This document shows, piece after piece, positions 1 through 64,000 of a DNA stretch of 64,000 nt. Origin of the DNA: Euzebya pacifica (GTDB lineage Bacteria; Actinomycetota; Nitriliruptoria; Euzebyales; Euzebyaceae); contig NZ_CP031165.1 of assembly GCF_003344865.1 (NCBI RefSeq), positions 1,364,001-1,428,000 on the forward strand. Direction: 5' to 3'. The notes below the pieces were generated by a model. The model worked only from the letters and a program-made list of their open reading frames with translations. It was not told the origin of the DNA and did not search any database. How positions within the stretch are numbered: the stretch's first letter is position 1; each line of letters begins with the position of its first letter. A program made the position numbers and the translations under genes.

Positions 1-1
1 C

Positions 2-52
2 CGCACCGCCGCCGTGGCTGCCGCCATGCGCATGGGGCTGTTCGAGGACTGA
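2..52 (+). CDS. C-terminal end of a gene cut by the window edge
   Basis: An open frame enters from the left edge and stops with TGA at 50-52. Only the last 16 residues are visible; they are Ala-rich and end in MRMGLFED. A strong stem-loop follows 11 nt after the stop, which supports this being a true gene end. Too little is visible to name the product. Confidence 0.5.
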   Translation, partial: RTAAVAAAMRMGLFED

Positions 53-63
53 GGTGTTCCCGG

Positions 64-86
64 TCGGGCGTCGTCCGGACGCCCGA
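64..86 (+). terminator. Stem-loop after the partial gene
   Basis: A perfect 9-bp stem (TCGGGCGTC pairing with GACGCCCGA) with a 5-nt loop lies just downstream of the stop codon at 52. There is no T-run, as is common in actinobacterial terminators. It probably ends transcription of the truncated gene. Confidence 0.6.
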
Positions 87-386
87 GGCCGGAGGGTTGC
101 AGCCGTGACGTCGCCGGTACAGTGTGCTGCGCCGGTCGGTAGTGGTGTTCACCCTCCACAAACCCGCTCGGAGACTTTCGTCTAATGATGTGGCTTGCAC
201 CATCGGTCTCGTCGAAGGGTCCTCGCGACCTCGGTAGATGACATCGATGGGTGGGCCCGTACCAGCCTCTCGGCTCGCGCCGAGCTGGCCGGAGTGGGAA
301 ACCGCTCTGAGACGTTGCGTTACGGAGGGTGGACACCGGTACCGACCGGTCCTGTGTCCGACGTCCGTGGCGCCGACTGCGGGACG
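87..386. other. Intergenic stretch with no gene recognised
   Basis: After the stem-loop this 300-nt stretch lies between the end of a plus-strand gene and the end of the minus-strand PhzF gene. Frames here are short or are antisense extensions of the PhzF gene. No RNA gene, repeat or clear promoter was seen. Confidence 0.4.
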
Positions 387-1223
387 TCAGAGGTCGGCGG
401 CGTGTCCCCTGACACGGATGCCGCCCGATGGGGGGATGTCGACCACGAGGGTGCTGGGCCGCCCCATGTCCTCGCCCTGCCGGATGGTCACGGTGGCGGG
501 AGGGTCGACTCGTCCGTGTGCCCGCAGGTACCCGCCGAGCGCTGCGGCGGCGGCGCCGGTGGCAGGGTCCTCCACCACCCCGCCGACGGGGAAAGGATCC
601 CGTGCGTCGAAGCCGTCGTCGGTGGGGACGACCACCTGGATCGTGGTCCATCCCTCGACGGTCATCAGCCGCTGGAGGGCCTCGAAGTCGTAGGTCATGC
701 CGGCCAGCACGGCGCGGTCGGCCAGGACCAGGACCGGATGCCACACGCCGGCGAAGGCCACCGCGGGCGTCCAGGACGTGGCCAGGACGTCGTTGGACCA
801 GCCGAAGGTTGCCAGCAGTGCGTCCAGCCGTGGGCCGTCCAGCGCTGCGGTGCGCGGATCGACTGACTCCAGCGTCGCGGTGGGGCCGTCGTCGTCGGAG
901 GACGTCTCGACGACCACGGGACCGACGTTGGTGTCCAGCACGTAGGTGCCCTCGCCGTGCGTCCGCGCCAACGCCACCCCCGAGGCGATGGTCGCATGGT
1001 CACAGAAGTCGACCTCGGCGAGCGGCGACCAGTACCGGGTGACCCAACGGTCGGTCCGGCCCGTGGACGCAGGCGCGAGGAAGGCCGTCTCGGAGTAGCC
1101 CACGTCAGCGGCGATCGCCAGCATGGTCGCGGCGTCGGGAAGCGCGTCGGCGATGTGCACGCCGGCAGGGTTGCCGCCCGCGGGGTCGGAGGTGAAGGCG
1201 GCCAGCCGTTGCAGGGAGTCCAT
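387..1223 (-). CDS. PhzF family isomerase/epimerase-like protein
   Basis: 278 residues when started at the ATG at 1223, which gives the usual PhzF beginning (LQRLAAF, then GGNPAGV at 16-22). The signature YSETAFL places the expected catalytic glutamate at residue 45, the position known in PhzF. A C-terminal PVGGVVEDPATGAAAAALG region matches the second half of the duplicated diaminopimelate-epimerase fold. PhzF relatives isomerise small acidic metabolites; only true phenazine operons use them for phenazine, and no other phenazine gene is present. The substrate is unknown. In-frame starts further upstream would add an unusual Arg-rich leader. It sits downstream of the oxidoreductase on the same strand. 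Confidence 0.87.
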   Translation of the reverse strand: MDSLQRLAAFTSDPAGGNPAGVHIADALPDAATMLAIAADVGYSETAFLAPASTGRTDRWVTRYWSPLAEVDFCDHATIASGVALARTHGEGTYVLDTNVGPVVVETSSDDDGPTATLESVDPRTAALDGPRLDALLATFGWSNDVLATSWTPAVAFAGVWHPVLVLADRAVLAGMTYDFEALQRLMTVEGWTTIQVVVPTDDGFDARDPFPVGGVVEDPATGAAAAALGGYLRAHGRVDPPATVTIRQGEDMGRPSTLVVDIPPSGGIRVRGHAADL

Positions 1224-1302
1224 GCGGTGATGCTGCACCCCCGGAGCGAACCCGTCGAGTGCGGAGTTCGTGCGCGGTCCACGCCCGGTCAGGGGGCGGC
1301 GC

Positions 1303-2430
1303 TCAGGGCAGGCTGACGAACTCCTGGTGGTGGCGCACCGCAGCTGGCAGGCCACCCACGGTCAGCAGGTGGCGCACGTCGATGGCGTCGTGCAGCAGCG
1401 GGGCGAGCCGTCCGGTGACCGGGTCGGCAAGGGGGAGTGGACCGACCTGCGCGACCGCCTGGCCGTCCCCGAGCGGAAGGACCCAGCCGATGTGCCGCAA
1501 CCGCCCCGCCCTCGGACGGAGGCCATCGGCGATGCGAGCGGCGTTGGCCCCAGCCAGCCGTCCCGCCCGCACCGCCACCTGGGCGGTCTGGGGCAGGAGG
1601 CGGCCGCCCGGGCCCCGGTGGGCCGCGATGTCGCCCGCAGCCAGGACCCGGCGGTGACCGCTCACCCGAGCGCAACGATCGACGACGATCCGCCCGTCGG
1701 TGGTGGGGGCGTCGGGCAGCAGGACGTTGCCGTTGCTGGCGTAGCCGCCGGTCCACACCACGAGGCCGGGCACGGTGGTCCCGTCGTCGAGGTCGGCACC
1801 CTCGGGGCCGACACGGTCCAGCGACACGCCCGTCCGGATCGCCACCCGTCGGTCCACGAGGACGTGATGGGCCCGGTCGGCCATGTTGTCGGGCAGGGAC
1901 GGGAGGATGCGGTCGGCCATCTCCAACAGGTGGACCTGCACGTGGGGGTGTGCGGCGGCGACCTCTCCGGCCAGCTGGGTGCCGGTGGATCCTGCGCCGA
2001 CGACCACGAGGGACTCCGCTGTCGGGACGAGCGCTCGAAGGCGTCGGGCGTCGTCGGGGGTGCGGAGGGTCCACGCATGGTCGGCGAGCCCCGGTATGGA
2101 GGGAGCCGTCGCCTGCGCGCCGGCGGCGAGGACCAGCGTGTCCCACTCGATGCCGCGGCCGTCGGCGGTGGCCAGCGCCCGGGCGTGGTGGTCGATCCCG
2201 GCGACCTCGTCGGTGACCAGCGTGACGCCGGGCAGCAGCTCCGCCAGGGGGGCGTCGGCGTCGGAGACGGGACCCACACCCGCCGCGACGGTGGCCAGGC
2301 GAGGCAGGAATCCGTGGTGCCCGTCGGCGTCGACGAGCGTCACCTGTGCGCGGCGCTCCAGGGCGGCACGCGCAGCCATCACGCCCGCATAGCCACCGCC
2401 GACCACAACGATGCGAGGGGGTGTGTGCAT
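1303..2430 (-). CDS. FAD/NAD(P)-dependent oxidoreductase, NDH-2-like
   Basis: 375 residues. An N-terminal FAD-binding Rossmann motif (VVVGGGYAGVMAA, about 8-20) is followed by a second dinucleotide motif (VVVGAGSTGTQLAGE, mid-protein) for NAD(P)H and by a late VLAAGDIA motif that closes the FAD site. This order is typical of type II NADH dehydrogenases and related pyridine-nucleotide oxidoreductases. At 375 residues it is shorter than most respiratory NDH-2 enzymes and no C-terminal membrane helix stands out, so a soluble disulfide- or quinone-reductase-like role is possible. The electron acceptor cannot be told from sequence. Confidence 0.85.
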   Translation of the reverse strand: MHTPPRIVVVGGGYAGVMAARAALERRAQVTLVDADGHHGFLPRLATVAAGVGPVSDADAPLAELLPGVTLVTDEVAGIDHHARALATADGRGIEWDTLVLAAGAQATAPSIPGLADHAWTLRTPDDARRLRALVPTAESLVVVGAGSTGTQLAGEVAAAHPHVQVHLLEMADRILPSLPDNMADRAHHVLVDRRVAIRTGVSLDRVGPEGADLDDGTTVPGLVVWTGGYASNGNVLLPDAPTTDGRIVVDRCARVSGHRRVLAAGDIAAHRGPGGRLLPQTAQVAVRAGRLAGANAARIADGLRPRAGRLRHIGWVLPLGDGQAVAQVGPLPLADPVTGRLAPLLHDAIDVRHLLTVGGLPAAVRHHQEFVSLP

Positions 2431-2451
2431 GCGCCCAGTGTCCCCCAGGAC

Positions 2452-2470
2452 GGCCGGCCCGACGCCGGCC
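2452..2470 (-). terminator. Stem-loop after csrA
   Basis: GGCCGGC pairs perfectly with GCCGGCC across a 5-nt loop, starting 7 nt after the csrA stop codon and before the oxidoreductase start. It probably ends the flhA-csrA transcript, or lowers read-through into the next gene. Confidence 0.55.
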
Positions 2471-2476
2471 AGCCGG

Positions 2477-2725
2477 TCAGTCCCTGTCGGCCCCGGCGCC
2501 CGGGGGCAACAGCTTGCTGAGGTTCGCCATCGCGGCCTTCGACGGTGAGGCGGCCGCCTGGTTGGCTTCCTGCAGCTCGGCGTACACCTCCTCGCGGTGC
2601 ACCGCGACCGAGCGCGGGGCCTTGATCCCGATACGGATCTGGTCGCCGCGGACGTCCAACACCGTGATCACAATGTCGTCGCCGATCATGATGCTTTCGT
2701 TGGCGCGGCGGGTGAGCACCAGCAT
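2477..2725 (-). CDS. csrA: CsrA, RNA-binding translational regulator
   Basis: 82 residues, opening [18 protein letters not shown] and keeping Leu4 and Arg44, the two residues central to RNA binding in known CsrA proteins (AVHREEVY contains Arg44). The family works as a domain-swapped dimer that binds ANGGA in hairpin loops and blocks or alters translation. A 30-residue C-terminal tail makes it longer than the 61-residue E. coli protein. It is the last gene of the flhA group, after a stem-loop. Its own ribosome binding region contains ACGGAAGG, so autoregulation is possible. The usual Gram-positive antagonist FliW was not found in this window. Candidate targets are the flagellar leaders listed below. 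Confidence 0.96.
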
Positions 2726-2772
2726 TGCAGGCCCTTCCGTGGAGGCAATCGTTCCGGCGAGCCTACTGCCCG

Positions 2773-2792
2773 TCGCCCACGAGGGTGGGCGA
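2773..2792 (-). terminator. Stem-loop between the membrane-protein gene and csrA
   Basis: TCGCCCAC pairs with GTGGGCGA across a 4-nt loop, 23 nt past the stop at 2816 and about 48 nt before the csrA start. It may act as an attenuator that sets csrA expression apart from the flhA operon. Confidence 0.55.
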
Positions 2793-2815
2793 GCGCCACC
2801 ATCGGCCGGCTGGAC

Positions 2816-3169
2816 TCAGCGCATCGCGATGGCGTCTGCCCGGCCGGCGTGCTGCGGCATGCCACCGGCAGGCGTGCCGTCGAACGTCCCGTTGGGCGCG
2901 GCGGCGAGCTCGCGTTCGCGGATCTCCAGCAGCTCCCGCTCGACCTCGGCGGCGTCATCGCGATGCCGGGCGAGGGCGTTGCTCTGGGCGTAGTACTCCA
3001 TCAGGCGTGTCACCCCGGTCACCCCTGCCCATGCCAGCGCGAAGGCGGCGGCGTAGGCCACGCCGGACTCGAACAGGGTCTCGGGCCGCGCCATCATGTC
3101 CCGTAGCGCGGGCATCCCGAACACCACGGAGAGGGCGAGGATCGCGGGGAAGCGCATCGAGCTGTTCAT
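2816..3169 (-). CDS. Small membrane protein of the flhA operon, unknown function
   Basis: 117 residues from the ATG at 3169, which overlaps the PilZ stop codon as ATGA. It has two hydrophobic stretches (about 7-20 and 36-53), then a charged helical region of Glu/Arg (about 67-90) and a Gly/Pro-rich tail. No family was recognised. Tight coupling to a PilZ protein and to FlhF/FlhA suggests a role at the flagellar base or in c-di-GMP output, but this rests on position alone. Confidence 0.75.
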   Translation of the reverse strand: MNSSMRFPAILALSVVFGMPALRDMMARPETLFESGVAYAAAFALAWAGVTGVTRLMEYYAQSNALARHRDDAAEVERELLEIRERELAAAPNGTFDGTPAGGMPQHAGRADAIAMR

Positions 3170-3831
3170 CTGTGCTGTCCGTTCGAGCGGGCCCGGACCT
3201 GGGCGGTGAACACGTGCTTGCGGATCATGGTGGCGGCCGACGCGGGGATCGGGCCGAACTCCAGCCCCACCTCGGCGCCGTCGTGGTGCGGCGTGTGGCG
3301 CACGACCCGGCAGGGCACGCGATAGCGGGTGGTGCCGACGGTGAGGGTGGTCGTGACGTGGGTGGAGGGCAGCAACGTCTCGTGGCCGATCGATGCGCGG
3401 GTACCGCCCTCGCTCAGGTCGATGGTCTCGCCGTGCACGGTGCGCTGGCCGTCGTGGATGGTCAGGTCGACGGTCACCGGTGCGCGGAAGAACCGTCGAC
3501 GCTGATGGGTGACGGAGGGGCCGTCCGGGGCCAGGTGCAGGAGACCGCTGCTGAGGCCGAGCACGCTGCCGTAGCGTTCGTGGAGCCCGTCGACGTCGGA
3601 CCAGCGCAGCTTGAGCCGGCCCCCCTGCGGCGGCAGCGGACGGGAGTTGCGGGGCAGCACGGCGGCGAGGACCAGCATCTCCTCGCTGGCTCGCAGCACG
3701 CGGGCCTGACCGCGGCTGAGGGTCCACTGGAGTGTCGCCACGTCACCGCGGGCGGGTCGGCGGTCGTCCTCCACCGCATCCTCGACGAGGGTGTCGTCGG
3801 TCGGGGTGCTGGTGGGGTGGTCGGCCGTCAT
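3166..3831 (-). CDS. PilZ-domain protein, YcgR-like candidate c-di-GMP receptor
   Basis: 221 residues from the ATG at 3831, which overlaps the upstream stop as ATGA. The C-terminal half carries both c-di-GMP-binding parts of a PilZ domain: the Arg cluster RRRFFR at 111-116 and DLSEGG at 138-143 (D/N-x-S-x-x-G). The first about 100 residues form a beta-rich domain placed like the YcgR N-terminal domain. YcgR-type proteins brake the flagellar motor when c-di-GMP is high. The operon and the diguanylate cyclase at 55418 support the same role here. Confidence 0.88.
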   Translation of the reverse strand: MTADHPTSTPTDDTLVEDAVEDDRRPARGDVATLQWTLSRGQARVLRASEEMLVLAAVLPRNSRPLPPQGGRLKLRWSDVDGLHERYGSVLGLSSGLLHLAPDGPSVTHQRRRFFRAPVTVDLTIHDGQRTVHGETIDLSEGGTRASIGHETLLPSTHVTTTLTVGTTRYRVPCRVVRHTPHHDGAEVGLEFGPIPASAATMIRKHVFTAQVRARSNGQHR

Positions 3832-5411
3832 CTGCTGGTCCCCTCGAGCAGGACGTGGGCCCAGGAGCCGGCGGTCGCGGGCACGTCGTCGAGGTAGATG
3901 ACGGGCACCTCGAGGGCCAGGACCTCGTAGGGGGTGGTGGTCTCCTCGAGGTTGCGGAGGGCGAGTCCGTCGACCCCACCGATGCGCTCGGCCCAAGCCG
4001 CAACGTCGGCGGTCTTGCGGCCGGCGTCGACCACGCCGATGACCTGGTGGGCCTCGAGCTGGTCGACCATCTCTCGCGTCCAGCGCAGGGACTCGGGGCT
4101 GATGCTGGTCGGGGCCTCGACGGCGACGAAGGTCGGGGTCGGTCGGCGACGCCACGAGAGGCGGTCGCGTTCGGCGTCGGTCAGGTCGATGATCCGCCGC
4201 TCCTCCGGGATGGCGGAGCCCTTGTAGGAGGCCGACGCCAGGACGACGTCGTCGCTGGATCCCGTGACGGCCTTCGCCATGGCCCGGCAGAGCTTCAGCG
4301 CCTGCTGGCGCTGGCCGACGACCACGACGACGACGCCGGTGGTGTCGGGCAGGGACGGGATGGTCGGCAGGCCTCGCAGCGCGGTCATCAGTGTCGAGCG
4401 CGGCAGGTTGTCCCGCTCGAGCCACGACAGCAGGCGCGCGGTCCGGTCCAGCGTGTCGCTGGCGGGGTCGGCGGGCTGCACCAGGTCGCTGATCGGGGTG
4501 ACGGCGGGGCTGGCCTCCGACGTCATGGCGGGCAGTCCGTCGGTGGTGGGCACGATCGCCCGGTCGGTCGTGGGGTCGACCAACGGGTCGGCCATGGGGT
4601 CCGTTGCGGCGGTGGTGGGCATGTCGGGGGTTGCTGCGGCCGATGCGGCGTCGCTGGCGGCGAACATCTCCGCGGCGGTGGTGGCACGGGTGCGCGCCTG
4701 CGGGCCGACGGGGTTCAGCGGACGGGCCATCGGGTCCAGCAGTGGGGCGGTACCCAGCCGGCGGTCGACGGCGTCGGCGATCTCGGGGCCGGCGTCGGTG
4801 GCGATGCGGTGCAGCACCTCGTTGAAGGCACCGCCCTCGGTGGACAGCCGCGGCATCTCCTCCGGCACGAACGGCTCGAACGCGTGTCGGGTTTCGGGCC
4901 GCCCGTGGGAATCACCCGACAGGCGAGGGGCCGTCGCGGCGTCAGCAGCCGCCGCGTGTCGGGTTTCGGGCCGCCCGTGGGAATCACCCGACACGCGCGG
5001 GGAGGGGGGCGCGGCCTGTGCGGCCTCGGCCGAGGACACCGCGTCGGCCAGGCCGAGCAGGTCGGTGGGCGCAGCGGGGGTCACGGCGGGCCGGGGCAGC
5101 TCGGCCGTGGGGTCGGATGCCGTGCCGGACCGGGCGGCGGCGACGTGCGCGGCGGCCCGGTCGAAGGCGGCCTCGTCGATTCCCGGGGGCAGGCCGGTCG
5201 AGGGTGCGGCCGCACGTGGGCGGGCGACGACCTCGAACCGTTCCTTGGCGAAGAAGCCACCGATGCCGCCGGAGCGGATCTTGTTGGCCTCCACGATCTC
5301 GGCGTCGGCGCCGAGCTCGGAACGGACGCGACCGAGGAGCTCCTCGACGGAGTCCCCCTCGAATCGCTGCGTGTCAGTGCGGTTCTCTTCAGACCGTTGC
5401 TGGGTTGCCAA
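3828..5411 (-). CDS. FlhF-like protein with a degenerate GTPase site
   Basis: 527 residues. Residues 15-62 match the FlhF N-terminal region (RFEGDSVEELLGRVRSELG, then a GGIGGFFAKERFEVV segment). A long Ala/Pro/Thr-rich linker (about 65-320) leads to a C-terminal domain placed like the SRP-type GTPase. Where FlhF should have a GxxxxGK(S/T) P-loop this protein reads VVVVVGQRQQALKLC (about 361-375), and the later DTAGR-type motif is also absent, so GTP binding is doubtful. The linker holds two copies of SGDSHGRPETRH at about 141-152 and 165-176, encoded by a dispersed palindromic repeat. Its start overlaps the flhA end by 23 nt. FlhF normally sets flagellum number and placement. Confidence 0.8.
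   Translation of the reverse strand: MATQQRSEENRTDTQRFEGDSVEELLGRVRSELGADAEIVEANKIRSGGIGGFFAKERFEVVARPRAAAPSTGLPPGIDEAAFDRAAAHVAAARSGTASDPTAELPRPAVTPAAPTDLLGLADAVSSAEAAQAAPPSPRVSGDSHGRPETRHAAAADAATAPRLSGDSHGRPETRHAFEPFVPEEMPRLSTEGGAFNEVLHRIATDAGPEIADAVDRRLGTAPLLDPMARPLNPVGPQARTRATTAAEMFAASDAASAAATPDMPTTAATDPMADPLVDPTTDRAIVPTTDGLPAMTSEASPAVTPISDLVQPADPASDTLDRTARLLSWLERDNLPRSTLMTALRGLPTIPSLPDTTGVVVVVVGQRQQALKLCRAMAKAVTGSSDDVVLASASYKGSAIPEERRIIDLTDAERDRLSWRRRPTPTFVAVEAPTSISPESLRWTREMVDQLEAHQVIGVVDAGRKTADVAAWAERIGGVDGLALRNLEETTTPYEVLALEVPVIYLDDVPATAGSWAHVLLEGTSR
4881..4997. repeat. Two copies of a dispersed palindromic repeat inside the FlhF-like gene
   Basis: Copies at about 4881-4923 and 4953-4997 are nearly identical, 72 nt apart. 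Each is an imperfect palindrome bounded by GTCGGG and CCCGAC with an inner CGGGCC-GCCCG core. The same element in the opposite orientation occurs three times at 33692-33884. Here it is translated in frame as SGDSHGRPETRH. It behaves like a REP/BIME-type element that has entered a coding linker. Confidence 0.75.
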
Positions 5412-7503
5412 CGTTCACCACCCCTACGGTTTCGACCACGAGCTGTGGTCCGATCTCGGCATAGGACAGGACAGGAAGACGGGGGATCACCTGGGAGACC
5501 AGTCGGCGCAGCCCGGGGCGGGCCTGCGGTGAGCAGACGACGACAGCGCTGTCGCCGCGCTGCTCGGCCTGCTCGGCCATGCGGGCGATCTCCATCGCGA
5601 GCTGCTCGGAGACCGAGGGGTCCAGCGCCAGGAAGGTGCCGGCGCTGCCCGGTCGGATGGCCTCGAGGATGCGGTGCTCGGTCATCGGGTCAAGCACGAT
5701 CACCGGCAGGCGGTTGTCCAGGGCGAGGGCGCCGGAGATGGCCGGCCCCAGCATCGACCGGACCGACTCCACCAGTGGTTCGGTCTCCTTGGTGGCCTGC
5801 CCCTTCTCGCTGAGCACCTCGAAGATGCGGACCAGGTCGGTGATCGGCACCTGCTCGTCCAGCAGCTCGGCCAGGACGGTCTGGACGTCGCCGAGGGTCA
5901 GCTGGCTTGCGTCCAGCTCCTCGCCGACGGTGGGGGCCTGGGCCTTGACCAGCTCCGACAGCGTCTTGGTGTCGGAGCGGCTGAGCAGGCGGGAGGCGTT
6001 GGTCCGCACGACCTCGGCGAGGTGGGTGGTGATGACCGACGAGCGGTCGACGACGGTGGCGCCGAGCACCTCGGCCTGCTGGCGGTACTCCATGGGCACC
6101 CAGCGGGCCGGGAGGCCGAAGACCGGTTCGGTGGTCGGCTGGCCCGGCAGGGCGGCGATCCCGTTGGCCGGCTGCACGGCACCGCCGGCGGACAGCGCGG
6201 GCTGGTCGTCGCCGATGACGAGGACGTGGCCGACGGGAGCCTGGCCACGGCCGAGCTCCACGCCGTGCAGGCGGATGGAGTACGTCGACGGGGGCAGCTC
6301 GATGTTGTCGCGGGTGCGGACCAGCGGGATGATGATCCCCAGGTCCTGGGCGACCTTGCGGCGCAGCGCCTTGACCCGGTCCAGCAGGTCGCCGCCACGG
6401 TTGGCGTCGACGAGGTCCATCAGGTCGTAGGAGATCTCCAGCTGCAGGCTCTCGACCTGCACCTCCTGCAGGATCGCCTCGGGTGAGTCCGGGTTGGGCA
6501 TGTGCTCCCGCGCCTCGGCCTCCTTGCGCTCGCGCTCGGCCTCCTCGGCCCGGCGGACGGCCTCCTCGGGGTCCGGCAGCCGGTAAGCCGCGAACAGCAG
6601 AGCCCCACCGACGGCCAGGAACGGGACCATCGGCAGGCCGGGCAGCAGCGACATCAGCGCCACCGCCGCACCACCGAGCCGCATGGAGTTGCGCTGGCGG
6701 CTGAACTGGACGACGACGTCGGAGCCCATGTCGCCAGCGGTTGCGGCGCGGGTCACGATGATGCCCGAGGCGATGGAGATGAGGAGGGCGGGGAGCTGGC
6801 TGACCAGCCCGTCGCCGACGGTCAGCAGCGAGAACGTGCTGACGGCCTCCGCGACGTCCATGCCCTGCTGGAGCACGCCGATGACCAGCCCGCCCAGCAG
6901 GTTGATGACGGTGATGATGACCGATGCCATCGCGTCGCCCTTGACGAACTTCGACGCACCGTCCATCGCCCCGTAGAAGTCCGCCTCGGCGGCGACGTCC
7001 TCACGACGCTTGCGTGCGCCGGCTTCGTCGATCAGCCCGGCGTTGAGGTCGGCGTCGATCGCCATCTGCTTGCCGGGCATGGCGTCCAGGGTGAACCGGG
7101 CACCGACCTCGGCGACGCGTCCCGCACCGTTGGTGATGACCAGGAACTGCACGATGACGAGGATCAGGAAGACGATCAGCCCCACCACGAGGGACCCGCC
7201 GATGACGAAGCTGCCGAACGCCTCGATCACCTTGCCGGCATAGCCGTTCAGCATGATCAGCCGGGTCGTGGAGATGTTCAGCGCCAGGCGGAACAACGTC
7301 AGGATCAGCAGGAGGGAGGGGAAGACGGCGAAGTCCAGCGGACGGCTGACCTGCATCGAGGCGAGGATCACGAGGACGGCACCGGCGATGTTGACCGCCA
7401 GCAGCAGGTCCAGCAGCGCGGTCGGCAACGGCACGACCATCATGACCACGATCATGATGACCGCGGCCGGCACGACGATCGGAGCCCAGGCGCGCTTGCC
7501 CAA
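5389..7503 (-). CDS. flhA: FlhA, flagellar export-gate protein
   Basis: 704 residues if started at the TTG at 7503, which has GAGGA 8 nt upstream and gives the expected hydrophobic start. Upstream in-frame starts would add about 27-107 Arg/Pro-rich residues. The N-terminal half has several membrane helices. The family signature MPGKQMAIDADLNAGLID precedes a cytoplasmic domain that ends with the typical RRLVSQVIPRLPVLSYAEI segment. FlhA forms the nonameric ring of the flagellar type III gate that docks chaperone-substrate complexes. It is the first gene of the flhA-FlhF-PilZ group and lies below a sigma-28-like promoter. Confidence 0.94.
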   Translation of the reverse strand: MGKRAWAPIVVPAAVIMIVVMMVVPLPTALLDLLLAVNIAGAVLVILASMQVSRPLDFAVFPSLLLILTLFRLALNISTTRLIMLNGYAGKVIEAFGSFVIGGSLVVGLIVFLILVIVQFLVITNGAGRVAEVGARFTLDAMPGKQMAIDADLNAGLIDEAGARKRREDVAAEADFYGAMDGASKFVKGDAMASVIITVINLLGGLVIGVLQQGMDVAEAVSTFSLLTVGDGLVSQLPALLISIASGIIVTRAATAGDMGSDVVVQFSRQRNSMRLGGAAVALMSLLPGLPMVPFLAVGGALLFAAYRLPDPEEAVRRAEEAERERKEAEAREHMPNPDSPEAILQEVQVESLQLEISYDLMDLVDANRGGDLLDRVKALRRKVAQDLGIIIPLVRTRDNIELPPSTYSIRLHGVELGRGQAPVGHVLVIGDDQPALSAGGAVQPANGIAALPGQPTTEPVFGLPARWVPMEYRQQAEVLGATVVDRSSVITTHLAEVVRTNASRLLSRSDTKTLSELVKAQAPTVGEELDASQLTLGDVQTVLAELLDEQVPITDLVRIFEVLSEKGQATKETEPLVESVRSMLGPAISGALALDNRLPVIVLDPMTEHRILEAIRPGSAGTFLALDPSVSEQLAMEIARMAEQAEQRGDSAVVVCSPQARPGLRRLVSQVIPRLPVLSYAEIGPQLVVETVGVVNVGNPATV

Positions 7504-7551
7504 CGTGTTGTCCTCGCGAAAGGTCAACCGTCCATGGTGTGGATGTCTTCT

Positions 7552-7574
7552 CGGCCGCCGATCCCTGGTGGCCG
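7552..7574 (-). promoter_or_regulatory. CsrA-type hairpin at the 5' end of the flhA leader
   Basis: On the minus strand CGGCC pairs with GGCCG, then after one mismatch CC pairs with GG, leaving the loop AGGGATC. AGGGA fits the ANGGA core bound by CsrA. The hairpin begins about 2 nt from the predicted transcription start and lies about 50 nt before the TTG start codon. Confidence 0.5.
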
Positions 7575-7582
7575 TCATCCTC

Positions 7583-7609
7583 CGATCGGCGGGTGTTCCC
7601 TCACCTTGA
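7583..7609 (-). promoter_or_regulatory. Sigma-28-like promoter for flhA
   Basis: Reads TCAA-N15-GCCGATCG on the minus strand. Compared with the FliA/sigma-D consensus TAAA-N15-GCCGATAA, the spacer is exact and most bases match. Confidence 0.6.
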
Positions 7610-7817
7610 GTCATCCGGGGATGTCGCCGGGGTGATCTTCCGCTCGCGGCCGTCGGTTCGCCCCCTCGGTCCGTTGGGGAGGGGAGCCAGGTCGACGCCG
7701 CGCCGCGGCGATGCGAGCATGGCGGCTCCTCTGACCCCCGGTGGAGGCGCGGGAGCACGCCGCCGCAGGCACTCCCCGATGGTCCAGGCCCTGAGGTCCA
7801 CGCCCCGAAGGACAACG

Positions 7818-10800
7818 ATGGCACCCGAGCAGCCCAGCGAAGACGTCGACCTCGCCGAGGCGATCAGCCAGAACCGCCAGGCCACGAAGATCCTCATCGA
7901 GATCTCCGAACAGCTGCTGGACGAGCTGGAGGCGATCGGCGAACGCGTCAACCGTGCCGCGCAGTCCAGCGTGTCGGCGCTCGAGGGCGCGCCCGATCGG
8001 ACGGCCGAGCGGATCCGGGTCGACCTCGAGTCCTCCCAGCAGGCCTACGCCGAGGCGCTGGACCGCAGCTCCGCAGCCACGACGGCGGAGGTCCGCCAGC
8101 TGCTGGGTGCCCAGGTCGAGCGCTTGCAGGACATGGTGGCCGAGGCAGCCCGCGGCGTCGACACGGCCGCCGCGGCGCTGAGCAGCCGCCTCGACAGCAT
8201 CACGAGCGACGACCTCGGTCGCCTCCGTTCCCTGGTGGAGGGCACGGGGGAACGCCTCACGACCGCCGGCGAGGGGTTCGTCGAACGGCTCCAGTCCTCG
8301 GCCGCCGAACACCGCGAGGCGGTGGCCGCCTCCACCGCCGAGGCCAACCGAGCTGTCGGCCAAGCGGCCGAGCGGGCTGCCACGGTCATGGCCGACGCCG
8401 GTGAGCAGACCAGCCGCGGCGCGTGGGCGGCCGCCGAGGCCGTGCAGGACGTCACCCAACGCATGGTCGCTGCGGTCACGTCCATGGAGGACACCGCCGG
8501 ACGGGTCGAAGCCCACACCAGCGGTGCCGTGGACGCCGCAGGGGACCTGACGGACCGTGCAGGGGCGGCGATGGCCGAGGCCACCGACCGCTCGGCCGCC
8601 CGCATCTCCGCGGCCACCGAGGACTCGCGCGCCGGGTTTGCCGCAGCGGCCTCGCAGGCGAGCCAGGCCATCGCCGCGTCCATTCGCGAGGCACAGCAGG
8701 GGTTCGTCGACGCGGCGGAGGCAAGCGGACAAGCGGTGGCCGACCGGGCCGCCGAGGCGGTCTCGAGCGCCGGTGACCGCTTGGCCGCCGACGTGGCGGG
8801 TGTCATCGACGGGCTGGGTGCTCGCGCGGATGCGGTGGGTGGCCGTATCGACTCGCTGGGCCAGGACGTGGCGGGCGTGGGCCACCGGGTGGATGCGCTC
8901 GCGCCCCGCCTGGAGGGTGTGGACACGCGCATCCTCGACCTGACCGAACACGTCGACGGGGTCGGCGAGCAGGTGCAGGAGGTCCACCGCGGGGTGGCGG
9001 GGATCGGCGACCGGATCGACGGCGTCGATGACCGTGTCGGCGAGGTCGGCGACCGTGTCGACGGTGTTGGGCACCGAATCGACGGCGTTGGTGAGCGTGT
9101 CGACGGCGTTGGCCATCGAATCGACGGGGTCGGACAACGCATCGACGGCCTGCTGCCGCACGTCGACGGCGTCGGCGAACGTATCGACGGCGTCGGCGGA
9201 CGGATCGACGAGGTGGGTGCCCGGGTCGAGGGGTTGCGTCCTGACCTCGATGCCGTCGGTGGCCGGCTCGACGGAGTCACCGAGCGGGTCGACGGGTTGG
9301 CGCAGCGGATCGAGTCCGTGGATGTCCGTGTGGTCTCGGCCACCGACACCCTGACCGCCGCGATGGGGCGCACCGTCACCAGCCTCGACACCCGCACATC
9401 GGAGGCGGTCGAGCGGATCACCGACGTCGTCGACGGCGTGGTCGACCGGGTCGCGGCAGCGCAGGGCGAGTCCTTGACCCTGTTCGGCCGGGTCGCCGAC
9501 GAACGCCTGGTCGAGCAGATCCAGCAGATGGAACACGGCCTGACGACGGTGGTGGACGACGCCGCGGAGACCCTTCGTGGACGGCTCGAGTCCACATGGG
9601 CGACGGCCGAGGAGCGGCTGTCGTCGACCGGAGAGGCGGCCAGGAAGCAGACCCTCGCCTCGGTCGAGGACGCGACGGCCCGGACGGCACGTGCAGCCGA
9701 TCAGGCCGCCGACCGGACTGCCGCGGCGGTGGACGCGGCCGCGGACCGGGTGGTCGAGGGGGTCGGCCATCACGTCGACAGCGCGGTCGAACGCCTCGAC
9801 GAGCACCTGGAGGCCACGGTCGTCCGCGTCGAGGACCGTGTGGGTGCGGCGATCGACCGAGTCGTGACGGGCAGCGACGCCGTCGCCGAACGGATGGCAT
9901 CCGGTACCGCGACCGCCGTCGAGCGGATCGTCACCGGCAGCGACACCGCAGCCGAGCGCATGATCGAGGTCGCCGATCGGGTCGGTGATCAGCTGTCCAC
10001 CGCCACCACCAGCGCGGCGGAACGCGTCTCGCAGGCCGGCACGGCCGCCACAGAGGACATCCAGGCCTCCAGCAGCGAGGCCGTCGCCAGCATCGACCGC
10101 AGCATCGGCGGTGTCAGGGACGAGCTGTCGGCGTCGGTGGAGGAGACCCGGGTGCGCCTGGTCGGCGTCGTCGACGCGGTCAGGGTGGGTTTGGAGGAGA
10201 CCCGAGCCGGGGTTCGCGACGCAGCGGTCGAGGCGGCCGCCGCCATCGAGGGGTCCACGACCGCCGCCGGCGAGACGATCGTCGGCAGCGTGGACGCCGC
10301 GGAGCAGCGCCTGACGGGGACCGTCGCATCTGCCCGGGACCGGCTCGCCGATGCCGTCGCGGCCGCCGTGGACAGGGTGACCCGGTCCAGCGGGGACGCG
10401 ACGGCGTCCCTCGAGCTGGCTGTGACCGATGCCGCCCAGCGCACCACGGGCGCTGCCGACCAGCTGCGGTCGCGGGTCGAGGATGCCGAGGCGGCGTTGG
10501 CCACCAACCTGGCCGACGCAGGCCGGACGATCAGCGAGGCGGTCGACGCCTCCGGCACGGACCTGACGTCGCGGGTGGCGGCCCTGACCAACCAGCTCGG
10601 GGACCGGCTCGACGCCACCACGACCCACCTCGTCGAGCGGTCGGAGGCCGCTGCCGCGACGGTGACGGAACGAAGCGACGCCGCCGCCGAGGTGATCGGC
10701 AGCACCGTGGAGCAGGTACGGACCGCGGTGGCCGAGTCGACCCGAGCCGCCACCCAGTCCGCCGAGGACGCGGCGTCACGGCTGACCACGGTCGCCGACG

Positions 10801-13028
10801 ACGCCTCCGGCCGGATCGCGCAGGCCGCCGAGGCCGCGTCGACACGGATCGCCCAGGACGAACAGCGTCACCTCGACACGCTCCACACGGGCCTGGAAGC
10901 GGCTGCCCTGACGGTGGGGGACCGGACCGACCGGGCCGCGCAGGCCGCCACCTCGGCCATCGAGGCAGCGGCCGCCGACGCCGCGACGTCCGTCATCGAA
11001 CGCACCCGGGGCCTCACCGACCAGATCGCCGCCGCCGTCGCCCGCGAGTCCGAGCGCCTGGCAACGGCCGTGGCCTCGGCCGACACCGCCCTCGACGGTC
11101 GGTTCGCCGACCTCGACGAGGGCAGCCGTGCCGCGGCGGAGCGCATCGAGCGCAGCAGCCACGAGGCCGGCACCCGCATCGTGGACCGTGTCACGGTTGC
11201 CGAGGCCAGCGTCGTCGACGCCGGCAGCCGGGCGGCCGACCGCATCGAGGAGGCGCTGGAACGCACCTCGAGCCGCGTCGAGGACATCCACACACGAAGC
11301 GAGGGGGCGCTCGAGCGCACCCGAGTGGGGCTGGACGATGTCGTCGAGGCCCAGGCCACACGGCTGCGATCCACGCTGGACGACATCGGGGTCAGCACCA
11401 CCGAACGGATGGAGGGCGCTGCGGCACGGGTCGCAGACCAGCTGAACGCCACCGCCGAGGGGCAGACGACCCGCATGGTCGAGGCTGCCGACCGGGCCGC
11501 GTCGTCGGTGCTGGACAGTGCGCGGCAGGCGGCCGACGAGCTGCGAACGGAGGTCGGTCGGGCAGGGGGCCAGGTGGCAGGCGCCGGCCAGGAGGCAAGC
11601 GCTGAGGTCCGTCGCGCCGTCACCGAGCTGACGACCGCCATGGTCGACCACGCCGAACGCAACCGCACACAGCTCGACGAGGTGTCCGGTCGCCTGGACG
11701 GTCAGGTCACCACCCTGACCGAGGCAAGCACGCTCGCCGGTGACCGGGTGGCCCGCTCCATCGACGACCTCCGCACGGCCACGGGCCGGATCGAGGCGGC
11801 CACGGCGGCCGTCGACGGGGCGGTCAGCGTCGCGACGCAACGCATCGAGCAAGCGGGCGCGACCGCGGTCCGCGCTGCCGCGGAGGACATCCGGGAGGCC
11901 GGATCGAGCGCCGCCACGCAGCTGGCCGACGTCGGCGACCGCCTGGACACGGCGGTCACGCGAGCCGCCGAGCGGTTGCAGGCGGCATCGGGGGCCCAGG
12001 CCGAGGAGCAGATGGCGTTGGCCGCCCAGCTCCGGACCGAGGTCCAGGAGACCGTCGGCGCGCAGGTACGCCAGCTTGCCGACGCCGGTACACGGCTCGA
12101 CGGGGCGGTCGGCGATGCCGAGGCCAGGCTGCTGGCCACGGCGACCTCACAGGCAGACGCACAGGTTGCCGCCACCGACCGCTTGCGAACCGAGGTCGAG
12201 CACACCGTCACCACCCAGCTGAACCGTCTCGTCGAGTCGGGAGACACGGCGAGCAGCCGGATGCAGGAGCGGGTGGACGATGCGGCGGCGTCGGTCGCCG
12301 TCGCCGTCGACGGCCTGCCGTCGCGCATCGAGGTCCTCGTGGACCGGTTGGCATCCGCCACGGACCGGGCCGGCGAGGTCATCGGCGAACGGGCGGATCG
12401 GCACCGCGAGGAGGTCCTGTCGTCCACGGCGGGCCTCCAGCGTGAGCTCGACCAGCGGCTCGGCGAGACCGAGCGACGGTTGGCTGAGGCGTCGGAGGCC
12501 CAGCACCTGCGGCTGGCCGACGGCGTGGACCTGACGATGACCCGCGTCGAGGCGGTCGCCGGCGAGACCAACACCCGCCTTCGCGGCGACATGGAACGGG
12601 TCGAGCGGCTGATCGAGGAGTCCCTGCGCCGCGCCGACCGCATCGGCACCACGGGCGCCGACGCGGCAACCCGGCTGGAGGTCCTGACCGAGCGGCTGGA
12701 GAGCACCGTGGCGCAGGCAATCCAGGCCGGCACCGCAGCCAGCGACCGGTCGGTGGAGGGCATCGGCAACGCGGTCGACGGCATCGGCGCTGCCGTCGAT
12801 GCGGCCACCGAGGTCGTTGCCAGCCGGACCGACCGCAGCACCGAGCAGCTCGTGACCACCGTGACGTGGGCGACGCGGGAGCTGGAGCGCGTGGTCAACG
12901 AGGGACGGGCGGCGCTGGCCACCGACCTCGACAGCGCCAGGGACGAGATCGGTCGAGCGGTCGCGATCCTCGAGCAGGCTGCCGTCCGCGGTGGCTACCG
13001 TCCGCCGTCGGCGCCGCCGCCGCGGTGA
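7818..13028 (+). CDS. Giant coiled-coil protein (1,736 residues), unknown function
   Basis: Started at the ATG at 7818 with AAGGA 5 nt upstream. Almost the whole protein is Ala/Glu/Asp/Arg/Thr-rich amphipathic helix with very few Pro, Trp or Cys, and no signal peptide or membrane segment is evident. Residues about 397-475 form a near-perfect 7-residue repeat of the type (V/I)DGVG(E/H)R. Longer A-A-x-R/D-x helical periods elsewhere resemble apolipoprotein-like or chemoreceptor-like bundles. The last codons overlap the next gene as GTGA, so it is coupled to the PknD-like receptor. A filamentous scaffold or cell-pole organiser is possible; no function can be assigned. Confidence 0.85.
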   Translation: MAPEQPSEDVDLAEAISQNRQATKILIEISEQLLDELEAIGERVNRAAQSSVSALEGAPDRTAERIRVDLESSQQAYAEALDRSSAATTAEVRQLLGAQVERLQDMVAEAARGVDTAAAALSSRLDSITSDDLGRLRSLVEGTGERLTTAGEGFVERLQSSAAEHREAVAASTAEANRAVGQAAERAATVMADAGEQTSRGAWAAAEAVQDVTQRMVAAVTSMEDTAGRVEAHTSGAVDAAGDLTDRAGAAMAEATDRSAARISAATEDSRAGFAAAASQASQAIAASIREAQQGFVDAAEASGQAVADRAAEAVSSAGDRLAADVAGVIDGLGARADAVGGRIDSLGQDVAGVGHRVDALAPRLEGVDTRILDLTEHVDGVGEQVQEVHRGVAGIGDRIDGVDDRVGEVGDRVDGVGHRIDGVGERVDGVGHRIDGVGQRIDGLLPHVDGVGERIDGVGGRIDEVGARVEGLRPDLDAVGGRLDGVTERVDGLAQRIESVDVRVVSATDTLTAAMGRTVTSLDTRTSEAVERITDVVDGVVDRVAAAQGESLTLFGRVADERLVEQIQQMEHGLTTVVDDAAETLRGRLESTWATAEERLSSTGEAARKQTLASVEDATARTARAADQAADRTAAAVDAAADRVVEGVGHHVDSAVERLDEHLEATVVRVEDRVGAAIDRVVTGSDAVAERMASGTATAVERIVTGSDTAAERMIEVADRVGDQLSTATTSAAERVSQAGTAATEDIQASSSEAVASIDRSIGGVRDELSASVEETRVRLVGVVDAVRVGLEETRAGVRDAAVEAAAAIEGSTTAAGETIVGSVDAAEQRLTGTVASARDRLADAVAAAVDRVTRSSGDATASLELAVTDAAQRTTGAADQLRSRVEDAEAALATNLADAGRTISEAVDASGTDLTSRVAALTNQLGDRLDATTTHLVERSEAAAATVTERSDAAAEVIGSTVEQVRTAVAESTRAATQSAEDAASRLTTVADDASGRIAQAAEAASTRIAQDEQRHLDTLHTGLEAAALTVGDRTDRAAQAATSAIEAAAADAATSVIERTRGLTDQIAAAVARESERLATAVASADTALDGRFADLDEGSRAAAERIERSSHEAGTRIVDRVTVAEASVVDAGSRAADRIEEALERTSSRVEDIHTRSEGALERTRVGLDDVVEAQATRLRSTLDDIGVSTTERMEGAAARVADQLNATAEGQTTRMVEAADRAASSVLDSARQAADELRTEVGRAGGQVAGAGQEASAEVRRAVTELTTAMVDHAERNRTQLDEVSGRLDGQVTTLTEASTLAGDRVARSIDDLRTATGRIEAATAAVDGAVSVATQRIEQAGATAVRAAAEDIREAGSSAATQLADVGDRLDTAVTRAAERLQAASGAQAEEQMALAAQLRTEVQETVGAQVRQLADAGTRLDGAVGDAEARLLATATSQADAQVAATDRLRTEVEHTVTTQLNRLVESGDTASSRMQERVDDAAASVAVAVDGLPSRIEVLVDRLASATDRAGEVIGERADRHREEVLSSTAGLQRELDQRLGETERRLAEASEAQHLRLADGVDLTMTRVEAVAGETNTRLRGDMERVERLIEESLRRADRIGTTGADAATRLEVLTERLESTVAQAIQAGTAASDRSVEGIGNAVDGIGAAVDAATEVVASRTDRSTEQLVTTVTWATRELERVVNEGRAALATDLDSARDEIGRAVAILEQAAVRGGYRPPSAPPPR
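9010..9240 (+). repeat. Tandem 21-bp coding repeats in the coiled-coil gene
   Basis: About eleven in-frame units of roughly 21 bp (GTCGACGGCGTTGG-like) encode the heptad (V/I)DGVGxR. The units differ mainly in the sixth and seventh codons. They probably arose by slippage or unequal crossing over and vary the length of the rod. Confidence 0.7.
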
Positions 13029-16000
13029 GCCAACGGCAGCAGGTGCGTGCTCCGGTGGAGGGCGTCCTCGACGCCGGGACCCTCGGCGACGGGCGGTTCG
13101 CCGAGGTCAGGGCGGGCCGAGAGACCACACTCGGCCGGGCCGTCGCCGTGTCCCTGCTGCGGCCCGTCGACGACGCCACGCGGGTGCGGCTCGACGAGCA
13201 GACCGCGCGGCTGGCGCCGCTGCGTGACCACCCGGGGCTCGTCGGGGTCCGCTCCAGCGGCACGACCGATCGTGGGGTGCCGTTCGTGGTCCAGCCGCGG
13301 ATGGCCGGCAGCCTCGAGCCGGGTTCGCAGCCCGTGGCAACGGTGCTCGACGCCGTACAGGTCGGCCGCCGCATCGGCGCGGGCCTGCAGGCGATGCACG
13401 ACGCAGGGGTGCACCACCTCGACGTCCGACCGGCGAACGTGCTGGTGGACCGGTGGGGCGGGGCCCGGCTGGCCGATGCCGGCATCGCCGACCTGTGGTG
13501 CCGGGCGCTCGGCATCAGCAGGTCGGCGTCGCAGCCGGGTGTGCTGGCACACCTGGCCCCGGAACTGATCGCCGAAGCCCCCGCCGGGGTCGCCGCCGAT
13601 GTCTACGGGCTTGCCGCGACGCTGTACACGATCGTGTCGGGCCGACCGCCGTTCTGCCACGGCATCGCCGACCCCCAGACCGTGGTGCAGCGCAAGGTCG
13701 ACGGTGACCTGGTCGACCTGCGCGATCGGGGGCTGCCGGCGCCGATCTGGGCGGTGCTGGAGCGGGGGTTGGCCGTAGACGCCGCGACCCGGCACCCCTC
13801 CGTGGCCGACTTCACGAACGCGCTGCAGCGTGCAGGTGCGTCGGCACGCCTTGCGGGCCGCGGCGGTCCGCTGGCGCCACCCTCGGCCACCGACCCGCCC
13901 GTCGCCACACGGCACAACCCGGCGTTGCCGCCCCTCCCACCCCGACCATGGCCACCGGCCGCTCGCGCGGAGGAGGCTCGAGCTGCGGAGGAGGCTCGAG
14001 CTGCGGAGGAGGCTCGTGCTGCGGAGGAGGCTCGTGCTGCGGAGACCCGCGCTGCGGAGACCCGTGCCGCGGAGGAGGCTCGTGCTGCGGAGGAGGAGCG
14101 CGTTGCGGCGGAGGTCCGGGCAGCCGAGGCGGCGCGGCTCGCGGAGGAGCAGGCGGACGCTCGAGCGCGACAGGCAGCCACGGTGCGGATTCCGACGCCG
14201 CCGGCCGAGCCGGCCGAGCCGGCCGAACCGGCCTCGCGGCGTCGTGCCGCAGTCCTCGTCGGACTCGGCCTGCTGGTCGTCCTGCTCGGTGTGCTCGCCC
14301 TGCCGTTCGGTGACGACATCGACCGGTCGCTCGTCCGCGCCGCCGTCCCTGCCGTCCCCGAACGAGAGGTGGCCGCGCAGATCCCGACGGAGGACACCGA
14401 CGCCCAGGCGTCCGCTGTCGACACACCGACCGCGGTGGAGGTCGCCGAACCCGTGGTCGGGCTGCCCATTCCCCTGTCGGGGGCGGGGGAGACACCCGAC
14501 GGCGTGACCGTCGCCGCTGGGCGCGGGCTGGCGGTGGGCGGCCCGGCGACCGACCTGCGCCTCGGCCGCGGTGAGGGCCTGGCCTGGGGCGAGGACGGTG
14601 AGCTGTTCCTGGCCGACCGCGCTGCCCACCGCGTCATTCGGGTCGCCGAGGACGGCACCGTCTCCGTGCTCGCCGGCACCGGACATCCCGGCTACGACGG
14701 GGACGGTGGCCCCGCGGTGCTCGCCAGCCTCGATGATCCCTATGGAGTTGCCGTGCACGACGGTGCGGTCCACGTGACCGACCGGGGCAACGGGGTCATC
14801 CGTCGGATCGACCCGGACGGCACCATCACCACCGTCGCCGGGGGAGCGGACTCGACCCTGTCGCCCGAGACCCCGCCCCACGGGTTGGCCGTGCAGGCCG
14901 ACGGGACGCTCTACACCACGCTCCTCGAGGACGGGCTGGTGGTGCGGGTGGACCCCGATGGCACGGAGTCCGTCATCGCCGGCTCCGGCATCCGCGGATC
15001 CAGCGGCGACGGCGGCCCGGCCCTGCAGGCGACCCTGGACGCCCCCACCGGTATCGCGGTCGACGGCGACACCCTCGTGGTGGTCGAGCTGGGCCGGCGT
15101 GCCAGCGGGGGCGATCCTCCCACGGGCAGGGTGCGCCGGCTCGTCCCCGACGGGGCGTCCTGGCGCATCGAGGGCATCGCAGGCGGCACCGGCCTCAACC
15201 GTCCCGAGGGGGTCGCCGTCACACCCGACGGCACCATCCTCGTCACCAGCACCTTCGACAACACCGTGGTCGCCGTGGCCGACGGCGCGCCAACGCTCGT
15301 GGCCGGTACCGGCGAGCAGGGCAGCGACGGGGACGGCGGCCCTGCCGCGCTGGCCCGCCTCGACCGACCCAAGGGCCTCGCCGCAGCGCCGGACGGGACG
15401 CTGGCCGTCTCGGAGGGCGCAGCACCGGTGGTCCGCGTTGTGGGCGCGGACGGGATGATCACCACGGTCGTCGGCACCGCGGGGGAACCCACCACCACCC
15501 CCGCGGACGCCCTCGCCCTGGTCCTGCCGACGTCGGTCGCCGTCGATCCGACCGGGGGTTTCGTCGTGGACGATGCGGCAACCGGCGAGATCGTGGCGAT
15601 CCGCGACGGCGAGGCCCGCAGCCGGACCGAGGGCGACGCACAGCTCGCCGCGCCCGGCGGGTTGGCCGTCGACGACGTCGGCAACGTCTACGTGGCCGAT
15701 CCGTTGCGGCATGTGGTCTGGCGGTTGGGTCGCGACGGGGTGATGGAGATCGTGGCGGGCCAACCCGAACGGCGCCCCGCCGACATCTCCCCCGTGGGCA
15801 TCGGCGACGGGAACCTGGCCGTCGATGCCCTGCTGAGCTTCCCACGTGGGCTGGACTGGCAGGACGGGGTCCTCTACATCGCCGATTCGTTGGCCCACCG
15901 AGTGCGGGCGGTCGGGCCGGACGGGCGCATCACCACGGTGGCCGGCTCCGGCAGCGGCGCTGGTGCAGCCGACGGGCCGGTGGACAGCGCAAGCTTCTCG

Positions 16001-16393
16001 GTGCCCTACGACGTGGCGGCCATTGACGGCGGCCTCGTGATCGCCGATACCGGCAACCACACGATCCGACGCGTGGACCTGGCCGCGGGGGTCGTCTCCA
16101 CCGTCGCCGGCACGCCGGGGGTCCGTGGCATGGGCGGTGGGGACGGAACGACCGACACGGTGGCGCTGGACCTTCCCCAGGCCGTCGACGTGCTGGCCGA
16201 CGGACGAATCGTTGCCGCCGACACCGGTAACCGTCGCGTCCTCGTCCTCGACGGGGCGCGGGCTGACACCTTGCTCGGCGGGGTCACGAGCGACCTGCCG
16301 CTCCTCCGACCCGTCGACCTGGCCGTCGACCCATCCGGCACGGTCCTCGTCGTCGACCAGGTCGCACGCCGGGTCTGGTCACGCGTGCCCTGA
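13025..16393 (+). CDS. PknD-like receptor: pseudokinase, membrane helix, NHL beta-propeller
   Basis: 1,122 residues from the GTG at 13025, overlapping the previous stop as GTGA. Residues about 16-270 are a Ser/Thr kinase fold: glycine-loop-like LGDGRFAEV, catalytic loop HLDVRPAN (Asp133, Asn138) and DAG for DFG (Asp151). The beta3 lysine of VAxK is Ser43 (VAVSLL), so catalysis is doubtful. An Ala/Glu repeat (about 310-375) and one membrane helix (about 404-425) follow. The outside part (about 500 to the end) has repeated NHL blades, such as GDGGPA and VADxxNHxI. Mycobacterial PknD has the same order. It may sense wall or surface ligands and recruit FHA proteins. Confidence 0.88.
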   Translation: MSQRQQVRAPVEGVLDAGTLGDGRFAEVRAGRETTLGRAVAVSLLRPVDDATRVRLDEQTARLAPLRDHPGLVGVRSSGTTDRGVPFVVQPRMAGSLEPGSQPVATVLDAVQVGRRIGAGLQAMHDAGVHHLDVRPANVLVDRWGGARLADAGIADLWCRALGISRSASQPGVLAHLAPELIAEAPAGVAADVYGLAATLYTIVSGRPPFCHGIADPQTVVQRKVDGDLVDLRDRGLPAPIWAVLERGLAVDAATRHPSVADFTNALQRAGASARLAGRGGPLAPPSATDPPVATRHNPALPPLPPRPWPPAARAEEARAAEEARAAEEARAAEEARAAETRAAETRAAEEARAAEEERVAAEVRAAEAARLAEEQADARARQAATVRIPTPPAEPAEPAEPASRRRAAVLVGLGLLVVLLGVLALPFGDDIDRSLVRAAVPAVPEREVAAQIPTEDTDAQASAVDTPTAVEVAEPVVGLPIPLSGAGETPDGVTVAAGRGLAVGGPATDLRLGRGEGLAWGEDGELFLADRAAHRVIRVAEDGTVSVLAGTGHPGYDGDGGPAVLASLDDPYGVAVHDGAVHVTDRGNGVIRRIDPDGTITTVAGGADSTLSPETPPHGLAVQADGTLYTTLLEDGLVVRVDPDGTESVIAGSGIRGSSGDGGPALQATLDAPTGIAVDGDTLVVVELGRRASGGDPPTGRVRRLVPDGASWRIEGIAGGTGLNRPEGVAVTPDGTILVTSTFDNTVVAVADGAPTLVAGTGEQGSDGDGGPAALARLDRPKGLAAAPDGTLAVSEGAAPVVRVVGADGMITTVVGTAGEPTTTPADALALVLPTSVAVDPTGGFVVDDAATGEIVAIRDGEARSRTEGDAQLAAPGGLAVDDVGNVYVADPLRHVVWRLGRDGVMEIVAGQPERRPADISPVGIGDGNLAVDALLSFPRGLDWQDGVLYIADSLAHRVRAVGPDGRITTVAGSGSGAGAADGPVDSASFSVPYDVAAIDGGLVIADTGNHTIRRVDLAAGVVSTVAGTPGVRGMGGGDGTTDTVALDLPQAVDVLADGRIVAADTGNRRVLVLDGARADTLLGGVTSDLPLLRPVDLAVDPSGTVLVVDQVARRVWSRVP
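13966..14100 (+). repeat. 18-bp tandem repeats encoding AEEARA units
   Basis: Seven to eight imperfect copies of an 18-bp unit close to GCTCGTGCTGCGGAGGAG encode an Ala/Glu/Arg helical stalk between the kinase domain and the membrane helix of the PknD-like protein. Confidence 0.75.
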
Positions 16394-17326
16394 GGAGGGG
16401 GAGCCGGTTCGTCGAGGGCTGTCGAGGTCGAAGCCGTCGGCGACGGTGGCCGCGAGCTCAAGGAACGCCCGCCGGGTGGGTTCGGCCAACCGCAACGGAT
16501 CGGCGATACCACCCTGCGCCAGATGGGTGTCGAACGGCAGGCGGGCGACGGCTCGTGTGCGGGTCGCGAAGTGGGCGGCCACCGGTTCGAGGTCCACGCC
16601 GTCGAGCGGCCACGTCGTGTTGAGGACGGTGACGGCCCCGGCCACGAGCTGCCCCGCGCCCTGCTCGTCCAGCCAGTCCAGCGTCTGATCGGCCGCCCGG
16701 GCCTCGTCGCTGCCGGGCCCGGACACCAGGACGAGCTGATCAGCCGCGTCGAGGATGCCGGCGGTCACGTTGTCCAGGACCCCCGTCCCCGTGTCGAGGA
16801 GGATCAGTCCGTAGCTGCCGTTGAGCTTGGCCAGGATCCGCAGGTACTCAGCGGTGTGGTAGGTCCGTGAGGCGTCGGGGTCAGCCGGGGTCGCCAGGAC
16901 CTCCAGACCCGATGGGGTGCCGACGGTGAAGCGTCGGATCGAGGTGTAGCCGTGCACGTCGCGCATGGCCTCGAGCAGGTCACCGATGTGCAGTGCGTCC
17001 TCCCGGGCGACACGGTGGGCCAGGGTCCCACCGTCGGGGTCGCCGTCGACGGCGACAACCCGGTCCAGTCGCTTCGCGGCGAAGGTGTGGCCCAGCATCA
17101 GTGCCACGCTGGTCTTGCCGACGCCACCCTTCCGCGATGCCACGACGATCCGTCGGGAGCGGGACAGGGGCGCCTGGGTCCGGGCGATCAACGCCGCATC
17201 CGGATCCTCGTTCCGACGCCGCCAGCGTCGAGCCCGCGGTTGGTGGGTGATGGGCCGAGGACCGTGGACGCGGTCGGCGTCGAAGGGATCCTCCGGGGGC
17301 GGGGGCGAGTCCTGGTGTGGGGGCAT
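16379..17326 (-). CDS. ParA/MinD-type ATPase, EspI-like
   Basis: 315 residues. A Pro/Arg-rich N-terminus (about 1-55) precedes a deviant Walker A motif KGGVGKT at 66-72, then VAVDGDPDGGTLAH and LILLDTGTGV as the remaining nucleotide-site motifs. A basic or proline-rich head on a MinD-like domain is also seen in the ESX-associated protein EspI, and the gene sits in a WXG100 locus. It ends 15 nt inside the tail of the PknD-like gene and points away from a second ParA-type gene. Roles could include positioning or gating of the secretion machine. Confidence 0.82.
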   Translation of the reverse strand: MPPHQDSPPPPEDPFDADRVHGPRPITHQPRARRWRRRNEDPDAALIARTQAPLSRSRRIVVASRKGGVGKTSVALMLGHTFAAKRLDRVVAVDGDPDGGTLAHRVAREDALHIGDLLEAMRDVHGYTSIRRFTVGTPSGLEVLATPADPDASRTYHTAEYLRILAKLNGSYGLILLDTGTGVLDNVTAGILDAADQLVLVSGPGSDEARAADQTLDWLDEQGAGQLVAGAVTVLNTTWPLDGVDLEPVAAHFATRTRAVARLPFDTHLAQGGIADPLRLAEPTRRAFLELAATVADGFDLDSPRRTGSPSSGHA

Positions 17327-17446
17327 GTTGGCGATCAGGGATGGTGTCGGGAGGACGATTCGGCACCGACGAGTGCGCTGGGCCGCATGCTACGGTCCAC
17401 CGGCGCGCGACCCCATCTGCTGGGGTCGACCGAGCCGAGGTGGGAT

Positions 17447-18565
17447 GTGGCAGAGGACTTCGAGGCGTACCGGGGATCGGTCACATCGACGGGGAACGAC
17501 GAGGAGCCGACGCGGCAGCCTGCCGACGTGCCGCACGAGGCCGATGACCGCGGTGCAGGCGAGGACCATCGCTCGCTGGTCGAGGACGAACGGCTGACCC
17601 GCCTGCTCGGCGGCGAACGGCCCTCCGAGGAGGCCGCGAGGCGGCTTGCCGACGCGACGGCCCTCGTTGGGGACGAGCCAGCTGCTCGGCCCCGTCGACG
17701 GCGGGCGTGGCGGCGGTCGCGTCGCGCCCAGCAGGCCCGGCTCGACGCCGCCGAACGGGATGCGCGGGCGCTCGTCGAACGGATCCTCAGTCCCTTCGAC
17801 GGGGCACGGCGGGTGGCGGTCGCGTCGACCAAGGGGGGTGTCGGCAAGACGACCGTCACGGTCCTGCTGGGCCACACCCTGGCAAGCCTGCGCGACGACC
17901 GGGTGGTGGCGTTGGACGCCAACCCCGACGCCGGGACCCTGGCACACCGGATCGAACGCGAGTCCAGCGCCAACGCCGTTGACCTGCTGGACCTCGTGGG
18001 GTCGGTGCGGGACTACTACGACCTGCGGCACTTCACCTCCCAGGCCGCCAGCCGGCTGGAGGTCATCGCCGCGCCCGAGGATCCGCGGGACACCCGCGGC
18101 ATCACCCGGTCGGACATGCACGAGCTGCTGGACCGGCTGTCGTTGGACTACACCCTCCTGCTGGCCGACTGCGGAACGGGTGTCACGACGGCGGCCACCC
18201 GCGCCATCGTCGAGGCGGTCGACCAGCTCGTGATCGTCACCGCGCCGCGAGTGGACTCGGTGCACTCCGTCACCTACATGCTGCGGTGGCTGGAGGGAGC
18301 CGGCTTCGGTGATCTCGTGGCCGATGCAGTGGTCGTGGTCAACGGCCTCCGAGAGGACACCGGCGTTGACGTCGAGGCGTTGATGGGCCACTTCGCGCCG
18401 ATCGTGCGCACGGTCGTCGCGGTACCGTGGGATTGCGATCTCGCCCGTGGGGGAACGACGGATCTCGGTTATCTTCGAGCCTCCACACGGCACGCGATCG
18501 CCCAGCTCGCCGCAGCCGTGGCGGATGGTTTCGCAGCACCGCAACGACAGGGGCCAGGCTCATGA
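17447..18565 (+). CDS. Second ParA/MinD-type ATPase
   Basis: 372 residues from the GTG at 17447, preceded by GAGGTG; an ATG at 17387 would add 20 residues but lacks a good ribosome binding site. An acidic then Arg-rich N-terminal part (about 1-118) leads to KGGVGKTT at 129-136, LDANPDAGTLAH and LLADCGTGV. It is clearly a paralogue of the protein at 16379, which is transcribed divergently from the same 120-nt gap. Its stop overlaps the LysM gene as ATGA. Confidence 0.83.
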   Translation: MAEDFEAYRGSVTSTGNDEEPTRQPADVPHEADDRGAGEDHRSLVEDERLTRLLGGERPSEEAARRLADATALVGDEPAARPRRRRAWRRSRRAQQARLDAAERDARALVERILSPFDGARRVAVASTKGGVGKTTVTVLLGHTLASLRDDRVVALDANPDAGTLAHRIERESSANAVDLLDLVGSVRDYYDLRHFTSQAASRLEVIAAPEDPRDTRGITRSDMHELLDRLSLDYTLLLADCGTGVTTAATRAIVEAVDQLVIVTAPRVDSVHSVTYMLRWLEGAGFGDLVADAVVVVNGLREDTGVDVEALMGHFAPIVRTVVAVPWDCDLARGGTTDLGYLRASTRHAIAQLAAAVADGFAAPQRQGPGS

Positions 18566-19650
18566 CGGCGTACGAGGACGCGATTCGTCGCGTGGTCGAC
18601 GACGCGCGGACGGTCCGTGCCCAGGACCCTGTCGAGGAGCCCGGGCGGCGCGCCGCCGCCCGTGGCGCTGCGGCGGCCGCGACTGCTGGGATGCTGACAG
18701 TGGCCCCGGCGGTGCCGGCCATGGCGTCGACCCCGCCGGTGGAGGCACCGGCGCAGGACGTCGCCGACGTGCTGGTCCAGGACCTGCTGGGTGAAACGCC
18801 CGAACAGGTCGCTCCCGAGCCCGCCGCCGCCGTCGCCGTGCCGGCCGTCGCCCCGCCATCGACGGGGCCGGTCACCGATGTGATCGACGACGTGGGCGAG
18901 GTCATCGGGGACACCGTCGACGACACCGGTGAGGTGGTCGACGAAGTCGTCGATGTCGTGGAGGAGGTCATCGACCAGGTCATCGACGACCCGATGGAGG
19001 ACGTCGCTGACGTTGTCGACGACGTGCTGCCGGGAATCCGTCCTCCCGTCATCATCCCCCTGGACGGTCGTGACACCGAGCCGCCGCCACGGCAGACCGA
19101 CACCCCCGTCGTGGTCGTGCCGCCCGTGCGGCCGGACACACCCGCCGGTGGCCGCTTCCCGACACCGGCCCCACCCGTCCCCGACCCCGACCCCGACCCC
19201 GACGACGGTGTGGACGTTCCCGAGCGACCCACCCCTCCGGTGGTGCCGGTCATCGTCGGGTCGGCCCCGCCGCCCGCGATCCAGGGTGCCGGGACCACCG
19301 ACATCACCGAGGACTTCTCCGACCTCGACGACGCCGTGACGACCACCCCGATCCCGCTCGGCGGCGTGACCACCTACGTCGTCCGTGCCGGTGACAGCTT
19401 GTGGTCGATCGCCACGGACCTGCTGGCCGACGCCGACGGCGAGATCACCGTCCTCGACATCGGCCGTGCCGTGGAGGTCATCTACGACGTCAACCGCGAT
19501 CGCATCGGCCCCGACCCCGACCAGCTCGCGATCGGGATCGTGCTGGAGATCCCCGAGGACATCGTCGAGCAGCGCGGCACCGACGACGACTCGGCGGACG
19601 CGAGCACCGACGACACGGCCCCCACCGACGCGGATTCCAGCGACGGCTGA
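18562..19650 (+). CDS. LysM-domain cell-wall-associated protein
   Basis: 362 residues, start coupled as ATGA to the ParA-type gene. An Ala-rich hydrophobic stretch (about 30-55) may anchor it or serve as a signal peptide. An acidic Val/Asp-rich region with repeats such as DEVVDVVEEVIDQV (about 100-160) and a Pro/Asp-rich linker follow. The C-terminal LysM domain begins TYVVRAGDSLWSIATDLL (about 272-290) and ends LAIGIVLEIP. LysM binds N-acetylglucosamine chains, so the protein probably bridges the wall and the secretion locus. Confidence 0.82.
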   Translation: MTAYEDAIRRVVDDARTVRAQDPVEEPGRRAAARGAAAAATAGMLTVAPAVPAMASTPPVEAPAQDVADVLVQDLLGETPEQVAPEPAAAVAVPAVAPPSTGPVTDVIDDVGEVIGDTVDDTGEVVDEVVDVVEEVIDQVIDDPMEDVADVVDDVLPGIRPPVIIPLDGRDTEPPPRQTDTPVVVVPPVRPDTPAGGRFPTPAPPVPDPDPDPDDGVDVPERPTPPVVPVIVGSAPPPAIQGAGTTDITEDFSDLDDAVTTTPIPLGGVTTYVVRAGDSLWSIATDLLADADGEITVLDIGRAVEVIYDVNRDRIGPDPDQLAIGIVLEIPEDIVEQRGTDDDSADASTDDTAPTDADSSDG

Positions 19651-19692
19651 TCGGCCGTCGACGGTGTCCACAGGTCCCGCTGAGGGCACCTC

Positions 19693-19709
19693 GAGGATGG
19701 CGTATCCTC
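19693..19709 (+). terminator. Short stem-loop after the LysM gene
   Basis: GAGGAT pairs with ATCCTC across a 5-nt loop, 42 nt past the LysM stop, inside a 145-nt gap. It may be a weak terminator or processing site before the hydrolase gene. Confidence 0.35.
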
Positions 19710-19795
19710 CGCGACGGGATGAACGGTTGTGTCGCAACGCAGCACTGCGGACGGTCGTCGGGGACGACGGGCACGTCCGTTGATGGGATGATCCG

Positions 19796-21226
19796 GTGAG
19801 CACCACCACCGATGTCGGCGACTGGACCCTGCTCGGCGGCGACCCCGCCCCGGGGGACCCGACGGCGGTCAGGGCCACGGCCGAACAGGTGTTGCGTGCG
19901 GCGCTGCAGGCCGTCGCGGCTGAACGGCAGACGACCATGCTGGCCAGCTCTGTCGGGGACGGCTCCTGGCGTGGTGCGGCCGCAACCGCCACTGCTGCCG
20001 CGGTCGCGTCGATCGGCCCGGAGGTGGCGGTGTTCGTCGAGGCAGGGCAGGCCGCCGGACGGGCACTCCAGGGCTGGGCCAACGTGCTGGAGTCGGTGCA
20101 GGCGTCGGCGCTGGACGTGCTGGCTGCCGCCACCACCGCCGACGAGGAGCGGGAGGCCGCCGAGGAGCAGCTCGTGGCGCTGCAGGCCGACCGCACGGCG
20201 CGGGTGGCCGAGCACGACATGCGACGGTCGGCATGGCGTGCCGCACAGTCCGACGCCGAAACGGCCATCGCCCTCGGGCTGCCCACCGCTCCGGTGCTGC
20301 AGGCCGACGCCGACCGGCTGGCCATCGTCGTCAACGACGCCCTTGCTGCCCTCGCCGCGCTCGACGCCGACATCACCGACACGACCACCGCACTGTCCGA
20401 TGCGCAGGCTCGCCTCGACAGCGCACGCGCCGACGCCGCCCGGCTGGCCCTGCAGCTGCGCACCGAAGCGGCGGCCACGGCCGCCGAGCTCGACCCGGTG
20501 CCTCCCTTCACCGGGGGCGCCTTCGGTACCGCTGCCGGAAGCGGTGCGGGCACCCCGGCAGCTGCGGCCCCCGTCGCTGCTGCCCTGGCGGGTGGTGTCG
20601 CGACCGGTCCGGCGGCCCCGGCGGTGCATCGGCCGGCCGGCTCCGCGGCCGCCACGCCACCCCCGGCTGCGGCTCGCCCAGGTGCTGCGCCGCACCCCGA
20701 CCCGCGCCGCGACGGTCCGCCCCCGGTCGCTGCCGAGGACATGGTCCGCGTCTCCTCCGCGCTGGAGGTCGTCCGGACCACGGGTGCGCCCATGGCAGTG
20801 GCGATGCTCTCGCCCACGTTGCAGGAGTTCCAGCGCTTCCGGCGGATCGGCCTGCAGGCGGTCACCGCTCGCGGTGCGGCACTTGCCCGAGCGTTCGGGT
20901 TCGAGGGCACCATCGGAGGACTCGGCTGGCGGCCGACGCCGACGGACCATTCCAAGGGCCTCGCGATCGACCTGATGACCTACGACGACGTTGCCACCGG
21001 ACAGGCACTTGCGGACTTCTACCGTGCGCACCGCGAGGAGCTCGGCGTGACCTACGTCATCTGGAACGGCCAGATCTGCAGCCCGGTCGGGGACTGGGCA
21101 TGGCGGCCCTACACCCACCCGGCCGGGCGGACCGATCCCACGGCGATGCACCTGGACCACGTGCACGTCTCCTTCGACGGCGACGAGAACGCCTACGCCT
21201 GCGCCTGCTTCGGGGTCTCCGCCTGA
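19796..21226 (+). CDS. Putative secreted peptidoglycan hydrolase with WXG-like N-terminus
   Basis: 476 residues, GTG start. The first about 100 residues are helical, with WTLLGGDPAPGDPTA near the start and DGSWRGAAA around 56-64, resembling the T7SS signal domain. A coiled coil (about 115-235) and an Ala/Pro linker (about 235-315) follow. The C-terminal domain has a DHSKGLAIDLM motif and a closing MHLDHVHVSF motif, the metal-site arrangement of ARB-07466/VanY-like domains that cut peptidoglycan cross-peptides. No Sec signal is present, so export through the neighbouring WXG100 system is the natural inference. The stop overlaps the PASTA gene by one base. Confidence 0.78.
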   Translation: MSTTTDVGDWTLLGGDPAPGDPTAVRATAEQVLRAALQAVAAERQTTMLASSVGDGSWRGAAATATAAAVASIGPEVAVFVEAGQAAGRALQGWANVLESVQASALDVLAAATTADEEREAAEEQLVALQADRTARVAEHDMRRSAWRAAQSDAETAIALGLPTAPVLQADADRLAIVVNDALAALAALDADITDTTTALSDAQARLDSARADAARLALQLRTEAAATAAELDPVPPFTGGAFGTAAGSGAGTPAAAAPVAAALAGGVATGPAAPAVHRPAGSAAATPPPAAARPGAAPHPDPRRDGPPPVAAEDMVRVSSALEVVRTTGAPMAVAMLSPTLQEFQRFRRIGLQAVTARGAALARAFGFEGTIGGLGWRPTPTDHSKGLAIDLMTYDDVATGQALADFYRAHREELGVTYVIWNGQICSPVGDWAWRPYTHPAGRTDPTAMHLDHVHVSFDGDENAYACACFGVSA

Positions 21227-22020
21227 TGACCTCGGAGCAGACCCCACCCCTGGGCCTTCCCCTGCCCGAACGGGAGGAGATCGTGCCGCTCGTCATCGAA
21301 CGGGGAAGCGGCTGGAAGTGGGTCGCCGTCGGCGCCCTGGTGATCGCGCTGGGCCTGGGCGTTGCGTTCGCCGTGACGGCCCTGGGGGGTGACGAGGAGG
21401 GAACCGCCGACCTCGTCCTGGTGCCGCAGGTGACGGACTTCGGCTGGCAGGATGCGCGCGGCATCCTCGAGGAGGCCGGGTTCATACCGGTCCACGAGGG
21501 CGTCGTCCGGACCGAGGGGACGGACGGGACCGTGTTCGAACAGGACCCCCCGGCCAACAGCCGCGCCGCGACGGGCGGGTTCGTGGAGATCTACTACACC
21601 ATTCGCCCGCCGGCTGACGAGGACGGGACCGCGGTGGTCGAGCCACCCGAACCCACCACGGCCGGCGTCGAGGCGACCCCATCGGATGTGGGGGGCGCCC
21701 CGACTGCCTCGCCGTCCCCGGCCGCGTCCGTGGCGCCGCCCGGCGGTGAACCGCTGGACCCACCGTGGATCGCGATCGTGCAGAGCCCCGACAACGAGGA
21801 CGACGCACGGCGGCTGTTCGAGGAACGCTACGCCGCGGACTACCCCGACGGCGGCTACGTGTACTCCACTGACTTCGGCCAGATGCGCGATGGCTTCTGG
21901 GTCGTGTACGTGGGGCAGTTCGACACCCAGGCCGACGCACAGGCGTTCTGCAGCGCCGAGTTCGGTGCCCCCTCGCCGGGCCGCCAGCCCGACTGCTACG
22001 TGCGGACGACCGCCGGCTGA
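21226..22020 (+). CDS. Membrane-anchored PASTA-SPOR protein
   Basis: 264 residues. A cytoplasmic N-terminus, one membrane helix (about 31-52) and an external part. The PASTA-like unit (about 60-112) reads VPQVTDFGWQDARGILEEAG and includes FEQDPPANSRAATGGFVEIYYT. A Thr/Pro linker precedes a SPOR-like C-terminal domain (about 180-260) with WIAIVQSPDNEDDA and GFWVVYVGQFDTQADA. Both domain types bind peptidoglycan or its fragments. It is coupled to the hydrolase gene upstream and may guide it to the wall. Confidence 0.8.
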   Translation: MTSEQTPPLGLPLPEREEIVPLVIERGSGWKWVAVGALVIALGLGVAFAVTALGGDEEGTADLVLVPQVTDFGWQDARGILEEAGFIPVHEGVVRTEGTDGTVFEQDPPANSRAATGGFVEIYYTIRPPADEDGTAVVEPPEPTTAGVEATPSDVGGAPTASPSPAASVAPPGGEPLDPPWIAIVQSPDNEDDARRLFEERYAADYPDGGYVYSTDFGQMRDGFWVVYVGQFDTQADAQAFCSAEFGAPSPGRQPDCYVRTTAG

Positions 22021-22526
22021 CGGCCGAATCCGTCGCTGGAGCTGACGATCTCGGCAGATGCCGCCACCAGGTGGAACAGCCGGACGAACTCGTCCGCCAG
22101 GGTCACGGCGGTGGTGCGGCCGACCAACGCCAGGCGGTGGCCGCCCGAGAGGTCGAGGTGGTGGGTGACCACCAGGGTCGGATGACCGTCCGGTGTCGCC
22201 ACGGCCACCCGCATCGTGCCCCGGCTGTGGGGGAGGACGACGTCCTGGTCCGCTGACAGCGCCACGGCGCCTGCCGGGTCCTCCGGGATGCCCAGCCGCA
22301 CGGTGTGGGTGGCGAGGACCCCCCGCTCCGCCAGCGCCGCCGGCGACCAGGCCATCGACGCCGCACCAGCCGATCGATCGTGGTCCAGCAGCATGGCCAA
22401 TGAACCGGCCGCGGCCTGCGAGGGGACGTCGCTGACCCACGACGGCACCTCGGTCCCGGCGCGCGGCAACCAGCCGTCGGGCAGCTCCACGATCCAGCCC
22501 GCCCCGGGGCTCGTGATGGCGGTCAC
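21996..22526 (-). CDS. Hypothetical protein with LPDGW motif
   Basis: 176 residues from a GTG that overlaps the upstream stop as GTGA. No signal peptide or membrane helix. It begins GAGWIVELPDGWLP and is predicted by eye to be beta-rich with a late helix (ADEFVRLFHLVAAS). The next gene has the similar VSVSLPEGWTV, so the two may be distant paralogues. The LPxGW start recalls the Mog1/PsbP-like fold, but this is weak. The 3' end overlaps the PASTA gene tail by 25 nt. Confidence 0.65.
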   Translation of the reverse strand: MTAITSPGAGWIVELPDGWLPRAGTEVPSWVSDVPSQAAAGSLAMLLDHDRSAGAASMAWSPAALAERGVLATHTVRLGIPEDPAGAVALSADQDVVLPHSRGTMRVAVATPDGHPTLVVTHHLDLSGGHRLALVGRTTAVTLADEFVRLFHLVAASAEIVSSSDGFGRQPAVVRT

Positions 22527-23131
22527 GAGGACGCCTGGCCGGGGACGCCCACGGGGTCAGGGGTCCCGTCGACCTCGAGGGTGGCTGCGATCGCAGTGAA
22601 CACCGGACCGAGCTGCTCGTGGTCACCGACATGGGGTGTGCGGAAGTCCGCGATCAGCAACGCCCCGTCCACGGGGATCACGAACCGGTCGACCAGCAGC
22701 TGGACCACGAGGCCGCCGCGAGCCCGGAACGTGGCCACGCCCCGCTGGCGAACGCCGGTTCCGACGGGGAGCTCCTCGACGGTGGGCGATCCGAGGGGGC
22801 GCACGACCTCCTCGGAGGTCCCGCGTCCGGTGCCGAGCATGGCCGCGCGCAGCATCGTCGGGGTGGGTTGGGGAGCCTGCACCCCGGTCCGGCGCAGCGC
22901 CACCGACAGGTCGACGGCGAAAGCGGTCCCGTCGGGCAGGCGCTGTCGACAGGACGCCGCGAGCACCACGCCGGCACGGGCGGCCCGGTCGTGGCCGCGC
23001 TGCCGCAGCACCCCGCGGACCGCATCGGTGCCACGGGACCACGCCGTGGGGTCGGTCGGATCCGCGACGGTCCAGCCCTCGGGCAGCGAGACGCTGACGG
23101 TGCGCTCGTGACTGGCGGTCGAGGGGGTCAT
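22523..23131 (-). CDS. Hypothetical protein with LPEGW motif
   Basis: 202 residues from the ATG at 23131, overlapping the upstream stop as ATGA. It shares the short SLPEGWTV opening and a beta-rich look with its downstream neighbour. No catalytic motif was recognised. Placement between a WXG-like substrate gene and the PASTA gene suggests a chaperone or accessory role for the secretion locus; this is inference from position. Confidence 0.65.
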   Translation of the reverse strand: MTPSTASHERTVSVSLPEGWTVADPTDPTAWSRGTDAVRGVLRQRGHDRAARAGVVLAASCRQRLPDGTAFAVDLSVALRRTGVQAPQPTPTMLRAAMLGTGRGTSEEVVRPLGSPTVEELPVGTGVRQRGVATFRARGGLVVQLLVDRFVIPVDGALLIADFRTPHVGDHEQLGPVFTAIAATLEVDGTPDPVGVPGQASS

Positions 23132-24327
23132 CGCTGTGCCTCCGCGTCGAAGGTCCCGGCCACGGGGACGCCGCCGCTCAGCGCCAATGTGTCGCCGGCT
23201 CGCGTGACGGCGGGCCCGGCGACGGCCTGCAAGTCCATCAGGTCGAGCCACGCGGGGGTGAGGGCGGCAGGGCTTGCCGCAACGGCAGCGAACCAGTCGA
23301 CGTAGCGCAGCGGCCGCGGGATGTCGACGCTCGTCACCTGCAGCCCCGCCACGAGGTCGAGTGGCACCGACACGCCGGTGGGCACGGTCGGCACCAGGTC
23401 CACCAGTCCCTCCAGCGGCGGAAGCGTCGCCGGCGGCAACGGGACGCCCTCGCCGATGTCGACGGCCAGGTGCAGGATGTCGGCGGTGCTCGCCGCGGTC
23501 TCCTCGCCATGGAGGTAGGCGTCGGTGCGAGCCGGCCCTATGACCGCAGCGCCCATCACGTCCTCCAGCGCGCCCTGCAGGCCGAGCACCACCTCCGACC
23601 AGCTGTCGGCCACGATGCCGGCGATCTCGCCGGCCGGATCGATCGTGTCGCCGTCGCCGTCGCTGTCGGCGTCCAGGCCGGTCCCGAGGACTGCGGCGAC
23701 CAGGTCGGGCCCACCGAGGTGGTCCAGCATCGCGGTCAACAGGTCATCGTCCGGACCGGCCGCATGCGGCGTCTGGTCGTGGATGATCCGTGTGGCGGAC
23801 GCGGCCAGCTCGGCGTGATCGGTTCGCAGCTCGGCGGCACGTGCGCGGGCCGCTTCCAGGTCACGCATCGCCTCGCCGACAGCGGCGTCGTGGTGCAGCT
23901 CCAGCTGGCCCTGCTGGTAGGCCTCCGTGCGGGCATCGTTCGCCGCTGCCCAGGCGGCGTGGGCCGCTTCGGCATCCACCAGGGCACGGAGTCCGTCGAT
24001 CCGCAGGGCGTGCAGCGCCTCGCCCCACCTGGCCAGGGCCTTGCTGACGGCGTCCAGCGCGATCCGTGCGGTCAGGACCCGGGCGGGCAACGCCGAGAAC
24101 CGCTCGGCGAACGCGGCAGCGGTCGGGCCGCCCCAGCCACTGTCGCCGAGGTCCAGGCCGAGCTGCTGCAGCTGGTCGTACAGGTCCTCCGCGGCTTCCG
24201 CCCGCGTCCGCATCGACGCCGCGGCGTCGTCGATCGCCTCGGGCGACCCGGGCGTCGGGCAGCCACCGAGCAGGTCCCAGCGGCTGTCGCCGTCACTGAT
24301 CCCGGGACGGTGGAACGGGGCGTTCAT
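23128..24327 (-). CDS. WXG-like T7SS-associated protein
   Basis: 399 residues from the ATG at 24327. The N-terminus (SRWDLLGGCPTPGSPEA, then GDSGWGGPTAAAFAERF at about 62-78) parallels the hydrolase at 19796 and looks like a T7SS signal domain built as a WXG-type helical hairpin. A helical region (about 80-190) follows. The C-terminal half has no recognised enzymatic motif. It is likely exported by, or part of, the WXG100 system. No strong ribosome binding site was seen, so the start is less sure. Confidence 0.68.
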   Translation of the reverse strand: MNAPFHRPGISDGDSRWDLLGGCPTPGSPEAIDDAAASMRTRAEAAEDLYDQLQQLGLDLGDSGWGGPTAAAFAERFSALPARVLTARIALDAVSKALARWGEALHALRIDGLRALVDAEAAHAAWAAANDARTEAYQQGQLELHHDAAVGEAMRDLEAARARAAELRTDHAELAASATRIIHDQTPHAAGPDDDLLTAMLDHLGGPDLVAAVLGTGLDADSDGDGDTIDPAGEIAGIVADSWSEVVLGLQGALEDVMGAAVIGPARTDAYLHGEETAASTADILHLAVDIGEGVPLPPATLPPLEGLVDLVPTVPTGVSVPLDLVAGLQVTSVDIPRPLRYVDWFAAVAASPAALTPAWLDLMDLQAVAGPAVTRAGDTLALSGGVPVAGTFDAEAQR

Positions 24328-24407
24328 CGTGGGTGGAGTCCCATCGGCCGGGAGCACGTGCCGCCCGACCCGAGCGGCTGCGAAATGGGCCTGAGGTGGC
24401 GGCTCGG

Positions 24408-24698
24408 CTAGGACAGGACGCTGGCGGCGTTGCGGGTGTCCCACTCCGCGATCAGGTCACCGCGCTCCTGCAACCAACGGCCGAGGGTGTCGAGGGCGGT
24501 CGTGAGCTCCGCTGCTGCGGTGTTCCACTCCTCGTACCGGGTCTGGAACGCCGCTGCGGTCTCGCCCGTGAAGGAGTCGTTCAGCGACGACAGCTGCGAC
24601 CGGCAGGAGGCGATCTCCTCCTGGGCGACGACAGCGGCCTGGCCGACACGGCCGGCCATGCGGGTGATCTCCTCGTGGTTCGCGCGGATGACGCTCAT
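24408..24698 (-). CDS. WXG100-family protein
   Basis: 96 residues, ATG at 24698 with AAGGGG upstream. Two helices flank a turn in which the usual W-x-G is F-T-G (LNDSFTGETAAAFQ, about 39-52). Size and pattern fit EsxA/EsxB-type helical-hairpin substrates exported by EccC/EssC motors. Its relative at 30139 has the same FTG turn. It is transcribed away from the sigma-factor gene. Confidence 0.85.
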   Translation of the reverse strand: MSVIRANHEEITRMAGRVGQAAVVAQEEIASCRSQLSSLNDSFTGETAAAFQTRYEEWNTAAAELTTALDTLGRWLQERGDLIAEWDTRNAASVLS

Positions 24699-24901
24699 GG
24701 GTGGTCCCCTTCGGTGTGGTGGGTCGTGGCCGGAGGTTCGGCCGGTGACTGCATGGGTGTCTCTACGGATCCGGCTGCGGCGACTCCTCCCTCGATCCCA
24801 ACCTTTTTCGTCCTCGCCGTTGTCCACACCCCCCGGTACCACCAGTCCCGTGACTCGGTTACGCTCTGTCGACATCGGGTGGACGGACGAGAGGGTGTGG
24901 G
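24699..24901. promoter_or_regulatory. Divergent promoter region of the secretion locus
   Basis: This 203-nt gap separates the minus-strand WXG100 gene from the plus-strand sigma-factor gene, so both promoters should lie here. It has the lowest GC of the locus around 24800-24870. No specific promoter motif could be assigned with confidence. Confidence 0.4.
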
Positions 24902-25576
24902 TTGCAGGGGGCACGGCGGGGCTCGGCGGCCGACGGGCCGCCGGTCGACGGGCACGACGGTGCGCCGTCGGACCGGGTGCTCGTCAGGTCCGTCCGGGAC
25001 GGTGACGAGGGGGCGTTCGCCGATCTGTACGCCCGCTACGAGCCGGTCGCCCGGCGGTCAGCGCGGCGGGCGGCGCGGCGGCACCCGCAGCTCGACGTGG
25101 AGGAGGTCACCAACCTCGCGATCACCCGGCTGTGGCAGGTCCTGGACCGGTTCGACGACGAACGGGACTTCGCCCCGTGGGCTGCCGTGGTCCTGGCCCA
25201 TGCCGTGCGCAGCGCGGCCGAACGCACCCGCTCGGCGACGTCGCGCATGAACTGGGGGGCGATGCTGGCCGGTAGCGCAGGCGAGGACCGCGATCGCATC
25301 GGCGAGCTGCCGGCACCGAGCACACCCGATGCCGACGGGTTGGCGTCGGTGCTGCTGGACGAGCAGGAACGAGTCGTGGCGGGCCTGCTCCAGGATGTAC
25401 TTTCCCCGCGTGAAGCGAAGGTGGTGCGACTGCGGCTGGCGGGTTGGTCCTACACCGAGATCGCCGATCGGCTCGACCTCGCCCCCAAGGCGGTCGACAA
25501 CGCCCTGCGTCGGGGGATGGCACGGCTGCGGGATGCCTTCGCCGACGGCCGCGTCGAGGCCGTGATGTCGCCGTGA
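24902..25576 (+). CDS. RNA polymerase sigma-70 family (ECF-like) factor
   Basis: 224 residues from a TTG with GAGAGGG upstream; the start is not certain. Region 2 covers about 27-105 (DRVLVRSVRDGDEGAFADLYARY to VRSAAERTR). Region 4 covers about 150-215 with a helix-turn-helix WSYTEIADRLDLAPKAVDNA. It lacks regions 1 and 3, as ECF factors do. Its stop overlaps the EccC/EssC-like gene as GTGA, so it most likely controls this locus and perhaps itself. No anti-sigma gene is adjacent; the kinase/phosphatase pair downstream could take that role. Confidence 0.85.
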   Translation: MQGARRGSAADGPPVDGHDGAPSDRVLVRSVRDGDEGAFADLYARYEPVARRSARRAARRHPQLDVEEVTNLAITRLWQVLDRFDDERDFAPWAAVVLAHAVRSAAERTRSATSRMNWGAMLAGSAGEDRDRIGELPAPSTPDADGLASVLLDEQERVVAGLLQDVLSPREAKVVRLRLAGWSYTEIADRLDLAPKAVDNALRRGMARLRDAFADGRVEAVMSP

Positions 25577-28500
25577 GCGCCCACGACGACGAGGTCGTCC
25601 GCCAGCTCGTCCGCGGCCGCGACGGCCGCTGGACGATGGCGGATGCCCCCGTCACCGGCTCCGAGGACGTCGAGCGGATCCCGTCGAACCGCTCGGAGCC
25701 CGCCCCCGGGCGCACGTCGAACAGCACGCTCGACACCAGCCCGCCCGGCACCAGCACGCCCGGCACAGGTCCGCTCGACACCGGGCCCATGGTTCGTCGC
25801 CTGCTGGTGCGGGCCGGCGGCACCGACCGCCACGTCGTGGTGCTCGGCGACTCCGGCCAGTCGACCGATCAGCTCCTCGAGGAACTCCAGCGCATCGTGC
25901 CGGGCACACCGCTGATCGACGGGGCGCCGCTGCCCCGGGGGACCATGGTCGAGTCGCTCGGCCTGCGCGACGGGCAGGTGGTGACCGTCGAGTCCGACGA
26001 CCCGCAGGTGGTGACCGTCGAGGCCGACGACCCCCAGCCGGCTGGCCCCGCCACTGGGCCGGTCCTGCGGATCGTCGGCGGCCCCGATGCCGGTCGCACC
26101 ATCCCCGTCCGGATGGGACAGATGACCATCGGGCGGGCGGCCGGCAACAGCATCGTCCTGGCCGACCCCAACGCCTCCCGCAGCCACTGCGTCGTCCACC
26201 GCGACGCCGACGGCATCGTGGTCATCGACGTGGGCAGCGCCAACGGCACACGGGTCGAGGGGGTGCCGGAGCCGCAGGCACGGCTGCAGCCCGGTGACCT
26301 CCTGCGGCTCGGCGACAGCCTGCTCGAGCTCGGCGACGCCGACGACGTCGAGGCGGTCGTGCTGGAGCAGGGGCACGACGCGCTCGGCGTCCACAGGCGC
26401 TTCCGGGCCGGCGTCGACGACCCGCCCAACCGGATCCGGTATCCGCAGAAGCGCGACCCCGGCGAGCCACAACCGCTCAACCTGCTGATGGCGATCCTGC
26501 CTGCCGGTGGCATCGCGGTCATGGCGTTCCTCTTCGGCCGACCCGAGATGCTGATCTTCGCGGCGATGTCCCCGATGCTCGCCATCGGACGCAACATCTC
26601 CGCCAAGCGGAATCATCGCGACAAGGTGCTGCAGTCCGAGGTCGACCATCGGGAGGCGGTCGCGCGCTTCTCCACCGACTTCGCGGTCATGCGTGCAGCC
26701 GAACGACGGCATCGTCGGCATGCCGTGCCCGACCCCGCCCGCATCGTGGAGGCAGCCACCCGCCCGACCACCGAGCTGTGGAACCGCCGCTGCACCGACG
26801 CCGATGCCCTCACCGTCCGCATCGGCTCGGCCTTCGCGCCGTCCACCATCGATGTCGAGGGCGCCCCGGAACAGGATGCCGACGAACCGCAGCCGTGGCT
26901 GCCCGTCGGGGTGTCCCTCGTGGAGTTCGGCGGGCTCGCGCTGGTCGGCGACCTCCCGCGTGTCCGGGCGCTGGCCCGCTCGCTGGTCCTGCAGGCCGCG
27001 GTCCTCCATGCGCCGTCGGAGCTGCGGATCGTGTTCCTCGGCGGCCACGACGCGGCCGGGGACTGGAGCTGGCTGCGCTGGCTGCCTCACGTCCGCAGGG
27101 GACCGCTCGAACCGTCCCTCCTGCTCGGCACCGACGCCAGCTCCCGTGCCGCCCGGGTGGAGGAGCTCCGCCGGATCCTGACCGAACGGCGAGAGGCCGC
27201 CGAGGACCGGCGCAGCGTGTTCGCGCCACGCATCCTGCTGGTCTGTGACGACGCGTCCGCACGGCTGGGGGAAGGGGTGGCCGAGCTGGTCCGCGACGGC
27301 GGGCCGCTGGGCATCCACGCCCTCTGCCTGGACACCCTGCAGGTACCGGAGGGGTGCGACGCCTCCGTGGTCCTCGGTGAACGGGTCGACGGTGCACGGG
27401 TGGAACGCAGGGGCCAGCCGCCGGTGCGCGGGGTCATCACCGACGCCCTCGACGCCGACCGCTGCGAGGAGGTCAGCCGTGCGCTCGCCCCCGTCCGGGT
27501 CATCGGCGAGGAGGACGACGACGGCCTGCCCACGTCGTGCCGACTGCTGAGCACCCTCGGGCTGCAACCCACCGCCACCCACGTCCGCGCCCGCTGGCGG
27601 GCCATGTCGCCGAGCAGCCGCGCCACGATCGGCGTCGGCCCCGAACGCCCAATCGCCCTCGACCTGACGCGTGACGGCCCCCATGCGCTGGTGGCGGGCA
27701 CGACCGGTGCGGGCAAGAGCGAGTTCATCAAGACGTTCGTCGCGTCGCTGGCGCTGGAGAACCACCCCGACCACCTCTCCTTCCTCTTCATCGACTTCAA
27801 GGGAGGTGGGGACTACCGGACCCTCGTCCGGCTGCCGCATGCGGTGGCGCTCGCCACCAACCTCGACGACCCCGCTGCCTTCGACCGGACCCTGGCGTTG
27901 CTGGAGGCCGAGATGGGCCGCCGCGTCGGGCTCCTGCAGGCGGCCGGGACCACCTCCATCGAGGGCTACATGGCCGTCCCCGGCGGGCCGCCGACGCCGA
28001 TGCCACGCCTCGTCGTGGTCGCCGACGAGTTCGCCGAGCTGAAGGACAAGGCCCCCCAGCAGCTGGACCGGCTGGTCTCCGTCGCCCGGACCGGTCGGTC
28101 GGTCGGTGTGCATTTGCTCCTGGCGACGCAGCGGCCCGGCGGCGTCGTCACCAGCCAGATCGATGCCAACGTGGGCCTGCGCGTGTGCTTCCGCGTCACC
28201 GACGAGCAGGAGAGCAAGGAGGTCATCGGTTCGCCGCTGGCCGGCCGGATCGCCGAACGGCACCGCGGACGCGCAGTCTTCCGTTCCGCGGCGACCCCCC
28301 TCACCGAGGTGCAGACCGCCCGGGTCGCCGGGGCCCGGCCCGGCGCGGTGTCGGCCGCCCCAGTACGCGCGGTCGAGCTGGACTGGGAACGCCTCGGCCG
28401 GCCCTTCCCCAAGGGCCCCGAAACCGGGGAGGTGCCCGACGCCGACACCGACCTGCACGACGTCGTCGAGGCACTCCGCCAGGCGGCCACCGACGAGGGC

Positions 28501-30084
28501 TGGACCCACAGCGCCATCCCGTGGCCCCCGGAGCTGCCGGACCAGCTGCCCGTGTCGGCGCTGCCCCGGGACGCAGCGGCCCTGGCCGACGCCATCCCGG
28601 TCGGCCTCGTCGACGTCCCGTCGACCCAGCGCCAGGAGGTGCAGCACATCCGGCTCGGTGGCGGGCACGTCGTCATCGCCGGCAGCGCCCGTACCGGCCG
28701 GAGCACCGCCCTGCGGACCTTCCTCACCGGTGTCGTCCAGCGGTTCGGGCCCGACGACCTGCGCATCGCGGCCCTGGACTTCGGCGGCGGTGCCCTGCTC
28801 CCGGTGCAGCAGCTGCCCCACTGCACCGGACTGTCGATGGAGGACCTGGTCGAGGCCGAGGGAATCGTGGCGTCCCTCGAACGCGAGCTGGCTCGACGCC
28901 GCGACCTGTTCGCCGAACACGGCTGGCCCGACCTGCCGGCACAGCGGGCCCAGTCCGACACCCCGCTGCCGTGGCTCCTGCTGGCCATCGAGGGATGGGA
29001 CAACCTGGCCGAGGAGGGCATGCGTCAGTCGTTGCACACCCGCGTCGCCCAGCTGCTGGCCCGCGGCACCCCGCAGGGCCTGCAGGTCGTCATGACGGGT
29101 GACCGCGGCACCACGCACTCCATGATCGCCCGCCACCTGACCCACCGCTACAGCCTGCGGTTCAACCGCAGCGTCGACGCCGAGCTGCAGGGCATCATGG
29201 CGCGCGACCTGCCCCGCCACCAGCCGCCCGGTCGCGCCGTGGAGATCCGCACGACCCGCCTGCTGCAGTTCGCCGAGCTCGACGACCCCGACCGGGTCGG
29301 CCAGGCCGTGGCTTTCCAGCGGGCCCTCGCCGAGGTGGTGCTGGCCGCGGGTGCCGGTGCCGAACCGCGCCGTGGCCTCGGTACCGAACCGACCTCGACC
29401 ATGCCCGACGCGATGGACATGGCCGCGACCGGCCCACCGGCCGACACGACGTTCCCGTTGCTGCTGGGGATGGGCGAGGACCCCCGAGAGCCGGTGTGGG
29501 CGGACCTGGAGGACTCCGGTGGTCTGTTCTTCGTGGTCGGTCCGCCGGGAACCGGTCGGTCGACGACCCTTCGCACGATGGCGGTCGCTGCCCACCACAT
29601 CGGCATCGACGTTGCCGTGGCCGGACCGGACACCTCCCCGCTGGCCACCGACCCGACCGTTCCCGGGCAGCGTGTGTCCCTCGCCGACCACGAGACGTTG
29701 GTGCCGAGGGCTGGCCGGCGATTGCTCGTGCTGATCGACGACCTCGACCTGCTGGAGGACTCCAGGGCCCTGCAGCAGACGCTCGGGTCGTCCCTGCCGG
29801 GCCGTGGCGTCGTCGTCACCGCTGACATCACGTGGATGAAGGCGCGCTTCTCTGGCCTGGCCGCAGCCGTTCGCCGGCCGCGCCGAGGCGTCATCCTGAG
29901 CCCGCCGTCGACGGCCAACGGCGTGGAGATGTTCGCCGCCTCCCTCGACCCGGGCCTGATCGCCCCACCCGACCCCGGGCGGGCCGTGGCCAACCTCGGC
30001 GGCGGCCACGTCCTCCTGCGCGTTCCCGAACCTCCGGGAGAAAGTTCCGGGGCGGGGGAGGAACTCGGCGGCGTCGATCGGTAG
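25573..30084 (+). CDS. EccC/EssC-like type VII secretion ATPase with FHA domain
   Basis: 1,503 residues, GTG start overlapping the sigma gene. Order: a small N-terminal domain (about 75-135), an FHA domain (about 165-255; GRAAGNSIVL, SRSH, NGT), two hydrophobic segments (about 300-340), then three FtsK/SpoIIIE ATPase domains. Only the first has a canonical Walker A (GTTGAGKS, about 708-715) with LFIDFKGGGD. The second (GSARTGRST, about 1036) and third (GPPGTGRST, about 1322) have Arg for the key Lys. An N-terminal FHA is a Firmicutes EssC trait, while the sequence is GC-rich actinobacterial. It should power export of the WXG proteins. Confidence 0.92.
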   Translation: MSAHDDEVVRQLVRGRDGRWTMADAPVTGSEDVERIPSNRSEPAPGRTSNSTLDTSPPGTSTPGTGPLDTGPMVRRLLVRAGGTDRHVVVLGDSGQSTDQLLEELQRIVPGTPLIDGAPLPRGTMVESLGLRDGQVVTVESDDPQVVTVEADDPQPAGPATGPVLRIVGGPDAGRTIPVRMGQMTIGRAAGNSIVLADPNASRSHCVVHRDADGIVVIDVGSANGTRVEGVPEPQARLQPGDLLRLGDSLLELGDADDVEAVVLEQGHDALGVHRRFRAGVDDPPNRIRYPQKRDPGEPQPLNLLMAILPAGGIAVMAFLFGRPEMLIFAAMSPMLAIGRNISAKRNHRDKVLQSEVDHREAVARFSTDFAVMRAAERRHRRHAVPDPARIVEAATRPTTELWNRRCTDADALTVRIGSAFAPSTIDVEGAPEQDADEPQPWLPVGVSLVEFGGLALVGDLPRVRALARSLVLQAAVLHAPSELRIVFLGGHDAAGDWSWLRWLPHVRRGPLEPSLLLGTDASSRAARVEELRRILTERREAAEDRRSVFAPRILLVCDDASARLGEGVAELVRDGGPLGIHALCLDTLQVPEGCDASVVLGERVDGARVERRGQPPVRGVITDALDADRCEEVSRALAPVRVIGEEDDDGLPTSCRLLSTLGLQPTATHVRARWRAMSPSSRATIGVGPERPIALDLTRDGPHALVAGTTGAGKSEFIKTFVASLALENHPDHLSFLFIDFKGGGDYRTLVRLPHAVALATNLDDPAAFDRTLALLEAEMGRRVGLLQAAGTTSIEGYMAVPGGPPTPMPRLVVVADEFAELKDKAPQQLDRLVSVARTGRSVGVHLLLATQRPGGVVTSQIDANVGLRVCFRVTDEQESKEVIGSPLAGRIAERHRGRAVFRSAATPLTEVQTARVAGARPGAVSAAPVRAVELDWERLGRPFPKGPETGEVPDADTDLHDVVEALRQAATDEGWTHSAIPWPPELPDQLPVSALPRDAAALADAIPVGLVDVPSTQRQEVQHIRLGGGHVVIAGSARTGRSTALRTFLTGVVQRFGPDDLRIAALDFGGGALLPVQQLPHCTGLSMEDLVEAEGIVASLERELARRRDLFAEHGWPDLPAQRAQSDTPLPWLLLAIEGWDNLAEEGMRQSLHTRVAQLLARGTPQGLQVVMTGDRGTTHSMIARHLTHRYSLRFNRSVDAELQGIMARDLPRHQPPGRAVEIRTTRLLQFAELDDPDRVGQAVAFQRALAEVVLAAGAGAEPRRGLGTEPTSTMPDAMDMAATGPPADTTFPLLLGMGEDPREPVWADLEDSGGLFFVVGPPGTGRSTTLRTMAVAAHHIGIDVAVAGPDTSPLATDPTVPGQRVSLADHETLVPRAGRRLLVLIDDLDLLEDSRALQQTLGSSLPGRGVVVTADITWMKARFSGLAAAVRRPRRGVILSPPSTANGVEMFAASLDPGLIAPPDPGRAVANLGGGHVLLRVPEPPGESSGAGEELGGVDR
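25975..26034 (+). repeat. 30-bp direct tandem duplication in the EccC/EssC-like gene
   Basis: Two adjacent copies, nearly identical, encode QVVTVESDDP and QVVTVEADDP just before the FHA domain. It looks like a recent slippage event in a linker. Confidence 0.8.
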
Positions 30085-30138
30085 AGGGCAGTACACGCCA
30101 GCCGCACCTTGCGGCCCCGACGCACACAGGAGATCCCG

Positions 30139-30420
30139 ATGACGCAGTTCTTCGTCGCCCCGGACGAGCTTCGTGGCCACGCCGGCCAGCTCGACACCTA
30201 CGCGCTGTCCACCCAGCAGGGCTTCGACTCGCTCCGCAGCGAGCTGGCCGACATGGAGGCGTACTTCACCGGTCTGGCCTCCACCGCCTTCCAGGGACAC
30301 ATGGAGGAGTGGCAGACTTCCGCCCGCGCGCTGACGACCGCGCTGGCCTCCCTCGGCCAGTTCCTCAACAGCGAGGCCGCCTCCGCCGAGGAACTCGACG
30401 CCCAGCTCGCAGCCGGCTAG
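30139..30420 (+). CDS. WXG100-family protein
   Basis: 93 residues, ATG with AGGAG 7 nt upstream. A helical hairpin with YFTGLASTAFQGHMEEW around 44-60 has FTG at the WXG turn, as in the protein at 24408. It lies directly after the EccC/EssC-like motor and before a second small helical protein, the usual place for an EsxA/EsxB-type pair. Confidence 0.88.
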   Translation: MTQFFVAPDELRGHAGQLDTYALSTQQGFDSLRSELADMEAYFTGLASTAFQGHMEEWQTSARALTTALASLGQFLNSEAASAEELDAQLAAG

Positions 30421-30429
30421 CCCGCAGCC

Positions 30430-30702
30430 ATGTCCGAAACCGTCGTCGATCCGGCGCACCTGCGTGCCCTGGCAGGCCGTGCAGAGGGCCTGTCGGGCGA
30501 GGTCGGCGGCCTCGGGTCCCTCGTCGAGGAGCTCGCGCCGGCTGCTGCCGGCGACCCGGGCCTCGCGGCCGCGGTCGGCGCCTTCGTCCAGGCGTGGCGT
30601 GCCCGTGCGGTGGAGATGGAGGCCGAGCTGACCGACGCGGGGGGGTTCCTGCGAACCTTCGCCGACGCCGCCGAGCAGATGGACGCGTCGCTGTCAGAAT
30701 GA
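30430..30702 (+). CDS. Small helical protein, possible WXG100 partner
   Basis: 90 residues. Two or three amphipathic helices with AGDPGLAAAVGAFVQAW in the middle; there is no WXG motif. The size and position, 9 nt after a WXG100 gene, fit an ESX partner or EspC-like T7SS target. Family assignment is by context. Confidence 0.75.
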   Translation: MSETVVDPAHLRALAGRAEGLSGEVGGLGSLVEELAPAAAGDPGLAAAVGAFVQAWRARAVEMEAELTDAGGFLRTFADAAEQMDASLSE

Positions 30703-30706
30703 CGCC

Positions 30707-31378
30707 ATGACCACAAGCGGGCAGAACCTCCTGCCGTTCTACCTCGTCCTCGACGTGTCCTCCTCGATGGTGGGGGAGGGCATGCAGGCGATCAACACCG
30801 CGCTGCCCGGGCTGCTCGACGAGATCTCGACCAACCTCATCGTCGCGGACAAGACCCGGTTCTGCCTCATCACGTTCGCAAGCGAAGCCCAGGTGGCCCT
30901 GCCGTTGTGCGACCTGTCTGAGGTCCAGGCCATGCCGGTGCTCGTGCCGACCGGGTTGACCAACTACCACAAGGTCTTCCGGCTGCTCCGCAACACCATC
31001 GCCGCAGACGTCGAACGGCTGAAGGCGGCGGGGGCCGCCGTCTACCGTCCGACAGTATTTTTCCTGACCGACGGCAACCCCAACAGCGACGACTGGGTGG
31101 CCACCTATCGCGACCTGGTCTCCGACGCCTTCCCCTACCGACCCAACATCATGGCGTTCGGGGTCGGCAACGTCTCCACGACCATCCTGGGGCAGGTCGC
31201 CACCAGCAAGGCGTTCCTCGCCATCGACGACCCCGGCGCCGCGCTGACGGAGTTCGCCAGCACGCTGACCAAGAGCATCGTCAAGTCGGGCGAGGCCGCC
31301 GACGGACGCGTGCAGGTCCCGGTCGAGCCCGGGCCGGGGTTCCGTGAGGTCGACGTCATCGACATCGACCAGATCTAG
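30707..31378 (+). CDS. TerY-like von Willebrand A (vWA) protein
   Basis: 223 residues with a full metal-ion-dependent adhesion site: DVSSSM (Asp16, Ser18, Ser20), a Thr in PTGLTN and Asp in LTDGNPN. No signal peptide, so it acts in the cytoplasm. It is followed at once by a kinase and a PP2C phosphatase, the triad described for TerY-type stress and envelope systems. It may assemble the phospho-signalling complex on the secretion motor. Confidence 0.88.
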   Translation: MTTSGQNLLPFYLVLDVSSSMVGEGMQAINTALPGLLDEISTNLIVADKTRFCLITFASEAQVALPLCDLSEVQAMPVLVPTGLTNYHKVFRLLRNTIAADVERLKAAGAAVYRPTVFFLTDGNPNSDDWVATYRDLVSDAFPYRPNIMAFGVGNVSTTILGQVATSKAFLAIDDPGAALTEFASTLTKSIVKSGEAADGRVQVPVEPGPGFREVDVIDIDQI

Positions 31379-31389
31379 GCCGTCCAGCC

Positions 31390-32400
31390 GTGACCTCGAC
31401 CACGACCCCGCGAACGCTGCGGCTGCGCGACCTCGTCCTCACCGACGAGATCGGCGACGGCGGCGAGGGGACGGTGCACGACATCCAGGCAACCCGCGGA
31501 GTACCTGCCGGGGCGGTCCTCAAGCGGTACCAGCGCAACCTCTCCCCGGCCCGTGTCGATCAGCTGGACGCGCTCGTCGCGCTCCGTGCCCAGCTGCGGC
31601 TCGGCATGGCGCCCTACGCCTGGCCCGAGGCAACCGTGCTGGAGGACGGCCTCCTCGTCGGCGTGCTGATGCCACGGGCGCCCGACCCGTTCTGGGTCGA
31701 GGTCACGCTGCGCTCGGGTGGTCGGCAGCAGCGCCTCCGCGAGGTGCAGTACCTGCTGTTCCCCGCCGAGAAGCTGGCTCGGCTGGGTATCGCGTTCGCC
31801 ACGCTGCCCGAGCGGCTGGAGCTGCTGGCCGCGCTGGCCGCCGCGGTCGGCCGGCTGCACGACCTCGGCTTGGTCTACGGCGACCTGTCGGCCCGCAACG
31901 TCCTGTACGCCACCGACGGACCGATCGGGGTGTTCCTGCTGGACTGCGACGGGATCGTGGAGGAGGGGGCGCGCTACGTCGTGGACTCCCCGGACTGGAC
32001 CGACCCGGCCGCACCCGAGGTCGCGATGCGGGCCACGGACGTGCACAAGCTGGGGCTGCTGGCCGCCAGGGTCCTCGCGGTCGACCCGACGACGCGAACG
32101 CTGCCGGGCGGCGGGGGGACGCCAGCGGTCCTTCGCGACGTGCTGTCCGCGGCGCTGGACCCGTCCCCTTCCGCCCGGCCCGACATTTTCGAGCTGCAGC
32201 AGGCGCTGGGGCGCTGCGCACCCGGACCGGCCGACAGCGGCGCCGACCTGCCCCGGTGGGCGCTGCGTCCACCGGCAGGCGAGCTCGTCCTGCTGTCGAT
32301 CCCCGAACCACGTCGCCCCGAGGAGGATGGTGGCGGGCGTGGCTCGCGCTCGGGCCGGTTCGGTCGTCGCGGCGTCCGCAGCCGTCGGGGCCGATCGTGA
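31390..32400 (+). CDS. Ser/Thr protein kinase-like protein of the vWA triad
   Basis: 336 residues, GTG start. Glycine loop IGDGGEGTV (21-29), beta3 lysine in AVLKRY (Lys45), catalytic loop YGDLSARN (Asp165, Asn170) and metal-binding DCD in place of DFG (Asp185). The key residues are present, so it is probably active, in contrast to the PknD-like pseudokinase. There is no membrane helix. A basic Arg/Gly tail ends the protein. It overlaps the PP2C gene as GTGA. Confidence 0.85.
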   Translation: MTSTTTPRTLRLRDLVLTDEIGDGGEGTVHDIQATRGVPAGAVLKRYQRNLSPARVDQLDALVALRAQLRLGMAPYAWPEATVLEDGLLVGVLMPRAPDPFWVEVTLRSGGRQQRLREVQYLLFPAEKLARLGIAFATLPERLELLAALAAAVGRLHDLGLVYGDLSARNVLYATDGPIGVFLLDCDGIVEEGARYVVDSPDWTDPAAPEVAMRATDVHKLGLLAARVLAVDPTTRTLPGGGGTPAVLRDVLSAALDPSPSARPDIFELQQALGRCAPGPADSGADLPRWALRPPAGELVLLSIPEPRRPEEDGGGRGSRSGRFGRRGVRSRRGRS

Positions 32401-33299
32401 CGCTGGTGGACCGACCCGGTGAGCCGACGACGTTCGGTCAGCCCCAGCGCGCCGCGGGCGTGGAGGCCCAGCTGCTGCGCGGTGACGGGGTCCACGCGGC
32501 GGACACCATCATCGACCACGGGTGCTTCGGCAACCTCGTCGTGCGGGCTGCGTCGGTACGCGGGACCTATGCCCGTTACGAGTCGGGGCCGCGCGAGGAC
32601 GACTACACGATGGGCGCCGCAGGGGACGGGCGCTGGCTCGTCGTGGCGCTGGCCGACGGGGTCACCTCGGCGTCCGCCAGCCACCTCGCGGCAACCCTCG
32701 CGGTCCGTACGGCCGTGCAGCAGGTGCAACGGCAGCTCGACGAGGACGGCTTGGGCGTCGACCTGCACGGCGTGTTCCAGAGCGCGGCCTACCAGCTGCG
32801 TCGCAGCGCCGAACCACTCCTGGAGGCCGACGGCCTGGACTGCACCGCCGACCACATCGCGGCCCTGTTCGCCACGACCCTGCTGGTGGCGATCGTCCCG
32901 GCCGCCGGAGCCGATCGTCGGGTGCGGGTGGCGAGGGTGGGGGACTCCAACGCCTGGACGCTGGGCGACGGGGGATGGACCCCGCTGCTGGCGCCCAAGG
33001 CCGGCGGTGCACCGCTGGCCAGCAGCGCCGTCCGTGCCCTGCCCCGCCTTCCCGAGGCCGTGGAGGTCATCGAGGTCGACGTGGCGCCCGGCCGGACCCT
33101 GGTCCTGGCCAGCGACGGCGTGACCGATCCGTTCGGCCCGACGTTCGACGGCGACGTGGCCCGCTGCCTGGCCCGGGAGTGGCACCCCGAGCTGCCGGCC
33201 CCGCTGGAGTTCGCCCGCCAGCTGTCGTTCCGGGGCCAGTCCTGGGACGACGACCGGACGGCGATCGCCATCACGGGCATCGGGTTGCCCGCGACCTGA
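32397..33299 (+). CDS. PP2C-family protein phosphatase
   Basis: 300 residues from the GTG at 32397. The metal-binding motifs are in order: LADGVTSASASH, RVGDSNAW, ASDGVTD and DDRTAIAI. Overlap with the kinase gene means both are made together, which suggests opposing reactions on shared substrates. The FHA domain of the EccC/EssC-like motor is an obvious reader of such phosphorylation. Confidence 0.88.
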   Translation: MTLVDRPGEPTTFGQPQRAAGVEAQLLRGDGVHAADTIIDHGCFGNLVVRAASVRGTYARYESGPREDDYTMGAAGDGRWLVVALADGVTSASASHLAATLAVRTAVQQVQRQLDEDGLGVDLHGVFQSAAYQLRRSAEPLLEADGLDCTADHIAALFATTLLVAIVPAAGADRRVRVARVGDSNAWTLGDGGWTPLLAPKAGGAPLASSAVRALPRLPEAVEVIEVDVAPGRTLVLASDGVTDPFGPTFDGDVARCLAREWHPELPAPLEFARQLSFRGQSWDDDRTAIAITGIGLPAT

Positions 33300-33332
33300 G
33301 GCCCCGCCGGGCCGGGGAGTAGGCTGCGTCCC

Positions 33333-33689
33333 GTGATCGGCCGCTCGCTGGGACACATCGTCCCGCACATGATCCTGCCCGTCGCCGACATGGCCGCGGC
33401 GATGGCGTTCTACCGCGGACTCGGGTTCGACGTCGAGGCGCACAGCGACACCTACGCCTGGGTGCGCCACCGCGGTCACGAGATCCTCCACCTCGACCTG
33501 GTGCCGGAGCTCGACACGGCCACCAACCCGGTGACCGGGTACCTGCACGTCCGGGACGCCGACGCCTGGCACCGGGAGTGGGCCGATCAACCGACCCTCA
33601 CCCCGATCGTCGACCAGCCCTGGGACATGCGCGAGTTCACCCTCACCGACCCCTCCGGCAACACCCTCCGGGTCGGCCACAACCGCTGA
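33333..33689 (+). CDS. VOC (glyoxalase/bleomycin-resistance) family protein
   Basis: 118 residues, GTG start. One VOC module: MILPVADMAAAMAFYRGLGF at the front and FTLTDPSGNTLRVG at the end. Such proteins bind metals or small electrophiles as dimers. The substrate is unknown. It is the last plus-strand gene before the flagellar block and is probably unrelated to secretion. Confidence 0.82.
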   Translation: MIGRSLGHIVPHMILPVADMAAAMAFYRGLGFDVEAHSDTYAWVRHRGHEILHLDLVPELDTATNPVTGYLHVRDADAWHREWADQPTLTPIVDQPWDMREFTLTDPSGNTLRVGHNR

Positions 33690-33691
33690 GG

Positions 33692-33884
33692 TGTGTCGGC
33701 CAATCACGACGGGTGGCCGGTTCGACGACACACCCGGCGGGGTGCCCGGCCGGCCCACACGGCGGACGGTTGTCGGGCGATCACGGCGGGCGGCCCGGAA
33801 CCCGACACGCGTCGGGGGTGCGGGGGCGGTCGCCCCGGACGGTTGGCGGGCGATCACGACGGGCGGCCCGGAACCCGACACGCG
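33692..33884. repeat. Three copies of a dispersed palindromic repeat between convergent genes
   Basis: Copies at about 33692-33733 (diverged), 33771-33811 and 33844-33884. The two good copies share CGATCACG(A/G)CGGGCGG followed by CCCGGAACCCGACACGCG, and the ends of each pair as an imperfect palindrome. It is the reverse complement of the two copies inside the FlhF-like gene. The last copy ends exactly where the flhB stop codon begins, so it may serve as a bidirectional terminator or mRNA-stabilising element. Confidence 0.8.
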
Positions 33885-35024
33885 TCAGGGGGTGAGGGCG
33901 GGCCGGCGGTCGGGGCGCTCGAGGTCGGCCAACGCCTCGTGGGCGCTGGCGAAGGGGGAGGTGTGGACGCCCGCCGAACGGCCCTTTCGGCGCAGGGCGT
34001 AGACGAACGCCAGCACGCGTGCGACGGCTTCGTACAGCTCGACGGGGATGTGCTCACCGACCTCGACGACCCGGTAGACGGTCCGGGCCAGCGGGATGTC
34101 GCGGACGACGGGGATCTCGTGCTCGGCCGCCAGGTCACGGATGCGGGCGGCGATGGCGCCGGCGCCCTTGGCCAGCACCTGCGGGGCACCCGACATCGGG
34201 TCGTACTTCAGCGCCACGGCGATGTGGGTCGGGTTGACCAACACGACGTCGGCGCTGGGGACCTCCGCCATCATCCGGTTGCGGCTCATCGCCATCTGCC
34301 GGGCGCGGATCTGCCCCTTGACCTGCGGGTCACCTTCTTGCTGCTTGTGCTCCTGCTTGAGGTCCTGCTTGCTCATCTTGGTCTGCTTGTCGACCTGCTT
34401 CTTGGACTGCCAGTAGTCCGCCCCGGCGATCACGAGGCCGACGATGGCGGTGTTGCGCAGGAACGAGATGGCGACGTCGGCGACGACGCTGCCCATCGCC
34501 CCGATCGACATGGCGTCCTGGGTGAAGATCGTCGTGTACGCCTCGCGGATCGGGCCGATGCCCATGATCACGATGACCGACAGCTTGCCGAGGTTCTTGA
34601 CGGAGTCCCAGATCAGCTTGGCGCCGAAGAGGTTCTTCAGCCCCTTGAGCGGGTTGAGGCGCTTCACGTCGGGCTTCATCTTCTTCGGTGCCCAGCCGAT
34701 CTGGCTGACCTGGCCGAGCACGCCGATGACCATCGCCATCAGCACGAGGGGGGCCAGCACCAGGGTGCCGCGGAACAGCGCGTCGCCGAGGAATCCCAGC
34801 ATGGCGCCCTCGCCGCCGGCCAGGACGTCGCCCATGCCGGTGAACATGCGCTGGCCCTGCTCCATCCCAGCCCGCAGCGTGTGGGGCACCAGGTAGGTGA
34901 AGGCGAGGATCGACAGCCATGCCGGCAGGTCGTTGGTGCGGGCGATCTGGCCTTCCCGCCGCGCATCCTTCTTGCGTTTCGGGGTCGGCTTCTCGGTCTT
35001 CTCACCGTTGGAGTCGTTGGCCAT
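33885..35024 (-). CDS. flhB: FlhB, flagellar export substrate-specificity switch
   Basis: 379 residues from the ATG at 35024, which has a strong AGGAGGAGG ribosome binding site. EKTEKPTPKRKKDAR opens the protein, four membrane helices follow, and the cytoplasmic domain carries the self-cleavage motif NPTH at 264-267. FlhB switches export from rod/hook to filament proteins after cleavage. It closes the fliM-to-flhB run of export genes. Confidence 0.96.
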   Translation of the reverse strand: MANDSNGEKTEKPTPKRKKDARREGQIARTNDLPAWLSILAFTYLVPHTLRAGMEQGQRMFTGMGDVLAGGEGAMLGFLGDALFRGTLVLAPLVLMAMVIGVLGQVSQIGWAPKKMKPDVKRLNPLKGLKNLFGAKLIWDSVKNLGKLSVIVIMGIGPIREAYTTIFTQDAMSIGAMGSVVADVAISFLRNTAIVGLVIAGADYWQSKKQVDKQTKMSKQDLKQEHKQQEGDPQVKGQIRARQMAMSRNRMMAEVPSADVVLVNPTHIAVALKYDPMSGAPQVLAKGAGAIAARIRDLAAEHEIPVVRDIPLARTVYRVVEVGEHIPVELYEAVARVLAFVYALRRKGRSAGVHTSPFASAHEALADLERPDRRPALTP

Positions 35025-35037
35025 GCCGCACCTCCTC

Positions 35038-35799
35038 CTACGACCGCGCCAGGCGGACCATGTCGCTGACGCCGTTGTCGACCAGCGAGGACACGGCACC
35101 GGGCAGCAACGGCAGGGCGATGGCGATCAGGACGAGGGCCATCAGGATCTTCAGCGGCATGACGGCCAGGAAGACGTTCATCTGGGGGGCGGCGCGGGCC
35201 ACCAGCCCCTGACCCAGCTCCAGCAGGAACGTGACGGCCAGCAGCGGGGCGGCGATCTCCACGGCGGCGACCACGAAGTGCAGGAAGTTGCCCACGACCA
35301 GCGACTGCACCGTGGCCATCTCGATCCCGCCGACCCCGACGGCCTCGAAGGACTCGAGGAAGCCACGGACGAGCAGGACGTGCCCGCCGATGGCGAACAG
35401 CAGCGTCGTGGCGAACACCTGGTAGATCCGGCCGAAGCCGCTGGCCTGGGAGTTCGACAGCGGATCGAACGACGGCTGGACGGCGATGCCACCGAACACG
35501 TCGATCATCTCACCGGCGGACTGCACGGCCGCGAACAGCAGCTTGACGAGGAACCCGAGCGTCACGCCCAGGCCGATCTGGAACGCCCCGGCGGCGATGA
35601 GGGGTCCGACCTCGATCGGCACCTGTGACTCGGCCATGTGCGGCCCGGCGACCAAGCCCAGCGACATGGCCAGTCCGGCCTTGACGCGCTGGGGGATCAG
35701 CCGCGAGTCGAACGGGGGCGAGACCATCAGGAACGCCGCAGCCCGGACCGAGGCCAGCAGGAAGCCCGTCAGCAGGAACGGGGCGATCGAGAGGGTCAT
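35038..35799 (-). CDS. fliR: FliR, flagellar export apparatus
   Basis: 253 residues, multi-pass membrane protein with the family pattern (FPRL-like PPFDSRLIPQRVKAGLA, then GEMIDVFGG). FliR joins FliP and FliQ in the export gate core. Gene order fliP-Q-R-flhB is the standard one. Confidence 0.94.
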   Translation of the reverse strand: MTLSIAPFLLTGFLLASVRAAAFLMVSPPFDSRLIPQRVKAGLAMSLGLVAGPHMAESQVPIEVGPLIAAGAFQIGLGVTLGFLVKLLFAAVQSAGEMIDVFGGIAVQPSFDPLSNSQASGFGRIYQVFATTLLFAIGGHVLLVRGFLESFEAVGVGGIEMATVQSLVVGNFLHFVVAAVEIAAPLLAVTFLLELGQGLVARAAPQMNVFLAVMPLKILMALVLIAIALPLLPGAVSSLVDNGVSDMVRLARS

Positions 35800-35815
35800 C
35801 GGGGTGGGTGCTCGG

Positions 35816-36085
35816 TCAGCCCAGCAACGACGGGATGGACTCGAAGAGCACCCGCGTGAAGGTCACGATCTCGTTGAGCATCCAGTTGCCGCCGACGGCG
35901 AAGACGAAGGCGATGCCGACGAACTTCGGGACGAAGGTCAGGGTGACCTCCTGGATCTGGGTCACCGACTGCATCAGGCCGACGAACAGCCCGATGCCCA
36001 GCGCCATGACCAGGATGGGGGCGGCGACCTTGGTGGCCACCCACATGGCCTGGATCCCGATCTCGAGTACGGCGACGTCGTTCAT
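35816..36085 (-). CDS. fliQ: FliQ, flagellar export apparatus
   Basis: 89 residues with two membrane helices and the typical QSVTQIQEVTLTFVPK turn between them. Its start overlaps the fliP stop as ATGA. Confidence 0.95.
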   Translation of the reverse strand: MNDVAVLEIGIQAMWVATKVAAPILVMALGIGLFVGLMQSVTQIQEVTLTFVPKFVGIAFVFAVGGNWMLNEIVTFTRVLFESIPSLLG

Positions 36086-36960
36086 GTGGCGAAGGACTCC
36101 AGGAGCGAGCGGATGACCAGCGTCCAGCCGTCGACGAGGACGAACAGGAGCAGCTTGAAGGGCAGGGAGACCAGCACCGGCGGGAGCATCATCATGCCCA
36201 TGCTCATCAGCGTGCTGGCGGTGATCAGGTCCACGATGAGGAACGGGACGAAGATGACGAACGCGATGATGAACGCGGCCTTGAGCTCCGAGAGGATGAA
36301 CGCCGGGATGAGCGTGGTCATCGGGATGTCCTCGGGCGTGTCGGGGCGCACGTCACCGGAAGCGTCGACGAACATCGCCAACTCCTCCTCGCCGACCTGA
36401 CCCATCATGAAGGTGCGGATCGGCTTCTGGGCCAGCTCCAGCGCCTCCATGGTCTCCATCTCCTCGTTGAGCAGCGGCTGCAGGGCCGTCTCGTTGATCT
36501 CCGAGAACGTCGGGGTCATCGTGAAGATGGACAGGAACAGCGCGAGGCCCACGACCACCTGCGTCGGTGGGACCGACGGCAGGCCGATGGCGTTGCGGGT
36601 CACCGACAGGACGATCACGATCCGCGTGAAGCTGGTCAGCATGATCAGCAACGACGGGGCGAGCGCCAGGACGGTCAGCAGGAGGATGACGACCAGGCTC
36701 TGGGAGGGCTCCTGGACGGTGTCGCCGAGGTCCAGCTCGAACGCCACACCGGTGTCGTCGCCGAGCATCGGCGAGGTCGGCACGTTGGCGGCGAGGCCGG
36801 CTGCGGGGCTGACCGGCGCGATGCGGTCGGGGACCAGCGAGGGGTCGATGCCCTGGGCGTCGGCGGCTGGGGCGAACAGCACCAGCATGGTTCCCACCAA
36901 GAGCAACAGCAGGACTGCGGTGTGTAGTGTCGACTGGCGGGGGTTGACGAGGGTGTGCAC
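36082..36960 (-). CDS. fliP: FliP, flagellar export apparatus
   Basis: 292 residues. A cleavable signal peptide (about 1-35) is followed by four membrane helices and the family motifs MLTSFTRIVIVLS and PFKLLLFVLVDGWTLV. FliP pentamers form the base of the export gate. A 30-nt gap separates it from fliO. Confidence 0.95.
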   Translation of the reverse strand: MHTLVNPRQSTLHTAVLLLLLVGTMLVLFAPAADAQGIDPSLVPDRIAPVSPAAGLAANVPTSPMLGDDTGVAFELDLGDTVQEPSQSLVVILLLTVLALAPSLLIMLTSFTRIVIVLSVTRNAIGLPSVPPTQVVVGLALFLSIFTMTPTFSEINETALQPLLNEEMETMEALELAQKPIRTFMMGQVGEEELAMFVDASGDVRPDTPEDIPMTTLIPAFILSELKAAFIIAFVIFVPFLIVDLITASTLMSMGMMMLPPVLVSLPFKLLLFVLVDGWTLVIRSLLESFAT

Positions 36961-36990
36961 AGCGGCGGCTCCAGCCGACGCCGGGAGAGG

Positions 36991-37476
36991 TCAGCGCCTG
37001 ACGGTCTTCTCCCGAAGCGTCTCGAGGGCGTCCGTCCATGCGGTCAGGGCAGAGGGCGTCGTGGCGTCCTCGGCAGGCACCGGCGCGATCCGTGCGCGGG
37101 TGCTGGTGACGTCGAGCGGACTGATGCGCTCGTCGTCGGTGGTGGTCTCGGAGGTGGTGTCGGCGGCGTCGAGGTCGAGGTCGACCAGGCTGTCGCGGGG
37201 TTCGATGCCGGAGTGCAGCAGGGTGACCTGCTGATCGGTGATGCCGAGCACGAGCTCGCGGCCGGCTGCGCGCACGACCGCGACGTGGGCGGTCTTCGTC
37301 AGCGGCTGGAGGGTCTGCACGTCGATCGGGGTGCGGCGTTCCTTGCCGCGACCACCGATGCCCATCCCGCCTGCCGTTCGGCGCAGGATGCGAGCGGCCA
37401 GCAGCATCAGCGCGATGACGACCGTCATGGAGACGGCGAGTCGCGCCAGCAGGCTGATCACGGAGACGTCGGTCAT
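36991..37476 (-). CDS. fliO: FliO, flagellar export assembly factor
   Basis: 161 residues from the ATG at 37476. One N-terminal membrane helix (about 5-28), then IDVQTLQPLTKTAHVAVVRA and GRELVLGITDQQVTLL, the short beta domain of FliO. The acidic C-terminus is not conserved. FliO helps FliP assemble. Identification rests on these motifs and the position before fliP. Confidence 0.85.
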   Translation of the reverse strand: MTDVSVISLLARLAVSMTVVIALMLLAARILRRTAGGMGIGGRGKERRTPIDVQTLQPLTKTAHVAVVRAAGRELVLGITDQQVTLLHSGIEPRDSLVDLDLDAADTTSETTTDDERISPLDVTSTRARIAPVPAEDATTPSALTAWTDALETLREKTVRR

Positions 37477-37480
37477 CGCG

Positions 37481-38533
37481 TCACTGCGCCATCGGGAAGG
37501 GGGTGGCCTGCTCGACGGCACCGAGGATCTCGGTGATCCGAATGCCGAACTCCTCGTCGATCACCACCACCTCGCCGCGGGCGATCAAGGTGCCGTTGAC
37601 GACCACGTCGACCGGGCTGCCCGCGGCGCGGTCCAGCTCGACGATCGATCCGGGCGTCAGGTTCAGCACGTCGCGCACGGTCAGCTGGGTGCGGCCGAGC
37701 TCCGCAGTGACCCCCATCTCGACGTCACCGAGCAGCGACATCGACGACTGGCCCTGCCCGGGAAGGGCGCTGAGCTGGTCGAAGGAGGAGAAGTCGGCAG
37801 GGTGGGCCTGGCCGGTGGGAACGTCCATGGGTCCTCGTCCGGGCGCACGGCCCTGTCCTCGGGATGCCGCGGTCACCAGTCCGGGACCGGTCTGCGGCTG
37901 GGCGTGGGGGGATGCTGGCTGGGTCTGTCCGGGCTGGGGCTGTCCGGGCTGGGGCTGTCCGGGCTGGGTCATCGGGGTGACCCCGTCGCCTGACGATGCC
38001 GGCACGTCCTCGGCGTCCACGGTGGGTTCGTCGTCGCCGGGGAAGGGGCCCAGGTCGAACTCGGGCAGGTCCTCGGGAACCGGTCCCATCAGGGCGTCGG
38101 TGAGCTCCAGGCGCAGGCCGATGGTCGCGCGGTGCACGCCGGCGTCGTCCAGGAGCACGCTGACCGGCTCGCCGGTCGGCCCCTCGAACGCTGTGGACGG
38201 GTCGACCTCGACGCCTTCGCCGAGCATCGGCGGGATGCCGCCGAAGGCGATGGCCAGGTCGATGGCAGCCGCCTCGACGCGGGCGGTCATGACATCGACG
38301 AGCGGCCCTTCGGCGGCCAGCATCTCCGCGGCATCGGCGGTGATCGCCACGACCAGGTGGCCGTCGTCGGTGCCGAGGGCCCAGCGAACGGTGGTTCCGC
38401 CGTCGGGAAGGGTGTGGTCCGCATCGCCGCCGATCCGCAGGTCCTGCGGGTCCAGGGTGTAGGCGGCGGGCAGGCGTCCACCGATGCGACGGACGACGGC
38501 CGCCACGGTCGCCTCGAGCAGCGTCTCACTCAT
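37481..38533 (-). CDS. fliN: FliN/FliY, flagellar switch protein
   Basis: 350 residues from the ATG at 38533. The last about 80 residues are the SpoA/FliN domain (VTAELGRTQLTVRDVLNL, then GTLIARGEVVVIDEEFGIR). The first about 155 residues look like a CheC/FliY-type domain, so the protein is FliY-like in size. A QPGQPQPGQ repeat linker sits near residue 195. FliN forms the C-ring base with FliM. It overlaps fliM by 8 nt. Confidence 0.9.
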   Translation of the reverse strand: MSETLLEATVAAVVRRIGGRLPAAYTLDPQDLRIGGDADHTLPDGGTTVRWALGTDDGHLVVAITADAAEMLAAEGPLVDVMTARVEAAAIDLAIAFGGIPPMLGEGVEVDPSTAFEGPTGEPVSVLLDDAGVHRATIGLRLELTDALMGPVPEDLPEFDLGPFPGDDEPTVDAEDVPASSGDGVTPMTQPGQPQPGQPQPGQTQPASPHAQPQTGPGLVTAASRGQGRAPGRGPMDVPTGQAHPADFSSFDQLSALPGQGQSSMSLLGDVEMGVTAELGRTQLTVRDVLNLTPGSIVELDRAAGSPVDVVVNGTLIARGEVVVIDEEFGIRITEILGAVEQATPFPMAQ

Positions 38534-39704
38534 GGGTCTGGTCCTCGTGGTGCGTCGGGACGGCTGGGGTCGGCACGGCGTGGGTCGGCACGGCGTGGGT
38601 CGAAACGGCGTGGGTCGAAACGGTGTCGGCAGGGCCGGTGGGGCCAGATGGGGCCTCGAACGCCGCCGCCGGGAACGTGCTGGCCGGGAAGGCGCTGGGC
38701 AGGGCGGTGCCGACGGCGGCCTCGATGCCGACGGGCTGGCCGGCCGCGGCTTGTTCGGCGGCAAGGTCCTCGGTGGGCGGCAGCACCATCGCGGCCAGGC
38801 GTCGGCCCTGCTTGCCGGGAGTTGCCGAGAAGCACGGAACGCCCCCGACGGCGATGGTCAGCGGGGCATCCACCCGATGGCGCAGCGGCAGGATGTCGCC
38901 GGTGCGCAGGCCCACGATCTCGCTGCCGCTCAACCGCACGGTGTTGAAGTGGACGGCCACGTCGACGGGTGCGTCGTGCAGGTGGTCGTGCAGCAGGGAC
39001 TGGTGCCGCTGGCGCTCGGCGACGTCGCTCGCCGCGGACTTCTTGGATTCCGTGAAGGCCTCGAGGGCCGGCTGGAGCATCTGGAAGGGGAAGCAGAGCG
39101 TGGCTTCCCAGCTGGCCTCCCCGATGCCGACCGCGTAGGTGGCGACGACGACCATGTCGGACAGGCCGACCACCTGGGCGAACTGCGGGTTGGACTCCTG
39201 GCTGGCGATGCGGGTCTCGACGTCCATGAAGGACTCGAAGGCGTAGGTCAGCTCCCGCAGGATGCGGTCGAGCAGGCCGCGGAGCAGGCCGATCTCGATC
39301 TCCGTCAGCGGCCGCTGGGGGTGCTCGCCACCGCCGGGGCCACCGAGCAGGCGCTCGACGATCTCCATCGCGGCCGCAAGCGGCAGGTGGAAGATGCCCT
39401 GTCCGGGGAGCGGCTCGACCTCGAGGATCGCCAGGTAGGTCGGGTTGGACATCGGCGAGATGTACTCGTCGTAGGTCCGCTGCTCGATGGAGGTGACCTG
39501 GATGGGGGCGAGGGTCCGCAGCGTGCTCGACAGGATGGTCGAGAACTGCCGGGCGAACGTCTCGTGGACCAGCTGGAGCGCACGGACGTGGTCACGGCTG
39601 ACCTTGTTGGGGCGCCGGAAGTCGTAGGGAGCGACCTTGCGCTCCCTTGGCGTTCCAGTGCGGTCGACCTCGATGACGGTCGACACGTCTGCGGTTCCGG
39701 GCAT
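38526..39704 (-). CDS. fliM: FliM, flagellar switch protein
   Basis: 392 residues from the ATG at 39704; a GTG at 39710 is the alternative. The FliM middle domain (YDFRRPNKVSRDHVRALQL to LLGGPGG) and a C-terminal SpoA domain (DVAVHFNTVRLSGSEIVGL) are present. The N-terminal LSQxEIDALL peptide that binds CheY-P is not seen; the protein begins GTADVSTVIEVDRTG instead. The C-terminus has a THAVPTHAVP-type repeat tail. A sigma-28-like promoter lies so close that the mRNA would have almost no leader. Confidence 0.92.
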   Translation of the reverse strand: MPGTADVSTVIEVDRTGTPRERKVAPYDFRRPNKVSRDHVRALQLVHETFARQFSTILSSTLRTLAPIQVTSIEQRTYDEYISPMSNPTYLAILEVEPLPGQGIFHLPLAAAMEIVERLLGGPGGGEHPQRPLTEIEIGLLRGLLDRILRELTYAFESFMDVETRIASQESNPQFAQVVGLSDMVVVATYAVGIGEASWEATLCFPFQMLQPALEAFTESKKSAASDVAERQRHQSLLHDHLHDAPVDVAVHFNTVRLSGSEIVGLRTGDILPLRHRVDAPLTIAVGGVPCFSATPGKQGRRLAAMVLPPTEDLAAEQAAAGQPVGIEAAVGTALPSAFPASTFPAAAFEAPSGPTGPADTVSTHAVSTHAVPTHAVPTPAVPTHHEDQTHE

Positions 39705-39717
39705 GCTCACGCCTACC

Positions 39718-39744
39718 CGATCGGCAGCCCCCCCGAGCACCTGA
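39718..39744 (-). promoter_or_regulatory. Sigma-28-like promoter for fliM
   Basis: TCAG-N15-GCCGATCG on the minus strand. The predicted start of transcription (about 39711) is within 10 nt of the fliM start codon, implying a nearly leaderless mRNA. This is the only one of the seven promoters without a CsrA-type hairpin downstream. Confidence 0.5.
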
Positions 39745-39766
39745 GTGGATGGGATCACTGGATATT

Positions 39767-39800
39767 GCGGAGGGTGACCGGTTGATCACCGCACCTCCGC
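39767..39800 (-). terminator. Stem-loop between fliL and fliM
   Basis: GCGGAGG pairs with CCTCCGC and an inner GGTGA pairs with TCACC, beginning 18 nt after the fliL stop. It probably separates the flbD-fliL unit from the fliM unit. Confidence 0.55.
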
Positions 39801-39817
39801 GGTTGCGCCGTGGGGCG

Positions 39818-40336
39818 CTACTGCATCACGAACTCGGTGTAGTAGACGCGGACGATCGACTCGCCGTAGATCGCCGACAGCTGGGCCAGCAGCTGTTCCT
39901 TGGTGACGTCCCGGGCATCGGGCGCCAGCAGGTCGGCGTAGGTGTAGTCACCGAACAGGTCGATGATGACGTCGTAGATCGGCGCGCTCGGCGGTTCCTC
40001 GACGGTGTCGGGGCCGAGCTCGACGGCCACGCCGAGCTTGAGGAAGTGCATCCCCTCACCGACCAGGTTCAGCGTGATGGAGTCCATCTCGATCACGGTG
40101 CCCAGCGCCATCGGCGTCGGCGTGGGTTCGGGGGCAGGGCCTGCAGCCGCGGCAGCACCGCTGCCGCCACCGATGACGCCGCCTGCCATCGCGCCGCCGG
40201 CCAGCACGGCCACGGCCACGATGATCGCGGGCAGCATGCCGCCCTTCTTCTTGGCGCCGTCGTCGTCGGGGGTCTTGGCCGTGTCGGTGCCTGCTGCCTC
40301 GGCGTCGTCAGCCTTCTTCTTGCGGGCCACGGTCAT
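39818..40336 (-). CDS. fliL: FliL, flagellar basal-body-associated protein
   Basis: 172 residues from the ATG at 40336, coupled to flbD as ATGA. A GTG two codons later is better placed relative to GGAGGTGA, so the true start may be 40330. Lys-rich start, one membrane helix (about 35-57), then the FliL domain (MALGTVIEMDSITLNL to VYYTEFVMQ). FliL surrounds the stator units. Confidence 0.9.
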   Translation of the reverse strand: MTVARKKKADDAEAAGTDTAKTPDDDGAKKKGGMLPAIIVAVAVLAGGAMAGGVIGGGSGAAAAAGPAPEPTPTPMALGTVIEMDSITLNLVGEGMHFLKLGVAVELGPDTVEEPPSAPIYDVIIDLFGDYTYADLLAPDARDVTKEQLLAQLSAIYGESIVRVYYTEFVMQ

Positions 40337-40614
40337 TCACCTCCCGATCGGGTGACGAGCCGCAGCCCGGGGGCGGGGGCGCTGCCGGGGTCCGGACCGA
40401 CGGATGCCGGCTGGACCTCCATGTGCTGGGCGAGCGCGACGACGCTTGCCCGGAAGTGGCGCACGAGGGCCACGACCTGGTCCACGTCCTCGATGACGAC
40501 GTGCTTGGTGCCGTCCACGAGTGACACGACCGTGTCCGGAGTCGCTTCGATGCGCTCCATGAGGTCGGGGTTCAACGCGAAGCGTTGCCCGCTGAGTCGG
40601 GTGAGAGATATCAC
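40333..40614 (-). CDS. flbD: FlbD-family flagellar protein
   Basis: 93 residues from the GTG at 40614. ISLTRLSGQRFALNPDLMERIEATPD... fits the short FlbD family; the domain ends by residue about 65 and a Pro/Ser tail follows. The role of FlbD is poorly known; it often precedes motility genes. It is the first gene after a sigma-28-like promoter, and its ribosome binding site lies in the loop of a hairpin that ends at the start codon. Confidence 0.88.
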   Translation of the reverse strand: MISLTRLSGQRFALNPDLMERIEATPDTVVSLVDGTKHVVIEDVDQVVALVRHFRASVVALAQHMEVQPASVGPDPGSAPAPGLRLVTRSGGE

Positions 40615-40633
40615 GGCACCGTCCCTGGTGGCC
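40615..40633 (-). promoter_or_regulatory. CsrA-type hairpin over the flbD ribosome binding site
   Basis: CACC pairs with GGTG, extended by GG/CC across one bulged base, leaving the hexaloop AGGGAC. The hairpin touches the GTG start codon, so protein binding here would block initiation. Confidence 0.5.
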
Positions 40634-40665
40634 TTGGGGCTGTCTACGGATGTCTGGACCACGGC

Positions 40666-40682
40666 CGCCCGATCCGTGGGCG
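40666..40682 (-). promoter_or_regulatory. CsrA-type hairpin at the 5' end of the flbD leader
   Basis: CGCCC pairs with GGGCG around the loop ACGGATC. It starts about 8 nt from the predicted transcription start. With the hairpin over the ribosome binding site this gives flbD two sites, as in the Bacillus hag leader. Confidence 0.5.
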
Positions 40683-40696
40683 CCGTGTACCTACAG

Positions 40697-40723
40697 TGAT
40701 CGGTCGTGACGGCTGTCGGTTTA
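40697..40723 (-). promoter_or_regulatory. Sigma-28-like promoter for flbD-fliL
   Basis: TAAA-N15-ACCGATCA on the minus strand; the -35 part matches the FliA consensus exactly. Confidence 0.65.
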
Positions 40724-40729
40724 GCAGAA

Positions 40730-40756
40730 CGCCCCCGACGCTGTGCGAAGGGGGCG
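40730..40756 (-). terminator. Terminator after the first CWB2 gene
   Basis: CGCCCCC pairs with GGGGGCG across a 13-nt loop, 36 nt past the CWB2 stop codon. It insulates the flbD promoter from the CWB2 gene. Confidence 0.65.
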
Positions 40757-40792
40757 AACTGAGGGTGATGTTCCGCGGTGGGCGGGGCTGGG

Positions 40793-42352
40793 TCAGCCGA
40801 GGGCGGACGCCGAGGTGGCCTCCACCGTGTAGCTGGTGGCCGCAACCCCGCCGTACATCACGACACGATCCACCGGGGTGACCTCGCCGAGGTAGGTCGA
40901 GGTGATGTCCGGCAGGACGTCGGGCCAGCTCAGCAGCAGCGGGATGCCCGCCCGCCCGGCGTGGGCGCCACCGGCGAGGCCATCGGGGAAGTTGGTACCG
41001 CTGGCGATGGCGACACCCGAGGGGTCGTTGTAGCGCTCCCGGGCGACGATGACGGCCGTCTCGAACGAGCTGCCGCCCGACAGCTGCACATCGGCGTCCG
41101 GCACGGCCTGCACGGCGTTCTGGCCGATCGCGATGACCTCCGCGTCGGGGTGCTCGGCGAGGTACGCGGCAGCCGTGTCGTCCAGCTGGGTGCCGTTGGA
41201 CAGCACCTGCACACCGTCCTCCTCTGCGGCCAGCGCCCCGCCGACCAGCGCGTCGGCGAAGCCGTTGCCGTCGGCAACCACGATGACGCTGGGGTCGGCA
41301 ACTGCGGCGCGGGCGACCTCGACGGAGGTGGCGTAGCGGGTGTCGCCAGCGGCCCGGACGACCTCGTAGCCCTGGGCGGTCAGCTGCTCGGCCACCGCCT
41401 CGGAGATCGCGGCGGTGCCGCCGGAGAGCACGACCCGGCCGCCGTCGGGCAGGATGCGCTGGATCTCGGCCTCAACGGAGGTGGGGAGGGAGTCACGGGC
41501 GGTCAGCAGCAGCGGGCCGTTGACGGCGACGGCCAGGGGGGCGCCGGCGAGGGCGTCGGGCGAGGCGTCGGCGCGGGCGAGGACGACCGCGCCGGCAGCA
41601 CCCTCCTCGAAGTCGTCCTGGCTGATCGCCAGGGCGGTCTCGACACGGGACGGGCCGGCGAGGCGGTCCACGGGCGTCTCGACGTCGTCGGTCGTGGTGA
41701 CCGGGCCGTTGTACTCGGGGAAGGCCGGGACCTCGTCGTAGAAGCCAGCGGTCGGGTCGTCGAGCTGGGCGTCGTGGAAGGCGTACATGGCCAGCTGGAT
41801 GTTGGTCGCGCCGTCGATGCACCGGGCGGGAACGGTCAGCTTGTAGCGGAGCCCGTCGAAGACGCCCGCCATCGCACAAGCACCCTGGGGGCCGTCGCCG
41901 TCGGGGTCGTAGGCGGTCCGGCTGTCGCCCTTGTAGACGCGGACCTCGGGGAAGGCCCCGGCAGGCTGGTCCTGGAAGCGGGCCATGTTGACGGTGTAGT
42001 CCCGGTCGGCGTTCTCCGGATCCTCGCCATTGATGTCGATCTCGACCCCGAGCGACGTCGCGGTGTCGTCCCAGTCGGCGTTGCCCGCCGGGTCGTGCGG
42101 GGCCGCCACGCGGAACGTCATCTCGAGTCGGTCGGCGTTGAGGTCGGCGCAGACCGCGAGGATGTCGATCTCCGGGACGGTGTCCAGCGCTTCGTCGTCC
42201 GCGGTGTTGTTGGCGTCGACGTCACCAGCGGCGTCGGCCCAGCAGCGGGACTCGGCCGCGGCGGGCGTCGCGACCAGCATCGTGGTCAGCAGCGCGAGCA
42301 GCAGGGCGACCGCCAGTGCGGGGGACACGAGGCGGATGGAGGGGGAGGGCAT
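40793..42352 (-). CDS. Secreted protein with cell-wall-binding repeats 2 (CWB2)
   Basis: 519 residues from the ATG at 42352 with AGGAG upstream. Signal peptide with a long hydrophobic core, ending near TPAAA (about 33). The N-terminal half (about 35-215) is an Asp-rich beta domain (WADAAGDVDANN, MTFRVAAPHDPAGNADW). The C-terminal half has three CWB2 units, the first starting DRLAGPSRVETALAISQ. In clostridia, CWB2 triplets attach proteins to the wall. The gene sits alone between terminators inside the flagellar block. Confidence 0.9.
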   Translation of the reverse strand: MPSPSIRLVSPALAVALLLALLTTMLVATPAAAESRCWADAAGDVDANNTADDEALDTVPEIDILAVCADLNADRLEMTFRVAAPHDPAGNADWDDTATSLGVEIDINGEDPENADRDYTVNMARFQDQPAGAFPEVRVYKGDSRTAYDPDGDGPQGACAMAGVFDGLRYKLTVPARCIDGATNIQLAMYAFHDAQLDDPTAGFYDEVPAFPEYNGPVTTTDDVETPVDRLAGPSRVETALAISQDDFEEGAAGAVVLARADASPDALAGAPLAVAVNGPLLLTARDSLPTSVEAEIQRILPDGGRVVLSGGTAAISEAVAEQLTAQGYEVVRAAGDTRYATSVEVARAAVADPSVIVVADGNGFADALVGGALAAEEDGVQVLSNGTQLDDTAAAYLAEHPDAEVIAIGQNAVQAVPDADVQLSGGSSFETAVIVARERYNDPSGVAIASGTNFPDGLAGGAHAGRAGIPLLLSWPDVLPDITSTYLGEVTPVDRVVMYGGVAATSYTVEATSASALG

Positions 42353-42469
42353 GGAGTTTTGCTCCTGGTACGGCGATGTCGGGGACCGGGATTGGACTGC
42401 GGGTGTACCCACTTCTCTCCGGCTCGATACTCAGACGTTTGCCGGACCCGGTTCATCGCGGCTGATGCT

Positions 42470-42504
42470 AGACCCATCTCCCAGCATATGGGAAACATGG
42501 GTCT
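42470..42504 (-). terminator. Nested stem-loop between the two CWB2 genes
   Basis: An outer perfect 8-bp stem (AGACCCAT with ATGGGTCT) encloses an inner stem TCCCA/TGGGA around GCATA. It begins 10 nt past the stop of the second CWB2 gene and probably ends its transcript. There is no T-run. Confidence 0.6.
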
Positions 42505-42513
42505 GGGTTGACG

Positions 42514-44307
42514 TCATGCCGGTCGGCACTCCGGGGTGGACTGGTCGGGTGGCCGCACCCCGCAGCCCGACAGCTGGGCGGGCACGGCGTCCCGCAGCGC
42601 CGCGGGCCCGCCGAGGACGAAACCGGGGTCGATCCGGTTCGGCAGCGTGCGGAGCCACGATCGGGTCGGCCCCGGCAGGGAGTCCGGCCAGCTGAACAGC
42701 AGGGGGACCCCGTAGCGGCCGGCGAGGGCGGCGCCGCCGAGCGCGTCGGGGAAGGAGACCCCGCTGGTGACCACCACCGAGGTCGGCACCGACGGCGCGG
42801 CGATGCCGGGCAGGGGTTCGGCGCCCTCCGCCGTCGCCACCGGGGTGGGGGTCGCCCGACCGTTGACGTAGCGGTCGGCGACCAGCAGCGAGGTCGCGAA
42901 CACGTCGTCGCCCGGGGCGACGAGCTGGTCCTCGGGTGCAACGGAAAGGCCTGCACGTCGTGCGGCCTCCGTGGCGGCCTCGCCGATCGTCACGACCTGC
43001 CGGCCCGGCCGGTCGGTGGTGACGTAGCCCGGCTGGGTGTGGTGGAGCGTCGGCTGGCCCTGCTCGTCGCGGGTGGTCAGCAGCAGCACCGCGTGACCGG
43101 CGGGGCCACCGTCGGGTCCGATGGGCCGGGCGTTCGCCTGGGCGGCGTAGGCCGCACCGAGCAGCGCGTGCTCGAACCGGCTGCCGTCGGCCAGGACGAT
43201 GCGGGTGGGTTCGCGGTCGATCTCCAGCGCGACCGCCAGCGACGTCGACTCGCGTGACAGGCCGGCGAGGCGGCGTGCGGTGTAGCCGGCAGCGGTCAGG
43301 TCGTCGGCCACCGAGCTGTGGAGGACCGCCTCACCGCCCACCAGGTACACCGTCGATCCGGGGGCGAGGATGCGGTCGACCTCGGCCAGGACCTCCGGGG
43401 CGAGCTGCTCCGGTCCGGGGCTGCCGACCAGCAGGACGGGCCCGCTGACGTGGGTGGCCAGCGGTGCCGCGGCAAGGGCGTCGGGGCTGGACGTGGGTGC
43501 GGTGCCGTCGGCGGTGGGCGGCCGGCCGGTGGCGAGGACGACGGCCCCGGCGCTGTCCTCGCCGGGGAAGGCCTGCTGGCTGACCGCGATGGCGGTCTCG
43601 ATCCGGGTCCGCCCGTCAACGCGAACGACCCCGGCATGGGGGACCTCCTCGGGGCGCGGGGCGGTGTCCACGGCGCTGCCGTACAGCTCGGTCGCCGACG
43701 GCATCTCGTCCAGCGTGGAGTTGCCGCCCGCCTCGGCGAAGATCAAGAACGTCCCGACGCGGACCGCCGTCGGGGCCTGCCCCGCCGCGGTCGGCAGGCA
43801 GTCGGCGGTGTCGAGGGTCAGGTCGAAGGTCGGCAGCTGCGCGGAGGGCAGGCCGTCGGCCGGGAAGCCGTCGCCGCACACGACCTCGCCGTCATCGGCG
43901 CGCTGGACGGTCCAGGCGGGCTCGCCCGCGGCTCGGCCGATCACCACGTCGTACGCGTGGGTGCCCTCGCCTCCGGGGGCGGGCGGATCGACGTCGACCT
44001 GGAACACCAGCGCGGACCGGCCCGGTTCCCAGGCCGGGTGCGTGGCCACGTCGGTGGCGGCACCCAACCGCGCATGGAGGACCAGCGTTCCGGGGGAGTG
44101 GGTCACGCACATCGCGCGGAGGTCGCCGTTGGGATTGGTCGCCGCGTTGCCGGTGACGAGGTCGACGAGGTCGCCGCTGGCGTCGGCCAGGCACTCCTCG
44201 CTGGCGGACGCCGGCAGCGCCGTCAGCACGGCCGCGACGAGGGCAACGGCGAGGACGGTCACCCCCCGGGCACGACGAAGCGGCGATCGACTGCTGCACA
44301 CGAACAT
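42514..44307 (-). CDS. Second secreted CWB2-repeat protein
   Basis: 597 residues from the ATG at 44307 (AAGGGG upstream; an ATG 30 nt earlier is possible). Signal peptide ending near LPASAS. The N-terminal half resembles its neighbour in layout (ECLADASGDLVDLVTG and paired Cys), and the C-terminal half has diverged CWB2 units (VVRVDGRTRIETAIAVSQ; ARRLAGLSRESTSLAVAL; late FVLGGPAAL). The pair probably arose by duplication and may be surface proteins linked to the envelope around the flagellum, or unrelated insertions. Confidence 0.88.
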   Translation of the reverse strand: MFVCSSRSPLRRARGVTVLAVALVAAVLTALPASASEECLADASGDLVDLVTGNAATNPNGDLRAMCVTHSPGTLVLHARLGAATDVATHPAWEPGRSALVFQVDVDPPAPGGEGTHAYDVVIGRAAGEPAWTVQRADDGEVVCGDGFPADGLPSAQLPTFDLTLDTADCLPTAAGQAPTAVRVGTFLIFAEAGGNSTLDEMPSATELYGSAVDTAPRPEEVPHAGVVRVDGRTRIETAIAVSQQAFPGEDSAGAVVLATGRPPTADGTAPTSSPDALAAAPLATHVSGPVLLVGSPGPEQLAPEVLAEVDRILAPGSTVYLVGGEAVLHSSVADDLTAAGYTARRLAGLSRESTSLAVALEIDREPTRIVLADGSRFEHALLGAAYAAQANARPIGPDGGPAGHAVLLLTTRDEQGQPTLHHTQPGYVTTDRPGRQVVTIGEAATEAARRAGLSVAPEDQLVAPGDDVFATSLLVADRYVNGRATPTPVATAEGAEPLPGIAAPSVPTSVVVTSGVSFPDALGGAALAGRYGVPLLFSWPDSLPGPTRSWLRTLPNRIDPGFVLGGPAALRDAVPAQLSGCGVRPPDQSTPECRPA

Positions 44308-44349
44308 CTGGCTGACCCCTTGGACCGGCGAGCGCATCCCCCGGAACGG

Positions 44350-44384
44350 ACCATCCCCGCCCGGTGAGACCGAGCAGGGATGGT
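44350..44384 (-). terminator. Nested stem-loop after flgE
   Basis: ACCATCCC pairs with GGGATGGT and encloses CGGT/ACCG. It begins 49 nt past the flgE stop and ends the long fliI-to-flgE run. Confidence 0.65.
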
Positions 44385-44433
44385 ACGACAGCGGAGGGTC
44401 GTGGTGTCGGTTGGGCCGAGCCCGACCGGAGGA

Positions 44434-45693
44434 CTACCGCTTCATGTTGACGAGGTCCTGCAGGATCTCGTCGCTGGCGGTGATGACGCGGGAGTTGGCC
44501 TGGAAGCCGCGCTGGGCGGAGATCATGTTGGTGAACTCCGCGGCGAGGTCCACGTTGGACATCTCCACGGTGCCGCCGGCGATCGAGCCGAACGGTCCGG
44601 TTCCCGCGACGCCCATCGCGGCCTCGCCGGAGTTGGCGGTTGCGCGGAAGGCGGTGTCGCCGGCCCGTTCCAGGCCGGTCGGGTTGTTGAAGGCGGCCAG
44701 GGCGACCTGGCCGAGGTCGCGGCGCATGCCGTTGGAGAACACCCCGGAGATCAGGCCGGAGGGGTCGATGGAGAACGAGCGCAGGAAGCCGATCTCCGAG
44801 CCGTCCTGGCCGAGGGCCGTCATGGTCTGCTCGCCGGAGAACTGCACCAGGCCATCTGGGTCGCCCGGCTCGCCGAAGTCGACGGTGACGTCGGTGCCCG
44901 CCCACTCGCCGGGCAGCCCGGCGGTGGCGATGGTGGTCGAGCCGATGCTCGGAAGTCCCGTGCTCGGGTCGAACGTGACCGGCGTGGCCGGGCTGATCAG
45001 GTCGAGGTTGCTGCCGGGGTTGGCCGGGTCGGGCGTCGTGGCGGAGACCTCCCAGGCGTCGTCGCCGGTCTTGGTCCACGTCAGGGTCAGCGGCAGCGGG
45101 GTGCCCTGGGAATCCACGATGTCGATCGTGGTCACGATCGCGTCACCGACCTCGGCGTCGGCCGGCAGGTTGCCGCCGAGCTGGACGGAGGTGGACTCGT
45201 TGGGCTGCAGGATCTGCCCGATCGGCACCGTGAGGTCGGTGACGGGCGAGTTGATGTCGACCACGCCGTTGGCGTTGGCGCTCCAGCCCTGGATGATCCC
45301 GCCGCTGGGGGTGACCAGGGCGCCGTTGGCGTCGAAGGACAGCGACCCGGCGCGGGTGTAGAGGTTCTCGCCGCCGGACCGGGCCACGAAGAACCCGTCG
45401 CCCTGGATCGCCATGTCGGTTGCTCGGCCGGTCAGCTGGGTGGCCCCCTGCACGAAGCTGGTCTGGATGCCGGCGATGCGGGTGCCGAGGCCGACCTGGG
45501 CGGGGTTGGTGCCACCGCTCAGCTCACCCGGCGCACCGGCGCCGCTCAGGACCTGGCTGAGCATGTCGGAGAAGATGACGCCGGACGACTTGTAGCCGGT
45601 CGTGTTGACGTTGGCGATGTTGCTGCCGACGGTGTCCATGTAGATCTGGTGGCTGCGGAGTCCGGAGATTCCGGAGTACATCGAGCGAAGCAT
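44434..45693 (-). CDS. flgE: FlgE, flagellar hook protein
   Basis: 419 residues, ATG with AAGGAAGGA upstream. The N-terminal rod-type motif (MYSGISGLRSHQIYMDTVGS, then NIANVNTTGYK) and the C-terminal motif VDLAAEFTNMISAQRGFQAN with a final VNMKR are typical. Middle domains contain DMAIQGDGFFVA. It follows flgD, the hook cap. No separate flgF or flgG is in the window. Confidence 0.95.
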   Translation of the reverse strand: MLRSMYSGISGLRSHQIYMDTVGSNIANVNTTGYKSSGVIFSDMLSQVLSGAGAPGELSGGTNPAQVGLGTRIAGIQTSFVQGATQLTGRATDMAIQGDGFFVARSGGENLYTRAGSLSFDANGALVTPSGGIIQGWSANANGVVDINSPVTDLTVPIGQILQPNESTSVQLGGNLPADAEVGDAIVTTIDIVDSQGTPLPLTLTWTKTGDDAWEVSATTPDPANPGSNLDLISPATPVTFDPSTGLPSIGSTTIATAGLPGEWAGTDVTVDFGEPGDPDGLVQFSGEQTMTALGQDGSEIGFLRSFSIDPSGLISGVFSNGMRRDLGQVALAAFNNPTGLERAGDTAFRATANSGEAAMGVAGTGPFGSIAGGTVEMSNVDLAAEFTNMISAQRGFQANSRVITASDEILQDLVNMKR

Positions 45694-45738
45694 TGCGGGT
45701 CCTTCCTTGCGGGGGGCTGGGGACGTGGCTGGCGAGGG

Positions 45739-46182
45739 TCAGGCGGTGCGGGCGGAGACCGACGAGATGTCGGCCATGCCGATCTCGGTGCGGTCGGAGA
45801 GGACGAGGACGGGACCGAACGGTTCGAAGCGAACCGAGGTCACGTCGCCGGCAGCGGTGCTGCCGTCGGCACGGGTGAAGGACACCTCGCGGCCGATGAG
45901 GCCGGTGGCGGTGCCGAGGCGGTCGTTGGCGATCGACTCGCCGATCTTGGTGGTCAGCTGCTCGAGCTTCTCCACGGTGGTGAACTGGGCGCTCTGGGCC
46001 ATGAACTCGCTGGAGTCCATGGGGTCCAGGGGGTTCTGGTACTTCAGCTGGGCGACGAGCAGCTGGAGGAACATCTCCTGGTCGAAGCTGTCGGGGTTCT
46101 CCAGCAGCGAGGGGTCGAGGGTCGGCGTGTCGCTGGTGACCACCTGGGGGGTGGTCATGGCGGCGCTGATGGCGTCGGGCAC
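45739..46182 (-). CDS. flgD: FlgD, hook-cap protein
   Basis: 147 residues from a GTG at 46182 with AGGAG 7 nt before; an ATG at 46158 would cut off 8 residues. The FlgD core (MFLQLLVAQLKYQNPLDPMD, then FMAQSAQFTTVEKLE) is clear and the C-terminal beta part is short. FlgD caps the growing hook and needs FliK, the gene just upstream. Confidence 0.93.
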   Translation of the reverse strand: MPDAISAAMTTPQVVTSDTPTLDPSLLENPDSFDQEMFLQLLVAQLKYQNPLDPMDSSEFMAQSAQFTTVEKLEQLTTKIGESIANDRLGTATGLIGREVSFTRADGSTAAGDVTSVRFEPFGPVLVLSDRTEIGMADISSVSARTA

Positions 46183-46190
46183 GGGCGCTC

Positions 46191-47558
46191 CTACAGTCGG
46201 ACGTCGATCCGGCCCGAGGGCAGGTCGACGAGGGTCGGGGAGGGGAGGGGGGACAGGGCGGTGGAGGCTGCGTCGGTGGCGTCGGTGCGGCCGGAGGAGT
46301 CGGTCCGGTCGTCGTCGTGGTCGACGTTGTCGCCGAACCCGTGTCCGGCGACGTCGAGCTGCCCGGCGTCCATGCCCCCCTGCTCCAGCGCCGCGCGCAG
46401 GTCGGCCAGCTGGTCGTTGAGCAGCCCACGGGTGCCGGCCTGCTCGGCGGCCACCTGCACGTTGACCACGCCGGCGCGGATCTCGATCTCCACGCGGACG
46501 CGGCCGAGCTCGGCGGGGTGCAGGTCCAGGCTGGCCACGTACTCCCCGTCCCCACGCCGCTGCATGGCAGCGACGGCGGAGGCCAGCTGGCCGCTCACGG
46601 GCACCTGCGGGGGCATGGCTCCGGCCGCGGGCGTCGGTGCGCCGGCGGTCGTCGTCATCGCTGCTTGGGTGGTGGGTGCAGGAGTGACGGCAGTCGTCTG
46701 GGCGGTGCCGGTGGTCGGACCGGTGCTGGTGGCCGTGGGCGCCTCGGGGGTCTCGGTCACCGGACCCGTGAAGGGGGTCGCGTCGTCGGCGGTTGCGTGG
46801 CCCGCAGGATTCGCGTCCGCCGATGCGGTGACGTCGCCCTCGGCGGGAGTGTCGGCTGACGGCACGGAACGGGCAGTGGCCGCGCCGAGTCCATCGGAGG
46901 CGGTCCCTGCGCTGGCACCGGCAGGAGCCGACGTGGTGTCGGCGGGAGTCGCGCCGAGTCGGTCCGACATGCCGGTGCCGCCGTCGACTGGCTCCTCGGC
47001 GGTGGTCTGGCCGGCCGGTGTCCCTGCGGCCTGCAGTCGTGCGCGGAACCCCGCGGACATGGCGGCGTCGGCGGCCACCGGGACAGCGTCGGCGACAGCG
47101 GCTGGGTCGCCGTCGAAAGTGGGCTCGACGGTGTCCGGCCCCTCCGGGACAGCGTCCAGGGGCGGCACGCCGGGGTCCGGCGCAACGACCTCGGTGGCCG
47201 GGTCGGTGCCTGCTGCCGCGGTCTCCGCGGGTGTGGTGTCGTCGCGCTCGGATGCCTCGATGGAGGCGCTTGGGTCCTCGGCCCCGTCCTCCTGGGCGCC
47301 GGTGCCCGTGACAGCGCCGTCGGTGGCGACACCGTCGGTTGCAGCACCGTCCTTGGCAGCACCGTCCTCGACCGCACCGTCCTCGACAGCGACGTCGGCA
47401 GCCACGTCGTCGATGGCGTCCCGGTCGGCGACGGCGCGGTTCAGCATCGCGCCGAACCAGTCGTCTGGCTGGCTCGGTCGACGGCCGTCCACGATGGAGG
47501 GGACCGTTCGGGGCGCGGTGGGGGGCTGGATGGGCAGGGCGGTCGGTGGTGTGTACAT
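46191..47558 (-). CDS. fliK: FliK, hook-length control protein
   Basis: 455 residues: a long, low-complexity Ala/Thr/Asp/Pro region (about 45-330) as expected of a molecular ruler, and a C-terminal core with VASLDLHPAELGRVRVEIEI and LRAALEQGGM. The core interacts with FlhB to switch export. Its start overlaps the hydrolase stop as ATGA. Confidence 0.9.
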   Translation of the reverse strand: MYTPPTALPIQPPTAPRTVPSIVDGRRPSQPDDWFGAMLNRAVADRDAIDDVAADVAVEDGAVEDGAAKDGAATDGVATDGAVTGTGAQEDGAEDPSASIEASERDDTTPAETAAAGTDPATEVVAPDPGVPPLDAVPEGPDTVEPTFDGDPAAVADAVPVAADAAMSAGFRARLQAAGTPAGQTTAEEPVDGGTGMSDRLGATPADTTSAPAGASAGTASDGLGAATARSVPSADTPAEGDVTASADANPAGHATADDATPFTGPVTETPEAPTATSTGPTTGTAQTTAVTPAPTTQAAMTTTAGAPTPAAGAMPPQVPVSGQLASAVAAMQRRGDGEYVASLDLHPAELGRVRVEIEIRAGVVNVQVAAEQAGTRGLLNDQLADLRAALEQGGMDAGQLDVAGHGFGDNVDHDDDRTDSSGRTDATDAASTALSPLPSPTLVDLPSGRIDVRL

Positions 47559-48757
47559 CAGATGGCTCCCATGAACCCGATGACCCGCTGCACGTAGGTC
47601 TGGGTCTCGGTGAAGGGCGGGATCCCGCCGTAGCGCCGGACGTTGCCCGGGCCGGCGTTGTAGGCGGCCAGCGCCAGCTCGGTGGATCCGAACGACGACA
47701 GCTGCTGCGCGAGGTAGCGGGCTGCACCGTCGGCGGCCTGGGCCGGGTCGAACGGGTCGACGCCGAGCTCGGCGGCCGTGGCCGGCATGATCTGCATGAG
47801 GCCCTGCGCGCCGGCGGGGGACCGGGCACTCGGGTCGTAGCCGGACTCGGCGCGGGCGACGGCGGCCAGCAGCCGCGGGTCGACGCCATGGCGCTGGGCC
47901 GCGGCGTTGAGCTCGGCCGCGAAGGGCACGCCCACCAGGGGGCCTTCGTCGGTCGCCGTGGCCGTCGTGGTCGAGGCGGTGGCGGGAGCGGCGTCGGGCA
48001 GCGCCACGACCGTGCCCTCCGGCACGATCCGGCGTATGGCCGTGGGCGTGCGGGTGATCTGCTGCATCTTCACGACGTCGCCGGTGCGCGGGGCAACGAC
48101 CATCATCCCGTCGCCGGCGTAGATGCCGATGTGGTCCACAGGGGAGCCGAACGCGACGAGGTCACCGGGGATGGCCTGGTCCAGCGACGGCACGGCCTCG
48201 CCGACGCGAGCCTGGTCGCGGCTGACACGTGGCAGCTCGATACCGGCCTCGCGGTAGGCATGCAGGACCAACCCGGAGCAGTCGAACCCGCCCTCGGCCT
48301 GGGACTCGCCGCCCCAGACGTAGGGGGTGCCGAGCTCGCGCTGGGCCAGCGCCACGATCGCCTCGCCGAAGTCGGCGCCGGGCTGCAGCGCGGGTTCTGC
48401 GGTGTCGCCGAGGCGAGCGATCGGGCCGCCGGTCACGACGCCCTCCTGTCGACCGAAGTACGGCTGGGAGACTGCGGACACCGCCGCCGAGCCGGTCTGC
48501 CCCGTCGAACCGCCCATGGCGGGCAGCACCGACGTGGTCGGCAGCGTCGAGGTCGTCGGCAACGTGGCGGTGGCCAGCGACGCCGCGGGTGCAGCGGACG
48601 CGGTCGCCGTGCCGTTCTGACGGGCCAGCTGCTGGGCGAACAGCTCGTCGGATCCCAGCACCGCGGAGCCGCTGGAGGTGATGCCGCGGAGGCCGGCGAT
48701 CCTCGACTCGATGGAGGCGATGCGGCTGGCGACCGACAGGCTCGGGCTGGGGCTCAT
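47558..48757 (-). CDS. Dual peptidoglycan hydrolase (NlpC/P60 plus lytic transglycosylase)
   Basis: 399 residues from the ATG at 48757. The NlpC/P60 domain (about 138-245) shows GTPYVWGG, the catalytic Cys in FDCSG and His in VDHIGIY. A goose-lysozyme/SLT-like domain (about 285-395) shows RAESGYDPSARSPAGAQGLM and ALAAYNAGPGNV. No classical Sec signal is seen. Inside the fliJ-fliK run it most likely opens the wall for the rod, replacing the hydrolase half of FlgJ. Confidence 0.88.
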   Translation of the reverse strand: MSPSPSLSVASRIASIESRIAGLRGITSSGSAVLGSDELFAQQLARQNGTATASAAPAASLATATLPTTSTLPTTSVLPAMGGSTGQTGSAAVSAVSQPYFGRQEGVVTGGPIARLGDTAEPALQPGADFGEAIVALAQRELGTPYVWGGESQAEGGFDCSGLVLHAYREAGIELPRVSRDQARVGEAVPSLDQAIPGDLVAFGSPVDHIGIYAGDGMMVVAPRTGDVVKMQQITRTPTAIRRIVPEGTVVALPDAAPATASTTTATATDEGPLVGVPFAAELNAAAQRHGVDPRLLAAVARAESGYDPSARSPAGAQGLMQIMPATAAELGVDPFDPAQAADGAARYLAQQLSSFGSTELALAAYNAGPGNVRRYGGIPPFTETQTYVQRVIGFMGAI

Positions 48758-49203
48758 CGTTGTCCCCCGGTGACGCGAGCCGATCGGGTGGTGGCGACAT
48801 CGTCGAGCACGGCAGCGTCGTGGCGCCGGGCGTCGGTCTCCCAGGCCTCCCGATGGCGCTGCTCGAGCTTGCCCAGCGCATCGACGGCGGTGTTGGCGGC
48901 CAGGAGCTCGGCGGTGCGGGCGTCGGTCACCTGCTGTGCCCGGGCCAGCTCGAGGGTGGCCATCTCGGCGGCACGGGCCCGCAGGCTGGCGCGGAAGGCG
49001 GCAGCGCGGACGTCGGCGGTGGTCATGACGGTGCCGGGGCCCAGGCCGTTGGCCTCGGCAGCGGCGTCCGCCCGCAGCTTGTCCAGCTGCTGTTCGACGG
49101 CGGTCTGTTCGGCCCGGGCACGGGCCCATTCACCGCGCGCACGGTCGCGTTCGATCTCCCGGACACGCTGGACTCGGGACAGCCGGAAGGCGAAGCGCTT
49201 CAT
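48754..49203 (-). CDS. fliJ: FliJ, export chaperone/escort
   Basis: 149 residues from the ATG at 49203. It is a single long coiled coil starting KRFAFRLSRVQRVREIERD, the usual FliJ opening. FliJ sits in the FliI ring like the gamma subunit of ATP synthase. Both ends overlap neighbours by 4 nt. Confidence 0.88.
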   Translation of the reverse strand: MKRFAFRLSRVQRVREIERDRARGEWARARAEQTAVEQQLDKLRADAAAEANGLGPGTVMTTADVRAAAFRASLRARAAEMATLELARAQQVTDARTAELLAANTAVDALGKLEQRHREAWETDARRHDAAVLDDVATTRSARVTGGQR

Positions 49204-50576
49204 CGGGCCACCGCGCCGTTGGTGTCGGCCCGACCGTGGCCGAGGATCTGGCGGAGGGTCCGCCACGACAGCTCGGGGTGGGTCAGCTCGTCCATGGGCT
49301 GCTGCAGGAACCTGGTGATGGCCGGGTCGAGGGCCAGCGCCCGGTCGACGTCGGCGTTGGAGCCCGGGACGTAGGCGCCGATGTCGACGAGGTCACGGGC
49401 GTCGCGGAGGGCGGCCATCATCCGCCGCAGCTCGGTGGCGGCGTCACGCTGGTCGGCGTCGGTCACGCGGTTGGCGACGCGCGATGCGGACTCGAGCACG
49501 TCGATGGTCGGGAAGTGACCGGCGGTGGCAAGCCGACGGGACAGCACGATGTGGCCGTCGAGGATCGAGCGGGCGGCGTCGCCCACGGGGTCCTGCATGT
49601 CGTCGCCCTCGACCAGCACGGTGTACAGGCCGGTGATCGACCCGGTCTCGCCACAGCCAGCACGTTCCAGCAGCTTCGGCATCAGCGTGAAGACGCTGGG
49701 CGGGTAGCCACGGGTGGCGGGTGGTTCCCCGGCGGCCAGGCCGATCTCGCGCTGGGCCATGGAGAACCGGGTCAGGGAGTCCATCATCAGCAGGACGTCG
49801 GAGCCCTGGTCACGGAAGTGTTCGGCGATGCGGGTGGCGACGAACGCCGCCCGCAGCCGCACCAGCGCAGGCTGATCGGAGGTGGCGACGACGACGACGG
49901 AACGGGCGAGGCCCTCGGGCCCCAGGTCGTGTTCGATGAACTCACGGACCTCGCGGCCACGCTCGCCGATGAGGGCAAGCACCGTGACGTCGGCGTCGCT
50001 GCCGCGGGCGATCATGCTGAGCAGCGAGGACTTGCCCACGCCGGAGCCGGCGAAGATGCCCATCCGCTGGCCTCGGCCGCAGGGGATGAGGGTGTCGATG
50101 GCCCTCACGCCCACGCCGAGGGGAACCTCGACCCGCTGGCGGCGCAGCGGGTGCGGTGGGGTGCCGTCGAGGGTGACCTCGACGCAGTGGCCGTCGCCGC
50201 GGACCTCCAGGGGCGGGCCGCCGTCCAGCGGCTGGCCGAGCCCGTCGACGACGCGACCGAGCAGCTCGGCACCCACGCGGATGGTCTGGGCGTTGCCGGT
50301 GGCGACGACCCGGTCGCCGATGCCGACGCCCATGAGGTCGCCGTAGGCCATGCAGATCAGGCCGTGGTCGCTGAGGCCCACCACCTCGGCGGGCAGGAAC
50401 CCGTTGCCGGTGTGGACGACCATCTCGTCACCGATCGCCGCGCGCAGGCCGTCGACCTCGAGGTTGAGGCCGACCACCCGCGTGACCCGGCCGCTGACGA
50501 CGGGAGGGGCTGCCGCCGTCGCCCGCGCGAAGACGCGGTCGAGGGGAGAGGCGAGCGTTCCGAGGTCGCTGGGCAC
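49200..50576 (-). CDS. fliI: FliI, flagellar export ATPase
   Basis: 458 residues, GTG start with AAGGA 8 nt upstream. Walker A GSGVGKSS at 177-184, Walker B DVLLMMDSLTRF and the F1-beta-like PPSVFTLMPKLLERAG region. It drives substrate unfolding at the export gate. A 190-nt gap upstream holds its own promoter and leader hairpin, separating it from fliH. Confidence 0.96.
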   Translation of the reverse strand: MPSDLGTLASPLDRVFARATAAAPPVVSGRVTRVVGLNLEVDGLRAAIGDEMVVHTGNGFLPAEVVGLSDHGLICMAYGDLMGVGIGDRVVATGNAQTIRVGAELLGRVVDGLGQPLDGGPPLEVRGDGHCVEVTLDGTPPHPLRRQRVEVPLGVGVRAIDTLIPCGRGQRMGIFAGSGVGKSSLLSMIARGSDADVTVLALIGERGREVREFIEHDLGPEGLARSVVVVATSDQPALVRLRAAFVATRIAEHFRDQGSDVLLMMDSLTRFSMAQREIGLAAGEPPATRGYPPSVFTLMPKLLERAGCGETGSITGLYTVLVEGDDMQDPVGDAARSILDGHIVLSRRLATAGHFPTIDVLESASRVANRVTDADQRDAATELRRMMAALRDARDLVDIGAYVPGSNADVDRALALDPAITRFLQQPMDELTHPELSWRTLRQILGHGRADTNGAVAR

Positions 50577-50659
50577 GCGAGGGTCCTTGGGGATCGTGGC
50601 TCCGGCTGCGGACAGCGCAGAGCTGGCGGATGATCGCCGATCCCTGGCGATGTGCTGAA

Positions 50660-50677
50660 GACACGGTCCCTCGCGTC
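50660..50677 (-). promoter_or_regulatory. CsrA-type hairpin at the 5' end of the fliI leader
   Basis: GACGCG pairs with CGTGTC (one G-U pair) around the hexaloop AGGGAC. The stem is identical to that of the flgB leader, while the loop differs only at the two variable positions. It begins at the predicted transcription start. Confidence 0.6.
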
Positions 50678-50684
50678 AGGCTCT

Positions 50685-50711
50685 TGATCGGCTCGCAGTG
50701 ACCGGGGATTA
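50685..50711 (-). promoter_or_regulatory. Sigma-28-like promoter for fliI
   Basis: TAAT-N15-GCCGATCA on the minus strand. Confidence 0.6.
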
Positions 50712-50767
50712 GCGCAGCGTCAATGTTTCCGACGACTGGCGTGCCCCGTGGTGCATCCGGGGGGAGG

Positions 50768-51412
50768 TCAGCGAAGGACCTCGGCGACCCGACCGAGCGC
50801 GGTCGGGATCTGGGCGTCGATGCGGGTCGCGTCGACGTTGACGACACACCCGCCGGAGGTGACGGCCGGGTCGGCGATCAGCTCGACTCCGCGGCCGGGA
50901 AGCAGGTCGTCAACCGGTCCCATGGCCTGGATGTCAGCGGGGTTCATCCGGATGCGGACGTCGCCCTCCTCGGGCACGAGCTCGATCGCACGGCAGATGG
51001 CGTCGCGTCCGGGGTCGGCCGCGGACGTGATCTCCCGCTCGAGCACGATCTCGGCGATGCGCAGGGCGAGCAGGGCCGTCTGGTCGGCGACGTGCTCCAG
51101 CGAGGCGACCTCGCGCTCGCGCAGGTCGGCGACTGCGCCCAGCAGGGCGTCGAGGGCCGCACGGTGACGCTGTTCGGTCTCGGCCGCCCGATCCAGGGCG
51201 TCCTGCTGGCCGGCCACGAGCCCGGCGTCGTAGCCGGCCTGCCAGCCCTCCTGCTGGGCCTTGTCACGAAGGGCATCCAGGGTGGCGGCGTCGACCTGGG
51301 CCATCCCACGGGGACGACGGGGGTCCGACATCGCGGGCACGACCGCTGGCCGGCCGGCGACCGCACCCCGGAGGATGCCGACGCGCGGGGCCCGGTCACT
51401 CAACGAACTCAT
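50768..51412 (-). CDS. fliH: FliH, regulator of the export ATPase
   Basis: 214 residues from the ATG at 51412 (AGGAG just upstream; a GTG one codon earlier is possible). A helical middle (about 35-130, with GWQAGYDAGLVAGQQDALDR) and a C-terminal domain (IRMNPADIQAM, LIADPAVTSGGCVVNV) match FliH/YscL. It overlaps the fliG end by 17 nt. Confidence 0.88.
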   Translation of the reverse strand: MSSLSDRAPRVGILRGAVAGRPAVVPAMSDPRRPRGMAQVDAATLDALRDKAQQEGWQAGYDAGLVAGQQDALDRAAETEQRHRAALDALLGAVADLREREVASLEHVADQTALLALRIAEIVLEREITSAADPGRDAICRAIELVPEEGDVRIRMNPADIQAMGPVDDLLPGRGVELIADPAVTSGGCVVNVDATRIDAQIPTALGRVAEVLR

Positions 51413-52415
51413 CACCGCTCCTGCTCAGGACGATCTGGCCGGCTTCCTCAAGGGTGCGGATGACCCGCACGATCGACCCCTGCGCGGTCTCGACGTCCTT
51501 GAGCCGCACGGGACCCATCAGGTCGATCTCCTCCATCAGGGCGGCGCCGGCACGCTCGGACATGTTCCGCTGGATCTTCTCCTTGACCGTCGCGGGCACG
51601 CCCTTGAGGGCAACGGCCAGGTCCTTGTTGTCGACCTGCCGCAGGATCAGCTGGACCGAACGGTCGTCGAGGGTGGTGATGTCCTCGAAGACGAACATCA
51701 GCTGGCGCACCTCGTCGGCAAGCTCGGAGTTCGCCGTCTCGAGGCCTTCGAGGATGAGGCGTTCGGTGCCGCGATCCGCACGGTTCAGGATCTCCACGAG
51801 GGCGTCGACGCCCCCGGCTTCGGAGAAGTCGCTCTGGCTCAGCACCGACGACAGCTTGCGCTCGAGGGTCCGTTCGACGCGTTCGATGACCTCGGGGGAG
51901 GTGCGGTCCATCAGCGCCACCCGGACCGCGACATCGCGCTGCAGGCCCTCGGGCAGGCTGCCGAGCACCATGGCGGCGGAGTCGGGCAACATGTGCGCCA
52001 GGACCAACGCGATGGTCTGCGGGTGTTCCTCGGAGATGAACGACAGGACCTGGCGGGGGTCGGTGTTGCGGAGGAACTCGAAGGGCGCCTCGTGGATCTG
52101 CGCGGCGAGCAGGTCCATGATCTCGTAGGCCTTCTCGTCCCCGAGGGACACCTCCAGCATGGCCCGGGCGAACTCCAGGCCACCGGTGGCGATGTTGACC
52201 TTCGCCGAGGCCATGTCGCGGAACTCCTTGAGCACGCTGTCGACGATCTCGGTCGGCACCGTTGGCAGGCGGGCGATCTCGGCGGCCACCTCGGCGACCT
52301 CCGACTCGCGCATGGTCTTGAGGATCCGTCCGGCACGGTCCTTGCCGACGGCCATCAGCAGGATGGCGACCTTCTGCGTGCCGTTCAGCTCGCTGATCTC
52401 TGCGATCGCGCTCAT
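51396..52415 (-). CDS. fliG: FliG, flagellar switch/torque protein
   Basis: 339 residues. LNGTQKVAILLMAVGKDRAG opens the N-terminal domain that binds FliF, SEEHPQTIALVLAHM is the middle-domain EHPQ motif, and the C-terminal torque helix is present (LPQxxR-type region VEILNRADRGTERLIL is in the middle domain). It overlaps fliF as ATGA. Confidence 0.95.
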   Translation of the reverse strand: MSAIAEISELNGTQKVAILLMAVGKDRAGRILKTMRESEVAEVAAEIARLPTVPTEIVDSVLKEFRDMASAKVNIATGGLEFARAMLEVSLGDEKAYEIMDLLAAQIHEAPFEFLRNTDPRQVLSFISEEHPQTIALVLAHMLPDSAAMVLGSLPEGLQRDVAVRVALMDRTSPEVIERVERTLERKLSSVLSQSDFSEAGGVDALVEILNRADRGTERLILEGLETANSELADEVRQLMFVFEDITTLDDRSVQLILRQVDNKDLAVALKGVPATVKEKIQRNMSERAGAALMEEIDLMGPVRLKDVETAQGSIVRVIRTLEEAGQIVLSRSGDEFVE

Positions 52416-54001
52416 GCCGACATCCAGCCGCGCAGCAGACCAGCCATGTCGTCACCCTGGCCGTCGATCAAGCTGGTGACCTCGTCGGTCAGGTCGGGGC
52501 CTGCCTCGAGCTGGTTGAGCTCCTCGTCGCTGAGCACTTCCGCGGCGTCGTCGTCGCTGCCCGCTTCGAGGGAGGCGAGGTCCAGCGGGATGGTCTCGGC
52601 CTGCCGCTGGGGAAGGGACTTCCGGGCGGACCGCCACGCGAGGAAGAGCACGATCATGACGATCAGCACCGAACCGATCGTGCGGATGAGGTCGAACATG
52701 CGCTCCTGGCCGGCAGCGGCAGCGGCTTCCTCAGCTGCAGCAGCTGCGTCCTCGGCAGCGGTGGCGTCGAAGGGGAGGGCAGAGACCTCGATGACGTCGC
52801 CACGGACGGCGTCGAAGCCCACCGCGGCCTCGACGAGGGCCTGGACCTGTGCCGCGTCGGCACCCTCGCGGTTGGCGTCCAGCAGGACGGCCACCGAGAG
52901 GCGGTCGACCGAGCCGGGGGCGCTGAGGATGTCCTGGACGGAACGGTCGACGGCGAAGCGCGTCGAGCCGTCGCTGAGGGTGTAGTTGGTCGTCTCGCCC
53001 TCCGCGCCGACGAGGGGCTGGCCGTCGGGACCGAGGACCCCCACCGACGGGGCGCCGACGCCCTCGTAGCTCTCGGTGGTCGTCGTGGACTCCAGCGGGA
53101 TGCCGTTGACCCCACCGGCGGCGTTGCCGAAGGTCTCCGTCGTCTGCTGGATGCGGTCGAAGTTGAGATCGGCAGTCACCGTGACGACGGCGTTGTTGGG
53201 TCCCACGACCTGCTGGAGCATGGTCTCGACGTCAGCGGCGAGGCGGGACTCGAAGGTGCTGGTCTGGTACTGGCGCATGTCGCCAGCGGCGGCGCTGGTG
53301 CCGTCCTCGCCGGGCTGGTGCAGCAGGTTCCCCGACGCGTCGGTCACCGTGACCTGATCGGCCGTCAGCCCCTGGACGCTGCCGGAGACCAGGTTGACGA
53401 TGGCCTGCACCTGCATCGGCGTGAGGTCACCCATCGTGTTGAGCAGGACCGACGCGGTGGCCCGCTCGTTGTCCTGCACGAAGAGGTCCTCCTCGGGGAT
53501 GACGAGGTGCACCATCGCCGACTCGACGGCCTCCATCGCGGAGATGGTCCGCGACAGCTCGCCCTCGACGGCGCGCTGGTAGTCCACGCGCATCTGGAAC
53601 TCGGAGGTGGTGATGCCGTTCTCGTCCAGCAGGGAGTAGCCGGCGGTGTTGGACGGCACCAGGCCGGCCGAGGACATGTCCAGCCGGAGCCCGAGCTGGT
53701 CGGACCGCGGGACCATGACGGTGCGGCCGCCGTCGCTGAGCTGGTAGTCCACACCGCGGGCGGTCAGCTCGTCGGTGATGGCCGCGGCGTCCTCGGCCTC
53801 GAGGTTGGTGAACAAGGGGGCCATGGACGGCTCGGAGACCCAGCGCATGAAGAACATGCCGGCGGCGAGCAGGGCGATGATGGCCAGGGCCGTCGTCGTC
53901 TTCTGCCCGGTGGTGAACCCCGACAGGATGCCGTTGGCCTTGTCGCGGGCCTGCTCGGCGAGCTGCTGCGGCGAGCGCTCGCGGGTGGTGGTGTCAGCCA
54001 T
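52412..54001 (-). CDS. fliF: FliF, MS-ring protein
   Basis: 529 residues with membrane helices at about 38-56 and 445-463 and the ring-building domains between (PLFTNLEAEDAAAITDEL, then FQMRVDYQRAVEGELSRTI and VHLVIPEEDLF). The C-terminal tail that binds FliG follows the second helix. It is the platform on which export gate and C-ring assemble. Confidence 0.96.
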   Translation of the reverse strand: MADTTTRERSPQQLAEQARDKANGILSGFTTGQKTTTALAIIALLAAGMFFMRWVSEPSMAPLFTNLEAEDAAAITDELTARGVDYQLSDGGRTVMVPRSDQLGLRLDMSSAGLVPSNTAGYSLLDENGITTSEFQMRVDYQRAVEGELSRTISAMEAVESAMVHLVIPEEDLFVQDNERATASVLLNTMGDLTPMQVQAIVNLVSGSVQGLTADQVTVTDASGNLLHQPGEDGTSAAAGDMRQYQTSTFESRLAADVETMLQQVVGPNNAVVTVTADLNFDRIQQTTETFGNAAGGVNGIPLESTTTTESYEGVGAPSVGVLGPDGQPLVGAEGETTNYTLSDGSTRFAVDRSVQDILSAPGSVDRLSVAVLLDANREGADAAQVQALVEAAVGFDAVRGDVIEVSALPFDATAAEDAAAAAEEAAAAAGQERMFDLIRTIGSVLIVMIVLFLAWRSARKSLPQRQAETIPLDLASLEAGSDDDAAEVLSDEELNQLEAGPDLTDEVTSLIDGQGDDMAGLLRGWMSA

Positions 54002-54019
54002 TGGTGGTTCCTGCGCTCA

Positions 54020-54358
54020 TCAGACCTGCATCCTCATGATCTCGTTGAACGACTCCAGCGCCTTGTTGCGCACGGCGACGGTCAGCTCGGTCGCGAGCTG
54101 CGCCTGCGTGGCGGCGATCATGTAGTCGTGGACGTTCTCCAGCTGTCCGGTGGCGGCCTGCTGGGCAAGCCCGTCGGCGACCTGGTGGCTTTCCTGGACC
54201 GACCCGAGGGCGTCGGCGATGGCCTTGCCGAAGCCGGCGCCGTCGGTGGCCCCGGTGGCCTGGCCGGCAGCCGGTTGGCCGCCGGTCGGGGCCATCGTCG
54301 GGCGGGCGATGGGGCCCGTGCCGGTCATCGGCCGGGCGCTGATCGGGGGGATGGCCAT
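54020..54358 (-). CDS. fliE: FliE, MS-ring/rod junction protein
   Basis: 112 residues: a Pro/Gly/Thr-rich first half and the conserved C-terminal helix pair (QVADGLAQQAATGQLENVHD, then LTVAVRNKALESFNEIMRM). FliE is the first rod substrate and links FliF to FlgB. Confidence 0.93.
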   Translation of the reverse strand: MAIPPISARPMTGTGPIARPTMAPTGGQPAAGQATGATDGAGFGKAIADALGSVQESHQVADGLAQQAATGQLENVHDYMIAATQAQLATELTVAVRNKALESFNEIMRMQV

Positions 54359-54361
54359 GGC

Positions 54362-54754
54362 CTAGGACCGTCCCAGCTGCAGGGCAGCTCGGTAGGCGTC
54401 ACGGGCGGTCTCGACGACGCTGAGGTTCGCTTGGTAGCCGCGCTGGGCCAGCATGAGCGAGGTCATCTGCGACCCCATGTCCATGTCGGGAAGGCGAACC
54501 ATGCCGTCGGCGTCGGCCAACGGGTGGTCGGGCTGGTGTGCCAGCCGACCCTCGGCGCTGCCGTACTCGACACCGGCGACCCGCGCGCCGGCACCCTCGA
54601 CGGCCTGGGCCATCACGTAGCGCGCCTGGAACGCGGGTTCGTCGGTGCTGCGGACGGTGTTGAGGTTGGCGATGTTGTCCGACGTGGCGTCGAGCCACGT
54701 GCGGTGCACCTGCAGGCCGGAGTGGGCGGTGCTGATCGCGCCGAACATGCTCAT
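54362..54754 (-). CDS. flgC: FlgC, proximal rod protein
   Basis: 130 residues, ATG with AGGGGG upstream. N-terminal motif MFGAISTAHSGLQVHRTWLD with SDNIANLNT and C-terminal DMGSQMTSLMLAQRGYQANL are the rod-protein hallmarks. Confidence 0.94.
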   Translation of the reverse strand: MSMFGAISTAHSGLQVHRTWLDATSDNIANLNTVRSTDEPAFQARYVMAQAVEGAGARVAGVEYGSAEGRLAHQPDHPLADADGMVRLPDMDMGSQMTSLMLAQRGYQANLSVVETARDAYRAALQLGRS

Positions 54755-54757
54755 GCG

Positions 54758-55129
54758 CTATGCCCCCTGGCTGATCGCGGTGCGGAGCAGGCGGAACTTG
54801 CCGTTCATCGCCTCGAGGACCGTGGAGTAAGCCAGCTCGTTGGTGGTCTGGGACACGACTTCGTCGTCGAGGCTCACGTTGTTGCCGTTCAGCCGGGTGG
54901 CGGCGTCCGACATCGTCCGGTCGGCGGCAACGCTCCCGACTCCCGCCGCATCGACCCGTCCGGTCCGGGCGCCCTCGAGCGCACGTTGGATGGAGTCCTC
55001 GAACGACACGCGACCCGCCAGGTAGTGCGGCGTGTCGACGTTGGCGATGTTGTCGGCGATCACGCGGCGTCTCGTCGACAGGCCGCTCAGTGCCGAGTGC
55101 AACGCGGCCGAGGTGACGTCGTACACCAC
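54758..55129 (-). CDS. flgB: FlgB, proximal rod protein
   Basis: 123 residues, GTG start with GGAGG 9 nt upstream. HSALSGLSTRRRVIADNIAN with VDTPHYLA gives the FlgB N-terminus. It is the first gene of the flgB-flgC-fliE-F-G-H unit, below its own sigma-28-like promoter. Confidence 0.94.
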   Translation of the reverse strand: MVYDVTSAALHSALSGLSTRRRVIADNIANVDTPHYLAGRVSFEDSIQRALEGARTGRVDAAGVGSVAADRTMSDAATRLNGNNVSLDDEVVSQTTNELAYSTVLEAMNGKFRLLRTAISQGA

Positions 55130-55191
55130 GGGAATGCCTCCAGGATCGGTCAGGTCAACAGGGTTGCCGCCGATCCATGGCGGTGAGCTAC

Positions 55192-55209
55192 GACACGATC
55201 CTTCGCGTC
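55192..55209 (-). promoter_or_regulatory. CsrA-type hairpin at the 5' end of the flgB leader
   Basis: GACGCG pairs with CGTGTC around the hexaloop AAGGAT, matching the best-known CsrA target loop. The hairpin begins at the predicted transcription start, about 63 nt before the start codon. Confidence 0.6.
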
Positions 55210-55217
55210 AGGTCCTC

Positions 55218-55244
55218 CGATCGGCCACCGGTGTCCCGCCCTTA
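55218..55244 (-). promoter_or_regulatory. Sigma-28-like promoter for flgB
   Basis: TAAG-N15-GCCGATCG on the minus strand. Confidence 0.6.
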
Positions 55245-55342
55245 GCAGAGCGTGATCAAAAAGTGGCAGAACGGAACCAGCTGGGTGCGCCGTCGCTGGG
55301 TCGACCCATCACGGATCCTGCGTGCCACCCGGGTATCGTTCC

Positions 55343-55402
55343 GTGGGGACGGGAGACCCCCCGCCGCGGGGTCCCCACCACCGCCGTGCGGGGGGTACCG
55401 CA
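55343..55402 (+). other. Two stem-loops in the leader of the diguanylate cyclase gene
   Basis: GTGGGGAC (55343) pairs with GTCCCCAC (55378), and TGCGG (55387) pairs with CCGCA (55402), the latter close to the ribosome binding site. They do not match the c-di-GMP riboswitch core. They may act as an attenuator or simply stabilise the leader. Confidence 0.4.
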
Positions 55403-55417
55403 ACGTCAGGAACAGCC

Positions 55418-56806
55418 ATGCAGACCGCGCCGTCGCCGCCCGTCAGATCTGCCGATCCCGTGGTCCTGCTCGTTGAGGACGACCCAGCACATCAGGTGCT
55501 GGTCGCCGCCGAGCTCGAGCCCGCCGGTGTGCACGTGGCGCCGGTCGACACGATGTTCGGGGCGCTCGAAATGCTTGCCTTGCAACGTGGCGCCTTCGAC
55601 GTCGTCGTGGTCGACCTCGGCCTGCCCGACATCGACGGCATGAACTCCCTGGAGACCATCCTGCAGGCCGTCGGGGTGCCGGTGATCGTGCACAGCGGCA
55701 GCGTCGAACCGGAGCTCGCCGAACGCGCACGGAGGATCGGCGCAGCCTCGGTGGTGCCGAAGGACGCGGGCCCCGACGCGCTGCTCGCTGCGGTGGAGGA
55801 GGTCCTCGGCGATCGACCGGCGCCGCTGCTCGGCGTCCCCGCGGGGATGGGCACCGAACCCGTCGCGGCCGACTTCGAGGAGGCGGCGAGACGGACCCTG
55901 GAGTTCCTCCAGGCCCACGTCCCCATGGGTGCCTGGATGGTCACCCGTGTCGTCGGCGAGGACTGGGTGGTCCTCGACGCAGTCGGCCAGGGGTACGACG
56001 TGGCGCCCAACAGCGTGCTGCGCTGGTCCGACAGCTTCTGTTCGCGGATGGTGGAGGGTGAGGGGCCCAACGTCACCACCGCGGCATCCGAGCTGCCGGT
56101 GTACCGCCAGGCCCCGGTCTTCGACCAGCTCGACATCGAGACCTACGTCGGGTTGCCCCTTGCCATCGAGGGGGAGGGGTTGTTCGGCACCCTCTGCGGC
56201 ATCGACCCGGAGCGGTCCACCGTGCCCCTGGACACCCTGGAGCCGTTCCTCCTCCACATCGCGGACCTGCTGACCACGGCGCTGGCCCTGGACCTCGAGC
56301 GTGATCGCCTCCAGCGGCGGCTGGACCTGGCCAAGGTCGCCTCACGCACCGATGCCCTGACCGGCCTGCCCAACCGACGTGCGTTCGACCTGCTGCTGAA
56401 GCTGGAGGAGGCCCGGTGCCGGCGGTTCGGGTCCTCGGCGACGATCCTCGTCATGGACCTGGACGGGCTCAAGGTCCGCAACGACACCGAGGGGCATGCC
56501 GCGGGTGATGGCTACCTGCGGGCGGCGGGGGCGGCCCTGTCCAGCGTCGTGCGGGCCTCCGACATGGCCTTCCGCATCGGTGGCGACGAGTTCGCGGTGA
56601 TCGCGGCCCCTGCGCCGGCGGTGCCCGAGACGCTGGTCTCCCGGGTCAACAAGGCGTTGGCGACCGGTGGCGTCGAGGCGTCGGTCGGGATCGCCACGCG
56701 TCGGCCGGACGAGTCACTGGACGACGTGTTGTCGCGTGCCGACGAGCGGATGTACGACCTGAAGCGTCGACGGTCGACGCGCGAGGGGCACTCGCCCGCT
56801 GGTTAG
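55418..56806 (+). CDS. Response regulator with GAF and GGDEF domains (diguanylate cyclase)
   Basis: 462 residues from the ATG at 55418 with AGGA upstream. The receiver domain (about 14-130) has the acidic pair, phospho-acceptor Asp66 and Lys115. A GAF domain (about 150-295) follows. The GGDEF domain has an intact active site GGDEF at 388-392 and an inhibitory I-site RASD at 379-382, five residues before it. It should make c-di-GMP under control of a phosphorelay and a small ligand. Lying between flgB and fliS on the opposite strand, it probably feeds the PilZ protein at 3166. Its sensor kinase is not in the window. Confidence 0.92.
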   Translation: MQTAPSPPVRSADPVVLLVEDDPAHQVLVAAELEPAGVHVAPVDTMFGALEMLALQRGAFDVVVVDLGLPDIDGMNSLETILQAVGVPVIVHSGSVEPELAERARRIGAASVVPKDAGPDALLAAVEEVLGDRPAPLLGVPAGMGTEPVAADFEEAARRTLEFLQAHVPMGAWMVTRVVGEDWVVLDAVGQGYDVAPNSVLRWSDSFCSRMVEGEGPNVTTAASELPVYRQAPVFDQLDIETYVGLPLAIEGEGLFGTLCGIDPERSTVPLDTLEPFLLHIADLLTTALALDLERDRLQRRLDLAKVASRTDALTGLPNRRAFDLLLKLEEARCRRFGSSATILVMDLDGLKVRNDTEGHAAGDGYLRAAGAALSSVVRASDMAFRIGGDEFAVIAAPAPAVPETLVSRVNKALATGGVEASVGIATRRPDESLDDVLSRADERMYDLKRRRSTREGHSPAG

Positions 56807-57099
56807 ACCGTGACGTCCAGGCGGCTGGCCCGTCGGGGCGCGGGCTGGGTCGGCCGGTGCTCGAGCTTGTCCGACACCACCGTGAGGGCCCGGGCCATGA
56901 TCCGTTCGAGCTCGCGTGAGCGCTCGAGCAGCCGGAGCGCACGCTCGACCGCGACCGAGGGCATCGTGCCGAGGTCGTCGGGTGCGAGGAACGGGGGCAC
57001 ACCGGCCGGGTCGCCGCTGCTGATGGCCTCACCGACGGCGTCGAGGCGTGCCTCGTAGCTGTCCAGCGCGGCCTCCCACGCGGTGCCCATGGTTGTCAC
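56803..57099 (-). CDS. Small protein after fliS, FliT-like by position
   Basis: 98 residues from a GTG that overlaps the fliS stop as GTGA; an ATG three codons later is possible. Mostly helical (TAWEAALDSYEARLDAVGEA; RALRLLERSRELERIMARAL). Size, helices and coupling to fliS fit a FliT-type export chaperone, but no diagnostic motif was recognised. It ends within the last codons of the opposing cyclase gene. Confidence 0.65.
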   Translation of the reverse strand: MTTMGTAWEAALDSYEARLDAVGEAISSGDPAGVPPFLAPDDLGTMPSVAVERALRLLERSRELERIMARALTVVSDKLEHRPTQPAPRRASRLDVTV

Positions 57100-57545
57100 G
57101 TGGTGACCGCTTGGAGGGGCTGGGTCGACTGGTGCAGCTGCTGGGCTGATGCCGCCCGGGACGTCAGGTCCTCGGCCAGGCCGGATGCGGCCTGGCGCCA
57201 GGCTGTCGCGAGCGGTTCGACGAGTCCCCGACAGATCTGGATCCGTGCCGCGTCCTTGGTCACGTTGGCCGTGATGAGCTCGTTGTGGAGGAACCGGTAC
57301 AGCGCCAGCAGCGTGGGGCCCCCCGACCACAGGCTGGGGTCGAGGCTGGACTCCAGCTCCAGGACGATGTCCTGGGCATGGGTCAGCTGGGCGTTGACGG
57401 CCTCGAGGTCACGACGCTCCAACGCTTCCCCGGCACGGGTGATGTCCAGGAGCAGGCGGTCGTAGAGCATGACGACGAGCTGCTGGGGGCTGACGGTCTG
57501 GATGGCGTCGGTCACGTACCGGCGTCGGGCGCTGGCGAGCGTCAT
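57096..57545 (-). CDS. fliS: FliS, flagellin export chaperone
   Basis: 149 residues. The YVTDAIQTVSPQQLVVMLYD opening and ALYRFLHNELITANVTKD are typical of FliS. FliS binds the C-terminal D0 helix of flagellin before export. The mini-flagellin at 62368 keeps exactly that region. Confidence 0.92.
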   Translation of the reverse strand: MTLASARRRYVTDAIQTVSPQQLVVMLYDRLLLDITRAGEALERRDLEAVNAQLTHAQDIVLELESSLDPSLWSGGPTLLALYRFLHNELITANVTKDAARIQICRGLVEPLATAWRQAASGLAEDLTSRAASAQQLHQSTQPLQAVTT

Positions 57546-57583
57546 GGCGAGTCGGGACCCTTCCGGGTGTCGATGGGGTTGGA

Positions 57584-57610
57584 CGTCCTCCTCCTATCGG
57601 CAGGAGGACG
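57584..57610 (-). terminator. Stem-loop between fliD and fliS
   Basis: CGTCCTCCT pairs perfectly with AGGAGGACG across a 9-nt loop, 25 nt after the fliD stop. The loop contains GCCGATAG on the minus strand, a sigma-28-like -10, but no matching -35 lies 15 nt away. Confidence 0.6.
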
Positions 57611-57635
57611 GGCTGCAGGAGGGGCGCGGCCCCGG

Positions 57636-59012
57636 TTACTTGGCGGAGTTGGCCTGCAGCTGGGGTAGCTGGCTGGTCAGCCAGTCACCCTGGGCCTGCA
57701 TGCTGGAGAGGGCGACCTCCAGCGCGGAGAACTGGCGTTGCAGGGCCGTTCGTCGCAGCTCGACACGGATGTCGATCGCCGCGATCTGGTCCTCCATCGT
57801 CCGGTTGGTGGACTCCCGTGCCTCGATGGCGGTGGCGAACAGTCCGGTGTTGAGCGTCGTCGCCTGGGAAGCGAGCGACTCCAGCCGCTGGGCCAGGCCG
57901 GGGTTGGCGTCGTCGTCGGACCGGAACATGGCCACCACGTCGTCGGGACGGTCGGCCAACGCCTCGCGGAACGCGGTCTCGTCGAACTCCAGCTTCCCGT
58001 CGCGGGTCGACTCGATGCCGATCAGGCCTGCGGACTGGAAGTGGGTGTTGCCCACGCTGTAGGTCACGGCGTTGAGCAGCTGGGTTCGCAGCGAGCGCAT
58101 CGTGGGGTCGTTGGACAACGATCCCTGCGTGCCCTCCAGACCGCTGTCGAGCGCCTGGTCCATGCCGGTGATCAGCGAGTTGATCGCGTCGACGAGCTCG
58201 CTGACCTGGTCCACCAGGGCGTCGGGGTCGGCGTCGATGGACAGCGTGATGGGGGTGGAGCTCGACTCGGTGACGGTGAAGCTGACACCGGAGATGACGT
58301 CGTTGAAGGTGTTGGTCCCCGAGGTCACCGCATACGCGCCCGGGCCGTCGCCGATGGTGACCTGTGCGTCCCGGCCCTGGGTGAGGACGGGCATGCCGGC
58401 GGCGAACGTGGCGTCGAGGTTCGTCGTGTCGATCGTGAAGGTGCCGTCAGCGCCGCTGGAGCCGGACGTGAGCTGCAGCTTGAAGCCGCTCCCGGTGTTG
58501 ACCGCCTGGGCGGTGACGGGGAGGGCCGACCACGGCTGCGCCGGGTCGTTGATGTTGGCGATCAGGCTGGACAGCGTGCCGTCGCCGGTGTCGACGTCGT
58601 AGTCGGTGCCGTCGACGGTGATGCGGACCGTGGAGTCGGGCGTGGCAACGACGTCGGTGGACGCCGCCGTCGTGCCGCCGGAGACCAGCCGGTGGGTCGC
58701 GGCGAGCTGGTCCACGGTGAAGGTGAACGAGCCCTGCTCGGCACCCGGTGACGCGGTCGCCACGACGCTGTCGGTGGACGTCGACGCCTGCACGGGTACG
58801 AAGTTCTTGGCCGAACCCGAGAGGGCCTTGGACAGCGTCTCGATGTTGTCGAACGCCGAGGAGAACTTCTGCAGCGACGCGATGGCTGCATCGTTGTTGG
58901 AGATCCGCTGTTCGAGTCGGACCTGGGGCTGTCGTTCCAGCTGGATCAGCTGGTTGATGATGCCTGTCGTGTCCAGACCGGACGCGAGGCCATCGATGCC
59001 GAACGTTGCCAC
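57636..59012 (-). CDS. fliD: FliD, filament-cap protein
   Basis: 458 residues, GTG start with GAGGAG upstream. ATFGIDGLASGLDTTGIINQ and the following LIQLERQP give the FliD N-terminus, and a C-terminal coiled coil (QIAAIDIRVELRRTALQRQF) gives the D0 region. It caps the growing filament and helps flagellin fold. Confidence 0.94.
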   Translation of the reverse strand: MATFGIDGLASGLDTTGIINQLIQLERQPQVRLEQRISNNDAAIASLQKFSSAFDNIETLSKALSGSAKNFVPVQASTSTDSVVATASPGAEQGSFTFTVDQLAATHRLVSGGTTAASTDVVATPDSTVRITVDGTDYDVDTGDGTLSSLIANINDPAQPWSALPVTAQAVNTGSGFKLQLTSGSSGADGTFTIDTTNLDATFAAGMPVLTQGRDAQVTIGDGPGAYAVTSGTNTFNDVISGVSFTVTESSSTPITLSIDADPDALVDQVSELVDAINSLITGMDQALDSGLEGTQGSLSNDPTMRSLRTQLLNAVTYSVGNTHFQSAGLIGIESTRDGKLEFDETAFREALADRPDDVVAMFRSDDDANPGLAQRLESLASQATTLNTGLFATAIEARESTNRTMEDQIAAIDIRVELRRTALQRQFSALEVALSSMQAQGDWLTSQLPQLQANSAK

Positions 59013-59015
59013 GGG

Positions 59016-59372
59016 CTATTGCTCCTCTTGTATCTGTTTCATCAGATCGTCCACCATGTCCAGGACCTGAGCAGCCGGGAACTGTTGGAGCTGTCGTCCG
59101 CTGCTCGGATCGAGGATCCGGTGCACGTAGCCGAGGCTGGCGGCGTGCCATTCGACCTCGACGCGTCGTCGTTGCGGGGCCGCGATCGCACGGGCGACCC
59201 GGCGGGCGGTGTCCTGCCTGGTCCGGTCGGCGGACTCGATCACCTCCGCGGGCGTGGGCACGCCGGGGTGACCGTCCGGGGGACCGGACATGGTGTGGGG
59301 CACCGAGGTCAGCGGCGGTGTGCGCTGCGCATCGGTGGCGACGGCGGGGGACGCCGTCCTGATCGGATCCAT
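59016..59372 (-). CDS. flaG: FlaG-like protein
   Basis: 118 residues from the ATG at 59372 with GGAGGTG upstream. The C-terminal half (VEVEWHAASLGYVHRILDPS, then GRQLQQFPAAQVLDMVDDL) matches the FlaG core; the N-terminal half is disordered. FlaG affects filament length in other bacteria. It is the first gene of flaG-fliD-fliS. Its ribosome binding site lies in a hairpin loop. Confidence 0.85.
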   Translation of the reverse strand: MDPIRTASPAVATDAQRTPPLTSVPHTMSGPPDGHPGVPTPAEVIESADRTRQDTARRVARAIAAPQRRRVEVEWHAASLGYVHRILDPSSGRQLQQFPAAQVLDMVDDLMKQIQEEQ

Positions 59373-59377
59373 CGTCT

Positions 59378-59391
59378 GCACCTCCGTGTGC
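59378..59391 (-). promoter_or_regulatory. CsrA-type hairpin over the flaG ribosome binding site
   Basis: GCAC pairs with GTGC around the hexaloop ACGGAG, which is part of the ribosome binding site. Confidence 0.45.
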
Positions 59392-59442
59392 GGTGTGGGT
59401 GATCGGTGGGCACCCGGCTCGCGAGCGCCCGGCAACGGCAGC

Positions 59443-59470
59443 GGGAGGACGACCGTGCGGTCATCCTCCC
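59443..59470 (-). terminator. Long stem-loop upstream of flaG
   Basis: GGGAGGA pairs with TCCTCCC, then after one mismatch GACCG pairs with CGGTC, leaving a 2-nt turn. With the next element it forms a tandem pair that separates flagellin 1 from flaG. Confidence 0.6.
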
Positions 59471-59480
59471 GTCACCGTGA

Positions 59481-59510
59481 TGGGTGCGGCGCGCGGTCGG
59501 ACCGCACCCA
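59481..59510 (-). terminator. Terminator after flagellin 1
   Basis: TGGGTGCGG pairs perfectly with CCGCACCCA across a 12-nt loop, 12 nt after the flagellin stop. Confidence 0.65.
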
Positions 59511-59522
59511 CCGTGTCCGTGG

Positions 59523-60380
59523 CTAGCCGAGCAGGCTGAGGACGCCCTGGGGGACGGCGTTGGCCTGGCTGAGCATGGCGGTTCCTGCCTGGGACAGGAT
59601 CTGGCTGCGGGTGAAGTTGGTCATCTCCTGCGCCATGTCGACGTCGCGGACGCGCGACTCCGACGCGGACAGGTTCTCGGTGGCGACCTGCAGGTTGTTG
59701 ATGGTGTGCTCGAGGCGGTTCTGGGTGGCACCCAGGGTTCCGCGGAAGCTCGAGACCTGGCTGATGGCGGCGTCGATCACGGCGATCGCGGCGCTTGCGG
59801 CGCCGGCGCTGGAGTCGAAGTCGTTGGCCTGTCCCGAGGCGAGCGCAGTGATGAACGAGGCACCGGTGCCGAGCACCGCCGCGTTCATGTCCGACATGGT
59901 CACGGAGATGGTCTCGCCGCCGTTGGCGCCGACCTGGAAGCTGAGCGTCGAGGTGCCGTTCAGCAGGTTGGTGCCGTTGAACTTGGTGTCGTTGGCGATG
60001 TCGTCGATGGCGCCGATCAGCTCGTCGAGCTCGGCCTGGGCCGCGGCGACGGAGGCCCCGGTCTCGCCGCCGTTGGCGCCGGTGTTGGACGCCTGGACGG
60101 CGAGGTCACGGGCCCGCTGCAGCATGGAGTGGACCTCGGTGAGGGCTCCTTCAGCGGTCTGCATCACGCTGATGCCGTCCTGGGCGTTGCGGGTGGCGAC
60201 CTTGAGGCCGCCGACCTGCGAGCGCAGGTTCTCGCTGATGACCAGGCCAGCGGCGTCGTCGCCGGCACGGTTGATACGGAAGCCCGAGGAGAGCTTCTCG
60301 AGGGACTTGCCCAGTGAGTTCTGGGTGCCGGACAGGTTGCGATGAGCGTTCATCGCCATGGTGTTCTGGTTGATGCGCAT
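59523..60380 (-). CDS. fliC: Flagellin 1
   Basis: 285 residues from the ATG at 60380 (AAGGAGGAG upstream). MRINQNTMAMNAHRNLSGTQ begins the D0/D1 helices and the C-terminus ends QANAVPQGVLSLLG. There is almost no D2/D3, so the subunit is a minimal filament protein. The centre (about 130-200) differs from the other copies, while both ends are nearly identical, which suggests gene conversion. The leader holds two CsrA-type hairpins. Confidence 0.95.
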   Translation of the reverse strand: MRINQNTMAMNAHRNLSGTQNSLGKSLEKLSSGFRINRAGDDAAGLVISENLRSQVGGLKVATRNAQDGISVMQTAEGALTEVHSMLQRARDLAVQASNTGANGGETGASVAAAQAELDELIGAIDDIANDTKFNGTNLLNGTSTLSFQVGANGGETISVTMSDMNAAVLGTGASFITALASGQANDFDSSAGAASAAIAVIDAAISQVSSFRGTLGATQNRLEHTINNLQVATENLSASESRVRDVDMAQEMTNFTRSQILSQAGTAMLSQANAVPQGVLSLLG

Positions 60381-60383
60381 GGA

Positions 60384-60399
60384 ATCTCCTCCTTGAGAT
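60384..60399 (-). promoter_or_regulatory. CsrA-type hairpin over the flagellin 1 ribosome binding site
   Basis: ATCTC pairs with GAGAT around the hexaloop AAGGAG. The loop is itself the ribosome binding site, so the informative part is the 5-bp stem. Confidence 0.5.
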
Positions 60400-60414
60400 G
60401 GCATCGATGTGGAT

Positions 60415-60448
60415 CACCGACCGGGGATTCCGTTCCCCGTCGTCGGTG
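60415..60448 (-). promoter_or_regulatory. CsrA-type hairpin in the flagellin 1 leader
   Basis: CGGGGA pairs with TCCCCG around the hexaloop ACGGAA; an outer stem CACCGAC/GTCGGTG extends it. It lies about 35-68 nt before the start codon and also 23 nt past the flagellin 2 stop, so a terminator role is possible too. Confidence 0.55.
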
Positions 60449-60471
60449 GGTCATTCAGATGGTGTCGAGTG

Positions 60472-61314
60472 CTAGCCGAGCAGGCTGAGGACGCCCTGGG
60501 GGACGCTGTTGGCCTGGCTGAGCATGGCGGTTCCTGCCTGGGACAGGATCTGGTTGCGGGTGAAGTTGGTCATTTCCTGGGCCATGTCGACGTCGCGGAT
60601 GCGCGATTCGGAGGCGGACAGGTTCTCGGTGGCGACCTGGAGGTTGTTGATGGTGTGTTCGAGGCGGTTCTGGGTGGCGCCCAGGGTTCCGCGGAAGCTG
60701 GAGACGGTGCTGATGGCGGCGTCGATGGTGGCGATGGCGGCGCTGGCGGCGCCGGCGCCCGAGTCGAAGTCGCCGGCCTGGCCCGAGACGAGGGTGTCGA
60801 TGCCCAGGGCTGCGGTCTGCATGTCGGCGAGGGTGATGGCGACGGTCTCGCCGCCGTTGGCGCCGACCTGGAAGGTCAGGCTGTTGGTGCTGTTCATCAG
60901 GCTGGTGCCGTTGAACTTGGTGGTGTCGGCGATCTGCTCGATGGCGCCGACGAGCTCGTCGAGCTCGGCCTGTGCTGCGGCGACGGAGGAGCCGGTGTGG
61001 CCGCCGTTGGCGCCGGTGTTGGAGGCCTGGACGGCGAGGTCGCGGGCTCGCTGCAGCATGGAGTGGACCTCGGTGAGGGCTCCTTCTGCGGTCTGGACGA
61101 CGCTGATGCCGTCCTGGGCGTTGCGGGTGGCGACCTTGAGGCCGCCGACCTGTGAGCGCAGGTTCTCGCTGATGACGAGGCCAGCGGCGTCGTCGCCGGC
61201 GCGGTTGATTCGGAAGCCCGAGGAGAGCTTCTCGAGGGACTTGCCGAGCGAGTTCTGGGTGCTCGACAGGTTGCGATGGGCGTTCATCGCCATGGTGTTC
61301 TGATTGATGCGCAT
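60472..61314 (-). CDS. fliC: Flagellin 2
   Basis: 280 residues from the ATG at 61314 with AAGGAGGAG upstream. Nearly identical to flagellin 1 over the first about 125 and last about 75 residues; the short centre differs (GETVAITLADMQTAALGIDT). D0/D1 only. It lies second from the end of the flagellin array. Confidence 0.95.
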   Translation of the reverse strand: MRINQNTMAMNAHRNLSSTQNSLGKSLEKLSSGFRINRAGDDAAGLVISENLRSQVGGLKVATRNAQDGISVVQTAEGALTEVHSMLQRARDLAVQASNTGANGGHTGSSVAAAQAELDELVGAIEQIADTTKFNGTSLMNSTNSLTFQVGANGGETVAITLADMQTAALGIDTLVSGQAGDFDSGAGAASAAIATIDAAISTVSSFRGTLGATQNRLEHTINNLQVATENLSASESRIRDVDMAQEMTNFTRNQILSQAGTAMLSQANSVPQGVLSLLG

Positions 61315-61319
61315 GTGGT

Positions 61320-61333
61320 GCTCCTCCTTGAGC
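61320..61333 (-). promoter_or_regulatory. CsrA-type hairpin over the flagellin 2 ribosome binding site
   Basis: GCTC pairs with GAGC around AAGGAG. Compared with flagellin 1 the stem bases change on both sides and pairing is kept. Confidence 0.5.
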
Positions 61334-61356
61334 GGGGTGGGGGTGTGGCGACCCGA

Positions 61357-61372
61357 GGACAATCCGTTGTCC
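61357..61372 (-). promoter_or_regulatory. CsrA-type hairpin in the flagellin 2 leader
   Basis: GGACA pairs with TGTCC around the hexaloop ACGGAT (the outer bases of the loop can pair as A-T). An outer GACCC/GGGTC stem extends it to about 61350-61382. Confidence 0.55.
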
Positions 61373-61393
61373 CGGCAGGGTCACCGGTATCGA

Positions 61394-61415
61394 GGTCCGG
61401 CGGTGGTCCCGGACC
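61394..61415 (-). terminator. Stem-loop after flagellin 3
   Basis: GGTCCGG pairs with CCGGACC across an 8-nt loop, 32 nt past the flagellin 3 stop. Confidence 0.55.
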
Positions 61416-61447
61416 GCCCGTTCGTGCCGAACGGCCCGGGTCCGTGG

Positions 61448-62269
61448 CTAGCCGAGCAGGCTGAGGACGCCCTGGGGGACGCTGTTGGCCTGGCTGAGCA
61501 TGGCGGTTCCTGCCTGGGACAGGATCTGGTTGCGGGTGAAGTTGGTCATTTCCTGCGCCATGTCGACGTCGCGGATGCGCGACTCCGACGCGGACAGGTT
61601 CTCCGCGGACACCTGCAGGTTGTTGATGGTGTGCTCGAGGCGGTTCTGGGTGGCACCCAGGGTCCCGCGATACGTCGACACCTCAGCGATGGCGGAGTCG
61701 ATCCCCGCGATCGCGCCGGAGGCGTCGGCGGTCAGGTCGAGGGCGTTGATGGTCAGGCCGCTCGTGATGGTCATGTCAGCGGTCGCCAGGGTGAGGGTCT
61801 CGCCGCCGTTGGCCCCGACCTGGAAGGTCAGGTTGGCCGACGCGCCGCTCATCAGGCTGGTGCCGTTGAACTCGGTGGTGGATGCGACCTGCTGGATGGC
61901 ATCCCGCAGCTCGGTGAACTCCGCCTGGGCCGCGGCAACGGACGCGCCGCCGAGGCCACCGTTGGCGCCGGTGTTGGACGCCTGGACGGCCAGGTCACGC
62001 ATGCGCTGCAGCATCGAGTGGACCTCGGTGAGGGCACCTTCAGCGGTCTGGACGACGGAGACGCCGTCCTGGGCGTTGCGGACAGCGGTCTTGATGCCGC
62101 TGACCTGGGAGCGCAGGGTCTCGGAGATGACGAGGCCGGCGGCGTCGTCACCCGCTCGGTTGATCCGGAAGCCCGACGAGAGCTTCTCGAGGGACTTGCC
62201 CAGCGAGTTCTGGGTGCCGGACAGGTTGCGATGGGCGTTCATCGCCATCGTGTTCTGGTTGATTCGCAT
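61448..62269 (-). CDS. fliC: Flagellin 3
   Basis: 273 residues, the shortest full-length copy, ATG with AAGGAGGAA upstream. Same D0/D1 ends, with some own substitutions (SETLRSQVSGIKTAVRNAQD) and a distinct centre (TADMTITSGLTINALDL) that resembles flagellin 4. No sigma-28-like promoter was found directly upstream; it may be read from the mini-flagellin promoter. Confidence 0.95.
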   Translation of the reverse strand: MRINQNTMAMNAHRNLSGTQNSLGKSLEKLSSGFRINRAGDDAAGLVISETLRSQVSGIKTAVRNAQDGVSVVQTAEGALTEVHSMLQRMRDLAVQASNTGANGGLGGASVAAAQAEFTELRDAIQQVASTTEFNGTSLMSGASANLTFQVGANGGETLTLATADMTITSGLTINALDLTADASGAIAGIDSAIAEVSTYRGTLGATQNRLEHTINNLQVSAENLSASESRIRDVDMAQEMTNFTRNQILSQAGTAMLSQANSVPQGVLSLLG

Positions 62270-62332
62270 ACCCGTTTCCTCCTTGAAGTGGGTCTACTGG
62301 CGTCCCGCACCCGGGTCGGGGCGGGTGACGGC

Positions 62333-62348
62333 GACCAATCCGTTGGTC
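62333..62348 (-). promoter_or_regulatory. CsrA-type hairpin in the flagellin 3 leader
   Basis: GACCA pairs with TGGTC around ACGGAT. A competing stem GGTGAC/GTCACC (62324-62351) overlaps it, so two folds are possible. Confidence 0.55.
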
Positions 62349-62367
62349 ACCGCCCCTTTCCGAACGG

Positions 62368-62592
62368 TCAGTCCGGCAGCGAAAGGACTCGCTGCTGGAC
62401 GGCGTCGGCCCGCGACAGCACCTTGGTGCCGGCTCGGGAAAGGATCTTGGTGCGGGTCAGGGTCGACAGCGCCGAGGCCAGGTCGACGTCGCTGATGCGT
62501 GATGTCGAGGCCGTCAGGTTCGCTGTCGCGACCCGCAGGTTGGCGACTTGCCGATGGGCGCGTGACGCCATCGCGTTCGCATGGGTGCGCAT
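62368..62592 (-). CDS. Mini-flagellin: D0 ends joined, D1 and centre deleted
   Basis: 74 residues from the ATG at 62592. The first 14 residues (MRTHANAMASRAHR) align with the flagellin N-terminus. From about residue 16 the protein aligns with the last 58 residues of its neighbours: VANLRVATANLTASTSRISD against INNLQVATENLSASESRIRD, then TRTKILSRAGTKVLSRADAV and an LSLPD end. So some 200 residues are missing in frame. It keeps its own sigma-28-like promoter and two CsrA-type hairpins, and has no stop or frameshift, which argues against simple decay. It keeps the region that FliS binds. Possible roles are a chaperone decoy, a filament end-piece or a polymerisation modulator; a recent in-frame remnant is the alternative. 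Confidence 0.8.
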   Translation of the reverse strand: MRTHANAMASRAHRQVANLRVATANLTASTSRISDVDLASALSTLTRTKILSRAGTKVLSRADAVQQRVLSLPD

Positions 62593-62597
62593 GGGCC

Positions 62598-62616
62598 CGT
62601 TTCCTCCGTGAAATCG
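62598..62616 (-). promoter_or_regulatory. CsrA-type hairpin over the mini-flagellin ribosome binding site
   Basis: TTTC pairs with GAAA around the hexaloop ACGGAG; a CG/CG pair beyond one bulged base extends it. Confidence 0.5.
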
Positions 62617-62651
62617 GGTGCGGTGTGATCTTCGCGTGAAGTGCTGTCGAG

Positions 62652-62671
62652 GCGATCAATCCGTTGATCGC
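62652..62671 (-). promoter_or_regulatory. CsrA-type hairpin at the 5' end of the mini-flagellin leader
   Basis: GCGATCA pairs perfectly with TGATCGC around ACGGAT. It starts about 3 nt from the predicted transcription start. Confidence 0.6.
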
Positions 62672-62680
62672 TCATGACCT

Positions 62681-62707
62681 TCATCGGTAGGTCACGGCTC
62701 GAGCTGA
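62681..62707 (-). promoter_or_regulatory. Sigma-28-like promoter for the mini-flagellin
   Basis: TCAG-N15-ACCGATGA on the minus strand, immediately after the flagellin 4 terminator. Confidence 0.55.
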
Positions 62708-62720
62708 GCAAAACCTTCGA

Positions 62721-62750
62721 CGCCCCGTCCGAGCAGGCTCGAACGGGGCG
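62721..62750 (-). terminator. Terminator after flagellin 4
   Basis: An outer stem CGCCCCGT/ACGGGGCG and an inner stem CGAGC/GCTCG around AG, followed on the minus strand by a TTTT run. It is the clearest intrinsic terminator in the window. Confidence 0.75.
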
Positions 62751-62789
62751 GCGGGTGCGCCGGCCGCTGGGCAGCGGCGGGCGGTCTGG

Positions 62790-63626
62790 TTACTGCTGCA
62801 GCAGGCTGAGGACGCCCTGCGGGACCTGGTTGGCCTGGGCGAGCATCGCGGTGCCGGCCTGGGACAGGATCTGGTTGCGGGTGAACGTCGACATCTCTGC
62901 GGCCATGTCGGCGTCGCGGATGCGCGACTCCGAGGCGGACAGGTTCTCTGCGGCCACCTGGAGGTTGTTGATCTGGTGCTCGAGGCGGTTCTGGGTTGCG
63001 CCGAGCGTGCCGCGGTAGGTCGACACCGTGCCGATGGCGGCGTCGATCGTCGAGATCGCGGCCGCAGCGGCGCCGGTCGCCGAGGTGAAGTCGATGCCGT
63101 TGATGCCGAGGCCCGTGGTGATGGTCATGTCGGCGGTTGCGACGTCGATCGTCTCGCCGGAGTTGGCGCCGACCTGGAACGTCAGGGTCGCCGATCCGCT
63201 GAGCAGCGAGGTGCCGTTGAACTTGGTGCTCTGGGCGATCTGGTCGACCGCGTCCACGAGCTGGGTGACCTCGGCCTGTGCGGCAGCCACCGAGGCGCCA
63301 CCGAAGCCGCCGTTGGCGCCCTCGTTGGAGGCCTGGACGGCGAGGTCGCGGATGCGCTGCAGCATCGCGTGGACCTCTGTCAGCGCACCTTCTGCGGTCT
63401 GCACCACGGAGATGCCGTCCTGGGCGTTGCGCACGGCGGTCTGGACACCACCGATCTGCGAGCGCAGGTTCTCGGAGATGACCAGGCCGGCGGCGTCGTC
63501 GGCCGCACGGTTGATGCGGAAGCCCGAGGAGAGCTTCTCCAGGCTCTTGCTGAGCGCGCCTTGGGTCTGCGACAGATTCCGGTGGGAATTCGTCGCCATG
63601 ATGTTCTGATTGATCCGCAGGCCCAT
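62790..63626 (-). CDS. fliC: Flagellin 4
   Basis: 278 residues from the ATG at 63626. It opens MGLRINQNIMATNSHRNLSQ and ends QANQVPQGVLSLLQQ. It is the most diverged full-length copy and the first in the array. The ribosome binding site is weak (GGTGG 13 nt upstream). D0/D1 only, with a short centre (GETIDVATADMTITTGLGIN). It has its own sigma-28-like promoter and a strong leader hairpin. Confidence 0.94.
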   Translation of the reverse strand: MGLRINQNIMATNSHRNLSQTQGALSKSLEKLSSGFRINRAADDAAGLVISENLRSQIGGVQTAVRNAQDGISVVQTAEGALTEVHAMLQRIRDLAVQASNEGANGGFGGASVAAAQAEVTQLVDAVDQIAQSTKFNGTSLLSGSATLTFQVGANSGETIDVATADMTITTGLGINGIDFTSATGAAAAAISTIDAAIGTVSTYRGTLGATQNRLEHQINNLQVAAENLSASESRIRDADMAAEMSTFTRNQILSQAGTAMLAQANQVPQGVLSLLQQ

Positions 63627-63661
63627 TTGGGTTGACCACCAGTCGAATGACGTTGACGTTG

Positions 63662-63688
63662 CAGCAGCCGGGTCCTTCCGTGCCGCTG
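63662..63688 (-). promoter_or_regulatory. CsrA-type hairpin in the flagellin 4 leader
   Basis: CAGCGGC pairs with GCTGCTG (one G-U pair), then after a bulged A, CGG pairs with CCG around the hexaloop AAGGAC. This gives 10 base pairs with the CsrA core in the loop, within about 4 nt of the predicted RNA start. Confidence 0.6.
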
Positions 63689-63696
63689 TCAGGTGC

Positions 63697-63723
63697 TCAT
63701 CGGCTGGGCCCGCAACCAGTTGA
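63697..63723 (-). promoter_or_regulatory. Sigma-28-like promoter for flagellin 4
   Basis: TCAA-N15-GCCGATGA on the minus strand. Confidence 0.65.
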
Positions 63724-64000
63724 GGCAACCACACGAGGTTTTCGGGCAGGCGGACCGACCGGTGGTCGCCGGCTCGTCCGTGAGGTGTGTTGGTGCATGG
63801 CGTCGATGCCTCGCGACACGTCGCGGTCGATGCCGATGCACGGCCTGTGACACGTCCTCGGTCGGCCACCGTCCCTGGTGGCACGCGTGCGATGACGCGG
63901 GTGCCCGAGTCAGACCCCGGGCGGGGTTGCCAGACTTCCTCCTTGAAGCTGATGGCGATGACGTGGCTGCCGCACCCTGGGGTCGGCGGCCGGTGACCAG
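63724..64000. other. Right-edge region upstream of flagellin 4, no gene recognised
   Basis: No convincing reading frame was found. The minus strand holds two more hairpins with CsrA-type loops: GCCACC/GGTGGC around AGGGAC at 63865-63882, and CTTC/GAAG around AAGGAG at 63935-63948. The second shares CTTCAAGGAGGAA with the flagellin 3 leader, but no start codon or flagellin-like sequence follows it. They may be remnants of a lost flagellin or belong to a gene outside the window. Confidence 0.4.

Follow-up and report, generated by a model that had tools for sequence, protein, structure and literature searches.

FliS binds the C-terminal D0 region of flagellin, and shortening that end abolishes binding (PMC5466977, PMC6070490); in Campylobacter, binding is sensitive to the last 10 flagellin residues (PMC5466977). 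In Helicobacter pylori, the FliS co-chaperone HP1076 docks on FliS at the site used by flagellin (PMC7248283). At the RNA level, the Campylobacter flaA leader carries two hairpins with GGA hexaloops that are bound by CsrA (PMC4894983), while in B. subtilis CsrA occludes the Shine-Dalgarno sequence of hag under FliW control (PMC6529632).

The gene described here, a "mini-flagellin" of Euzebya pacifica located in a window of 64,000 nucleotides (the whole stretch of DNA analyzed), is built from known parts and restricted so far to two related marine species. With the neighboring flagellins (FliC/Hag) it shares their first 14 and last 57 residues, the leader hairpins, and a sigma28-type promoter, but it has neither the D1 nor the central domain, has lost most of ND0, is basic instead of neutral, and evolves much faster. 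Its residues up to 73 align by sequence to the flagellin stretch bound by FliS in known complexes (1ory, 6lea, 6ch3, and 5maw); the flagellin chains in those structures are full-length or fragments made for experiment, whereas the mini-flagellin is a natural gene for little more than that stretch. HP1076 would resemble it in using that docking site, but is not a truncated flagellin gene. The leader hairpins with GGA loops and CsrA acting at the Shine-Dalgarno sequence recall the Campylobacter jejuni flaA leader and the B. subtilis Hag-FliW-CsrA circuit, and FliW and CsrA are both encoded by this genome as well; unlike in those two organisms, here one such leader stands before a mini-flagellin, with separate hairpin pairs for most genes of the array. 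The open-access literature gave no natural gene of this kind ("mini-flagellin" in the top paper denotes engineered chimeras), in line with the sequence-only reading of this DNA, which knew of none.

The mini-flagellin gene within the flagellin array

Euzebya is placed in the class Nitriliruptoria of the Actinomycetota. The genome has 6,371,455 bases in two contigs (the first of 5,799,875), and E. pacifica is listed as flagellated (PMC10746217). The mini-flagellin sits in an array of six full flagellins, flanked by fliD and fliS on one side and a sigma-factor gene on the other; outside the array, the genome has one further flagellin and an FlgL-type gene. The main features are the following:

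62368 to 62592, minus strand: mini-flagellin coding sequence, with an ATG start and 74 codons, in frame and free of internal stops
61448 to 62269, minus strand: downstream full-length flagellin, 273 aa
62790 to 63626, minus strand: full-length flagellin on the upstream side, 278 aa; a sigma28-like site of its own lies at 63697 to 63724
57096 to 57545, minus strand: FliS, the predicted partner (Pfam PF02561, 9.6e-30)
57636 to 59012, minus strand: FliD (Pfam)
2567 to 2725, minus strand: CsrA (PF02599)
L032:8364-9422: sigma-factor gene beside the flagellin array, probably fliA

Two of the array flagellins (60472 to 61314 and L032:6220-7062) encode nearly identical proteins, which suggests a recent duplication or gene conversion.

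The 74-residue translation, MRTHANAMASRAHRQVANLRVATANLTASTSRISDVDLASALSTLTRTKILSRAGTKVLSRADAVQQRVLSLPD, consists of about 14 residues from the flagellin N terminus followed by the last 57 to 58. Its first 14 residues, MRTHANAMASRAHR, match the flagellin sequence MRINQNTMAMNAHR at 8 of 14 positions, and residues 18 to 74 give a gapless alignment with the final 57 residues of the neighboring flagellins. Flagellin_C (PF00700) covers residues 7 to 72 (1.1e-13, 51.7 bits against a cut-off of 23) and is the sole Pfam family matched above its cut-off; Flagellin_N (PF00669, ND0/ND1) gave no match, about 14 residues of that end being left. The open reading frame, the Pfam match, and the gapless alignment thus agree with the original description of an in-frame gene made of the two flagellin ends with the middle gone.

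The protein differs from its orthologue in a congener (G002, which we take to be Euzebya rosea) in its last residues: it ends in SLPD in E. pacifica (G000) and in LLLE in G002, compared to SLLG or SLLQ in the flagellins. Net charge is +7 in G000 and +5 in G002, against 0 or -1 in all flagellins examined, and the polar positions are shifted toward arginine and lysine. The best single-sequence AlphaFold model (mean pLDDT 84.5; 64 to 67 for the other models) has helices at residues 2 to 30 and 35 to 70, and a Foldseek search with this two-helix model returned zero matches.

Promoter and leader hairpins

The region upstream of the mini-flagellin and that directly behind it contain the following elements:

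62722 to 62749, minus strand: strong hairpin, rich in G+C and conserved in G002, behind the upstream flagellin gene; a 3' end or weak terminator
62681 to 62708, minus strand: sigma28-like promoter CTCA-N17-CCGATGA, upstream of the mini-flagellin
62652 to 62671, minus strand: first hairpin of the leader, resembling CsrA site 1: GCGATCAACGGATTGATCGC, A(N)GGA in the loop
62596 to 62618, minus strand: second leader hairpin, CACGGAGG, with the Shine-Dalgarno within an ACGGAG hexaloop, CsrA site-2-like
62330 to 62351, minus strand: CsrA-type hairpin of the next flagellin's leader, shortly past the mini-flagellin stop codon

The exact promoter pattern CTCA-N17-CCGATGA occurs four times in the 6.37-Mb genome, and two of these sites lie within the flagellin cluster, directly preceding the mini-flagellin and the flagellin before it; both are retained in G002. 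The promoter had been called dedicated, and the sigma28-like site is indeed there, but the 98 nt that separate the mini-flagellin stop from the next flagellin contain no such site; the promoter is therefore unlikely to be the gene's own and probably serves a longer unit. The mini-flagellin would then likely open a transcription unit running into full flagellins, with the flagellin at 61448 to 62269 probably co-transcribed. The supposed upstream terminator fared similarly: the hairpin is strong and conserved, but its T-run is poor and the terminator scan made no call, nor did the scan for sigma70 promoters. Elsewhere in the window, CTAA-N17-CCGATCA-type sites on the minus strand at 40697 to 40724 and 50685 to 50712 are possibly sigma28 promoters of other flagellar operons.

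Both leader hairpins, which the sequence-only reading had pointed out, are present, of CsrA type, and predicted with the same fold in G000 and G002; the core of the second, TTTCACGGAGGAAACGGG, is identical between the two species. Across the eleven first hairpins of the array in the two genomes, 89.6% of cells were paired, with 18 double changes, a level of covariation reached by 0 of 500 shuffles. The second hairpin has an A(A/C)GGAG hexaloop and a small closing stem that co-varies more weakly across the array leaders. The folds as a whole exceeded shuffled sequence in stability by only a modest margin (z about -1.35), and no Rfam family was found within 56 to 64 kb. Six other leaders of the array carry CsrA-type hairpins. 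CsrA presumably binds the mini-flagellin leader.

No Shine-Dalgarno can be seen in front of the flagellin that begins at 63626 (MGLRINQN), nor is there a hairpin pair near its start (63615 to 63640). About 300 nt upstream of it, an orphan flagellin-type leader, well conserved in G002, consists of a hairpin, GTGACCGACGGACTGGTCAC, and a Shine-Dalgarno, cttcaaggaggaag, with no start codon behind (63937 to 63950; L032 about 5990 to 6020). It may have belonged to a flagellin since lost, or may act as an independent RNA that binds CsrA.

Distribution, selection, and the possibility of a relic

A single orthologue was identified:

G002:C1:275637-275858: mini-flagellin orthologue, 74 aa, intact, 77% identity

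Gene order in G002 is the same (fliS, fliD, three flagellins, the mini-flagellin, three flagellins, and the sigma factor), as are the length and the stop position, and the gene has no stop or frameshift in either species, as had been claimed for E. pacifica from the absence of disabling mutations. That a congener has an intact orthologue of equal length in synteny indicates that the gene is more than a chance product. The sequence-only reading had made its case depend on the gene being neither missing nor decayed in close relatives; it is intact in G002 but missing from the other two congeners, G001, which is flagellated and has one flagellin and one weaker, FlgL-type match, and G003, in which no flagellin, CsrA, or FliW was found either. 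Its absence from the flagellated G001 points to a lineage-specific invention and not a widespread gene.

Among 66 genomes of the class and 396 of the phylum, all other full matches were in long flagellin frames, save pieces at contig edges; a full-length match in a short frame of G065 turned out to be a normal flagellin cut at a contig edge. Scans of genome and viral collections, from which the genome of the window and those closest to it may be absent, found no mini-flagellin. Neither did a pattern scan of 84,980 species genomes, which covers minis with canonical motifs and a 20- to 30-residue gap, each half of the pattern detecting three of the four full flagellins within the window.

That the gene is a decaying relic, a flagellin with an in-frame central deletion drifting and open by luck, is possible and remains a serious rival. 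Paralogous arrays readily yield such deletions, and this one is confined to two species. The 31 differences at sense positions between the two genes are spread nearly evenly over the codon positions (10/8/13), and the pair has a dN of 0.12 to 0.14 and a dS of 0.20 to 0.32, compared to a dN of 0.003 to 0.047 in neighboring genes. Residue change amounts to 23%, against 0.7 to 8% in neighboring proteins, i.e., three- to thirty-fold faster. A relic would also account for the promoter, conserved solely because it drives the next flagellins, the first of which has no promoter-like site ahead of it.

The orthologue comparison asked for by the sequence-only reading gave an omega point estimate below 1 for the two species' copies in all models tried, but its significance depended on the codon frequencies. 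With F3x4 frequencies, tip omega was 0.23 (2dlnL 11.7) and older-branch omega 0.11 (2dlnL 4.75); with flat or intergenic frequencies, tip omega was 0.47 to 0.48 (2dlnL 3.1, p about 0.08) and that of the older branch near 1. The p of about 0.08 under F1x4 frequencies suits a relic. Over the codon-frequency models, the tip thus ranges from 0.23 to 0.48 (p 0.0006 to 0.08) and the stem from 0.11 to 1.06, so that purifying selection is likely but not firm.

Other measures speak against a relic. The 225 nt of the mini-flagellin are free of indels, whereas the intergenic alignments of this cluster, about 1,089 columns with the f2-f1 spacer omitted as not clearly orthologous, contain 20 such events. 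In a neutral simulation, 39 +/- 2.6 amino acid changes from flagellin were expected and 29 are observed, and the chance of staying stop-free was about 0.3 after the two species separated and 0.06 to 0.09 along the older branch. In the C-terminal helix, the two proteins retain 16 of 17 and 17 of 17 hydrophobic positions, where neutrality predicts about 11 (some 6 losses); P was 0.007 or less with each of three different flagellins as reference, and 0.008 and 0.001 in a control matched on codon positions 1 and 2. This control lessens, but does not remove, the caveat that part of the divergence could have accrued before the deletion, under the constraint of a full flagellin. The hairpin with the Shine-Dalgarno is fully conserved, and a 50-nt block of the coding sequence (62476 to 62525) shows no difference between the two species even at synonymous positions (P about 0.005 for a run of this kind). 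Purifying selection on the mini-flagellin is likely but weak, and the lack of indels, the deficit of residue changes, and the hydrophobic retention favor a maintained protein.

A proposed FliS ligand and its alternatives

The explanation that we prefer, plausible if somewhat short of an even chance, is that the mini-flagellin is a maintained, fast-evolving small protein that binds FliS and tunes flagellin export under sigma28/CsrA control. A central in-frame deletion of a flagellin would have occurred once, in the ancestor of the two Euzebya-like species, and then been kept. The gene would be transcribed from the sigma28-type promoter, with the two CsrA hairpins gating its translation as for the full flagellins; under this common control, it would be made when flagellin is made. 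The product, predicted to be a basic, amphipathic helical peptide of 74 aa retaining the hydrophobic face of the flagellin C terminus, would most likely bind FliS, either in competition with flagellin or as an accessory ligand, and so tune how much FliS is left free for carrying flagellins to the export gate. More specifically, and tentatively, in the sense of the FliS titration that the sequence-only reading had suggested, a flagellin paralogue reduced to its chaperone-binding helix may have been kept as a dedicated small regulator: a self-derived FliS decoy, made alongside flagellin under their shared sigma28/CsrA control, that determines how much flagellin enters the export machinery. The reading frame, its orthologue, the leader elements, the kept hydrophobic face, and the change in charge are established, whereas expression, binding of CsrA and FliS, and the effect on export are inferred.

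The retained helix with its hydrophobic face fits a FliS ligand, and fliS is encoded in the same cluster. The mini-flagellin keeps the FliS region and is without most of the FliW region, and a FliS ligand appears to be the most economical function. The original statement that it keeps the FliS-binding region holds for the C-terminal D0 that FliS needs elsewhere, but less so for the last residues, which are altered; the SLPD end in G000 counts against strong FliS binding. The rapid protein change, the even codon-position differences, the model-dependent omega, and the restriction to two genomes also weigh against this reading.

It is rather unlikely that the 5' segment, with its two CsrA sites and short open reading frame, acts as RNA, either as a CsrA sponge or as a first cistron whose translation is coupled to expression of the downstream flagellins, with the peptide being secondary. 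Conservation is among the highest in the leader hairpins and around the start, the gene probably opens its transcription unit, and the Campylobacter flaA mRNA leader titrates CsrA (PMC4894983), but hydrophobic retention in the protein would not be expected, and an extra sponge would add little where six other leaders already carry such hairpins.

Incorporation into the filament and binding to FliW are less likely than a FliS ligand, a relic, or an RNA or leader function. An exported minor subunit, a D0-only filler in the filament or at the hook/cap junction, would agree with the retained ND0 start and CD0 and with the flagellin-like regulation, but is improbable given that most of ND0 and the whole of D1, which make the subunit contacts, are missing, and that a net charge of +7 would come to lie in the filament core, unlike in every flagellin examined; the earlier suggestion of a specialized filament end found no support, the protein lacking the parts with which flagellins polymerize. 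A FliW ligand that keeps CsrA free and dampens flagellin translation is the most improbable and was rejected as the main idea: the genes of the FliW-CsrA switch are present, and one FliW-protected stretch of Hag (residues 240 to 260) has its counterpart within the retained segment (PMC6070490), but FliW binding requires the N-terminal part of flagellin (Hag residues 11 to 34 and 50 to 72; ND0/ND1 of FlaA) (PMC6070490, PMC5466977), which is mostly missing here.

Even if the mini-flagellin is a relic, the array clearly illustrates how leader hairpins of CsrA type are copied among paralogues and co-vary there. If the peptide does bind FliS, duplicated flagellins can become regulators of their own export by keeping the chaperone-binding helix alone, which would add a simple layer of control above the FliW-CsrA switch in a phylum whose flagellar regulation has been little studied.
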